DNA of 43,977 nt from Spirosoma fluviale. Lineage in GTDB: Bacteria; Bacteroidota; Bacteroidia; Cytophagales; Spirosomataceae. Shown here in pieces: positions 1-43,977 of the stretch (positions within the stretch are counted from its first letter, which is position 1; each line of letters starts with the position of its first letter). Both the position numbers and the translations under genes were made by a program. Where the stretch lies: NCBI GenBank assembly GCA_945906795.1, contig CAMDRO010000016.1:1-43977 (forward strand), given 5' to 3'. The notes under the pieces were generated by a model. The model was not told where the DNA came from, ran no database searches, and was given only the letters and a program-made list of their open reading frames with translations.

Positions 1-43
1 CGCGCCCGTTTTTGGATGATCCGGCGCCTTTCTTATGTGCCAT
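1..43 (-). CDS. rpmA: 50S ribosomal protein L27, N-terminal fragment
   Basis: Only the first 14 codons are inside the window; they read MAHKKGAGSSKNGR on the minus strand, the characteristic start of bacterial L27. In bacteria the flexible N-terminus of L27 reaches toward the peptidyl-transferase centre of the large subunit. The gene lies 40 bases downstream of rplU (L21), the usual rplU-rpmA pair, and is probably co-transcribed with it. The rest of the gene is beyond the left edge, so nothing can be said about its completeness. Confidence 0.93.
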   Translation of the reverse strand, partial: MAHKKGAGSSKNGR

Positions 44-83
44 TTTTTTATAAATTTATGCGTTCAAAACGCTAATTGTAGAC

Positions 84-398
84 TTATTTTAAAGTAATTG
101 ACTCAATTAAAACTTTGGTCAAGTTTTGACGGTGACCATTCATTTTTTGGTAACTCTTTCTACGTTTCTTTTTGAAGACTAAAACTTTTTCTCCACGAAC
201 GTGTGAAATAATTTTTCCTGTGATTTTGGCTCCCGCTACTATGGGTGCTCCTACGGTCACATCTCCGCCTTTATCAACAAGTAATACCTTGTCGAAAACC
301 AGTGCAGCGCCTTCCTCGCCCGCCAAACGGTGGGTATATACGGTCCGGTCTTTTTCTACTTTAAACTGCTGCCCGGCAATTTCTACGATTGCGTACAT
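84..398 (-). CDS. rplU: 50S ribosomal protein L21
   Basis: A 104-residue protein of normal length for bacterial L21, which binds 23S rRNA in the large subunit. The N-terminus MYAIVEIAGQQFKVE and the basic stretch KKKRRKSYQKMNGHRQ near residues 75-91 are family hallmarks. It is the first gene of an rplU-rpmA operon. A good Bacteroidota-type promoter lies about 70 bases upstream on the minus strand (TAGATTTG with TTG 20 bases further up), leaving a leader of roughly 60 bases. Start at 398 is the only sensible ATG. Confidence 0.97.
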   Translation of the reverse strand: MYAIVEIAGQQFKVEKDRTVYTHRLAGEEGAALVFDKVLLVDKGGDVTVGAPIVAGAKITGKIISHVRGEKVLVFKKKRRKSYQKMNGHRQNLTKVLIESITLK

Positions 399-467
399 TA
401 TATTATGTATTTAAGTGAATCCCACGAGGCCAGGTCTTTACCTTTAAAAGCCCTTTAAATGGGGGTG

Positions 468-498
468 CAAATCTAAAAAGATATTTTCAAATTTACAA
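468..498 (-). promoter_or_regulatory. Promoter of rplU-rpmA
   Basis: On the minus strand the -7 element TAGATTTG (468-475) matches the Bacteroidota consensus TAnnTTTG, and a -33 TTG lies at 496-498 with a 20-base spacer. The downstream leader holds a short AGGT-AAAG-ACCT hairpin, too small to call a ribosomal-protein leader. The match is by eye. Confidence 0.6.
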
Positions 499-510
499 GT
501 GAGGAATAAA

Positions 511-1680
511 TTATTCGTAAATAAATTCCCCAAAAGAACTTCTGATGGTCAGCTTTTTACCTGAAAAAGCCTCCACATGACCGACTATTTGAGCTGGAAT
601 TCCGAAGGATTCGGATATCTGAATAATTTCTTCTGCGCGTTCAGGGGACACATATAATTCCATGCGGTGTCCCATGTTAAATACTTGGTACATTTCCTTA
701 AAATCGGTTCCACTTTCTTTTTGGATTAATTCAAAAAGCGGAGGAACAGGAAATAAATGATCTTTCACCACGTGTACCTCGTTGACAAAATGCAAAATTT
801 TAGTTTGCGCGCCACCGGAGCAGTGCACCATGCCGTGGATTTGAGATCTCATCGACTTCAATATGGCCATAATTACTGGCGCGTACGTCCGGGTAGGGGA
901 TAAAATCAGTTGGCCCACATTCAAATCCGTACCTTCCACAACATCCGTTAATTGCTTAGACCCTGAATAAACCAATGACTCGGGAACCGATGGATCAAAG
1001 CTTTCTGGATATTTTGTGGCCAAATATTTAGCCAAAACATCATGCCGAGCAGAAGTCAAGCCATTGCTTCCCATCCCCCCATTGTATTTATTTTCATACG
1101 TCGATTGGCCATCGGAAGCCAAACCTACAATGACATCACCTGCTTGAATATTGGCATTTGACACCACCTCACTGCGTTTCATGCGGCCTATGACCGTACT
1201 GTCCACAATAATCGTTCGCACTAAATCCCCCACATCTGCCGTTTCTCCACCCGTGCTATAAATTCCTACGCCATGTTCGCGTAGCATTTGCAATACCTCC
1301 TCGGTTCCATTAATAATTTCAGCGATTACTTCCCCTGAAATTAAGTTTTTATTTCGCCCAATGGTGGACGAAAGTAGCATCTGGTCCGTCGCTCCCACAC
1401 AGATTAAATCATCTGTATTCATTACCACCGCATCCTGTGCAATTCCCCGCCAAACAGAAATATCTCCAGTTTCTTTCCAATACAAATAGGCCAAAGAAGA
1501 TTTTGTTCCCGCTCCATCTGCATGCATAATGTTGCAATACGCTGGGTCACCTCCTAAAATATCGGGTGAAATTTTACAAAAAGCGCCTGGAAAAATTCCC
1601 TTGTCTAAATTGGCAATCGCCCGATGAACATCTTCTTTTGAGGCGGAAACCCCTCGTTGCATATAGCGATCAGACGACAT
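511..1680 (-). CDS. purM: Phosphoribosylformylglycinamidine cyclo-ligase (AIR synthase)
   Basis: A 389-residue AIR synthase, which closes the imidazole ring of FGAM with ATP in de novo purine synthesis in the cytosol. The N-terminal ATP-binding half shows HADGAGTKSSLAY near residues 53-65 and NTDDLICVGA near residues 88-97. The C-terminal half shows the glycine-rich STGGETADVGD and MGHRMELYV motifs. It is longer than the roughly 345 residues of E. coli PurM, as I recall for Bacteroidota members. It starts three bases after the hemB stop, so it is probably translated from the hemB transcript. Confidence 0.9.
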   Translation of the reverse strand: MSSDRYMQRGVSASKEDVHRAIANLDKGIFPGAFCKISPDILGGDPAYCNIMHADGAGTKSSLAYLYWKETGDISVWRGIAQDAVVMNTDDLICVGATDQMLLSSTIGRNKNLISGEVIAEIINGTEEVLQMLREHGVGIYSTGGETADVGDLVRTIIVDSTVIGRMKRSEVVSNANIQAGDVIVGLASDGQSTYENKYNGGMGSNGLTSARHDVLAKYLATKYPESFDPSVPESLVYSGSKQLTDVVEGTDLNVGQLILSPTRTYAPVIMAILKSMRSQIHGMVHCSGGAQTKILHFVNEVHVVKDHLFPVPPLFELIQKESGTDFKEMYQVFNMGHRMELYVSPERAEEIIQISESFGIPAQIVGHVEAFSGKKLTIRSSFGEFIYE

Positions 1681-1683
1681 AAG

Positions 1684-2655
1684 TTATGAAATTTTTAATT
1701 GAGCAAACTCTTTGGCAAAATAGGTCAAAATCACTTGGGCTCCCGCTCTTTTTATGGCCAACAAACACTCCAGCATCGCCTTTTCACCGTCGATCCAACC
1801 TTGTTGGCCCGCCGCTTTGATCATCGCATATTCCCCCGAAACATTATAGGCGGCAATAGGTAAATGTGTGTTTTCCCTTAACAATGAGATGATATCTAAA
1901 TAGGCTAAAGCGGGCTTTACCATGAGAAAATCAGCCCCCTCTGATTCATCTAATTCCAATTCTATTAAGGCTTCTCGGCGATTCGCCGGATTCATTTGAT
2001 ACGTTTTTTTATCGCCAAATTTAGGCGCCGACTCGAGTGCATCCCGAAATGGGCCATAAAAAGCAGAGGCATATTTAGCTGTATAAGCCATAATACCCAC
2101 ATTGGAGAAGCCCGCCTCATCCAAGGATTCCCGCAAATATCCGATACGGCCATCCATCATGTCTGAGGGGCCGATCAATTTAGAGCCGGCTTGCGCTTGG
2201 GCAATCGCCATTTTAGCTAAAATAGGCAGGGTCTCATCGTTTAAAATTTGGCCCTCCTGAACGATTCCATCATGCCCATCTGAACTGTATGGGTCCATGG
2301 CAACATCCGTTAAAAGGCTGATTTCAGGAAACCTTTTAGTCACTTCATAAATGCTCTCTAAATAAAGGGAGCCTTTTTTATGACTTTCTGTGGCCATAGC
2401 GTCCTTTTTTGACTCAGCTATTTGAGGGAATAGGGCAAAGGATTGAATGCCCAACTGGACACATGAATCAATTTCTTTCAATAACAAATCCGTTGAGTAA
2501 CGGTAAATCCCCGGCATCGATTTGATTTCGGTGCTTACATTTTTCCCCTCCATGACAAATAATGGAAACAACATATCCTTCACGGAAAGTCTAGTCTCCT
2601 CCACCATGGAACGAATTACAGCATTGGAACGATTTCTACGGGGCCTTTGTAACAT
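1684..2655 (-). CDS. hemB: Delta-aminolevulinic acid dehydratase (porphobilinogen synthase)
   Basis: HemB condenses two 5-aminolevulinate molecules to porphobilinogen in tetrapyrrole synthesis. I chose the ATG at 2655, giving MLQRPRRNRSNAVIRS, the usual Bacteroidota HemB N-terminus, and a 323-residue protein. A longer frame opens at a TTG at 2676, but that TTG is the end of a good -7 promoter box. The Schiff-base lysines are visible as K194 in YTAKYASAFYGPFR and K247 in MVKPAL. The DVAMDPYSSDGHDG segment lacks the cysteines of zinc-type enzymes, so this is likely a magnesium-type HemB. purM follows three bases downstream. Confidence 0.94.
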   Translation of the reverse strand: MLQRPRRNRSNAVIRSMVEETRLSVKDMLFPLFVMEGKNVSTEIKSMPGIYRYSTDLLLKEIDSCVQLGIQSFALFPQIAESKKDAMATESHKKGSLYLESIYEVTKRFPEISLLTDVAMDPYSSDGHDGIVQEGQILNDETLPILAKMAIAQAQAGSKLIGPSDMMDGRIGYLRESLDEAGFSNVGIMAYTAKYASAFYGPFRDALESAPKFGDKKTYQMNPANRREALIELELDESEGADFLMVKPALAYLDIISLLRENTHLPIAAYNVSGEYAMIKAAGQQGWIDGEKAMLECLLAIKRAGAQVILTYFAKEFAQLKIS

Positions 2656-2673
2656 CGGAAATGAATTAGAAAA

Positions 2674-2681
2674 CAAAGGTA
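2674..2681 (-). promoter_or_regulatory. Putative -7 element of hemB-purM
   Basis: The minus strand reads TACCTTTG here, matching TAnnTTTG, about 19 bases before the chosen hemB ATG. No clear TTG is seen at the expected -33 distance, because that position lies in the end of the XRE gene. It supports the downstream ATG start of hemB. Confidence 0.5.
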
Positions 2682-2694
2682 CAGAATATAATTT

Positions 2695-3039
2695 TTATTG
2701 CGATAATTTGTTCTGAATCTCGTTCAATTTCGCCTGCAATTCATGCACCATACGCACATATTCCGCAAACTCTTTCCGAGTCACAAAACCATATTCTTGG
2801 AACTTAGATTCTTCTTCCCAATTGGGTACTTCTGAGGAGGTTCTTATTTGAAAAAAATCAGCCAATTCAAATTCCAAAATAGCGGCTATTTGAATCATTC
2901 TTGACAAAGAAGGATCGGTAATTCCACGTTCAATTTTAGAATATGCTGACATGGTAATGCCTAATTTCATAGACACATACTCTTGGCTATAATCCTTGGC
3001 ATTTCTAATTTTTCGAATCCGAGCGGCGAAGTCTTTCAT
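2695..3039 (-). CDS. XRE-family helix-turn-helix regulator
   Basis: A 114-residue DNA-binding protein with one Cro/C1-type HTH. Residues 1-63 contain IRNAKDYSQEYVSMKLGI and YSKIERGITDPSLSRM, the recognition-helix region of this family. The C-terminal quarter (FAEYVRMVHELQAKLNEIQNKL) is heptad-like and probably a short coiled coil for dimerisation. It sits between the M61 peptidase gene and hemB, all on the minus strand. Its 170-base upstream region contains a 12-bp inverted repeat that could be its operator. The regulated genes are not known. Confidence 0.85.
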   Translation of the reverse strand: MKDFAARIRKIRNAKDYSQEYVSMKLGITMSAYSKIERGITDPSLSRMIQIAAILEFELADFFQIRTSSEVPNWEEESKFQEYGFVTRKEFAEYVRMVHELQAKLNEIQNKLSQ

Positions 3040-3135
3040 AGTTACAAAATTCTAAAACAATTAGAAAATTGATAGCGCCGTCATTGGACATAATATATAC
3101 TTTAAAGAAAGATAGTCAACTTATATTTCAATTAG

Positions 3136-3198
3136 TTGCCGTAGACTCAAATAACAAGCCTAAAAAGAAATATACTTTCCTGAAAATTGAGTCGGCAA
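3136..3198. repeat. Interrupted 12-bp inverted repeat upstream of XRE gene
   Basis: Left arm 3136-3150 reads TTGCCG-TAG-ACTCAA and right arm 3187-3198 reads TTGAGTCGGCAA. Apart from the three-base TAG bulge the arms pair perfectly over 12 bp across a 36-base loop. It lies in the 170 bases between the M61 gene end and the XRE start; no gene is seen in that gap. It may be an operator, or a 3' hairpin of the M61 transcript, but no U-tract is obvious. Confidence 0.6.
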
Positions 3199-3209
3199 AT
3201 GATAAAAAA

Positions 3210-4592
3210 CTATGAAATTTTCTTCAGCTGCAGTCCCAACGTAGGATCTTCTGATAAATCTATCCCTAAATTTCGTAAAATAGAGGCCAATGGATCCAAT
3301 AAATCTTCAGAGCCTAGGACCCAAACGTTCCAAAATTCTGTTAACGGGGCTTCGTATACTTCTTCGGCTATCCTAAAAAAATCAATTGTTTCATATCCTT
3401 TTTTTAGATTTCCAAAGTGAGCATTCATCTGTTGCATCACCTCTCGAATGGACTTAGCACCTCCAAATTTTTGTTGGATTAGTAAATCTAAACCTAAGGC
3501 AACTATCGCTCCTTTAAAATAAATAGAAACCCGTTTTCCAGGGGTTGAAGAGCCATAGCCGTCCAACCATAAGTCCATGGAACTTTCTGTTAATGATTGA
3601 ACAGCATGGCGGTCTCGGTCAAAATGTAATTTCAAATTCCCCAAGAGTAAATTCAAATATTCCTCATCATTAATGACCCCAGACGCTTTTAAAAACCAAT
3701 CCCCCAAATAGGTGGTCACGCCTTCCACAATCCAGGCTGTTTCAAAATAAGTAATTTCGCCATACCGATAAGGCAACAATGGCTTTGGTCTTATGGTGGC
3801 AATATTCCAAACATGAAAAAATTCATGCGATGCCAGGCCAATTAAATCATCGTAACATGCGCGATCTTCTGGTCCCATGACCATCATCGTAGATTGCGTA
3901 TGTTCCACTCCGTGATAAAAAGGTTCAAGACAAATCCAATGTAAAAAATGATACTTCTTGATCGGCAATTCTCCCATCCAAGCACATTGAAAAGCAACAA
4001 TTTTCTTATACGCGTCAATTAATTGGCCAGTAAAAACTGTTGATGGTCCAATCCCTTGTATAAAAAATTGGGCCCCCGCTTCCTTCCATGAATATGAAAA
4101 TATTTGTGCAGCAGCCAGAAAAGGGGAATCGACTAGTTCTCGATATGTCCGAGCGACAAAAATATCCTTTTTTAATGTTAATGAGGTCGCCGATTGCCAG
4201 TCTCGGGGAAATTTAATAGACAGTTCACAGGCCTGATTTTCAAATCCCTGAGGACAAATGAGGCAGTTGACGAAATTAATATACAACATTTCCTCATTCG
4301 CCACAGAACCTCCTGCATCTCGCTGAATGGCAAAATAGGTATATTTCAATTTAATGGGTGCGATTTCCGTACAATTTAATTCCCAAACGGAAGATTCAAT
4401 CTTGTCTATTGAAACTTGTTTGTCTCCTTGATAGGATTTTATCTCGGGTAGGTTTTTGGCAAAATTTTGTACTTGATATCGGCCCGGTCGCCAAATAGGC
4501 AAACCTATTTTTATGCTCCCCAAATTCTTCGGCTGAAACTCACATTCAATTTGGAGCCAATTTTCCTGGACCGTTGATATACTATATTTCAT
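3210..4592 (-). CDS. M61-family metallopeptidase lacking a PDZ domain
   Basis: A 460-residue M61 (glycyl aminopeptidase-like) zinc peptidase. HEFFH at residues 256-260 gives the HExxH zinc and catalytic residues, and E290 in VEGVTTYLGD is the expected third ligand. The N-terminal beta domain is present. Many M61 members are near 600 residues with a C-terminal PDZ domain; this protein stops just after the catalytic region, so PDZ is absent. The start at 4592 is chosen because its ATG overlaps the recO stop as ATGA, implying translational coupling; a longer frame begins at 4619. No signal peptide is visible, so it may be cytosolic. Confidence 0.85.
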   Translation of the reverse strand: MKYSISTVQENWLQIECEFQPKNLGSIKIGLPIWRPGRYQVQNFAKNLPEIKSYQGDKQVSIDKIESSVWELNCTEIAPIKLKYTYFAIQRDAGGSVANEEMLYINFVNCLICPQGFENQACELSIKFPRDWQSATSLTLKKDIFVARTYRELVDSPFLAAAQIFSYSWKEAGAQFFIQGIGPSTVFTGQLIDAYKKIVAFQCAWMGELPIKKYHFLHWICLEPFYHGVEHTQSTMMVMGPEDRACYDDLIGLASHEFFHVWNIATIRPKPLLPYRYGEITYFETAWIVEGVTTYLGDWFLKASGVINDEEYLNLLLGNLKLHFDRDRHAVQSLTESSMDLWLDGYGSSTPGKRVSIYFKGAIVALGLDLLIQQKFGGAKSIREVMQQMNAHFGNLKKGYETIDFFRIAEEVYEAPLTEFWNVWVLGSEDLLDPLASILRNLGIDLSEDPTLGLQLKKIS

Positions 4593-5275
4593 GCCATGAC
4601 TTCTTGCAAAATTTCCCATGATCTAAGTTCCCCAAAAGACTCCATATGTAAGCGATAAAAATGCAAAAGTCCTGACAAGCATTCCTTTCGCTGGGATCGG
4701 GAAATTAAAAATGGCTCGCCATAATTAGCCATGACAAGCTCGTTCAGAATTTGAGCATCCATTGCATTTGCTCCTGTAAATTGAGACTGTTTTAATTGGT
4801 CTAATAACTCAACCGCACTCCCGGGTGCAAAGCCTAAAAATGAGGCTAGATTCCAAAGAAATTGGATATGGAAATTTTCATAATTTCCTTGAGCTCCATC
4901 CAAAAACTGAAAGGACTCTTCTAAAAAATCAAACAAAGGAAAATTCGCTTCTTCTTCTTTTAACACTTTCGCTAATACCTCGCTTAAAAATAAAGCAATG
5001 CTAGATTTAGCTACATCAAATGGTATTTGGCGATAAGGAAAATAGCATTTTGCTTCTGAAATTCGATGAAGTCCTCGACCTGGTTTGTGAAAAACTTCCA
5101 AGTCCAACAAAGTTAAGGGTTGGAACAGCGCCATTTTATGCTTTGCCTTGGCAGACCGAACGCCATTTTCTATATAGGACGCGATGCCAAATTCGGCGGT
5201 ATAAATGGTCACCAACAAAGATGTTTCTCGGTACTTTAAATTATGTAGAACAAGTCCCTTAGTCTTGGTTATCAT
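4589..5275 (-). CDS. recO: DNA repair protein RecO
   Basis: A 228-residue RecO, which with RecF and RecR loads RecA onto SSB-coated single-stranded DNA. The N-terminal OB-fold begins MITKTKGLVLHNLKYRE, followed by TSLLVTIYTAEFG, typical of the family. The C-terminal helical domain includes FLGFAPG near residue 167. I do not see a four-cysteine zinc site. The start overlaps the end of the acyltransferase gene by 17 bases, and the stop overlaps the M61 start by four bases, so the genes form one tightly packed transcript. Confidence 0.9.
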   Translation of the reverse strand: MITKTKGLVLHNLKYRETSLLVTIYTAEFGIASYIENGVRSAKAKHKMALFQPLTLLDLEVFHKPGRGLHRISEAKCYFPYRQIPFDVAKSSIALFLSEVLAKVLKEEEANFPLFDFLEESFQFLDGAQGNYENFHIQFLWNLASFLGFAPGSAVELLDQLKQSQFTGANAMDAQILNELVMANYGEPFLISRSQRKECLSGLLHFYRLHMESFGELRSWEILQEVMA

Positions 5276-6047
5276 CGTCCATTTCTAATCCTAACTCAAT
5301 GGTTAATTTTTGCATGATTGCGTCGACAGAATCCTCTGGATTAAAGCGAATAGGCTCTCTGAATTCTACTGTCAAATTCGTATTTCGCTTTTTCAACAGC
5401 AAGCCTTTTTTATCAAAGGCCCTCCTAAATCCATTAATCCGCACAGGCACGACCCATGGATTTGCCCCTTTAATTAAATGTGCCGTCCCTTTTCTTATGG
5501 GGGCAAAAGCTCGGGTGGTTCCCTGGGGGAAACTAACTACCCAACCGCAATTTAAACCTTTTCCTATTTTGGCAACAGCCTCTAAATCCACTTCCCTTTT
5601 AACATCTTCGCCTTTTGCCCGCCAAGAACGATTGACTAAAATGGCACCGGCCTGTGCAAAAATTCTTGGCAATAGGCCATCGTCTTTCATGGTTTCCGCT
5701 GCAGCTACATAAAATAAATTGGACCGGGGAGCCAATAAATAAATGGGGTAATTGATGGAATTTTTAATGCCCCATTTGACCGAAAAAAAGATGTGGTATA
5801 AACAAATCACATCCATGAAATAGGTCTGGTGATTGGGTAAAAATAGGATCCCATTTTCGGGAAGTTCGTCTAAATATTCGGTGCCCTTAATAATGGTCTT
5901 GTTATAAAAACGCAAACGGCTATAGGTCAAAAACCCCATGACCATCATAGTAATGCGCTTGAAAACAATGGGGTTTCCAAAAGGGTCTCTTTCGCCTAGA
6001 CCCAAGGTATCCATAAATTGAAATAATTTGGTCAGTTTGGATGCCAT
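5259..6047 (-). CDS. 1-acyl-glycerol-3-phosphate acyltransferase family protein
   Basis: A 262-residue PlsC-like lysophospholipid acyltransferase. The catalytic block is PNHQTYFMDV, with H73 and D79 spaced by five residues rather than the classic four, as I recall for Bacteroidota members. The second block is FPQGTTRAF in place of FPEGTRS, and VPVRINGFRR follows as the acceptor-site region. It should act at the cytoplasmic face of the inner membrane in phospholipid synthesis; the exact acceptor cannot be read from sequence. It begins nine bases after the very large gene upstream and overlaps recO downstream. Confidence 0.85.
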   Translation of the reverse strand: MASKLTKLFQFMDTLGLGERDPFGNPIVFKRITMMVMGFLTYSRLRFYNKTIIKGTEYLDELPENGILFLPNHQTYFMDVICLYHIFFSVKWGIKNSINYPIYLLAPRSNLFYVAAAETMKDDGLLPRIFAQAGAILVNRSWRAKGEDVKREVDLEAVAKIGKGLNCGWVVSFPQGTTRAFAPIRKGTAHLIKGANPWVVPVRINGFRRAFDKKGLLLKKRNTNLTVEFREPIRFNPEDSVDAIMQKLTIELGLEMDDDNQD

Positions 6048-6056
6048 AATAATGGA

Positions 6057-9000
6057 TTAAAATCCGCCTTGTTTTGTTTTAGGTTTTACCGACTTAGGTG
6101 CTTCTTTAACAGGGGCTTGTTTTTTTGTAGTTACTGCTTTTTTCGTTACGCTTGTTTGTCGGTAATATAACAAAAACCGTTTCAAAAAGGTATCTTTTTC
6201 ATCTGCCGCCGCTTCCACAACACGCACAATCTCTTTGCCTTTTTTATCTCCTTTTTCATTTTTAACGGCTTCACGAATGGCTGCCAAAAATTGATTATCA
6301 GAAGAAAATACCCCTAATTCGCCATTAAAGTACGCAAAATAATACCAAAGATCTTCCGATAATTCCCAATATCCATAAAACTCTTCTTTGTTTGGCTTCT
6401 TTATAACCTCCATGTATCCTTTAATCGTACTGTTAATGTCCACTGGCCCCACATTAACTAAAGGCAATCCTCCCACGCTATAAAATGAACTTGTATTGGC
6501 CGACCATGACCAATGAACTTTCGAGAAATTAATGTTTTTGGCAAAATCAGGAGATACTTTATCCAATGCCAAATGTGCCTGATCCATTTTTGTTCGGATG
6601 GGATCCACTAATGGTTTTTTCAATAAAAACTCCACCCTTTTCAAATATTCATCGCGATCCTCCGGCTCATCTGCCGAAGTAGAAATGTAGCCTTCATCCA
6701 AATTGTATTTTACCATTCGATCGCCCATGACTTTTAAAACGGTGGCAGGAATGGGGTATTGGATACTTAACCAAGCTTCAATTCTAGGGGACAATGTATC
6801 CGTAGATAAATTAATTTTGCCAAAAGACTTTATTCCTTCATTACCCGTAAACAGCTGAACGGGACCTTTTGCTTCCATTTTTTTCTGATCGATAAATAAC
6901 CTCAATTCGCTTGATTTGCCTTTCACCTCATACGAATCTTTCCCTTCATTTACTTCGCCCTCGGCGGAAAAAAGGACCGGATCTAATTCATCTGAAAATG
7001 GCCCCAAAAAGGTTGGATACAATTTATTGTCGGCATTAATAAAAATACCTGCCGTAACGGGTCTGCCCGCTTCATCTCGCAGATTAGCATCTAAACGTAA
7101 ATTGGCCGATTCCCCTTTCGCATTTTCAAATGGAATCCAAGCCGAACGGAAATTTTTCAACCCAATCAAAGGCCGAATAAATCCCTTTAATTTTAAAAAC
7201 GGCATTTTTGAAACCACATTGATTTCGCCTTTATATTGCTGATGTTCACTTAGCAAAATGGGGGATTTTTCCGGGATTAAACCTTCTGCTTGAACCCACT
7301 GCAAAGGTTCGGTATTCGTCGATTTAGTTTTAACCGGAGAAGTAATTGCTTTCTCGACTTTTAAGAATTCAAAGTTTTTGATGGGTATAGCCACCGTGTC
7401 GCCGTCGCTACGGGGCAGCAGATAATTGGCTTCTCCTTTCCAAGCATCTGAATTAGCTTCAATGACACGTAAGTCCGCCAATTTATGCAGATTGTTTAAA
7501 GGGTCCAATAGCGCTCTTGCCCCTGAAAATGGTTTAAATTGGCCGTCTTTTTGAATCGCAAATAAGCCCTTCGCAGGAAATACAAAAGCGGGCCCAATCG
7601 CTACGTGCTGAACGCCGCCTAATTGTAAAAATTGGGCTTTTAAATCATACTCGGCAGAAAAGGCCTTAATTAATCCTTGCGTTTCTTGGTCCGCACTGGT
7701 TATAATTCGATTTTGTAAGGTCATCGACGAACTGTCTAATGAGGTGTTTGTGCTGTCCTCAAGCCAACGAGAGAGCTCAAAGCCAGATTTACCAAACATT
7801 TTAAATCGTTCTGATTTTAGATCCCAAAGGGCCTCCGTCAAAATACTTTGATAGGCAATGTATGGAAATATGATAGGGCTTTCTTCTCGGGCTGAAAGCG
7901 TTTCGCCACTAGGCTTGATCGAAACTTTCTGGGTCAATAAATTAGCCTCCGCTGTAATAGCCTTAGTGAAAATTGCTGGCCTAAAAGAGGCCATTTGTCT
8001 TCCTATTGCCATTTCGCTTTGATTCGTTTGCCAAAAAGAAAAGCCTAAATTAAAATGATTAGACACAAAAACTCCATCCCCAAAAATCATTTTTCCGCGG
8101 GCAAAAACTTTTTTATTATGCAAGCCCATTAGCCCTTCTACACGAACTTGATTTTGATAAAATGCAAGCTGGTTTTTTTGGGGTTTCACCCAAAGGCTAT
8201 CTTGGCTCGGGCGCCAACTTAAAATATGAGCGGCCCATTTTGCCTCTGGAAATATATTTTTCCCTTGATAATTTGATGCTATTTTTCCATCTATGGCAGA
8301 GGATATTAAAGAATCGGGGTAAAAGTAGGCCGACTTTTGATTCGATATAAGACTTAAAATTTGTAAAGTTCCAGAGGTATGTAAACCCGTTTTATCCATG
8401 AATAATGGCTCTGACAAATTGTATTTGGCTTGTTTTTTATACAGATCTAGGGGCGCCTTGCTGGTATATTTAAAACCAAAGGACTGATCAGACATTAAAA
8501 CTAACGAAACCTTTAAGGTGGGAATGAGGCCGTCGGTATAAAAGCTCCCCTCAAACGTAATTTCCTTTTGAGTCAAACTATCCAATTCAATCCGAGGAAC
8601 TTTAAAATAAAACTCTTTGCCATAAACCCCTTTTGCGCGCCATGGCTCATCAAAATAAGAGATTACTCCCGTAGGAATAATTAGCTTAGGATATGCAGCT
8701 ACGCCCAAGCGACCCGATTTATTATTCGGTGGACTTAATAAAATGCTCCCCGCTCCATATTTAAAATGACCGCCTAATTCCCTATTTCCCAAGGAACCGT
8801 CTTTCAATTTTGGCAAAAATGTGATGGAATCAACTTTGTTGAAATTGACCGAGAAATTAGAAAAATTAAAATCAAACAAAGGGCCTCTAAATCGATAGTT
8901 TCCTATTTTTATGACTCCTTTAAAATCAAAATCTCTTCCCTTGCTAAAGACAATTTGTCTGTCGGAAGGAATAAAAATAGCTCTTAAAGAATCTGAAATT

Positions 9001-10799
9001 GACACCTCGTTAACTCCCCTGACTGTTAGTTTTTGTGCCATTAAATCAATCGAAATATTGGCAGAATCGCGGGAAATTAGATTCGCATTTGAGGCCACAA
9101 AAAATTGATCATAATCTTTCTTTGCAAATTGCACTTGGGCATAATGCCTACCCATTTTTGTGAAAGAAATCACATCTGTTTTAGGGTCATATTGAATGTA
9201 TCCTGCTTTTACGAACGTATTAAAACCGGGCATGAGTGCCTTATACTCCTTATTGTTTTTGGTTAAAATATCTCCAAAATAGGCCCAATTACGTTTAGAC
9301 TCAATAAGAAAATTATACAAAACGCGCATTGGGTTGAACGTTAATGTACCCTGAAGCATATTCACTCGATCTGGGCTATAATAATCATACGATTCAATCC
9401 ACGCAGGGACTTGAGATTTTCCTGAGATGCGATAAAAATCAATTTTATTGACCTTGGTTTTTAAGATAGCCAAATCCGCAGAAATTCTAATTTGGTGATA
9501 CGAGTCTTCAAACAAAAGTCTTTCCTCTGCGATTCCGTCTAATTTTTTAATGTGCAAAGCCTGGTCCTTTGCAAACCAGTTTGCTCGAATTAACGGATGA
9601 AACAATGAATCCTTAACGCCGACATAGGCCACAAATGAGCCTTTTTGAATTTCAATAGAACCATCAGGCGAAATCCAAAAAGACGGCGCTAACACGCGTG
9701 CCACAAGCTTTTCCTTTTTAATTATTTCGAGTTGAGCGGGTGCACGCGAAGCAAGAAGGCCTAACTTATTTCCCTGAATCCACAGTCGGCCCTTTGCCTT
9801 TCCAAAGTCGCCCACAATAGGTTCTTTCAACAAATCGTTTGACCTAAACTCCATAAAGAAATAAGGCGTTCCTGTTTTTCTTTTCAATGCAATTTTAGCC
9901 ATTCCCACGTTTGCTTTCCCATCGATGTCTAGCAAGGAATTATTGGTTTGCAGGCTTGCAAACCGAGGAATGATTTCCCATTCATTTAATGTTAATTTAG
10001 AATTCGGCATACCCCAATGGACGCCATTAAAAACAGCCAATTTTCCGATACCGAATTTATCTTTAATTAACCAAGAGAATTCCTGCCCTCCTAAGCGTAG
10101 GCTATCCTTACCTATTTTCATCTGAATTTCTGGTTTTTCCCAAGTGAACCTTGGCCCATCCATTATTTTACTTGGCAAAATCCAGGGTTTAGGCTCCTCA
10201 TAAAAATCGGCAAGCGGGGCTTCAGAAAGGGGAGATTCGGTATCCCAACCATCATTTTGAGGCCCTACTTGTGAAGTGGTGTCGCTAACGGTAAATTGCG
10301 CTTTGGGCCATTGTATTCGCAAATTGCCTTGGACAAGAATCGTTAAATTTCCTGTTTGTGTCAATTGCTTATTATAAAACCAGGAGTCCAATTGTTCTGC
10401 CAAAGACAAAGCGGTTTTTGCATCTTTTTGCTCTACTAATTTTTTCCATACGTCTATGAAATCGGAAAACAATAGGGGTTCATTTGGAAATTGGACCAGA
10501 TTCCGTATAAAAAAATAGGCCAAAACGGGACTTCGAAATCCAATTTTAGGCATTTGAATTAATATGGATTGAAGGTCATTTTTTTGCAATGGGCTTAAAG
10601 TAGTTGAAGACCAAAAGCTCGTGAACTGGTCCGCTATTTTGGGGGCATCCTTGTATTTGCTAGTTGATATCCAAGATTTGACTTCTTGAGGAAGCCGATC
10701 TGAATTGCCCGAAATGGATTGCGCTTGGCCTTTATATGAATAAATAAAGGCAAAAAATAGATAAGACAGAATCTTTATATGGCGCAACAAATTTGGCAT
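6057..10799 (-). CDS. Very large secreted protein of unknown function (1,580 residues)
   Basis: I do not recognise a named family. The ATG at 10799 gives a 26-residue signal peptide (MPNLLRHIKILSYLFFAFIY then SYKGQA), so the protein is probably exported to the periplasm or outer membrane. Residues 30-170 look helical. Most of the rest is long runs of alternating polar and hydrophobic residues with recurring phrases such as ARGKMIFGDGVFVS and LRLFIDQKKMEAKGPVQL. This suggests an extended beta structure like AsmA or LptA/OstA-type proteins, which is inference only. The tail is rich in Lys and Pro. No internal membrane helix is seen. It leads an operon with plsC-like, recO and M61 genes. Confidence 0.75.
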   Translation of the reverse strand: MPNLLRHIKILSYLFFAFIYSYKGQAQSISGNSDRLPQEVKSWISTSKYKDAPKIADQFTSFWSSTTLSPLQKNDLQSILIQMPKIGFRSPVLAYFFIRNLVQFPNEPLLFSDFIDVWKKLVEQKDAKTALSLAEQLDSWFYNKQLTQTGNLTILVQGNLRIQWPKAQFTVSDTTSQVGPQNDGWDTESPLSEAPLADFYEEPKPWILPSKIMDGPRFTWEKPEIQMKIGKDSLRLGGQEFSWLIKDKFGIGKLAVFNGVHWGMPNSKLTLNEWEIIPRFASLQTNNSLLDIDGKANVGMAKIALKRKTGTPYFFMEFRSNDLLKEPIVGDFGKAKGRLWIQGNKLGLLASRAPAQLEIIKKEKLVARVLAPSFWISPDGSIEIQKGSFVAYVGVKDSLFHPLIRANWFAKDQALHIKKLDGIAEERLLFEDSYHQIRISADLAILKTKVNKIDFYRISGKSQVPAWIESYDYYSPDRVNMLQGTLTFNPMRVLYNFLIESKRNWAYFGDILTKNNKEYKALMPGFNTFVKAGYIQYDPKTDVISFTKMGRHYAQVQFAKKDYDQFFVASNANLISRDSANISIDLMAQKLTVRGVNEVSISDSLRAIFIPSDRQIVFSKGRDFDFKGVIKIGNYRFRGPLFDFNFSNFSVNFNKVDSITFLPKLKDGSLGNRELGGHFKYGAGSILLSPPNNKSGRLGVAAYPKLIIPTGVISYFDEPWRAKGVYGKEFYFKVPRIELDSLTQKEITFEGSFYTDGLIPTLKVSLVLMSDQSFGFKYTSKAPLDLYKKQAKYNLSEPLFMDKTGLHTSGTLQILSLISNQKSAYFYPDSLISSAIDGKIASNYQGKNIFPEAKWAAHILSWRPSQDSLWVKPQKNQLAFYQNQVRVEGLMGLHNKKVFARGKMIFGDGVFVSNHFNLGFSFWQTNQSEMAIGRQMASFRPAIFTKAITAEANLLTQKVSIKPSGETLSAREESPIIFPYIAYQSILTEALWDLKSERFKMFGKSGFELSRWLEDSTNTSLDSSSMTLQNRIITSADQETQGLIKAFSAEYDLKAQFLQLGGVQHVAIGPAFVFPAKGLFAIQKDGQFKPFSGARALLDPLNNLHKLADLRVIEANSDAWKGEANYLLPRSDGDTVAIPIKNFEFLKVEKAITSPVKTKSTNTEPLQWVQAEGLIPEKSPILLSEHQQYKGEINVVSKMPFLKLKGFIRPLIGLKNFRSAWIPFENAKGESANLRLDANLRDEAGRPVTAGIFINADNKLYPTFLGPFSDELDPVLFSAEGEVNEGKDSYEVKGKSSELRLFIDQKKMEAKGPVQLFTGNEGIKSFGKINLSTDTLSPRIEAWLSIQYPIPATVLKVMGDRMVKYNLDEGYISTSADEPEDRDEYLKRVEFLLKKPLVDPIRTKMDQAHLALDKVSPDFAKNINFSKVHWSWSANTSSFYSVGGLPLVNVGPVDINSTIKGYMEVIKKPNKEEFYGYWELSEDLWYYFAYFNGELGVFSSDNQFLAAIREAVKNEKGDKKGKEIVRVVEAAADEKDTFLKRFLLYYRQTSVTKKAVTTKKQAPVKEAPKSVKPKTKQGGF

Positions 10800-10865
10800 A
10801 ATCAAACTCAAAAGAAGGTAAAAATACATAAAAATTTAGGATATTTGAGGCTTATAATCCTATAT

Positions 10866-11378
10866 ATGAATAACGTACTCTCTTTATTTTCTAGTATAAA
10901 AGCCTTCGTTTTTGATGTAGATGGCGTCATGACGGATGGGCAAGTACATGTGCTAGAGACTGGTGAACATTATCGGAGCTTTTTTATTCGAGACGGCTAT
11001 GCCATCGAAAAAGCAAGGGAGGCTGAATATTCGCTGTGTGTAATTTCTGGCGGCGGACATCTTGGCGTTAAAAAAAGATTAGAAAATTTACAATTTCAAG
11101 CTATTTACATGAGCTTAGGGGGTCGCGATAAATTAAGCACTTACCTATCTTGGCTTGAAAAAATAGGTATTTCGGAGGATCAAGTTTTATATATGGGGGA
11201 TGACACGCCCGATTTAAAAATATTAAAAAGGCCGAAATTACTTAGCACTTGTCCGGCAGATGCGATTCCAGAAATTAAATCGGTGGTAAAATACGTATCT
11301 CCATTTAAAGGGGGCCAAGGCGCGGTTCGAGATGTCATCGAAAAAGTTATGAAATTACAAGGCAAATGGCCTGAATAA
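10866..11378 (+). CDS. kdsC: KdsC-like HAD phosphatase (KDO 8-phosphate phosphatase family)
   Basis: A 170-residue HAD phosphatase without a large cap domain. Motif I is FDVDGVMTDG, motif II is the ISGG region, and motif IV is YMGDDTPDL. The end, KGGQGAVRDVIEKVMKLQGKW, is typical of KdsC proteins, which make 3-deoxy-D-manno-octulosonate for lipopolysaccharide. Other sugar-phosphate substrates are possible. The start at 10866 (MNNVLSLFSSIKAF) is chosen over an ATG at 10779, because the longer frame runs back over the divergent secreted-protein gene. It lies ten bases before the carbonic anhydrase gene. Confidence 0.85.
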   Translation: MNNVLSLFSSIKAFVFDVDGVMTDGQVHVLETGEHYRSFFIRDGYAIEKAREAEYSLCVISGGGHLGVKKRLENLQFQAIYMSLGGRDKLSTYLSWLEKIGISEDQVLYMGDDTPDLKILKRPKLLSTCPADAIPEIKSVVKYVSPFKGGQGAVRDVIEKVMKLQGKWPE

Positions 11379-11388
11379 ACATCTAGAC

Positions 11389-11901
11389 ATGGCAATGATA
11401 TTACCGGTAAAAGGAGTTTCTCCTCTGTTTGGAAATCACAATTGGCAAGCGCCCAATGCAACAATCGTGGGCGATGTCCAACTAGGAGATTTTTGCACCA
11501 TTTGGTTTAATGCCGTTATAAGAGGGGATGTTAATAAGATCCGGATCGGCCATCATTCGAATATCCAAGATGGAGCGGTGATTCATTGTACCTATCAAAA
11601 AACAGAAACAACGATTGGCAATTATGTGTCTATCGCACATAATGCGATTGTCCATGGGTGTACGATTGAAGATTCTGTTCTTGTGGGCATGGGTGCGATC
11701 ATCATGGACGGGGCCTATATTGAAACGGGAAGTATCATTGCTGCAGGGGCGGTGGTCACTCAGAATACGCGTGTGCCCTCGGGAAGTATTTATGCTGGTA
11801 ATCCGGCCAAATTACTCAAGTCTGTAAGTCCAGAAGCTGCTGAAATCTTCATGCGTACCGCGATGAATTACATCGAATATGCCGCTTGGTTTGAAAAATA
11901 A
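11389..11901 (+). CDS. Gamma-carbonic anhydrase family protein
   Basis: A 170-residue left-handed beta-helix protein made of hexapeptide repeats. The three histidines expected to bind metal are visible in GAVIHCTYQ, VSIAHNAIVH and the HG that follows. The N-terminus (FGNHNWQAPNATIVGDVQLGD) and IWFNAVIRGDVNKIRIG are typical of the YrdA/PaaY/CaiE group. Many members show zinc- or iron-dependent carbonic anhydrase activity, but for most the role is unproven. A second ATG at 11395 is an alternative start. It follows the kdsC-like gene closely and is probably co-transcribed. Confidence 0.88.
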   Translation: MAMILPVKGVSPLFGNHNWQAPNATIVGDVQLGDFCTIWFNAVIRGDVNKIRIGHHSNIQDGAVIHCTYQKTETTIGNYVSIAHNAIVHGCTIEDSVLVGMGAIIMDGAYIETGSIIAAGAVVTQNTRVPSGSIYAGNPAKLLKSVSPEAAEIFMRTAMNYIEYAAWFEK

Positions 11902-11917
11902 ATAAATTGGCCTTTGA

Positions 11918-12790
11918 TCAATGACTCAAAAAGCCTGTTGATTTTTCTCCCGAGTCAACTATCAATTTCATTATATTTTTTTTTGTGGGCAATGGGCAGG
12001 TTGCAAAAGGGGTAAAAACACAAGGGGGATTAAGCGATTTGTTGAAATCTAAAACAACATTTCCCTCCTGATCAGGAGCGTTGGCATATAAAAATCTACC
12101 GCCACCATAGGTCGACCTTTTATTTGTTAAATCGCCAAAAACAATGAAAAGTTCGTCCATTGTTCCACCCGCTTCCAACATATATTTCTTCCCTTTTATG
12201 GTAAAATGTAATTCCCCGGGTGTATCCTCCAAATAATTACGCCCCGTAATGTCCGTAATGTGTAATTTTTTACCCTTCGTCGGTACAAATTTTGCTATAA
12301 TTCGCCAAGAAGAATCAATAGAGAAATAGTCAATTCCTTTAAAATTCCGCACATATTCTCCGTCTAAATCACGAAGCCTGAGCGCATAATTATCTCCTCG
12401 TTTCAGGATAAAAAAACGCAAAGATTTGTGAGCCAAAACTACTGGCTTTAAGTCTTTAAAGATGATGGCTTGCGATACGGGTCGGCCCATACTAAATACT
12501 TGATTCGCTAAATGTGACTGAAAAGTCACAATGCCTTTATCCAACATCATTTTACCTAAAAAAGAATCTGAATGCTCCGATGGAAAAACAAAATCATTTT
12601 TTTGATCGGAACCGATGGTATTTTCCCCCTCTTTCAACCAAAATAAGCCAGATAAATTTAGGTAGCCATTTTCATGTTTTAGGCTATCAATACGCGTTTT
12701 ACGAAATGTAGCTATCTCTTTTTCGTAGAGATTTTTTTGTGAAAACGCGGCAAATGAAACCAGAAATAGGATATAGGTTAAAAACCTCAT
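11918..12790 (-). CDS. DUF1684 domain-containing secreted protein
   Basis: A 290-residue protein with a signal peptide ending in FAAFSQ near residue 18. The DUF1684 region covers most of the rest. It is recognised by NLSGLFWLKEGENTIGSD near residues 44-61, the GGGRFLYANAPD segment, and the LDFNKSLNPPCVFTPFATCP segment with its conserved cysteine pair. The function of this family is not established; it is common in Bacteroidota and other bacteria. It lies 31 bases downstream of the malic enzyme gene on the same strand, and ends 16 bases from the convergent carbonic anhydrase gene. Confidence 0.85.
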   Translation of the reverse strand: MRFLTYILFLVSFAAFSQKNLYEKEIATFRKTRIDSLKHENGYLNLSGLFWLKEGENTIGSDQKNDFVFPSEHSDSFLGKMMLDKGIVTFQSHLANQVFSMGRPVSQAIIFKDLKPVVLAHKSLRFFILKRGDNYALRLRDLDGEYVRNFKGIDYFSIDSSWRIIAKFVPTKGKKLHITDITGRNYLEDTPGELHFTIKGKKYMLEAGGTMDELFIVFGDLTNKRSTYGGGRFLYANAPDQEGNVVLDFNKSLNPPCVFTPFATCPLPTKKNIMKLIVDSGEKSTGFLSH

Positions 12791-12821
12791 AAAGCCTGAA
12801 TTTGCGTTTCTACTTGTATCA

Positions 12822-15110
12822 TTATTTACTCATTTGGGCATCTACGACCGCTATGGCTATCATATTCACAATTTCTCTTGTAGACGAACCAAGCTGCAAC
12901 ACGTGAACCGGCTTTTTAAGCCCTAATAAAATCGGCCCAATTTTTTCAATTCCTGCTATTTCTTTGACCAAATTATAGGCAATGTTAGAAGAGGATAGAT
13001 TGGGGAAAATTAAAATATTGGCTCCTTTTTCGGCCAATTCGCTGAACGGGTGATTCTCTTTTAAAAGTTCCCTATTAAAAGGCAAATGAGCTTGTATTTC
13101 ACCATCCACAATCATATTGGGGTTTCTTTGCTTTAATAGTTGGACGGCGGCCTTCATCTTTTTGGCATCCTCGCCTTCGGCACTTCCAAAATTTGAATAG
13201 GTAATTAAAGCGATACGAGGATTGATGTTAAACTTTTCTACTTGCTTGGCCGACAACTCCGCGATCTCAACTATTTCTTCTGCGCTTGGATTGAAATTTA
13301 CGGTTGTATCCGCTAAAAATAAAGGGCCAAAGCGTGTCATCAAAATATACATTCCTGACACTTTTTGTACGCCTTCTTTTCTTCCTATCGCTTGCAGTGC
13401 AGGCCGAACAGTATCTGGATAATTACGGCTCATTCCGCCAATCATGGCATCAGCATCTCCGGTGCTGACCATCATACTTCCAAAATAATTCCTTCTTCGA
13501 ATGATTTTTTGGGCCTCTGCTTTGTTTAAACCTTGTCTTTGTCGGCGAATAAACAATAGTTCACTGTAGCGATTTGCTCGTTCTTTATCTTCATCCGCTA
13601 CTAGCAAATAGGGGTCTATAATTTCAACCCCAGGTAGCTTAATTGAATTTTCGTCTAAAATTTGTTGGATTAGCTCCAAATTTCCTAACAAAATTGGCGT
13701 TGCGATTTTGTCTTGTAATACTTCTTGGGCCGCTTTTAAAACCGATAGATTTTCGGCATCGGCTAAAACAACTCTTTGGGGCTTCGTTTTTGCCTTGTTG
13801 ATAATCACTTTCATCAACGTATTATCTAGGCCTAATCTCTTGGACAATTGAAGTTCATAGGACTCCCAGTTTTCAATGGGATGCTTGGCCACACCGGATT
13901 TCATCGCCGCCAAAGCCACTGCTGGGGCAACGGTAATTAAAAGACGCGGATCTACGGGTTTGGGGATGATATATTCTCTGCCAAAAACAATATTATCTTG
14001 TCCATAGGCTAAATTAACAATATCTGGAACCGGCTTTTTCGCCAAATCAGCCAACGCATACACGGCGGCTAATTTCATTTCTTCGTTGATCACCTTAGAT
14101 CGCACATCGAGCGCCCCTCTAAAAATATATGGAAATCCAAGCACGTTATTAACTTGATTTGGATAATCGCTCCGACCTGTGGCAAAAATAATATCCTTAC
14201 GCGCATGCATGGCTTTATCATAAGCAATCTCAGGCGTCGGGTTTGCCATCGCAAAAACGATACAGTCTTTGGCCATCGGCTTAATCATTTCTTCAGTTAG
14301 AATATCACCTTTGGAAAGGCCGACAAATACATCTGCGCCAACTAAAGCCTCTGTCAAGGTTGTTTCAGGTGAAAAGTGATCATTGGCAAATTCGGCTTTC
14401 CGGCCATCTAAATTAGTCCGTATGGGATGTATCAAACCCTTCGAATCAAACATTAAAATATTTTTTCTTTGCGCACCCAAGGAACAATAAAGTCGGGTAC
14501 AGGAAGTTGCTGAAGCACCCGCACCATTGATGATAATTTTAACTTTTGAAATATCTTTTTTTATAATTTCTAAGGCGTTCAAAAGTGCCGCTGCACTAAT
14601 GATGGCTGTTCCATGTTGGTCATCATGCATGACAGGAATATCCAACTCAGCTTTTAAGCGCTCCTCGATCTCAAAGCATTCCGGCGCAGAAATATCCTCT
14701 AAATTTATGCCTCCAAATGTTGGCTCTAAAATTTTTACGGTACGAACAAATTCATCCACATTTTTGGTGTTCAACTCAAGGTCAAACACGTCGATATCCG
14801 CATAGATTTTAAAAAGCAAGCCCTTCCCCTCCATGACAGGTTTACTTGCTCCGGGTCCGATATCTCCAAGGCCCAAAACAGCGGTTCCATTGGAAATTAC
14901 AGCAACCAAATTTCCTTTAGCCGTGTACTTATAAATATCTTCTGGATTAGCTGCAATTTCTAAACAAGGGTCCGCAACTCCTGGCGAATAGGCTAATGTC
15001 AAATCCTTTTGAGACGCGGTTTCTTTAGATGGAATGACCTCAATTTTGCCTGGCCTACCTTTCGCGTGGTAATGAAGGGCTTCTTCTTTTAATGTGTTAT
15101 TATCTGCCAT
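12822..15110 (-). CDS. maeB: NADP-dependent malic enzyme with phosphotransacetylase-like domain
   Basis: A 762-residue MaeB-type protein. Residues 1 to about 430 are the malic enzyme, which decarboxylates malate to pyruvate; seen are [24 protein letters not shown] and the NAD(P)-binding [11 protein letters not shown]. Residues from about 430 to the end are a phosphate acetyltransferase-like domain with [12 protein letters not shown] and [13 protein letters not shown]. In characterised MaeB proteins this second domain is regulatory and does not show transacetylase activity. The length matches the family. A 7-bp inverted repeat lies 22 bases upstream of the start. Confidence 0.95.
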
Positions 15111-15131
15111 ATACGTTTATTGATGTAATTT

Positions 15132-15149
15132 TAGATTTGGATAAATCTA
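15132..15149. repeat. 7-bp inverted repeat upstream of maeB
   Basis: TAGATTT (15132-15138) and AAATCTA (15143-15149) form a perfect inverted repeat with a GGAT spacer, 22 bases before the maeB ATG on the minus strand. Such symmetry fits a regulator binding site, but none is identified. On the plus strand TAGATTTG at 15132-15139 also matches a -7 box without a suitably placed TTG. Confidence 0.4.
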
Positions 15150-15253
15150 GCGCAAGGTTACGAAATTATCGGGTAGAAGGAAAATTAATTGGCTATATTC
15201 GCTGAATAAAAATCCAATTTTTAAACCTTATAAATTAATTTGTATTTCACTAT

Positions 15254-15754
15254 ATGAATCCTTCATTTCATAAATTCAAGTCCATCATTACGCGTCCCAT
15301 CCTATTTAAGTTTTTTTTATTTCAAAAACTTTCCTCTGCCTTTTTTGCCGGTTTGAGCATCCATCAGTTTGATGCTGAGACTTGTGTTGTTCGCATCAAG
15401 CTTTCATGGTTTAATCAAAATCCTTTCCGATCCATGTACTTTGCAGTAGAAGCAATGGCGGCGGAAATGTGTAGCGGGATGCTAGCCATCTCGCAAGTAT
15501 ACCAAAGATCCCCCAAGGTCAGCATGCTGGTGGAAGGCATGGAGGCGGCATTTTTAAAAAAGGCCACAGGGGTTATATTATTCAGCTGCGACCAAGGAAA
15601 AGAAATAGAAATGGCGGTAGAAGAAGCCATCAGAACAGGAGAAAGCACTAAAATCACTTGTCTTTCCTTAGGTAAAAATTCGGAGGGAATTGTCGTTGCT
15701 GAATTCAAAATGCATTGGACATTTAAGGTTAAAAATTGGGTTAGACCTAATTAA
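15254..15754 (+). CDS. DUF4442 domain protein (hotdog-fold thioesterase-like)
   Basis: A 166-residue single-domain protein matching the DUF4442 pattern, a hotdog-fold family related to acyl-CoA thioesterases. The central helix region NPFRSMYFAVEAMAAEMCSG is the best match. Family knowledge suggests a thioester substrate, but I can point to no catalytic residue with certainty. It stands alone between the divergent maeB gene and the convergent DinB-like gene. No signal peptide is seen, so it is probably cytosolic. Confidence 0.75.
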   Translation: MNPSFHKFKSIITRPILFKFFLFQKLSSAFFAGLSIHQFDAETCVVRIKLSWFNQNPFRSMYFAVEAMAAEMCSGMLAISQVYQRSPKVSMLVEGMEAAFLKKATGVILFSCDQGKEIEMAVEEAIRTGESTKITCLSLGKNSEGIVVAEFKMHWTFKVKNWVRPN

Positions 15755-15777
15755 AAATTTGCACTTTCTAAAAATTA

Positions 15778-16233
15778 TTATTTACAAATATCTCTTATAA
15801 TTTTCAAATGATGTTCCGTATGAACCTCAATAAAAACGATCGTATCTTGAACATTTACCTGCCCAAAAAAGGGATGGACAAAAAAGTGGTTTGGAGCACA
15901 GTTCCCTAATAAGCCTATGTTTTTGTGTGCTTGTTCAATACTTGAAATTAAACTCAATTCTGTGATTTCTTCAGTGGGCAAAATCCCTTTAGGGGCACGC
16001 ACTTTACCCCTAGGTATTTTCTTTGTGAAAAATATGTAGGATTTGCGCCAATTAAATTTAGGCTTATATTCCGCTGGATTGGAACGAATTAAAGCCGTAA
16101 TAACTTGATTTATTACCCTTAAAGAATGGTCTATTTGCCAGCCGATGCTTGCTTTTGAAACTGCCTCATTTTGCCTATCGGATTGAGGTATGTAAGTTGA
16201 CAATTCTACAAGCTGTTTTACAATTTTTTCCAT
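15778..16233 (-). CDS. DinB/DUF1569-like four-helix protein
   Basis: A 151-residue protein resembling the DinB/YfiT metal-binding four-helix bundle group. Histidines in the expected places are in WQIDHSLRV (near residue 36), the HPFFGQVN segment (near residue 120), and HTEHHLKIIRDI near the end. These would form a three-histidine metal site. The family includes thiol transferases and stress proteins, and no specific role can be given here. It is a single gene, convergent with the DUF4442 gene and divergent from the acyltransferase gene. Confidence 0.65.
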   Translation of the reverse strand: MEKIVKQLVELSTYIPQSDRQNEAVSKASIGWQIDHSLRVINQVITALIRSNPAEYKPKFNWRKSYIFFTKKIPRGKVRAPKGILPTEEITELSLISSIEQAHKNIGLLGNCAPNHFFVHPFFGQVNVQDTIVFIEVHTEHHLKIIRDICK

Positions 16234-16321
16234 CCTTTAAAAATATTCCTATAAATTTAAGCTAATTATGCACGTTGCACAAAGCGTTATTATTATTTAG
16301 ATTTTACTTAAATTTTATCAG

Positions 16322-17188
16322 GTGGTTTATTTTTTAAAATTTTGGGTAAAGCTTGCGCTAAGGATATTTTGTCCCAAAGTAAACATCGCGAATCAGCGAT
16401 ATTTAAATTCTCAAGGTCCGCTTTTAATCGTGGCCAACCACCCTAATTCATTTTTAGATGCAGTCATTATTGGCGCCTTTTATCAAAGAAAAATTCATTT
16501 TTTGGCACGAGGAGATGTTTTTCAAAACCCAATTTTTGGATACTTACTTCGCTCCATTGGCATGATTCCCGTTTTTAGAGCAAGAGAAGGGAAGGAACAT
16601 TTGCACAGAAATAGCCACACATTTCAAGAATCCGTTGATATCATTTCGCATGGTGGTGCTGTTTTAATCTTTATAGAAGGCATCTGTTTAAATACACATG
16701 AGTTACAACCCTTTAAAAAAGGCGCCTCTAGAATTTTAGAAACACTCCACGCACTTGACATTTTTCCCAAAGTTCATGTCATCGGAATCGCCTATAATTC
16801 TTTTCGAGGAATTGGCAAAAGTGTGAACATAAAAATCTCTGAAATTGAGTCTATAACGCCCATTATTGAATCGAGTGATCGCTTAGTTTTCAACAAGGGC
16901 GTATTTCAAGAAATGTCGAAAAATATACATCTTCCTATTGAAAAAACATATGTTTCACATGATTTTACCTATTACTTCCATCTTCCCTATTATCGATTGA
17001 TTGAATATTGCGTTGACCTAAAATTTAAAAATACGGTATTTTTTGACTCCGTGCTTTTTGCCGCCTTATTGTTTACCTACCCGATCTACTTGGCTCTTTG
17101 GGTTGGTCTATTATGTACTATGGGAATCCCTGCGTTAAGCGCCTGCATACTAGTCATTGTGATGACTATTTTGGGTCAAAAATTATAA
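16322..17188 (+). CDS. Membrane-anchored lysophospholipid acyltransferase family protein
   Basis: A 288-residue PlsC-domain protein starting at GTG; the frame is closed by a TAG 24 bases upstream and holds no ATG before residue 100. The catalytic block is VANHPNSFLDAVIIG with H40 and D46, and FIEGICLN takes the place of FPEGTRS. Residues 241-285 form one or two membrane helices (VLFAALLFTYPIYLALWVGL and the stretch after it). It probably acylates a glycerolipid at the inner membrane. The acceptor is unknown, and it differs clearly from the acyltransferase at 5259-6047. Confidence 0.8.
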   Translation: MVYFLKFWVKLALRIFCPKVNIANQRYLNSQGPLLIVANHPNSFLDAVIIGAFYQRKIHFLARGDVFQNPIFGYLLRSIGMIPVFRAREGKEHLHRNSHTFQESVDIISHGGAVLIFIEGICLNTHELQPFKKGASRILETLHALDIFPKVHVIGIAYNSFRGIGKSVNIKISEIESITPIIESSDRLVFNKGVFQEMSKNIHLPIEKTYVSHDFTYYFHLPYYRLIEYCVDLKFKNTVFFDSVLFAALLFTYPIYLALWVGLLCTMGIPALSACILVIVMTILGQKL

Positions 17189-17190
17189 AA

Positions 17191-18678
17191 TTAGCTTAAT
17201 TTATCTGCGATAAGGCGATCATTGGACAGTCGAGGAACCTTATTTTGTCCGCCTAATTTCCCCTCCGATTTCATGTAATTAATAAACGCGTTTTTTTTCA
17301 ACGGGTTTAAAACTAGCGCTTGCAAAATACCGCCGACAATCAAATCTTTGTAATAAATATTTTGTTGCTGCATGGATTTTTCCAAAGCCTCTTTAAAAGC
17401 CGACATGTTTTTCGGTTTCTTCGAAAACTCAACAAGCCATTCATGATAAGGAAGCTCTCCGGGGGCAGGATTTATTTGAGGGGCCAGCGTAAACTCCACA
17501 ATATTAGCCTCTGGACATGCCGTTAAAGCTGCTTTCATTGCCCTCTCCACTTCCTCCGAAATAACATGTTCGCCAAAAGCAGAAATAAAATGTTTAATCC
17601 TACCTGTGACAATAATCCGATAGGGATGTAAGGATACAAATTTGACTGTATCGCCAATGGAATAGGCCCAAAGGCCAGCATTTGTTGTTAATAAAAGTGC
17701 ATAATTAACTCCCAACTCCACTTCGGCTAAACACATTCTTTTAGGTTGGGCCGAAAAATACGTATCCGTGGGAACAAACTCATAAAAAATTCCTCCATCT
17801 ACATTGAGCAATAAACCCTCCTCCCCGCTTGAGTCTTGGAAAGCAATAAAGCCCTCAGAGGCTGGATAGGTTTCAAGAACGTCCACTTCTCTGCCTATAG
17901 ACGACATTAATTTTTGCCTATAGGGTTCAAAATTGACCCCGCCGGTAACAAATAATTGGAAATCAGGAAATAAATCCCCTACTTTTTGGCCGGTCAACTC
18001 CTCCAGTCGATCAAAATACATCTGAACCCAAGGAGGAATCCCTGAAATTAATCCCATCCGTTGGGTATAGGTCTCCTGAACGATGGCGGCAAGCTTTTCC
18101 TCCCAATCTTCGATGCAATTTGTCTGATAAGCGGGCAATTGATTTCCTCTTAAATAATGAGGAACATGATGATTTACGATGCCCGATAGTCGGCCAGCAG
18201 GTATCCCATTTTTATTATCCAATACAGGAGAGCCCGACAAAAAAATCAATTTCCGATCTAAAAATGCTGAATTTCCGCTGTAAAAAACATAGTGCAATAA
18301 AGCGTCTCTCGCACCTTGAATATGAAAAGGCATGGACTCCTTTGAAATGGGAATGTATTTAACCCCAGAAGTAGTCCCAGAAGTTTTGGCAAAATACGCT
18401 GGCTTTCCTGGCCATAAAATATTTTCTGACCCCATAGCCATCTCGTCGATATAGGATTTTAAATCCTCATATTCAGCGATAGGAACCATTGCTTTAAATT
18501 CTAAATAATTTCGAATTTTGGCAAATGAGAACGCCTGCCCAAATATAGTATTTTCGGCTTTTTTTAACTGATGAGCCAACCAATAATCTTGTCGCTCTAA
18601 TGCATTCAGATGACTTAAACGGTGTTTTTTTACAACGTTTTTCGCAAAAGGTTTAGCAAAAAAAGAACGGAATCCCAT
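17191..18678 (-). CDS. GH3 auxin-responsive-promoter family protein (acyl-adenylating)
   Basis: A 495-residue member of the GH3 family. In plants GH3 enzymes adenylate jasmonate or auxin and join it to an amino acid. Visible are the ATP-binding motif FAKTSGTTSGVKYIP near residues 96-110, YPASEGFIAFQ as the second adenylate motif, and YSIGDTVKF with VTGRIKHFISAFGEHV as the third. Bacterial GH3 substrates are largely unknown, so acyl-adenylation is inferred. It ends a DEAD helicase-TPR-GH3 run on the minus strand, starting six bases after the TPR stop. Confidence 0.85.
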   Translation of the reverse strand: MGFRSFFAKPFAKNVVKKHRLSHLNALERQDYWLAHQLKKAENTIFGQAFSFAKIRNYLEFKAMVPIAEYEDLKSYIDEMAMGSENILWPGKPAYFAKTSGTTSGVKYIPISKESMPFHIQGARDALLHYVFYSGNSAFLDRKLIFLSGSPVLDNKNGIPAGRLSGIVNHHVPHYLRGNQLPAYQTNCIEDWEEKLAAIVQETYTQRMGLISGIPPWVQMYFDRLEELTGQKVGDLFPDFQLFVTGGVNFEPYRQKLMSSIGREVDVLETYPASEGFIAFQDSSGEEGLLLNVDGGIFYEFVPTDTYFSAQPKRMCLAEVELGVNYALLLTTNAGLWAYSIGDTVKFVSLHPYRIIVTGRIKHFISAFGEHVISEEVERAMKAALTACPEANIVEFTLAPQINPAPGELPYHEWLVEFSKKPKNMSAFKEALEKSMQQQNIYYKDLIVGGILQALVLNPLKKNAFINYMKSEGKLGGQNKVPRLSNDRLIADKLS

Positions 18679-18684
18679 CGTTCA

Positions 18685-19356
18685 TTATTTAAAAATTCCT
18701 TTAGGATCTGGCATTTTTTCAGCCAATTGGCTCCCAAAATTCAAATCCATTTGCAATATATCTAACGTCCTACATTCGTGAAAATAGGTCCATGCGAGTT
18801 CATACTTTTCTTGATAAAAAGCTACTTGGCTTCTCTTCATCCACCCATTTGCATTTTTGGGTTCGTCTTTCAAAGACTGAGCCAATTCCGCGTCCACTTC
18901 CGCTAATGTTCCACAATCCATTCCTGCTAAATAACAACTCAAAAGCACGATGGCATAGTCAATGCGCAAAAGCGCCTGCGTTGGATCTGAAATTAATCCT
19001 TGGGTCAATAATTGTTTCGCTAAAGGATAATCCTTTCGCTGAAAAGTAATAACCCCTAATCCCCAATACGCATCAATGCTAGATGAATCCAGGGCATTAA
19101 CTAGGTTAAACCGATAAGTCGCTGTGTCCAATTTACCTGATGCAACAAACTCCCAAGCGCGCTCGGCAAAGAAATTTGCGGCCTCTTTTCTGGAAGCAAA
19201 ACTTGCATCACAACTGCTTATAAATTGGTCTAACTCCAACTTGTCTTTTTGTGGCAATGCCTTTTCTCCAAATAAAACTTGGTATTTAACCGGCTTTTGT
19301 GCGTAGGCTAATGTTGACACAAACATCAACAGTGTTATTAATTTTACAACTTTCAT
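18685..19356 (-). CDS. Secreted TPR-like protein
   Basis: A 223-residue protein with a signal peptide (MKVVKLITLLMFVSTLAYAQ, cleaved near residue 20) and helical TPR-like repeats from about residue 60 onward. The best repeat is AYWGLGVITFQRKDYPLAKQ near residue 101, and NGWMKRSQVAFYQEKYELAW near residue 174 is another. It should lie in the periplasm and bind a partner protein; which one cannot be told. It is between the RNA helicase and the GH3 gene with gaps of nine and six bases, so the three are probably one operon. Confidence 0.75.
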   Translation of the reverse strand: MKVVKLITLLMFVSTLAYAQKPVKYQVLFGEKALPQKDKLELDQFISSCDASFASRKEAANFFAERAWEFVASGKLDTATYRFNLVNALDSSSIDAYWGLGVITFQRKDYPLAKQLLTQGLISDPTQALLRIDYAIVLLSCYLAGMDCGTLAEVDAELAQSLKDEPKNANGWMKRSQVAFYQEKYELAWTYFHECRTLDILQMDLNFGSQLAEKMPDPKGIFK

Positions 19357-19365
19357 ATCACAAAT

Positions 19366-20832
19366 CTATCGTTTCTTTTTATTTCCTGGTGCAGCTGTCT
19401 TATATTTTGAGTTTTTTCCTGGTCGATTATTTCGATCCGGACCCTTCGGACCTGATTTAGTAGCCGCCTTTCCATTGGCTTTAGGCCCAATTTTACCGCC
19501 CTGAGCGACTGCTCCGCTACGGGTTAACCCATTTTTGCCTAATCCCTTCAGAGCCGCTTTATTTCCATTGGCCCTCGCCTTAATGACCCATTTTTTATCA
19601 TGAAAGGCTCCTTTAAAATTAGGATCTTCTCTTTTTCGCTGCTCGTCAACCGACCTCAACATATCTTGATGCTCTAAAAATGGTGTCTCTTCCACTTTAA
19701 TTTCATCTGGCAATACCGTAATTTCAATTTTTTGTTGAATGATTTCCTCTATTTTATGCCAATGATATGTCTCGGCTAAAGTGATAAAAGTAATAGACTC
19801 TCCTACCTGTTTTGCACGACCCGTTCTACCAATCCGATGCACATAATCCTCATAAATTAATGGTACATCAAAATTTATCACATGAGAAACCTTTGGGATA
19901 TCGATGCCGCGGGACGCAACGTCGGTCGTAACCAAAACCCGGATACTGCCTTCTCTAAATTGCTGCATCGCATTTATGCGTGTATTTTGACCTTTATTAG
20001 AATGTATTACCCGAATTTGATCTACAGGAACTACCGTAAAACTTAAATATTTTTCTACCTGGTTGACGATATCTTTACTCCTGCAAAATATCATAACTCG
20101 CTCAAAATGAGGATTTTGCAAGAAATATTTTAACGCATTTAATTTGGTTTGCACATTTTGTGCCTCATAGACAAATTGTGTGACTTGGCTTGCCGGAGTA
20201 GCTTGTGGTGTCACTTCTATCTTATGTGGAAACTCCAAAAACTCATGGGAAAGATTCTCTACTTTCTCAGGAAAAGTCGCTGAAAATAAGCCATTTTGTC
20301 GTTTTTTATAGGGTATTTTTTCTAAAATTTGACGGATTTGAGGCATAAAACCCATGTCCATCATTTTATCTGCCTCATCTAAAATCAGGTATTTCAAATC
20401 TTTGGTACCAATGGCCTCTTTACGATATAATTCTAAAAATCGACCAGGGGTTGAAACTAAAATATCTACACCGGCTTCTAAAGTTTGAATCTGTGTTTTG
20501 GGGCCTAGGCCACCATAAAGAGCTAATATTCTTAAGTCGGTAAACTGCGCCAAACCCACCATGACTTCGTGAATTTGCATGACAAGTTCGCGAGTTGGGG
20601 CTAAAATAAGGGCTCTTGGCAAGCTCCCCTGGGCATATTTACATCGCATTAATATCGGCAAAGCATAAGCCGCCGTCTTCCCTGTTCCCGTTTGAGCTAT
20701 TCCCAACACGTCATGCCCCTGCAATAACAAGGGTATCGCCTTCTCCTGAATGGGGGTCGGTAAAGAATATCCAACCACGTCACAAGCACGTTGCAATTGT
20801 GGATTCAATCCCAAACGTAAAAATTCACTCAT
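19366..20832 (-). CDS. DEAD-box RNA helicase, RhlE type
   Basis: A 488-residue ATP-dependent RNA helicase. The motifs appear in order: Q motif PTPIQEKAIP, motif I AQTGTGKT (46-53), Ia PTRELVMQ, II DEADKMMDMGF, III SATFP, V TTDVASRGIDIP and VI HRIGRTGRA. The last hundred residues are a low-complexity tail rich in Lys, Gly and Asn, which in this family usually binds RNA. RhlE-type helicases remodel RNA in ribosome assembly and cold adaptation. A -7 box is found 25 bases upstream. The TPR gene follows nine bases downstream. Confidence 0.93.
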   Translation of the reverse strand: MSEFLRLGLNPQLQRACDVVGYSLPTPIQEKAIPLLLQGHDVLGIAQTGTGKTAAYALPILMRCKYAQGSLPRALILAPTRELVMQIHEVMVGLAQFTDLRILALYGGLGPKTQIQTLEAGVDILVSTPGRFLELYRKEAIGTKDLKYLILDEADKMMDMGFMPQIRQILEKIPYKKRQNGLFSATFPEKVENLSHEFLEFPHKIEVTPQATPASQVTQFVYEAQNVQTKLNALKYFLQNPHFERVMIFCRSKDIVNQVEKYLSFTVVPVDQIRVIHSNKGQNTRINAMQQFREGSIRVLVTTDVASRGIDIPKVSHVINFDVPLIYEDYVHRIGRTGRAKQVGESITFITLAETYHWHKIEEIIQQKIEITVLPDEIKVEETPFLEHQDMLRSVDEQRKREDPNFKGAFHDKKWVIKARANGNKAALKGLGKNGLTRSGAVAQGGKIGPKANGKAATKSGPKGPDRNNRPGKNSKYKTAAPGNKKKR

Positions 20833-20856
20833 TAGAATTGGCTTTATTTAATTTTG

Positions 20857-20864
20857 CAAAGGTA
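20857..20864 (-). promoter_or_regulatory. -7 promoter element of the helicase operon
   Basis: The minus strand reads TACCTTTG, matching TAnnTTTG, 25 bases before the helicase ATG. No TTG stands at the ideal -33 distance. It mirrors the plus-strand box at 20881-20888. Confidence 0.5.
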
Positions 20865-20880
20865 GGGAAAATAATATTCT

Positions 20881-20888
20881 TACCTTTG
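20881..20888 (+). promoter_or_regulatory. -7 promoter element of the CLC operon
   Basis: The plus strand reads TACCTTTG, matching TAnnTTTG, 16 bases before the GTG start of the CLC gene. A TTG lies at 20854-20856, a spacing of 24, longer than ideal. The predicted leader is only about ten bases. Confidence 0.5.
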
Positions 20889-20904
20889 AAACAAAATTTA
20901 CCCT

Positions 20905-22131
20905 GTGGAATTAAAACCTATCTATCTGATTACAAGGTTGGGGATTTTAGTAAGCATTTCTATTCTAGTAGGATCCATGTCGTCTCTCTTTCTTTGGGGA
21001 TTAGAACAAATCGTTTGGATTCGAGGCGAAGCACCTTGGCTTTTATATGGCCTTCCGCTGGTAGGAATCTTTTTCCATGTCATTAAATCATACGGCTTTA
21101 CTTTTTCCAATGGGAGTGCCAATGATTTAGTCACTCAAATAAATGACGACAAAATAAACATTAATACACAACCGGGAATTTCGGGAATCTATGCTATTGC
21201 AAGTACCTGGTTAAGTCAATTGGTCGGGGCATCCGTAGGCCGAGAAGGAACCGCCGTTTTATTTGGAGGGAATGTGGCCCAACTAACATTACAAAAATTG
21301 AATTGTTCCCCGCAAGAAAAATCCATTTGGATTCGAGCCGGAATGGCCGCTGGATTTTCCTCTGTTTTTGGAACTCCCTTGGCCGGTTGTTTTTTTGGAC
21401 TAGAAATCAGAACGGTGGGAAAAATTCATTGGCCTTCCCTAATTGCTTGCATTTCCGCTTCTTTTTTAGCGAATTTCATCAGTTTACGCGCGTGGGGTAC
21501 AAAACATCTGTTTTACCCCCATGTATTTTTACCTCAAATTTCAATGCTATTTTGGGCTAAACTGATCATTATAGGCCTATTTTTAGGTATAATAGGACTA
21601 CTTTATAAGCGCTTAGAATCGAATATTTCAAAATTGCTTGTACAATTGCCCAGACAAGCGATTCTCAAAGGGCTCATTGCAGGATTGATTCTCTTCGTCT
21701 TATTTCAAATTCCTTTCTTCAAATCTAGTATTGGTTTGGGATCAGAATATTTATTACAAGCATTTCAACATACATCAAATATAGAGTTTGCCGGGTCCAA
21801 ATTAATTGCAACTACCCTAAGCCTTGCCTTAGGTTTTAAAGGAGGCGAGGCAACCCCATTATTTTTAATTGGCTCTCATGCAACATCGGCGCTTTCTGAA
21901 TGGATCAAATTGCCCCATGCATTTTTAGCTGCTCTTGGCTTTGTGTGTTTATACTGTGGATTAACAAAAACTCCGATCACTGGATTGTGCTTAGGAATTG
22001 AACTTTTTGGTCCATCTGCTTGGGCATGTTATTTAATCGTAACTTGCCTCGTCATGTATATATCAGGAAATACGGGTTTATTTAAATCTCAAATGGTTGC
22101 CAAATGGATCCCCAAAACACCCTATCAATAA
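20905..22131 (+). CDS. CLC-family antiporter, probably fluoride/proton type (CLC-F)
   Basis: A 408-residue CLC membrane protein with a GTG start. The gating glutamate motif is GREGT (112-116, E114), not GREGP. The usual GSGIP is replaced by SANDL near residues 71-75, and GGEATPLF stands where GxFxP is expected. From family knowledge, GREGT with a non-serine GSGIP equivalent marks the CLC-F branch, which exports fluoride in exchange for protons. Helix-breaking glycines and about ten membrane helices are visible. No fluoride riboswitch is seen upstream. The stop overlaps the M14 ATG (TAATG), so the two are translationally coupled. Confidence 0.8.
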   Translation: MELKPIYLITRLGILVSISILVGSMSSLFLWGLEQIVWIRGEAPWLLYGLPLVGIFFHVIKSYGFTFSNGSANDLVTQINDDKININTQPGISGIYAIASTWLSQLVGASVGREGTAVLFGGNVAQLTLQKLNCSPQEKSIWIRAGMAAGFSSVFGTPLAGCFFGLEIRTVGKIHWPSLIACISASFLANFISLRAWGTKHLFYPHVFLPQISMLFWAKLIIIGLFLGIIGLLYKRLESNISKLLVQLPRQAILKGLIAGLILFVLFQIPFFKSSIGLGSEYLLQAFQHTSNIEFAGSKLIATTLSLALGFKGGEATPLFLIGSHATSALSEWIKLPHAFLAALGFVCLYCGLTKTPITGLCLGIELFGPSAWACYLIVTCLVMYISGNTGLFKSQMVAKWIPKTPYQ

Positions 22132-23324
22132 TGTATAAAAATATTGAAAACTATTATGATTCCTTCAAGGAGACTCGAATTAAAGAACGAGCTTTCTCCT
22201 ATGATCTGTGGTTACAATTAATCGATGAATGGAAGAATAACCCAGCATTGACTGTATCAGAAATTGGCAACACATATGAAGGAAAACCAATACACCAAGT
22301 AAAATTTGGCACAGGGCCTATACATATTTGCGCATGGTCACAAATGCATGGCGATGAAGCAACGGCTACGATGGCATTAGCTGATATTTTTCTTTTTTTA
22401 TCTAAGAAGGGGGATAACTTTACTGAATTAAGGGAAATATTGCATCAGAAAATAACCTTATTTGTCATACCCAGATTAAATGCAGACGGGGCCGAAAGGT
22501 GGACAAGAGAAACTGCATTAGGCATAGACATGAACCGAGATGCGCGCAAATTAAACTCTCCCGAAGCGAAAATTTTACACGATTGGGCGCATCAAATTAA
22601 TCCGACTTTTTCCTTTAATCTACACGATCAGCATCGATTATATTCTGTGGGAAATACGCCACATCAAACACACATAGCATTACTTTCCACAACAGGAGAT
22701 GAATCCGGAACATGGACAGACTCGCGCTTGCGATCGGGAAAATTAGCCAATAGATTAACGCAAATTGTTGAGAAAATTTATCCTAATAAAATTGCCAAAT
22801 GGACGGATGAATATAACACCAGAGCTTTTGGCGATTATTTTCAAGGACAAAACTTTGGCCTAATCTTATTAGAATCTGGGGGTGCTGGTTGGGATTTAGA
22901 GAAGCAATCCTTAAGAAAAACAACTGCCTGTTTATTGCTAGATGCCTTTTATGCAATAGCCACCGAGGAATGGAAAAGCGAAGACTTATCAACCTATGAA
23001 TCTTTGCTAACCAATGAAAGAAACATCTTTGATATTAAACTATTAAATGCACCATTAAGAAAAAACGACACCTCCATAAGGGCAGACATAGGGCTGAATA
23101 TCAGCGAAGAATATATCGATGGTAAAATAGCTTTTATGTGGACATTAGAGGAAATAGGCGACTTAGACATTTACTCAGGATTAATTGAAATTGACGCAAG
23201 TGATTATCAATTAAGCGACCTTCAATACCTTGAAAAAGGAAAAAATTATACCTCCTTAAAAATGACATTTGACCAACAAACTGTTTTTGATTTAACCGAT
23301 TACACAAATAAAATAAATAAATAG
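22131..23324 (+). CDS. M14-family zinc carboxypeptidase-like protein
   Basis: A 397-residue M14 peptidase. H73 and E76 in QMHGDEAT are the first two zinc ligands. The substrate-binding Asn-Arg pair is in IDMNRDARKLNSPEA, and the third ligand is probably the histidine of NLHDQHRL. ESGGAGW (near residue 250) may hold the catalytic glutamate. The start at 22131 is chosen because it overlaps the CLC stop; a longer frame opens at 22104. No signal peptide is visible, so it may act in the cytosol on small peptides. It leads directly into the NeuD-like gene, two bases after its stop. Confidence 0.8.
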   Translation: MYKNIENYYDSFKETRIKERAFSYDLWLQLIDEWKNNPALTVSEIGNTYEGKPIHQVKFGTGPIHICAWSQMHGDEATATMALADIFLFLSKKGDNFTELREILHQKITLFVIPRLNADGAERWTRETALGIDMNRDARKLNSPEAKILHDWAHQINPTFSFNLHDQHRLYSVGNTPHQTHIALLSTTGDESGTWTDSRLRSGKLANRLTQIVEKIYPNKIAKWTDEYNTRAFGDYFQGQNFGLILLESGGAGWDLEKQSLRKTTACLLLDAFYAIATEEWKSEDLSTYESLLTNERNIFDIKLLNAPLRKNDTSIRADIGLNISEEYIDGKIAFMWTLEEIGDLDIYSGLIEIDASDYQLSDLQYLEKGKNYTSLKMTFDQQTVFDLTDYTNKINK

Positions 23325-23326
23325 AG

Positions 23327-23962
23327 ATGACATCATTACCCGTAATTATTATTGGCGTAAATCCTTTTGCCATAGAAGTGGCTCATATATTACAAATCAA
23401 CAACGTAGTTATTTACGGATTTTTGGACGATGACCCCAAAAAACAAGGAACAGAAATAGGTGAAATTCCTGTTTTGGGAAACACAGAAGAGAATACGTAT
23501 TGGGATTTAATTGGTAAAACCTGTGGCGTATTTGTTGCCCTAGAAAACCCAATTGAAAGGAAAAAAATGATAGAAACCATAGAAGAAGATCGAAAAACAA
23601 AACCAGTTAATGCTATCCACCCAAACGCATTAATCGCCAATGTAAAGAGTTTGTCTTATGGAATTTATATCGGCGCAGGCTCCATCATATCACCTGAAAC
23701 AAAAATAGCAGACAATGTAATCATTGGCCCTGGCGTAACACTTGAGACAGGCGTAATCATCGAAGAATTTTCTCAAATAGGCGCAGGATCTACCATCGGC
23801 AAAGGAGCTAAAATTGACAAGAGTGTATTTATTGGTATCGGCTCAACTATCGTTGGAAGTTTGACTGTTGGCAAAGGGTCAACCGTAGGAGCGGGAAGCG
23901 TAGTAATAGAAAATATACCGGCTGGCAAGCGAGTGTTCGGAAATCCAGCTAAAATACTATAA
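23327..23962 (+). CDS. NeuD/PglD-like sugar O- or N-acetyltransferase
   Basis: A 211-residue protein in two parts. Residues 1-80 form a Rossmann-like PglD_N domain (LPVIIIGVNPFAIEVAHIL, then YGFLDDDPKKQG). Residues 95-211 are a left-handed beta-helix of hexapeptide repeats (IYIGAGSIISPETKIADNVI and following), ending GKRVFGNPAKIL. Members transfer acetyl from acetyl-CoA to amino- or sialic-acid sugars. No sugar-biosynthesis genes are nearby, so the substrate is unknown. It is the third gene of the CLC-M14-NeuD run. Confidence 0.8.
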   Translation: MTSLPVIIIGVNPFAIEVAHILQINNVVIYGFLDDDPKKQGTEIGEIPVLGNTEENTYWDLIGKTCGVFVALENPIERKKMIETIEEDRKTKPVNAIHPNALIANVKSLSYGIYIGAGSIISPETKIADNVIIGPGVTLETGVIIEEFSQIGAGSTIGKGAKIDKSVFIGIGSTIVGSLTVGKGSTVGAGSVVIENIPAGKRVFGNPAKIL

Positions 23963-23965
23963 GAA

Positions 23966-24691
23966 TTACAGCTTTTCTATATTCTGTGGCTCAACAATCC
24001 GCAGGAAATGAAACCGTAGGTATAGTTGGGCCACAATGATTACATCGTCCCCACAATAAGCCGCTATCCGCGCTAAACCATTTTCCTTATAAAAAACATG
24101 GTTTACGCGGTCGCCGGAAAGATCCATTTTTGCACCTTCTATCCCCATTAATTCGGCCAATAATTCCAAAGAACTGTAAGATCTTCGATCCCCAAACTTC
24201 CACATTTCCATGGTGTCTTGGTGTATAATCTCCCAAGGCTTTTTGCCTTGTAATTGCAATGATTTTGGTATTTCTAGTCCATTCACCAGCATTCTCCTAC
24301 ATAAATAAGGAAAGTCGAATTCTTTTCCATTATGAGCCACTAACGTCAGCTCCCTAGATTTATAGGTTTTATTGATAAAGACAATGAACTCTTGCAGCAA
24401 AACTTTTTCGTCTGCATTCGCGATGGTCTTAACCTTCAGCGACATTTCACCTTGCTTATTGACAAACAAAAATCCCATCCCCACCACAATGATTTTTCCA
24501 AACTCAGCATACAATGCAGCCCGCTCAAAATACATTTCCTCCAAAGAAACATTGGCCGGATTAGCCAAATTCTTCGCTTTTTTTATCCAAAAATCTTTCA
24601 TTCTATCTGAAATAGAGGAAAAATTATCGGATCCACTGACTGTTTCGATATCAATGAATAAAGTATTTTTAAAGTTCTTTATAGTCTCCAT
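23966..24691 (-). CDS. 3'-5' exonuclease of the PolB-like exonuclease group
   Basis: A 241-residue DnaQ-fold exonuclease. Catalytic acids appear in TLFIDIETVSG (D14 and E16), VAHNGKEFDFPYLCRRM (the middle Asp) and IAAYCGDDVIIVAQLY (the YxxxD motif). This matches the predicted 3'-5' exonucleases related to the exonuclease domain of B-family polymerases, which stand alone without a polymerase. The true substrate is not known. It follows lipB by seven bases on the minus strand, and a parS-like site overlaps that junction. Confidence 0.85.
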   Translation of the reverse strand: METIKNFKNTLFIDIETVSGSDNFSSISDRMKDFWIKKAKNLANPANVSLEEMYFERAALYAEFGKIIVVGMGFLFVNKQGEMSLKVKTIANADEKVLLQEFIVFINKTYKSRELTLVAHNGKEFDFPYLCRRMLVNGLEIPKSLQLQGKKPWEIIHQDTMEMWKFGDRRSYSSLELLAELMGIEGAKMDLSGDRVNHVFYKENGLARIAAYCGDDVIIVAQLYLRFHFLRIVEPQNIEKL

Positions 24692-24694
24692 TTT

Positions 24695-24710
24695 TGTTTC
24701 ACGTGGAACG
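24695..24710. promoter_or_regulatory. parS-like site 1
   Basis: TGTTTCACGTGGAACG matches the chromosomal parS consensus TGTTTCACGTGAAACA except at positions 12 and 16. ParB binds such sites near replication origins, and SMC is loaded there. It overlaps the lipB stop codon. Confidence 0.8.
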
Positions 24711-25460
24711 GGTTGGTGAATTAATTTGTCCTAAGGTTTCACGTGGAACGCGAATGATTTCAAACCCAAACAATGCGCTAAGGTGGCTCAAAACAATCTC
24801 TTTTGCCTCTAACTCATTGACGGCGGCGCCTAATTCTTGGCTTAAAGACGTTACCCCTTTTTCGGATATTCCGCAGGGTACAATATGAGAAAAATAGGAC
24901 AGGTCGGGCTTGATATTAAATGCAAATCCATGCATGCTAATCCAACGGGAAGCTTTTACACCAAAGGCGCAAATTTTTCTTGCTTGGTCTGATTCATGAT
25001 TAATCCAAACACCGGTTAGCCCATGAATTCTGCCTGCGACCAAGCCATAATCTTGGCAGGTAAGAATAATGGCTTCTTCTAGCATGCGTAAATAGAGGTG
25101 GATATCGGTATAAAAATTCTCTAAGTCAAAAATAGGATAGCCCACGAGTTGGCCTGGTCCGTGATACGTAATGTCTCCTCCTCGATTTGTTTTGAAAAAC
25201 GTCGCATTAATCGTGTGCAAAAACTCTTCTCGCATCAAAAGGTGTGAGGGGTCGCCACTCTTCCCTAGCGTATACACATGGGGGTGTTCGCAGAACAAAA
25301 GGTAGTTGGGCGTCGTGACTAGATCGTGCTGAGCTAAGTTCCTGTTAGCCAATTTAATATCAGATATATCCGACATTAGCCTTTCCTGCATATCCCACGC
25401 TTCTTGGTAGGGCACAAGATTTAAATCAATAACTTGGACTTTTTTATTCTGATGGTACAT
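24699..25460 (-). CDS. lipB: Octanoyl-[ACP]:protein N-octanoyltransferase
   Basis: A 253-residue LipB, which moves octanoate from acyl-carrier protein to lipoyl domains. Visible are RGGDITYHGPGQ near residues 93-104, the catalytic lysine K169 in FGVKASRW and the catalytic cysteine C196 in HIVPCGIS. It is somewhat longer than E. coli LipB (213). The last twenty residues (after FGFEII) are a tail encoded across two parS-like sites; its stop codon lies inside one of them. The exonuclease follows directly. The divergent yraN gene starts 65 bases upstream. Confidence 0.93.
   Translation of the reverse strand: MYHQNKKVQVIDLNLVPYQEAWDMQERLMSDISDIKLANRNLAQHDLVTTPNYLLFCEHPHVYTLGKSGDPSHLLMREEFLHTINATFFKTNRGGDITYHGPGQLVGYPIFDLENFYTDIHLYLRMLEEAIILTCQDYGLVAGRIHGLTGVWINHESDQARKICAFGVKASRWISMHGFAFNIKPDLSYFSHIVPCGISEKGVTSLSQELGAAVNELEAKEIVLSHLSALFGFEIIRVPRETLGQINSPTRST
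24735..24750. promoter_or_regulatory. parS-like site 2
   Basis: GGTTTCACGTGGAACG shares the core with parS-like site 1. It lies within the lipB C-terminal coding region, exactly 40 bases from site 1. Confidence 0.75.
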
Positions 25461-25525
25461 ATGGGGCTAAACACTTCTGATCTTAAAAACAAAGCTCGTA
25501 CTTTGACCAAAACAAATATACGAGA

Positions 25526-25879
25526 ATGGTGAAACATTTAAAGCAGGGGCAAAAGGCGGAAAGGCTAGCGGCCCGATATTTAGCGAACATGGGCTATCTA
25601 ATTCTTGAGAAAAATTATAGGTCCGGCAGGGCGGAGGTCGATATCATTGGACAAATTGGCATTTTCTTGGTTTTTGTTGAAGTGAAGTCTTTACAAAAAA
25701 CATTTCACGGAAATCCAGAAGATAGCATAGGCGAACATAAAAAGCATATGTTATTTCAGGCTGCCGATGCGTACCAAATTGAAAATAATTGGCACAAAGA
25801 GGTCCGTTTTGATGCGATTTCAGTTAATTTTTACCCACAAGCAATCAAAATTGAGCATTTCGAAGATGCTTTTTCGTAA
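25526..25879 (+). CDS. YraN/UPF0102 endonuclease-like protein
   Basis: A 117-residue UPF0102 protein with a restriction-endonuclease-like fold. The motif RSGRAEVDIIGQIGIFLVFV with EVKS near residue 52 gives the E, D and ExK catalytic triad of PD-(D/E)XK nucleases. The N-terminus GQKAERLAARYLANMGYLIL is typical. The function of the family is not settled, although a link to DNA processing is suspected. It reads right, divergent from lipB, and is followed by ybeY 22 bases later. Confidence 0.88.
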   Translation: MVKHLKQGQKAERLAARYLANMGYLILEKNYRSGRAEVDIIGQIGIFLVFVEVKSLQKTFHGNPEDSIGEHKKHMLFQAADAYQIENNWHKEVRFDAISVNFYPQAIKIEHFEDAFS

Positions 25880-25901
25880 ATTCGTAGTTTCAAAAATACA
25901 T

Positions 25902-26321
25902 ATGATCGCGTTCTTAACAGAAGATATAACATTTAAGCTGAAGGAAAAGCTAAAACACAAGGCTTGGCTGAAAGATGTGGCTAAAGTCGAGGGCTTTAAA
26001 ATAGGGGGGCTGAATTATATTTTTTGTTCAGACGCTTATTTGTTGGACATCAATCAAAAATATTTAGGGCACGACACGTTAACAGATATTGTCACGTTTG
26101 ATAATTCGGAGGATCCTAGCATTCTTGAGGGAGATATTTTTATTTCCGTTGAAAGGGTTCGCGAAAATGCCCTAAAATTTGACACCGAGTCCTCGGAATT
26201 AAAGAGGGTTATGGTACATGGATTATTGCATCTTATCGGCTATAAAGACAAAGGCAAAGCCCAGAAAGAATTAATGAGTAAAAAGGAAAACGAACACCTT
26301 ACAAACATATTAATCCCTTAA
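25902..26321 (+). CDS. ybeY: Endoribonuclease YbeY (rRNA maturation)
   Basis: A 139-residue YbeY, which takes part in 16S rRNA 3'-end processing and ribosome quality control. The start at 25902 (MIAFLTEDITFKL) is preferred over upstream ATGs at 25767 and 25866, because those overlap yraN and do not resemble YbeY. The metal motif HGLLHLIGYKDK gives H106 and H110, with aspartate 116 where E. coli has the third histidine; this substitution is common in Bacteroidota as I recall. A parS palindrome starts right after its stop, before mnmG. Confidence 0.9.
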   Translation: MIAFLTEDITFKLKEKLKHKAWLKDVAKVEGFKIGGLNYIFCSDAYLLDINQKYLGHDTLTDIVTFDNSEDPSILEGDIFISVERVRENALKFDTESSELKRVMVHGLLHLIGYKDKGKAQKELMSKKENEHLTNILIP

Positions 26322-26339
26322 GTGTTTCACGTGAAACAC
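26322..26339. promoter_or_regulatory. parS site 3, perfect 18-bp palindrome
   Basis: GTGTTTCACGTGAAACAC is a perfect palindrome containing the exact parS consensus TGTTTCACGTGAAACA at 26323-26338. It lies between ybeY and mnmG, about 1.6 kb from the two lipB-associated sites. Confidence 0.9.
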
Positions 26340-26353
26340 CCAAATAAACTTGC

Positions 26354-28213
26354 ATGCAAAATACATACGACGTCATAGTAGTAGGAGCGGGACACGCGGG
26401 TTGTGAGGCGGCACATGCGGCGGCACAAATGGGCTCGCGCGTATTGCTCATTACCATGAACATGCAAACGATAGCGCAAATGTCCTGCAATCCAGCTATG
26501 GGCGGTGTCGCCAAAGGTCAGATCGTGCGAGAAATCGATGCGTTGGGAGGAATGTCTGGAATCATCTCTGATAAAACCATGATCCAATTCCGAATGCTCA
26601 ATCGGTCAAAGGGTCCGGCCATGTGGTCGCCTAGATGTCAGTCGGACCGAATGCGATTTGCGGAGGAGTGGCGTTGGGCCTTAGAAGAAAATAAAAATGT
26701 CGATTTTTGGCAAGACTCAGTCCAACAAATCATCGTCGAAAATAATGAAATTAAAGGAGTAAAGACCCGCATGGGAATGAGTTATTTGGCACCAAGTGTC
26801 GTGCTAACGAATGGGACTTTTTTAAATGGGCTGATCCATATCGGCGAAAAGAATTTTGGGGGCGGAAGAATGGCTGAGCCTATGGCGATCGGACTTACCG
26901 AACAATTGCTTGCCTTGGGATTTGAGTCAGGGAGAATGAAGACAGGCACGCCGCCAAGGGTAGACGGGAGAAGCTTAGATTATGCTGCAATGGAAGAGCA
27001 AAAGGGGGATGAAAACCCGAGTTCTTTTTCATATTTAAGCGAAACTCATATAAAAGAACAGCGCTCTTGCTGGATCACCCATACCAATTTAAAAGTTCAT
27101 GAGGCCTTGCGAAAAGGCTTTGACAAATCCCCGATGTTTGCGGGAAGAATCAAAGGACTGGGGCCGCGTTACTGCCCATCGGTCGAAGATAAGATTAATC
27201 GCTTCGCAGATAAAGAGAGTCATCAAATATTTGTGGAACCCGAGGGTTGGAAAACGGTCGAAATTTATGTCAATGGCTTTTCGACTTCTCTTCCCGAAGA
27301 AATACAATTTGAGGCAATCCGATTAATTCCTGGGTTTGAAAAAGCCAAAATGTTTAGACCGGGATATGCCATTGAATATGACTACTTCCCGCCGACGCAA
27401 TTAAAGTCGACGCTGGAAACAAAAAAAATTAGTGGCCTGTTTTTTGCTGGCCAAATTAATGGGACCACTGGATATGAAGAAGCGGCATGCCAAGGACTCA
27501 TGGCGGGAATTAATGCCCATCAAAAAACACATCAGCTAGATCCCTTTACGTTATCCAGGTCTGATGCATACATCGGCGTGTTGATCGACGACTTGATCAA
27601 CAAAGGTACGGATGAACCCTACCGCATGTTTACGTCAAGAGCCGAATTTAGAACCTTGCTCAGACAAGACAATGCGGATGAGCGATTAACCGACAAAGGG
27701 TATAAACTGGGTCTAGCAACCCAAAAAAGAATGGATCGATTTGTTCAGAAAAAATCGAATGTCGCTGCCCTAATGAATGAAATAAAATCGATTAAAATTC
27801 GACCTGAAAATATAAATGATTGGCTTGAAAATAATCAAAGTTCGCCTATCCGAGAAGGCACACCCTTGGTCAATTTATTAAGGCGTTCTGATTTGAGTTT
27901 TGAAGCTTTACTGACGAATGAAAATTTTAAAGACCTGAAAAACGGGTATACCAATGAAGAATTGGAACAGGTAGAAATCATCGTAAAATATGAAAGCTAT
28001 ATCGAAAAAGAAAGACTCATGGTCGACAAAATGAAAACCATGGAAGGCTTATCTATTCCTACCCTTTTTGATTATGATAAAATCAAAACGTTGTCAACTG
28101 AGTCAAGAATAAAATTGAAAGCAATAAGGCCAGAAACCATAGGCCAAGCGAGTCGGATTTCTGGGGTTTCGGCCTCCGATGTTTCTATTTTACTTTTGTT
28201 TATGGGTCGATAA
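26354..28213 (+). CDS. mnmG: tRNA uridine-5-carboxymethylaminomethyl modification enzyme MnmG
   Basis: A 619-residue MnmG (GidA), the FAD- and NADH-dependent partner of MnmE in modifying wobble uridine U34 of several tRNAs. The N-terminal dinucleotide-binding motif is [50 protein letters not shown] and [19 protein letters not shown] are hallmark MnmG segments. The C-terminal tRNA-binding domain ends [16 protein letters not shown]. In many bacteria gidA is adjacent to the replication origin, and here it lies about 2.5 kb from the DnaA-box cluster. The methyltransferase gene follows two bases after its stop. Confidence 0.97.
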
Positions 28214-28215
28214 AG

Positions 28216-29100
28216 ATGGAAAAACTAAGCTCCTGTCCCGCTTGCGGCGAAACAAAATTATTGGCTTTTTTAGCGGCAAAAGATTATACCGTCTCTAAAG
28301 AAAGGTTTGAAATCACGCGTTGTGACGCATGCCAATTGCTGTTTACAAATCCTAGGCCAAGCGCTACCGAAGCGAGCCCATATTATACCTCAGAAAATTA
28401 CATTTCACATAGCGATACCCAAGAAGGAATCATCAATAAGCTATACCACATCGTTAGAAATTTTACGCTAAAACAAAAAACGCGCTGGATCGAAAAAGAG
28501 AAAAGGGGGAACCTTGAGCTTTTAGATATCGGTTGTGGAAATGGACACTTTCTCCACGCATGTCAAAAAGCCGGATGGAAAATAAGCGGAATGGAATTAG
28601 ATCCTGTAACTGCCGCTAGAGCTGAGTCAAAGCTAGGTATCGACATTTATTCCTCCATTAAAAACATTCCTAAAGATGAAAAGTTTGATTTAATTTCTCT
28701 TTGGCATGTATTGGAACACGTGTATGAACTTGACGAATATTTCAAATTCTTTGCCTCTCGAATCGTGCAAAATGGCGTCTTAATTTTAGCATTACCCGAT
28801 GCTGCTAGTTTTGACGCTGGCTATTTTAAGGAGTATTGGGCCGCTTATGATGTACCCCGGCATATCTATCATTTCGAACCAAATACGATCACGTTCTTAG
28901 CTAAAAAATATGGATTCAAATTAAAATCAACAAGGGGACAGATTTTTGACAGCTTTTATATTTCATTATTAAGCCATCAATACAAAACCGGTAATAAGAA
29001 AATTATCAGTTCGTTTATTATTGGCCTGTGGTCCAACATAAGCGCATATGTTGGCAAAGGAAATTATTCAAGTAATTTATATATTTTTGAGCATGTCTGA
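28216..29100 (+). CDS. Zinc-ribbon class I SAM-dependent methyltransferase
   Basis: A 294-residue methyltransferase. An N-terminal CxxC pair (CPACGE and CDACQ, near residues 8-11 and 36-39) probably forms a zinc ribbon. The SAM-binding motif I is LLDIGCGNGHFLHACQKAGW near residues 103-122, and WHVLEH near residue 168 is the post-II motif. Members of this Methyltransf_23-type group often act on small molecules or sugars. Its substrate is unknown. It starts two bases after mnmG and overlaps the lipoprotein start by eight bases. Confidence 0.8.
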   Translation: MEKLSSCPACGETKLLAFLAAKDYTVSKERFEITRCDACQLLFTNPRPSATEASPYYTSENYISHSDTQEGIINKLYHIVRNFTLKQKTRWIEKEKRGNLELLDIGCGNGHFLHACQKAGWKISGMELDPVTAARAESKLGIDIYSSIKNIPKDEKFDLISLWHVLEHVYELDEYFKFFASRIVQNGVLILALPDAASFDAGYFKEYWAAYDVPRHIYHFEPNTITFLAKKYGFKLKSTRGQIFDSFYISLLSHQYKTGNKKIISSFIIGLWSNISAYVGKGNYSSNLYIFEHV

Positions 29101-30724
29101 ACTTAGAAGCAAACAGCTTGTTCTCCTTTTCTTTTTATTTATCGCGACTTTATTAATCATTCAAAGTTGCGCACAGATGGCTAGTCCTCCAGGTGGGAAA
29201 AAAGATACGCTCGCGCCTAAATTAATTACCTCGATTCCGCTCAATAAAAGTAAAAATTACAAGGGGACAAAATTGGAACTAAGCTTTAATGAATTCATTA
29301 ATGTTCGAAATCTAAACCAAGAGTTGCTAATAACTCCCAATATCGGGACCTATCAAACTCGCATTAGGCCAAATGGCTTGAGTATATTGTTAGATAGCGC
29401 ATTAAAAGATCAAACAACTTACACGTTCAATTTTAGAAATTCAATTGAGGATATGTCGGAAAGAAATATTGGCAAAAATATCAAGCTCGTATTTAGCACG
29501 TCAAACACGATTGATTCCCTTAGTATTACAGGTAAAATTAAATCGGTCGAACAAAATAAAGCTTTTGAAAATATTTTGGTCGGACTATATCCTTATAATG
29601 ACACGCTTCGAATAGACAAGGCAAAGCCTTATTATTTCACTAAAACGGATACCTCCGGGATATACACACTAGAAAATTTGGCAGAAGGCAAATATTATAT
29701 GGCCGCATTTATAGACGGAAATAATAACCTTTTATACAACTCAAACAAGGAGCCTGTAGATTTTATGAGCGAGTCATTTTTCACACTAAACAAAAATGAA
29801 ACAAAAAACTTTTCTATTACGCTTCAGAACCTTGATCCTTTAAAAATCACCAAAATAACGAGTACCGCAAAAACGATTTTATATGAGATGAGTCGAGGAA
29901 TTAAGGACCTAGAATTAGAAAATAAAAAAGACTTGATCTATCAGATAGAAGGGGATAAAAACATACGCATTTATGTGAAAAACCAGGAGGCAAAAGATAC
30001 GTTGTTCCTGAGTGCCAACGTGACAGACTCGCTAAATAGAAAAATTAAAATTCCCTTAAAAGTAAAATTCCGAGAGCTAAATAAAAAAGAAAAGCCTACC
30101 CGAACAACCTTACAGGTAAGTTATCTGCCGGCTCAAGGAAAATACGTTTCTCCTGAGGATTCGTTAGTTCTAGGCTTTCCTAAGCCTGTTGTTTCTTGGG
30201 ATAGCAAACGTGTCCAATTTATAACTGAAGAAAACGAAACCATCACGCTACCCGATGAAGCGTACATGTGGAACAAATATTCAAACCAATTGACCATTAA
30301 GCGATCATTTTTGCCCTATAGAGAGAAATTCTTGCTCAACCTAGAAAAGGGGGCATTCATCAGTGTCGAAAACGATTCCAGCGACGTGCAAAAACAAGCC
30401 TTTCAATTTCAAGATTTAGAGGAATACGGGAGCATAGAGGGCAAGGTTGGCGATCGGGCCAATAACTATATTGTTCAGCTTCTGACTGCCGCTAATATGC
30501 AAGTCTTATACGAACAAAACACAAGCCAAAAATTTAATTTTTTACATGTCGAGCCCGGAGTCTATATCATTAGGGCCATAGAAGACAAAAATAAAAATGG
30601 ATATAAAGATATTGGCAATTTTCTATTAAAAACTAAGCCCGAAAGCGTGTTTTATTTAGAAGGAAAAGTCAAATTAAAAGCCAATTTTCAAATTACAGAC
30701 TTGTTGATAAGTACCCAAAACTAA
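29093..30724 (+). CDS. Ig-like (Big_5) domain lipoprotein
   Basis: A 543-residue protein with a lipoprotein signal peptide: MSELRSKQLVLLFFLFIATL then LIIQSC, the lipobox being IQSC. It is therefore probably anchored to the outer membrane. APKLITSIPLNKSKNYKGTK begins a Bacteroidota Big_5/Ig-like domain, and TYTFNFRNSIEDMSERNIGK is another recognisable piece. A later region with repeated SITGKI and SIEGKV phrases looks like carboxypeptidase-regulatory-type beta-sandwich domains. The start at 29093 is chosen over a longer frame at 29048, because only it gives a clean signal peptide. The oriC-like region begins at its stop. Confidence 0.8.
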   Translation: MSELRSKQLVLLFFLFIATLLIIQSCAQMASPPGGKKDTLAPKLITSIPLNKSKNYKGTKLELSFNEFINVRNLNQELLITPNIGTYQTRIRPNGLSILLDSALKDQTTYTFNFRNSIEDMSERNIGKNIKLVFSTSNTIDSLSITGKIKSVEQNKAFENILVGLYPYNDTLRIDKAKPYYFTKTDTSGIYTLENLAEGKYYMAAFIDGNNNLLYNSNKEPVDFMSESFFTLNKNETKNFSITLQNLDPLKITKITSTAKTILYEMSRGIKDLELENKKDLIYQIEGDKNIRIYVKNQEAKDTLFLSANVTDSLNRKIKIPLKVKFRELNKKEKPTRTTLQVSYLPAQGKYVSPEDSLVLGFPKPVVSWDSKRVQFITEENETITLPDEAYMWNKYSNQLTIKRSFLPYREKFLLNLEKGAFISVENDSSDVQKQAFQFQDLEEYGSIEGKVGDRANNYIVQLLTAANMQVLYEQNTSQKFNFLHVEPGVYIIRAIEDKNKNGYKDIGNFLLKTKPESVFYLEGKVKLKANFQITDLLISTQN

Positions 30725-31005
30725 GTGGATAAGTGCCCGAATTGCACACATGTTATCCACAAAATTTAAATCTAATTGTGTATAAATAAAATTTAACTGT
30801 GCGCTTGTGGATAACTAATCACTTATCCACACACAAATGAAAACTTATCCACTTAGCAAAAATAGAATTACAAAATATAAGTGTTTAATTATCTGATAGT
30901 TGAAAAGCTATTTTAAACTTATCCACTTATCCACAGACATCAATAATGAAGAACAAAAAAGATATATTTAAAATTTTATTTCTTTTAATTAGACTATGTG
31001 GATAA
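30724..31005. other. Probable chromosomal replication origin (oriC)
   Basis: Eight DnaA boxes lie in 282 bases. Perfect TTATCCACA boxes are at 30753-30761 (+), 30806-30814 (-), 30823-30831 (+), 30927-30935 (+) and 30997-31005 (-). TTATCCACT variants are at 30724-30732 (-), 30845-30853 (+) and 30919-30927 (+), the last sharing one base with a perfect box. AT-rich stretches at 30854-30918 and 30943-30995 could be the unwinding element. The region is otherwise non-coding except at its two edges. mnmG and parS-like sites lie within 2.5-6 kb. Unwinding or replication start is not shown by sequence alone. Confidence 0.88.
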
Positions 31006-32510
31006 AGTGTTTCTTTTTCTGTCTTATTTTAAACCAAGTCTTTGGTCTTGATAATCATTTGATTGTTCAAGATTCTACATCCAATCAAAAATTCAAATCT
31101 GAGTTTAAATCCATTCAATTAATTAAAAACCAAAAAAAGCGATTTAAATTAATGAGTGAATTTATGAATGACCACGTAATTAATGGTGATTTATTTACAA
31201 ATAATGCCTATAATTTATTTATTGAAGATAATTTAGCATCAATATGGCTTGATGAATGTGGAAAGAATGTGGATAACTTATTAAAAAAAGGGGACTTATC
31301 TTTAGCGCAGCAATTTGTTTACAAATTATATGAAGAACAAATTCCTTTTGCTGAAATAGAACGCTTATTTATTCAAAAAATCCAACAATTTCCTAATGAT
31401 CTTAATTTTATCGAGTTATTGGTTAGCGGCTATATATTTGACGGAAATTGGGATAAGGCTTGGAATCAGCGAAGGGCTTTGGATATGCGATTTAAAAATG
31501 AGCAAGGCAAGCGACTTTTGGAATTTGCCACCTACATTTTTCAAAGCCAGCAATGGTCGTTAGCAAGTAACATTTTAGATTATTTAATAAAGACTTATCC
31601 TAGTTCAAATCAAAAGTCACGTTGGCAACAAATGTCTATAGCCGCACGAGAACAAGTGGTTTTAGGAAAAGAAAAGCCAGAAGTTGGGGAAGTTATAAAT
31701 CTAATTAATGCGTATCAAAAATTAAGAAGCGAACAAGGGGATAATGCCATCTTAATGAGTTCTTATTGGCAAGAGGCCAAATTGTATGCCTATCAGCTCA
31801 AGCAATTAGATTCTGCTGTTTTGGTTTTAAATAAAGGGATTTTATTGACTCAAAACGATGTTGATTTACAAGCCCAAATGAAATTAGAACTTGGAGATAT
31901 CCTAACATATAAAGGCAAAAAGTATGACGCTTTAATTCAATATGCCCAAGTTGAAAAACAAGTAAAAGATTCACCGTTGGCCTATGAAGCGAAAATTAAA
32001 ACGGCAAAATTGTATTTTTATACCGGTGATTTTGAATTAGCCAAAGAGCTCGCAGATATTTTAAAGCAAGGAACGCAAAGAGAGATTGCCAACGATGCTT
32101 TGGAATTAAGCTTATTAATTGAAGATAATACGGGAATAGACTCGTTAGAGGTGGGTTTGAAAAAATATGCCAACATCCGATTTATGTATGATCAAAAAAG
32201 ATGGGCGGAAGGAGATTCTTTGTTAGTTCTTGTTATGGGTCAAAATAAACAGGAAAGTTTACAAGATGATATTTTATATCTCGGGGCAACGCGAGCTAGA
32301 CAAAAAGGTGAGAATGCGCTTGCCAAAGAAATGTATTGGGAGATTTTTAAAAAGTTTCCGGAAGATATTTATGGTGATGATGCTTTATTTTATTTTTTGA
32401 CATTAAGCGATACGGCCAATAGCGAGCCATTTTTTTTGTTTATAAAACAATACCCTAGCAGTTTACACTTAAGCGATGTGCGGGCGATATTGAACAATGC
32501 AAAAAAATAA
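30996..32510 (+). CDS. Secreted TPR-repeat protein next to oriC
   Basis: A 504-residue protein with a short signal-like N-terminus (MWIKCFFFCLILNQVFG). The body is helical and resembles TPR repeats, most clearly KMELGDILTYKGKKYDALIQ-like stretches near residues 305-325 and AKLYFYTGDFELAKELADIL near residue 332. It may bind a periplasmic partner; the function is unknown. Its start codon overlaps a perfect DnaA box, and another DnaA box lies at 31268-31276 in the coding region. No strong -7 element is seen upstream. Confidence 0.75.
   Translation: MWIKCFFFCLILNQVFGLDNHLIVQDSTSNQKFKSEFKSIQLIKNQKKRFKLMSEFMNDHVINGDLFTNNAYNLFIEDNLASIWLDECGKNVDNLLKKGDLSLAQQFVYKLYEEQIPFAEIERLFIQKIQQFPNDLNFIELLVSGYIFDGNWDKAWNQRRALDMRFKNEQGKRLLEFATYIFQSQQWSLASNILDYLIKTYPSSNQKSRWQQMSIAAREQVVLGKEKPEVGEVINLINAYQKLRSEQGDNAILMSSYWQEAKLYAYQLKQLDSAVLVLNKGILLTQNDVDLQAQMKLELGDILTYKGKKYDALIQYAQVEKQVKDSPLAYEAKIKTAKLYFYTGDFELAKELADILKQGTQREIANDALELSLLIEDNTGIDSLEVGLKKYANIRFMYDQKRWAEGDSLLVLVMGQNKQESLQDDILYLGATRARQKGENALAKEMYWEIFKKFPEDIYGDDALFYFLTLSDTANSEPFFLFIKQYPSSLHLSDVRAILNNAKK
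31268..31276 (-). promoter_or_regulatory. Outlying DnaA box inside the TPR gene
   Basis: TTATCCACA on the minus strand, a perfect match, 263 bases right of the last box of the main cluster. It lies inside coding sequence. Confidence 0.6.
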
Positions 32511-32513
32511 TTT

Positions 32514-32525
32514 AATAGTACTATT
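32514..32525. repeat. 12-bp palindrome before the acyl-CoA synthetase promoter
   Basis: AATAGTACTATT is a perfect palindrome just after the TPR stop, 20 bases upstream of the -7 box at 32545-32552. It could be a regulator site or part of a weak hairpin. Confidence 0.4.
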
Positions 32526-32552
32526 TTGGTTCGGCACAAACCATTAACTTTG
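32526..32552 (+). promoter_or_regulatory. Promoter of the acyl-CoA synthetase gene
   Basis: TAACTTTG (32545-32552) matches TAnnTTTG, and a TTG lies at 32526-32528 with a 16-base spacer, slightly short. It lies 20 bases before the ATG. Confidence 0.5.
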
Positions 32553-32572
32553 ACTCACAAACTATTTAAACT

Positions 32573-34348
32573 ATGTCAATAAACCACAACTTCACCCGGG
32601 TTTTCGATTTGTTAAAACCCCTTGAAACCCAGCAAATTCCTGATTTATTTTGTCAAAAGCGAGATGGAGATTGGAGAAAATATTCAAGTGCAGAAACATT
32701 AGAAAACATTCGTAGCCTAGCCTTGGGCTTATTAGAACTGGGTTTAAAACCTGGAGAAAAGGTTGCCATCATTTCTGGAAATAGGCCCCACTGGAATTTT
32801 GTTGATTTTGCCACACAAATTATAGGAGGGGTAACGGTGCCTATATACCCGACCATTACGATTGAAGATTATGAATTTATCTTTGAAAATGCCGAAGTAA
32901 AATTTGTGTTTGTCGAGGGGGAAGATTTACATTTTAAAGCAAAAGAAGCCTCAAAGAAAAACAAAAGTATTAAAGAGATTTTTACGTTTGATCCCGTTGA
33001 GGGAGCGAAATCGTGGTCGTTAGTGAAAGAAAAGGGCGAGGGAAAAGATGCAAGCATTTTGCAAAATCTGATGGATGCTGTGAAGCCAGAAGACTTATTG
33101 ACCTTAATTTATACCTCAGGAACGACTGGCAGACCGAAGGGCGTTATGTTGACGCATCATAATATTGTCAGCAATATTAAATCCACTGACCGAGGAAATT
33201 ATTTTGGATTGATGGATGGCGACAGGACCTTGAGCTTTTTGCCATTATGCCATATTTATGAGCGCACGACGATTTATGTTTATTTGTTTTATCGGGCTTC
33301 AACCTATTATGCCGAGAGCATGGAAACGATTGGCGATAACATCAGAGAAGTTCGGCCAACCATGTTTACTTCTGTGCCAAGATTATTAGAAAAGATTTAT
33401 GATAAAATCATGGCGAAAGGTAATGAGCTTACAGGAATCAAAAGAACGTTGTTTTTTGGAGCGATTGAGTTTGGCTTAAGCTATGATCCCATGAAAAAAT
33501 TGGGATTAATCGATTCGATCAAGCTTGGGCTTTATCGAAAATTGATTTTTAGCAAATGGAAAGAGGCTCTTGGGGGCCGAGTGAGATTAATCGCTTCGGG
33601 ATCTGCAGCTTTACAACCGCGCTTATCTCGGGTGTTTTGGGCAGCTGGAATCCCTATTTCTGAGGGGTATGGATTAACGGAAACATCGCCAATTATATCG
33701 ATCTCTAAGGTAAATCCACCAGATTTTCAGGTGGGTTGCGTGGGTTCTGTTTTAGATTGTGTGGAAGTGAAAATTGCCGAAGATGGGGAGATTTTAGCCA
33801 AAGGAGACTCGATCATGCCAGGGTATTATAAAAATCCGGAGGCAACAGCCGAGGCGATTGACAAGGACGGCTGGTTCCATACGGGCGATATAGGTATCAT
33901 GGTAGAAGGAAAATATTTAAAAATTACGGATCGAAAGAAAGAGATTTTTAAAACGTCGGGGGGAAAATATGTGGCACCTCAATTGGTTGAAAATAAATTA
34001 AAGGAATCATCCTTTATCGAACAATGTATGGTGACAGGCGAAGGACAAAAGTTTCCTTCGGCTTTGATTATTCCAGAATTTACAGCCTTAGGCGTTTGGT
34101 GTAAGCAACAAGAAATAGAGGCAAGTTCGCCACAGGAAATGATTGCCAACAAAAAAGTCGTGGCTAAAATGGAAGAAGAGGTATTGATGACGATGGCTTC
34201 TGTGGCCCAATATGAGCAAGTAAAGAAATTTGTTTTGCTACCACGATTATTTACGATTTCAGACGGGGAGATTACGCCCACGTTAAAATTAAAGCGGAAG
34301 CAAATTTTTGCGAAACACGGGGCGGCCATTTTGGAATTATATACATAG
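32573..34348 (+). CDS. Long-chain acyl-CoA synthetase (AMP-dependent)
   Basis: A 591-residue AMP-binding ligase. It shows LIYTSGTTGRPKGVMLTHHN near residues 178-197, the EGYGLTETSPIIS adenylation motif, WFHTGDIG, and TDRKKEIFKTSGGKYVAP with the hinge. These define fatty-acid CoA ligases of the FadD/FACL group, which activate fatty acids for beta-oxidation or phospholipid synthesis. It resembles FAA1-type long-chain ligases more than acetyl-CoA synthetase. Chain length cannot be deduced. It is a single gene with its own promoter. Confidence 0.92.
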   Translation: MSINHNFTRVFDLLKPLETQQIPDLFCQKRDGDWRKYSSAETLENIRSLALGLLELGLKPGEKVAIISGNRPHWNFVDFATQIIGGVTVPIYPTITIEDYEFIFENAEVKFVFVEGEDLHFKAKEASKKNKSIKEIFTFDPVEGAKSWSLVKEKGEGKDASILQNLMDAVKPEDLLTLIYTSGTTGRPKGVMLTHHNIVSNIKSTDRGNYFGLMDGDRTLSFLPLCHIYERTTIYVYLFYRASTYYAESMETIGDNIREVRPTMFTSVPRLLEKIYDKIMAKGNELTGIKRTLFFGAIEFGLSYDPMKKLGLIDSIKLGLYRKLIFSKWKEALGGRVRLIASGSAALQPRLSRVFWAAGIPISEGYGLTETSPIISISKVNPPDFQVGCVGSVLDCVEVKIAEDGEILAKGDSIMPGYYKNPEATAEAIDKDGWFHTGDIGIMVEGKYLKITDRKKEIFKTSGGKYVAPQLVENKLKESSFIEQCMVTGEGQKFPSALIIPEFTALGVWCKQQEIEASSPQEMIANKKVVAKMEEEVLMTMASVAQYEQVKKFVLLPRLFTISDGEITPTLKLKRKQIFAKHGAAILELYT

Positions 34349-34382
34349 CGTTTTATGGAGGCGGCCCATTAAATAAATTTGA

Positions 34383-34413
34383 TTGTGTCGCTCTGCTATT
34401 TTTTGTAATTTTG
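34383..34413 (+). promoter_or_regulatory. Promoter of the gmd operon
   Basis: -33 TTG at 34383-34385, a 20-base spacer and the -7 element TAATTTTG at 34406-34413 give a very good Bacteroidota-type promoter. The predicted leader is about 45-50 bases and holds the hairpin at 34426-34451. Confidence 0.65.
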
Positions 34414-34425
34414 CCCCTGATATCA

Positions 34426-34451
34426 TGAGGCGCGCTAATTTTTTGGCCTCA
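34426..34451 (+). promoter_or_regulatory. Leader hairpin of the gmd operon
   Basis: TGAGGC (34426-34431) and GCCTCA (34446-34451) pair over 6 bp across a 14-base loop and are followed by the T-rich ATTTAATTTATTTT. This resembles a weak intrinsic terminator between promoter and gmd ATG. Confidence 0.45.
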
Positions 34452-34467
34452 ATTTAATTTATTTTAT

Positions 34468-35544
34468 ATGTCTCAAAAACAAAAGATAGCACTTGTTACA
34501 GGTATTACAGGTCAAGACGGTGCTTATTTAGCCGAATTATTATTGTCTAAAGGATATGTGGTGCATGGAATTAAGCGAAGAAGCTCCTTGATCAATACGG
34601 GTAGAATAGATCATATATATGAAGATCCACATGTGGATTCGTCCAATTTTCACTTGCATTATGGGGATTTAAGTGATTCTACCAATATCATACGCATTAT
34701 TCAAGATGTGCAACCGGATGAGATTTATAATCTGGGCGCGATGTCCCATGTTAGGGTTTCTTTTGATGAGCCCGAATACACGGCTCAAGTAGATGGAATA
34801 GGAACACTTCGTGTTTTAGAGGCCGTTCGTTTGTTGGGCCTGACGAAAAAGACAAAAATTTATCAGGCGTCTACGTCGGAATTATATGGTTTGGTGCAGG
34901 AGGTTCCCCAGTCGGAAAAAACGCCGTTTTATCCGCGTTCTCCCTATGCCGTTGCGAAGATGTATGGCTATTGGATTACGGTCAATTACCGGGAGGCCTA
35001 TGGTATGTTTGCGGTGAATGGAATATTGTTTAATCATGAGTCGCCTTTACGTGGAGAGACTTTTGTGACGCGTAAAATTACGCGAGGGGTTTCTCAGATT
35101 GCGTTAGGCCAACAAGATAAAATTTATTTAGGAAATTTAGATGCCAAGCGGGATTGGGGTCATGCCAAAGATTATGTGGAAGCGATGTGGTTAATTTTGC
35201 AACAAGAGAAACCAGAAGACTTTGTTATTGCCACAGGCATTACGACCACGGTTCGTGATTTTATCAAAATGGCTTTTGCAGAAGTGGGCATAGAAGTTCA
35301 ATTTAGTGGAGAAGGCGTGAATGAAATTGCTAAGGTTTCAAAGTGCAATAACCCACTGTATCAAGTGGCTATCGGCAAAGAAGTCGTTGCCGTTGACCCA
35401 CGTTATTTCCGCCCCACCGAAGTGGAATTGTTGATCGGCGATCCAACAAAGGCCAAAACGCAATTAGGTTGGACCTTACAATATGACTTACCAGCCTTGG
35501 TGAAAGACATGATGGCTGCGGATGTCAAATTATTTACTAAATAA
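34468..35544 (+). CDS. gmd: GDP-mannose 4,6-dehydratase
   Basis: A 358-residue short-chain dehydrogenase/reductase-type enzyme that turns GDP-mannose into GDP-4-keto-6-deoxymannose, a precursor of GDP-fucose, GDP-rhamnose and perosamine. The cofactor-binding motif is [20 protein letters not shown], and [13 protein letters not shown] and [13 protein letters not shown] follow. The YxxxK pair is in [15 protein letters not shown], and [20 protein letters not shown] is a GMD signature. It is the first gene of a polysaccharide set, two bases before the UDP-sugar dehydrogenase. It has a strong promoter and a leader hairpin. Confidence 0.95.
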
Positions 35545-35546
35545 AA

Positions 35547-36800
35547 ATGAATCCATCCATTGCGATTATTGGTTTGGGCTATGTAGGCTTTCCTTTAGCT
35601 GTGGAGTTTGGAAAGTTATATCCTACGCTAGGTTTTGATATTGATATCACGCGTATTTCGGAGTTAAATCGGGGATATGATCGTACACAGGAGGTGAGCG
35701 ATGTACAATTAAAGGCTTCGTCTCAGTTAAAATTTTCATCCGAATTAAAAGATTTATCGGCCTATAATACCTTCATTGTGACCGTTCCCACTCCCATTGA
35801 CCATTTCAAAAAACCAGATTTGGGGCCATTATTAAAGGCATCCGAGATGATAGGTCATGTGCTGAAAAAGGGCGATGTGGTGATTTATGAATCAACGGTC
35901 TACCCGGGTTGTACAGAGGAAGATTGTGTTCCCGTATTGGAAAAGCAGTCGGGATTAAAATTTAACGAAGATTTCTTTTGTGGCTATTCGCCGGAGCGGA
36001 TTAATCCGGGCGACAAGGTAAATACCTTAACAAATATCAAAAAAGTTACTTCGGGATCTACGCCTGAAATTGCGGAGTGGGTGGATCAATTATATCGATC
36101 GATTATCACTGCCGGAACGCATAAGGCATCATCGATTAAGGTGGCCGAAGCGAGTAAGGCGATTGAAAATGCACAGCGAGATGTCAATATTTCCTTTGTG
36201 AATGAGTTGGCCTTAATATTTGATCGCATGGGAATAGACACTTCGGAGGTATTAGAGGCGGCGGGAACCAAATGGAATTTTTTAAATTTTAAACCAGGTT
36301 TAGTGGGCGGTCATTGCATCGGTGTTGACCCCTATTATTTATTACACAAATCGGAAAGTTTGGGTTATTATCCACAGGTTATATTGTCGGGCCGAAGGGT
36401 AAATGACAATATGGGATTATTTGTGGCTAATAAATTGGTCAAGTTATTGATTCAAAAAGGAAAAAAAATAGGAGGTGCGAAGACATTAATGTTGGGCATT
36501 ACTTTTAAAGAAAACTGCCCCGATATTCGAAATTCGCGGGTAGTCGATATTTATCGTGAGCTACGTGATTTTGGGATGGAAGTGGACGTTTATGATCCGT
36601 GGGCAAATAAAGCGGAAGTGAAAAAAGAGCATGGCATCGAATTAGTTTCGGAATTGGCAGCCAACTATGATGCGATTGTTTTAACGGTTGCGCATCAGGA
36701 ATTTTTAAATTTGCCTTATGCTTCTTTGAAGGCAGAAGGCGGAATTATTTTTGACATTAAATCAGTATTGAATAGGGCTTTGGTAGACGCAAGGCTATAA
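35547..36800 (+). CDS. UDP-N-acetylhexosamine dehydrogenase (TviB/WbpO-like)
   Basis: A 417-residue nucleotide-sugar dehydrogenase that oxidises the C6 hydroxyl of a UDP-sugar to a carboxylate with two NAD. The N-terminal motif is IIGLGYVGFPLAVEFG, the catalytic cysteine is in VGGHCIGVDPYY, and VAEASKAIENAQRDVNI is a hallmark of this group. The close resemblance to TviB/WbpO suggests UDP-GlcNAc or UDP-GalNAc as substrate, rather than UDP-glucose. The product would be an acidic sugar for capsule or exopolysaccharide. It follows gmd with no usable gap, and the NusG-like gene follows 11 bases later. Confidence 0.9.
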   Translation: MNPSIAIIGLGYVGFPLAVEFGKLYPTLGFDIDITRISELNRGYDRTQEVSDVQLKASSQLKFSSELKDLSAYNTFIVTVPTPIDHFKKPDLGPLLKASEMIGHVLKKGDVVIYESTVYPGCTEEDCVPVLEKQSGLKFNEDFFCGYSPERINPGDKVNTLTNIKKVTSGSTPEIAEWVDQLYRSIITAGTHKASSIKVAEASKAIENAQRDVNISFVNELALIFDRMGIDTSEVLEAAGTKWNFLNFKPGLVGGHCIGVDPYYLLHKSESLGYYPQVILSGRRVNDNMGLFVANKLVKLLIQKGKKIGGAKTLMLGITFKENCPDIRNSRVVDIYRELRDFGMEVDVYDPWANKAEVKKEHGIELVSELAANYDAIVLTVAHQEFLNLPYASLKAEGGIIFDIKSVLNRALVDARL

Positions 36801-36811
36801 ATTAAGAACGG

Positions 36812-37288
36812 ATGGCTTGGTATGCGATATATACAAAATCTCGGATGGAGAAAAAGGTTTCTTTGCGATTGGAGGAAGCGGGAATTGAAAGTTATTGCCC
36901 GGTAACCAAACGCAAAAAACAGTGGTCGGATCGAAAAAAAATTGTGGAGGAGGTATTATTTCGTTCTTATGTTTTTGTAAACATTGACTTGGTCACGCAG
37001 GGGGCCACGGTAAGAAAAACGTTTGGTGTGGTTAATTTTGTGTATTGGTTACACAAACCAGCGGTGGTGCAGGATGCGGAAATTTTAGCAATCCAACAAT
37101 TTTTATCGGATCACATGGAGGTTTCTGTCATAGGTGACACCGCGGTGAAAGTAGGCGATTTCATCACGATTGACACAGGGCCACTTAAAGGACAGACCGC
37201 TGAAGTGGTCGGATTAAAAAACAAGAACGAGGTTCGCTTGCGAATAGATAGTTTGGGATTTGAGTTGGTGGCTAATTTAAGTCATTGA
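36812..37288 (+). CDS. NusG-family specialised antiterminator (UpxY-like)
   Basis: A 158-residue NusG paralogue. The NGN domain starts MAWYAIYTKSRMEKKVSLRL and includes LFRSYVFVNIDL. The C-terminal KOW domain includes VKVGDFITIDTGPLKGQTAE. It is shorter than housekeeping NusG and sits in a sugar locus, like UpxY proteins that let RNA polymerase read through terminators in capsule operons of Bacteroides. That role is inferred here. In Bacteroides the gene usually comes first; here it is third. The wzi gene starts 35 bases downstream. Confidence 0.88.
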   Translation: MAWYAIYTKSRMEKKVSLRLEEAGIESYCPVTKRKKQWSDRKKIVEEVLFRSYVFVNIDLVTQGATVRKTFGVVNFVYWLHKPAVVQDAEILAIQQFLSDHMEVSVIGDTAVKVGDFITIDTGPLKGQTAEVVGLKNKNEVRLRIDSLGFELVANLSH

Positions 37289-37323
37289 TAAATTTTATAT
37301 ATTTGGTTTTTCAAAAATTGAGG

Positions 37324-38787
37324 ATGTTTCAAAAAGCAAAAATTACAGTGACGTGGTGTGTGGGAGTTTTTGCGATCCTTTCTATTTTTTGTTTTTCTGC
37401 TTTTGGACAAAGAGCTATTGCGCCGACTTTCTCATTTGGCGGAGGCTATTCATCGAGCAATTACACTCCTTTTTGGCTTAGGGCTAATCAGTTTGGCGCT
37501 GTTCCAACGGAAGAGAATTACCTCAATGTGGGTGGATCGACGTCTGTTGATTATCGAAAAGGGAAAAAGATCGATTGGGGATATGGGGCTTCAGCAAGAT
37601 TAAACTTGGGTGACACTAAGGCTGATTTATTAGTCCAAGAGGCCTATATAAAAGGTAAATGGGGCATATTTGAGTTGTCGGCAGGAAGGAAAAAGTATAT
37701 TCAAGGCTTGATGGACTCAACTTTAAGTTCGGGGTCATATATCTTATCTGGCAATGCTTTGCCCATGCCCAAGATTGAAATAGTGGCGAACGAATATTGG
37801 CATCCCAGGTTTTTAGGAGGCTATTTGGGCTTTAAGGGGAATTTTGTTCATGGGTTTTTCGAGCAAGAGAGACAAAACATTTCTCAAGTTTATTTACACC
37901 AAAAGTCATTATATGGTCGCATTGGAAAGCCCGATTGGCCGTTAAAGTTTTATGGCGGGTTTAATCATCAGGCTCAATGGGGCGGCACAAAAAGATATTT
38001 AAAAAGTTATAGACCAAGCGGCGGAGGCTTGCCAACAAATATACTTAATGATTATTTTAGCGTAATTATTGCAAAATCTTTGGCAGGAGCCGGAGGCGAT
38101 ACGGCTACTTATGGGATTAACGAAGGCTTTAATCGATTAGGAAATCATTTGGGCTCGCTGGATGTAGGGATGGAAATTGACGGAAAATTTGGAAAGCTAT
38201 TTTTTTATCGACAAAGCATTTATGAAGACGGATCTTTATATTATGGAAACAATATTACCGATGGCTTACATGGAATAGCCTTTAGTTCTAAACGAAAAAG
38301 GGGATTATTAAAAATAGTATTTGAATACCTTAATACAACTTCACAAGGAGGGAATGAATTTGATCAAAGATTAAATATTAGAGGCTTTGATAATTATTTT
38401 AACAATGGAATTTATCCTGAAGGTTGGACTTATTTGGGTAAGGGAATAGGAACCCCATTAATGACCTTAGACTCTGAAACAGATTTAAATAAGTCAAAAG
38501 GAAACTATTTTGATAATAATCGAGTAGAAACTTTTTATGTAGGAGCCGAAGCCATGATTGGAGAAAACCGCCTCACGTTTAGGGGAAGTTTGACTAATTC
38601 AATGGGTAATTTTGGATCGGAATATATCCCCGTTAAAAAGCAATTGGCATTTGGAATCGATTGGCAGCGCCAAATTTTTGTCTTTGGCCAAGATGCATTT
38701 TTATCGGCCAACATTGGTGCCGATATCGGGTCTTGGAAAAAAGATTTAGTCGGAGCTAATTTCACTTTGTCGGTTCCTCTCCAATAA
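37324..38787 (+). CDS. Capsule assembly Wzi family outer-membrane protein
   Basis: A 487-residue protein with a signal peptide ending near SAFGQR (residue 30) and alternating beta-strand sequence typical of an outer-membrane barrel. The PF14052-type start, SFGGGYSSSNYTPFWLRANQ, and LLVQEAYIKGKWGIFELSAG are family hallmarks. Wzi binds capsule polysaccharide at the cell surface. The ATG at 37324, preceded by GAGG, is preferred over a TTG at 37285 inside the NusG-like stop region. The next gene reads in the opposite direction three bases after the stop. Confidence 0.85.
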   Translation: MFQKAKITVTWCVGVFAILSIFCFSAFGQRAIAPTFSFGGGYSSSNYTPFWLRANQFGAVPTEENYLNVGGSTSVDYRKGKKIDWGYGASARLNLGDTKADLLVQEAYIKGKWGIFELSAGRKKYIQGLMDSTLSSGSYILSGNALPMPKIEIVANEYWHPRFLGGYLGFKGNFVHGFFEQERQNISQVYLHQKSLYGRIGKPDWPLKFYGGFNHQAQWGGTKRYLKSYRPSGGGLPTNILNDYFSVIIAKSLAGAGGDTATYGINEGFNRLGNHLGSLDVGMEIDGKFGKLFFYRQSIYEDGSLYYGNNITDGLHGIAFSSKRKRGLLKIVFEYLNTTSQGGNEFDQRLNIRGFDNYFNNGIYPEGWTYLGKGIGTPLMTLDSETDLNKSKGNYFDNNRVETFYVGAEAMIGENRLTFRGSLTNSMGNFGSEYIPVKKQLAFGIDWQRQIFVFGQDAFLSANIGADIGSWKKDLVGANFTLSVPLQ

Positions 38788-38790
38788 CAA

Positions 38791-40026
38791 TTACCCAAAA
38801 AATAGGTAACTCACCCCTATAGCCGTAATGATTCCGACTAAGTCGGCAAATAAACCTGCCCACAACGTATAACGAATATTTTTTACCTGGACTGAGCCAA
38901 AATAGAGCGCCACTACATATAAAATTGTCTCGGCGGAGCCTTGAAAAACACAAGCAAGTCTTCCCACAAATGAATCTGGGCCAAAGGTTTTCATCGTGTC
39001 GATCATCATGGCGCGCGATCCACTTCCACTAATGGGATGCAAAAGAGCCGTGGGCATCGCATCGGTAAAGCGATTGTCCAGGTTGGTTTGAGCCACAAGC
39101 CACTTCATTCCATCTACAACAAATCCGAGCGCCCCCGAATTGCGGAGGCAGGAGATGGCGACCAACATACCCACCAAATAAGGAATGATTTTAACCGAGG
39201 TTTCGAATCCGCCTTTCGCACCTTCGACAAAGGTCCCAAAAATGTCAATCTTTTTCCGAAACGCGGCCGCGATAAATGAGAAGATGAGTAGAAATAAAAT
39301 GCCATTGCTAAATACTTTGGATTGGATTTCGATCGACTCTTTTGGCAACTGGCTAAAGTACCACAATATCCCTCCCAAAAATAAAGTTAGGCCGGAGATC
39401 CAGGCAAATAGTACGGGTTCAAAAAGTTTAATTTTTTGTTTAATAGATACAATAATTAAGCCGGTCATGGTGGTGGCATAGGTTGCCATCAAGCAAGGAA
39501 TAAACACATCTGAAGCATCTTGAGCACCATAAATGGCACGTTGCGCCATGATGCTTAGCGGAATTAAAACGGGGCCGGCGCTATGCAAAACCAAAAACAT
39601 AATTTGGGCATTAGATGCCGTATCCTTGACTGGATTTATTTCCTGTAGCCCTTGCATGGCCTTAAGCCCAAAGGGTGTCGCCGCATTATCAAGGCCCAAT
39701 AAATTAGCGGAAAAATTCATGATCATTTGACCGTGTACCGGATGATCTTGTGGAATTTCAGGAAAAAGTCGAGTAAAAAAGGGTTTAATTCTGCGGGCTA
39801 GAAATTGAATGGCCCCCGCCTTTTCACCTATTTGCAAAATACCCATGAAAAAAGTCATGACACCAGCGAGTGGAAGAGCGATTTTCATGACAGCCATTTC
39901 GGCCGAATCAAACATGCCGTCGACCAGAATTTTAAATATTTCGGTGTTGCCAAAAAACAAAAATTGGATTATAGCGACCACAAAAGCGACACCAAAAAAC
40001 AAAAACCAAATCCAATTTAAAGCCAT
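38791..40026 (-). CDS. Gate-domain (nucleoside-recognition) membrane protein, SpmA/SpmB-like fusion
   Basis: A 411-residue polytopic membrane protein with about ten membrane helices and two Gate domains. The first half (residues 40-200) resembles SpmA, with LPLAGVMTFFMGILQIGEKA and LLGLDNAATPFGLKAM. The second half (from about residue 230) resembles SpmB, with SVKIIPYLVGMLVAISCLRN and HPISGSGSRAMMIDTMKTFG. SpmA and SpmB are separate proteins in Bacillus; fused versions occur in Bacteroidota. The transported molecule is unknown. The ATG at 40026 is preferred over a TTG at 40032. It is convergent with wzi. Confidence 0.8.
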   Translation of the reverse strand: MALNWIWFLFFGVAFVVAIIQFLFFGNTEIFKILVDGMFDSAEMAVMKIALPLAGVMTFFMGILQIGEKAGAIQFLARRIKPFFTRLFPEIPQDHPVHGQMIMNFSANLLGLDNAATPFGLKAMQGLQEINPVKDTASNAQIMFLVLHSAGPVLIPLSIMAQRAIYGAQDASDVFIPCLMATYATTMTGLIIVSIKQKIKLFEPVLFAWISGLTLFLGGILWYFSQLPKESIEIQSKVFSNGILFLLIFSFIAAAFRKKIDIFGTFVEGAKGGFETSVKIIPYLVGMLVAISCLRNSGALGFVVDGMKWLVAQTNLDNRFTDAMPTALLHPISGSGSRAMMIDTMKTFGPDSFVGRLACVFQGSAETILYVVALYFGSVQVKNIRYTLWAGLFADLVGIITAIGVSYLFFG

Positions 40027-40081
40027 GTGCAAAAGGGAATAATAAATTTTGGCTAAATTTAGGGAAATTCTACATTTTCTA

Positions 40082-40768
40082 ATGTTCCGTTTGACAAACT
40101 TAATGGTATTTATTGTTTTTGCTTTGACTGCTTCGCATCAAGGTTGGGCCCAAAACTGTTCACATGAGGAGGCGATGCGAAAGCAAGGATTAGTGGAAGT
40201 TACCCAAGCGGTACCTGGCGTAAAGGTCGAATTAAAATATGCGACCTCTGATAATTTTATGAAACGTGATGTGTATGGCTGTTTAAGGCATGGATATTTA
40301 CAAAAAGAAGTGATGGAGATGTTGAAAAAGGCGCAAAAATCGTTGGAGGCCAACAAGCCAGGCTATCATTTATTGATTTACGATGCGGCCAGACCCTTGT
40401 CGATCCAATGGATTTTATGGAATACTTTGACGCAGCATCCGCCTAATATCCGGAAAAATTATGTCGCTGACCCACGGGAACATTCCATTCATAATTATGG
40501 AAGTGCGATTGATTTAACCGTGGCAGATGAAAAGGGAAAGGCTTTGGATATGGGCACTTCTTTTGATTTTTTTGGCGAATTAGCGTATCCGTCCAAAGAA
40601 CAGGAGCTTTTGGCAATAAACAAATTGTCAAAAAAAGCCTATGAAAATCGCCTGATACTAAGAAACGCGATGAAGTCGGCAGGATTTATGCCTATCGAAT
40701 ATGAATGGTGGCACTTTAATGCATTTTCGCGCGCAGAGGCTAAAAGGCGATATCAGGTAGTTCAATAA
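40082..40768 (+). CDS. M15 D-Ala-D-Ala dipeptidase (VanX-like)
   Basis: A 228-residue secreted zinc dipeptidase. The signal peptide is MFRLTNLMVFIVFALTASHQ then GWAQ. Zinc ligands are H137 and D144 in SIHNYGSAID, and H211 in EYEWWHFN, where E208 is the catalytic base. YDAARP near residue 100 holds the conserved arginine. VanX-type enzymes hydrolyse D-alanyl-D-alanine; ones in Gram-negative bacteria probably recycle peptidoglycan rather than give vancomycin resistance. The ATG at 40082 is used instead of a TTG at 40049. No other van genes are seen. Confidence 0.88.
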   Translation: MFRLTNLMVFIVFALTASHQGWAQNCSHEEAMRKQGLVEVTQAVPGVKVELKYATSDNFMKRDVYGCLRHGYLQKEVMEMLKKAQKSLEANKPGYHLLIYDAARPLSIQWILWNTLTQHPPNIRKNYVADPREHSIHNYGSAIDLTVADEKGKALDMGTSFDFFGELAYPSKEQELLAINKLSKKAYENRLILRNAMKSAGFMPIEYEWWHFNAFSRAEAKRRYQVVQ

Positions 40769-40789
40769 ATAGGGCTTTTTATCCTTATT

Positions 40790-40826
40790 GCTTGCCGTTT
40801 ATCCAAAAATCAGTTTTTAGGCAAGC
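40790..40826. repeat. 7-bp inverted repeat between vanX-like and tolC-like genes
   Basis: GCTTGCC (40790-40796) and GGCAAGC (40820-40826) pair perfectly across 23 bases that include an AAAAA/TTTTT inner stem. There is no U-tract after it. It could be a 3' hairpin of the upstream gene or an operator of the efflux pair. Confidence 0.5.
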
Positions 40827-40862
40827 CTAAATTCGTAACATTGCAGAAATATATTGAAAAAG

Positions 40863-42320
40863 ATGAATACAAAAAAATTAGCCATATTGTTTTTCCTTAT
40901 AGGCGCTGTTCCTTTTGTAGGAAAAGGCCAAACGGCGATTCAGGGAAATGCCAAAATAACCAAACTTACATTAACTCAAGCGGTGGAGACGGCTTTGCAG
41001 CATAATCTAAATGTGAAGTCCTATGAGGTTAATTTGCAGAATGCGGAGTTGACGTACCAGCAAGCGAAATTTAATCAGCTGCCTTCTTTGAATGGAAATA
41101 TGAATCAGGCGGCGAGTTTTGGTCGGTCGATTAATCCATATACGAACGGCTATGATTCGCGAAATATCAATTATTACAATATCGGCTTGAATGCCAGTGT
41201 GTTGTTGTTTAATGGGGGCCAATTAAAAAACAGTGTATCGCAGAGTGATTTTAATTTAAAGGCGACGCGGGAGGATTTGATTTCGATACGGGAGAATATT
41301 TCTTTGCAGGTGGCCTTGTCTTATTTGACTATTTTAAATGCGGAAGACCAATTGAGCATTGCAAAAACTCAAACGGAGATTACGAAATTACAGATTGAAA
41401 GAACAGAGAAATTGGTCCGTGCAGGGTCATTGGCAAATTCGAGTTTACTGGATTTGAAGGCGCAGTTGGCCAATGAAGAATCGAATCTTGTCACGTTTCA
41501 AAGTAATTTGGACATCAATAAATTGACCTTATCACAGTTGTTAAATGACTCGAGCATTCAGCTATTTGAGCTGGAGCGCATTCAGGTTCCGGTGCCAAGT
41601 TCTAAGGCTTATGATCTCAGTATTTCAGATATCTATACCAAGGCTTTATCGGCCCAACCTTTAATTCGGGCTGCAGATTTTCGTGTTCAGGGTGCGGCCA
41701 AAAGTATTGAAGTCGCGAAGGCATTCCGATTGCCAAGTGTTTCCTTGAATGGGAGTTGGTCTGCCAATCAATCCAACGCGTTAAAATCCATTGAAGTTTT
41801 AGGTCCTCAAACGGTTAATTTGGGAAATGTGGCTATTGGTGGACAGAGTTATCCGATCACAACGACTCAGATGAAGTTTGGGGAGGGCACGACAGTAGGT
41901 TATTTTGATCAGTTGAATAATACACAAAACAAGGTGGTTTCATTAAACTTAAACATCCCTATTTTTGCCAAGAATTTAAATAAGACGCGGGTTTCGCAGG
42001 CTAATTTACAGCGGATAAATGCGGAGATAGAGGCGGAACGTGCGCGTTTAACATTGCGTCAAAATATAGAGCAGGCCTATGTGAATATGTTGAATGCGGC
42101 GAAGAGATATGAGGCTGGAAATGTACAAGTATTTGCTTTAGAAGAATCCTTTAGGGCTTCAGAAAGTCGCTTTAATGCGGGCACGATTGACTTTGTTAGT
42201 TATAATTTGCAGAAAACAAATTTGGACAAGGCGAAGTTGAGTTTGGTTCAGGCCAAATATGATTATGTGTTTAGGACGAAGATTTTGGATTTTTACCAAG
42301 GGAAGAGTTTGACTTTTTAA
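40863..42320 (+). CDS. TolC-family outer-membrane efflux protein
   Basis: A 485-residue outer-membrane factor. The signal peptide is MNTKKLAILFFLIGAVPFVG followed by KGQT. Two long coiled-coil halves of the OEP fold are evident (AVETALQHNLNVKSYEVNLQ and the matching RASESRFNAGTIDFVSYNLQ). It forms the exit duct of tripartite efflux or secretion systems. The ATG at 40863 is preferred over a TTG at 40854. It is followed by the periplasmic adaptor, so the two probably work together, but no inner-membrane pump gene is in the window. Confidence 0.9.
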   Translation: MNTKKLAILFFLIGAVPFVGKGQTAIQGNAKITKLTLTQAVETALQHNLNVKSYEVNLQNAELTYQQAKFNQLPSLNGNMNQAASFGRSINPYTNGYDSRNINYYNIGLNASVLLFNGGQLKNSVSQSDFNLKATREDLISIRENISLQVALSYLTILNAEDQLSIAKTQTEITKLQIERTEKLVRAGSLANSSLLDLKAQLANEESNLVTFQSNLDINKLTLSQLLNDSSIQLFELERIQVPVPSSKAYDLSISDIYTKALSAQPLIRAADFRVQGAAKSIEVAKAFRLPSVSLNGSWSANQSNALKSIEVLGPQTVNLGNVAIGGQSYPITTTQMKFGEGTTVGYFDQLNNTQNKVVSLNLNIPIFAKNLNKTRVSQANLQRINAEIEAERARLTLRQNIEQAYVNMLNAAKRYEAGNVQVFALEESFRASESRFNAGTIDFVSYNLQKTNLDKAKLSLVQAKYDYVFRTKILDFYQGKSLTF

Positions 42321-42332
42321 AAAAAAGTCAAA
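42308..42332. repeat. Perfect 11-bp inverted repeat over the tolC-like stop
   Basis: TTTGACTTTTT (42308-42318) and AAAAAGTCAAA (42322-42332) are complementary with an AAA spacer. The hairpin contains the stop codon. It is AT-rich and lacks the GC stem of a usual terminator. Confidence 0.55.
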
Positions 42333-42361
42333 TTAGGTAATAGTTAATAGGTATTAGGTAA
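42332..42361. repeat. Short direct repeats ATTAGGTAA
   Basis: ATTAGGTAA occurs at 42332-42340 and 42353-42361, 21 bases apart, in a TAG/TAAT-rich stretch between the tolC-like and adaptor genes. The 108-base gap holds no gene. Confidence 0.4.
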
Positions 42362-42428
42362 CAGGTAAAATATTATAAATTAAAATGGTAGGTTGGCGTT
42401 AAAGCGACTTTCTATTAATCAAAAAATT

Positions 42429-43829
42429 ATGGCAACTAAGAATAATAAAAAAACGTGGATTTTCATTGGTGTGGCAGTCGCATTAATTTTGGGAGGCTTA
42501 TGGTTGGCCAAGAAGATGGAATGGATTGGAAAGGTGGAGCCTACGGAAGTGGAGTTGACGAAGGCGGCTAAAGCAACGATCATTGAAAAAGTTTCGGCTT
42601 CGGGAAAGATACAGCCTGAGGTGGAGGTAAAAGTTTCACCGGATGTGTCGGGGGAGATTGTGTCTTTGAAGGTGGCAGAGGGGGATTCTGTGGTGGTGGG
42701 CCAAGAAATTTTGAAGATCCGTCCGGATAATTATGTGAGTTTATTAGCTCGTGCAGAGGCGCAGGTAAATGCGATGAAGGCGAGTACGGAGCAAAGCAAG
42801 GCGGTATTAGCACAAAGTGAGGCAAGGTTAAGTAAGTCAAAAATTGATTTTGATCGAAATGGAAAATTACACAATGATAAGGTGATTTCGGATGCGGATT
42901 TCGATCAGTTCCAGTCGGCATACTTAGTAGCCAAGCAAGATTTAGAGGCGGCAAAAGCGAATGTGAAAGCGTCAAATTTTAATGTAAAGAGTTCGGAGGC
43001 GGCTTTAAAAGAGGCGCGCACTAATTTAACAAAGACAACCATTTATGCACCACAGAGTGGTATCATTTCTAAGTTGAATGTGGAATTAGGGGAACGGGTC
43101 GTGGGAACTTCACAGATGGCGGGAACGGAGATGTTACGGATTGCGAACTTAAACAATATGGAAGTTCGGGTTAATGTGAATGAGAATGATATCACAAGGG
43201 TAAGTTTGGGTGATACGGTGATGATCGATGTGGATGCATTTTCTTCATCGGAGCGCAAGTTTAAGGGTTTGGTGTATGAGATCGCGAGTTCGGCGAATTC
43301 AACGGGGGCTGCTTCTATGTCTACGGATGCGGTGACTGAGTTTGAGGTAAAGATTCGTATTTTACGAAGCTCGTACAGTGATTTAATTAAGGGCAAATTA
43401 TCTTATCCGTTGAAACCTGGTATGACGGCATCGGTTGAAATTTTGACGAATCGAAAAGATCAAATATTAACTGTTCCATTGTCAGCGGTTACGACGAGAG
43501 AGATAGGTGCGAAAACAGAAGAGGTAAAAGATGAGGCGATGGCTAAAAATGGCCCTGCTGTGGCTACACAAGAGGATGCTAATACAGCGAAGCGCAGGAA
43601 AGAAAACACGAAGGAGGTTGTTTTTGTGATGGAAAAAGGCTTGGTGAAGCAAATTCAAGTAAAGACGGGAATTTCTGATTTTGATAACATTGAGATTGTT
43701 TCTGGCTTGAATGAAGGCCAAGAAATCATTTCTGGCCCCTATGCAACGGTTGCGAAGAAGTTGAAGGAAGGGGACAAGGTGAAAAAAAAGGAAATAAAGT
43801 CGGCGGATCGTAGTGCAGACAAGAAATAA
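42429..43829 (+). CDS. MacA/HlyD-type periplasmic adaptor (RND/ABC efflux)
   Basis: A 466-residue membrane-fusion protein. One N-terminal membrane helix (TWIFIGVAVALILGGLWLAK) anchors it. Residues 60-100 are the first lipoyl half (SPDVSGEIVSLKVAEGDSVV), followed by a long helical hairpin (LLARAEAQVNAMKASTEQSK and following), the second lipoyl half (TIYAPQSGIISKLNVELGER) and a beta-barrel domain. The ATG at 42429 is preferred over a TTG at 42393. It resembles MacA-type adaptors that work with MacB. A terminator and a tRNA follow, so its inner-membrane partner is encoded elsewhere. Confidence 0.88.
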   Translation: MATKNNKKTWIFIGVAVALILGGLWLAKKMEWIGKVEPTEVELTKAAKATIIEKVSASGKIQPEVEVKVSPDVSGEIVSLKVAEGDSVVVGQEILKIRPDNYVSLLARAEAQVNAMKASTEQSKAVLAQSEARLSKSKIDFDRNGKLHNDKVISDADFDQFQSAYLVAKQDLEAAKANVKASNFNVKSSEAALKEARTNLTKTTIYAPQSGIISKLNVELGERVVGTSQMAGTEMLRIANLNNMEVRVNVNENDITRVSLGDTVMIDVDAFSSSERKFKGLVYEIASSANSTGAASMSTDAVTEFEVKIRILRSSYSDLIKGKLSYPLKPGMTASVEILTNRKDQILTVPLSAVTTREIGAKTEEVKDEAMAKNGPAVATQEDANTAKRRKENTKEVVFVMEKGLVKQIQVKTGISDFDNIEIVSGLNEGQEIISGPYATVAKKLKEGDKVKKKEIKSADRSADKK

Positions 43830-43841
43830 ATTGAAAAAAAC

Positions 43842-43882
43842 GGGGGCCTATCTTGCATTTAACGAATTAGCCCCCTATTTTT
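43842..43882 (+). terminator. Probable intrinsic terminator after the adaptor gene
   Basis: GGGGGC (43842-43847) and GCCCCC (43870-43875) form a 6-bp GC stem with a 22-base loop; extra TA/TA pairing is possible with a bulged C. TATTTTT (43876-43882) follows as the U-tract. Confidence 0.7.
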
Positions 43883-43883
43883 G
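43853..43883 (+). promoter_or_regulatory. Promoter of tRNA-Asn
   Basis: TTG at 43853-43855, a 20-base spacer and TATTTTTG at 43876-43883 fit the Bacteroidota TTG-N20-TAnnTTTG pattern 20 bases before the tRNA. It overlaps the terminator loop and U-tract. Confidence 0.55.
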
Positions 43884-43902
43884 CATTCCTAATAGGATAA
43901 AC

Positions 43903-43977
43903 TCCTTCTTAGCTCAGTTGGTTAGAGCACATGACTGTTAATCATGGGGTCCCTGGTTCGAGCCCAGGAGAGGGAGC
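43903..43977 (+). tRNA. tRNA-Asn (anticodon GTT)
   Basis: A full cloverleaf can be drawn. The acceptor stem TCCTTCT (43903-43909) pairs with AGAGGGA (43969-43975) with one G-U pair. The D-arm is AGCTCAGTTGGTTAGAGC. The anticodon stem CATGA/TCATG encloses the loop CTGTTAA with anticodon GTT at 43937-43939. The T-stem CCTGG/CCAGG encloses TTCGAGC. The discriminator base is G, as expected for asparagine. The last base may begin an encoded CCA, cut by the window edge. Confidence 0.95.

Follow-up and report, generated by a model that had tools for sequence, protein, structure and literature searches.

The window, by which we mean the whole 43,977-nt stretch of DNA analysed, is contig C16 of a draft genome of 2.63 Mb in 100 contigs. 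Judging from the relatives found with its MnmG, the source genome is a member of the genus Aquirufa (Cytophagales). MAG records titled Spirosoma fluviale share 96% MnmG identity with the window and may be misnamed. The locus comprises, in order, lipB on the minus strand, ybeY, mnmG, a methyltransferase gene and an ORF with a Big_5 domain (PF13205; 29048-30724), followed by an ORF starting at 30996. A motif search of the window located five exact TTATCCACA and three exact TTATCCACT DnaA boxes on both strands within 282 bp (30724-31005), precisely as the original prediction had claimed (Table 1), and the variant TTATCAACA at 30702 on the minus strand also belongs to this group. Two of the boxes, 30919-30927 and 30927-30935, share base 30927, again as claimed. 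The AT content was 74% over the 282 bp and 87% over 30943-30995. The intergenic placement needs a small correction at its edges: the Big_5 ORF ends on the first base of the first box, and the last box lies just inside the downstream ORF, whose ATG is at 30996. The Big_5 assignment of the upstream flank was confirmed, but the downstream ORF, predicted to encode a TPR protein and called the TPR ORF here, gave no Pfam family match, only YbgF/YfiO models below their cut-offs.

Table 1. Coordinates of the features of the proposed origin region within the window
Feature	Position	Strand	Basis
DnaA box TTATCCACT	30724-30732	-	Motif search; TTATCCACA at the same place in many of the genus (alignment)
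DnaA box TTATCCACA	30753-30761	+	Motif search; genus alignment
DnaA box variant TTATACACA	30777-30785	-	Variant search
DnaA box TTATCCACA	30806-30814	-	Motif search; genus alignment
DnaA box TTATCCACA	30823-30831	+	Motif search; genus alignment
DnaA box TTATCCACT	30845-30853	+	Motif search; genus alignment
Two overlapping tandem DnaA boxes TTATCCACTTATCCACA (TTATCCACT at 30919, TTATCCACA at 30927), proposed platform beside the unwinding element	30919-30935	+	Genus comparison
Conserved A-rich tract	30936-30961	+	AATAA (30942-30946) and AACAA (30952-30956), TT[A/G]TT on the minus strand
Candidate DNA unwinding element (lowest stability of any 50-mer in the window)	30942-30991		Stability scan; genus comparison
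DnaA box TTATCCACA, far side of the unwinding element, inside start of TPR ORF	30997-31005	-	Motif search; genus alignment
Further TTATCCACA inside TPR ORF, possibly an outlying box	31268-31276	-	Motif search; kept in close relatives (alignment)
parS TGTTTCACGTGAAACA between ybeY and mnmG	26323-26338		parS pattern search
Degenerate parS TGTTTCACGTGGAACG, lipB 3' end	24695-24710		parS pattern search
mnmG (gidA), conserved origin neighbour	26354-28213	+	Profile and homology matches

The clustering of boxes far exceeded chance. The window as a whole contained 10 exact sites against a mean of 0.56 and a maximum of 3 in 100 shuffles; with one mismatch allowed, the window-wide enrichment was mild (65 sites versus 47 expected, with 1 of the 100 shuffles reaching as many). 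Among the 84 exact sites of the draft genome, 8 lay in this cluster, the densest of the 2.63 Mb, and 4 in one other group (C65:10362-10477), and beyond these two groups no other three exact sites occurred within 500 bp of each other. Taking the 72 sites outside both clusters as the background density, the probability of at least eight boxes in 282 bp was ~3e-22 per position. The same two clusters alone formed groups of at least three sites within 500 bp in a second genome, G019, for which all 88 sites were listed.

The original prediction had placed a likely unwinding element at 30943-30995, next to the tandem boxes. A stability scan agreed with this placement, in that the 50-mer adjoining these boxes was the least stable in the whole 44 kb. 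Across the genus, the corresponding place fell within the top 0.61% of the fetched stretch for instability in 25/25 sequences; it was itself the least stable 50-mer in 11, and in the other 14 the least stable one lay elsewhere, at most 250 bp from the tandem boxes. As a control, the DUE of Escherichia coli oriC ranked in the top 0.23% of 9 kb, also without being the least stable. In the genus, window included, the one-base overlap of the tandem boxes recurred in 25 of 26 sequences when variants were allowed; the remaining one stops at a contig end. When 37 named loci were scanned with one mismatch allowed per box, 7 of the 15 non-Aquirufa loci that have a cluster showed box pairs 8-9 bp apart there (Larkinella, Runella, Rhodocytophaga and Hymenobacter); such pairs also occur at places other than clusters.

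We then compared this arrangement with two known modes of origin opening. According to PMC8287927, the basal unwinding system (BUS) requires at least three DnaA-trios (3'-NAN-5') by the box, and we used the definition of a box with at least three such trios within 16 bp. The tandem boxes are present, but a run of at least three trios on the expected strand was not found there, the count being 0-2 in 25/25 sequences compared with 3 at E. coli R1 by the same procedure; canonical DnaA-trios at the tandem boxes were accordingly rejected. Trio runs of 3-4 were seen at the window boxes at 30724, 30753 and 30806, as raw counts that carry no chance level. A run of 6-9 NAN triplets on the opposite strand is partly a matter of A-richness and is not claimed as a motif. 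In E. coli, DnaA binds TT[G/A]T(T) in the single strand of the DUE, according to PMC10316083. In 25/25 sequences (a raw count in A-rich DNA), the motif AAYAA followed the tandem boxes at two fixed offsets, +7 and +17; it reads TT[A/G]TT on the strand carrying TGTGGATAA, as an E. coli-type ssDUE recruitment would need. Given zero to two trios at the tandem boxes and TT[A/G]TT at fixed places, we infer that E. coli-type recruitment is the preferred reading for this unwinding element over that of the BUS.

To follow the cluster through the genus, 36 same-genus genomes were considered, 25 of which gave a stretch downstream of mnmG; in the other 11, mnmG was missing or cut, the contig was short, or the stretch was not fetched. 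Counted from the mnmG start, 24 of the 25 stretches had a box cluster (3-11 exact boxes within 450 bp) at +4.35 to +4.58 kb, and in the remaining one (L052) the contig ends at +4.03 kb. A. nivalisilvae and its close kin retain only 3 exact boxes in the cluster. Among stretches from relatives of the same order, 2/15 had at least three exact boxes in 450 bp and 13/15 had fewer. In the best 80 named loci of a longer list, 30 had at least three boxes in 450 bp when TTATACACA was counted, 11 of them being Aquirufa genomes already included above. The non-Aquirufa loci among these best 80 had a cluster at +3.7 to +5.4 kb in 15 of 67 cases, including Larkinella, Runella, Fibrivirga, Rhodocytophaga, Telluribacter, Hymenobacter and Fulvivirga, and four further ones had groups of three boxes elsewhere in the locus. 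Cellulophaga sp. BC115SP, whose MnmG is 73% identical to that of the window, has a cluster beside mnmG as in Cytophagales and may be misnamed. The gene behind the cluster was less constant: the TPR ORF (30996-32510) was missing there in 10 of the 25 genus stretches (L054, L056-L063 and L083), where an AMP-binding gene starting +4.86 to +4.87 kb from mnmG lies directly behind the cluster. Farther downstream in the window, gmd, a TviB-like nucleotide-sugar dehydrogenase gene and an UpxY-type antiterminator gene follow in a row (34468-37288), which probably opens a surface polysaccharide locus near the origin.

A parS site near oriC is usual, though not obligatory. The parS pattern TGTTNCACGTGNAACA was searched in five genomes with one mismatch allowed. 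All nine perfect sites (9/9) were within 4.4-6.0 kb of the box cluster, while sites with one mismatch were near the cluster in G019, the source genome and G006, and far from it in A. ecclesiirivi (contig C31) and A. nivalisilvae (C17:767520). A parS-like site with at most two mismatches was found just upstream of mnmG in 30/30 genus loci, that of the window included. Among the best 80 named loci, 36 had parS with at most one mismatch in the locus (13/13 Aquirufa and 23/67 others), compared with 0/80 for each of four scrambled-palindrome controls. Of the 15 non-Aquirufa loci with a box cluster in this set of 80, just 2 also had such a site, and so the pairing of boxes with a consensus parS is shown for the genus only.

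It is likewise usual but not obligatory for dnaA to adjoin oriC. As the original prediction had stated, dnaA is not adjacent to the cluster: in the source genome it is on contig C4, and the 15 kb around it contain one DnaA box, so that an equal cluster next to dnaA, named beforehand as evidence against the prediction, was not found there. The DnaA protein shows the usual architecture of N-terminal, AAA+ and box-binding domains and can be aligned to DnaA proteins of solved structure. Aquirufa genome G006 is a single 2.5-Mb contig of 2,505,188 nt, in which dnaA (position 449) and the cluster (position 1,241,620) are 1.24 Mb apart, or 0.495 of the circle. The parB gene is ~9 kb from dnaA on one contig each in the source genome (C4:25137-35137) and G019 (C4:323518-333287). 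In G006 the two genes are ~9 kb apart across the contig ends, suggesting that this contig closes.

Strand composition was assessed as third-codon-position GC skew corrected for coding strand, in samples along contigs, with raw skew alongside. Two 60-base lines picked by hand in the original prediction were recounted and contained 23 C and 7 G and 7 C and 23 G, as given. In A. nivalisilvae (G020:C17), corrected skew was negative in 13/13 samples to the left of the cluster and positive in 7/7 to the right (raw, 12/13 and 5/7), with the sign change between samples meeting at 472.0 kb and the cluster at ~472.2-472.4 kb. In A. ecclesiirivi (G033:C11), 8/9 left samples were negative and 11/11 right samples positive (raw, 7/9 and 11/11), the sign changing between 304.6 and 304.9 kb and the cluster lying at ~304.6-304.8 kb. 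Within the window, the corrected skew changed between blocks 26401-30800 and 30801-35200, although two blocks before these were slightly positive. In raw skew, the window had its cumulative GC minimum at 25,052, 5.7 kb from the cluster, and coding strand and arm are confounded in the window. The signal was weak in G019:C2 (left, 8/12 negative, 3 positive and 1 zero; right, 4/8 positive), with the cumulative minimum in the sample beside the cluster. G006, sampled at 40 places of 10 kb each to cover 16% of the contig, yielded no simple V with its minimum at the cluster: the global minimum, raw and corrected, was at ~0.19-0.25 Mb, with only a local minimum by the cluster at 1.24 Mb. In G040, a 9-Mb genome of another genus sampled at 20 positions of 20 kb, raw and corrected skew disagreed: the raw sign change was at ~2.25-2.7 Mb and the cluster at 3.67 Mb, whereas the corrected cumulative curve was flat from 2.25 to 3.7 Mb and reached its lowest point in the sample immediately to the right of the cluster, with 8/10 left samples negative and 7/10 right samples positive. 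A skew minimum far from the cluster, named beforehand as evidence against an origin here, was thus absent from A. nivalisilvae, A. ecclesiirivi and the window, though the sampled global minimum of G006 lay elsewhere. A dif-like consensus pattern with one mismatch allowed gave two unlike matches in six genomes, in A. ecclesiirivi and A. nivalisilvae, and no shared site, and the terminus was therefore not placed independently.

Taken together, the conservation of the cluster in the genus and partly beyond, the adjacent least stable DNA, the nearby parS and the corrected skew change in A. nivalisilvae and A. ecclesiirivi support the original prediction, and from this sequence evidence we consider 30724-31005 to be, with little doubt, the chromosomal oriC of this Aquirufa. 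Initiation may be envisaged as follows. ATP-DnaA, supplied from its distant gene, would fill the boxes, and an oligomer starting at the tandem boxes would melt 30942-30991 and hold the minus strand through its TT[A/G]TT motifs. The helicase would then be loaded at the melted element and two forks would leave in opposite directions, while ParB, also made elsewhere, would bind the parS by mnmG and segregate the new origins.

The second cluster of the source genome bears on another explanation of the first. At C65:10362-10477, four TTATCCACA boxes follow an HTH ORF and precede a PRA-PH (PF01503) ORF. At least three boxes preceded the PRA-PH gene in 29 of 30 genus loci, the source genome included, the one miss being a cut contig; genus-wide the cluster has 3-5 exact boxes. 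Four further genomes had two to four boxes at this place. Of six same-order relatives holding the PRA-PH gene, the five fetched had no boxes there. The G006 copy of this gene lies at 2.134 Mb, which places it ~0.89 Mb away from the origin. We regard this second cluster as a candidate, either for a datA/DARS-like site or for a promoter under DnaA control. Non-origin clusters of this kind exist, one of them conserved in this very genome, and by analogy the cluster at 30724-31005 could have no origin function and instead titrate or reactivate DnaA (datA/DARS type) or serve the TPR gene as a DnaA-controlled promoter. We regard this as very unlikely, given the least stable DNA that adjoins the cluster, the parS nearby, the skew change at the cluster, and the retention of the cluster in the 10 stretches where the gene behind it is a different one, the AMP-binding gene.

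The sampled skew of G006 and the raw skew of G040 would instead fit a true origin elsewhere, the present site being a former or secondary one. In G006:C1, the segment from ~220000 to 840000 has skew of the wrong sign for its arm, which suggests an inversion or a misassembly, and our guess is that an inversion of ~0.22-0.84 Mb, real or introduced by assembly, would explain the skew of this genome. Since, in addition, no box cluster was found near 0.2 Mb in G006 among the sites listed (up to 1.85 Mb), and the skew of A. nivalisilvae, A. ecclesiirivi and the window switches at the cluster, an origin elsewhere appears extremely improbable. An integrated plasmid, phage or other element with the cluster as its origin is scarcely credible: nothing beyond the boxes themselves was found in support of this reading, the flanks are the housekeeping genes lipB, ybeY and mnmG, and the position next to mnmG is conserved throughout the genus and in some other Cytophagales.

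Read as oriC, the region resembles several known origins. It shares with Bacteroidetes origins that lie away from dnaA, as described in PMC4755523 for Prevotella intermedia OMA14 and in a remark on DoriC, multiple DnaA boxes, a skew transition and a non-adjacent dnaA; P. intermedia belongs to a different order from Aquirufa, and the likeness leaves the gene neighbourhood aside. With E. coli K-12 oriC it has in common the mnmG side and a box, R1 in E. coli, that points into an AT-rich DUE, and in the E. coli sequence fetched as a control TTGT/TTATT lie on the TGTGGATAA strand in the same direction from R1 as the Aquirufa motifs. However, E. coli oriC is 0.1 kb from mnmG while the Aquirufa cluster lies behind two more genes, and Aquirufa has overlapping tandem boxes and more exact consensus boxes where E. 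coli oriC has one TTATCCACA. The tandem boxes directly beside the unwinding site recall the BUS of Bacillus subtilis, which differs in having at least three DnaA-trios on the expected strand. According to PMC4755523, a large distance between oriC and dnaA is common in Bacteroidetes, and because this separation is already in print the Aquirufa origin would be an ordinary one of a known kind. A literature search for a Bacteroidetes oriC far from dnaA and beside mnmG/gidA found no paper. The word oriC was absent from the Aquirufa literature found by search, which is no proof that nothing is in print. The present analysis adds the exact place of the origin, its anatomy and the way its cis and trans parts are paired; the origin is new for the genus as far as searched.

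The result offers a precise, testable origin for a freshwater genus and a landmark by which oriC may be recognised in Aquirufa drafts: parS with mnmG, then the overlapping tandem boxes, then AAYAA, parts that are only partly kept beyond the genus. Using dnaA as the landmark would mislead, since the G006 contig begins with dnaA, opposite the origin of that genome. The distance between dnaA and oriC also raises the question of how initiation is timed. One tentative idea, which we think rather doubtful at present, is that two separate pairs, oriC with parS (4.4 kb apart, by mnmG) and dnaA with parB (~9 kb apart), lying at opposite poles (as placed from one assembly, G006), might together with the second box cluster constitute a clock based on dosage and titration that differs from the one in bacteria whose dnaA adjoins oriC. 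If this were true, the initiator gene dnaA would be copied last and its dosage would be lowest just after initiation.
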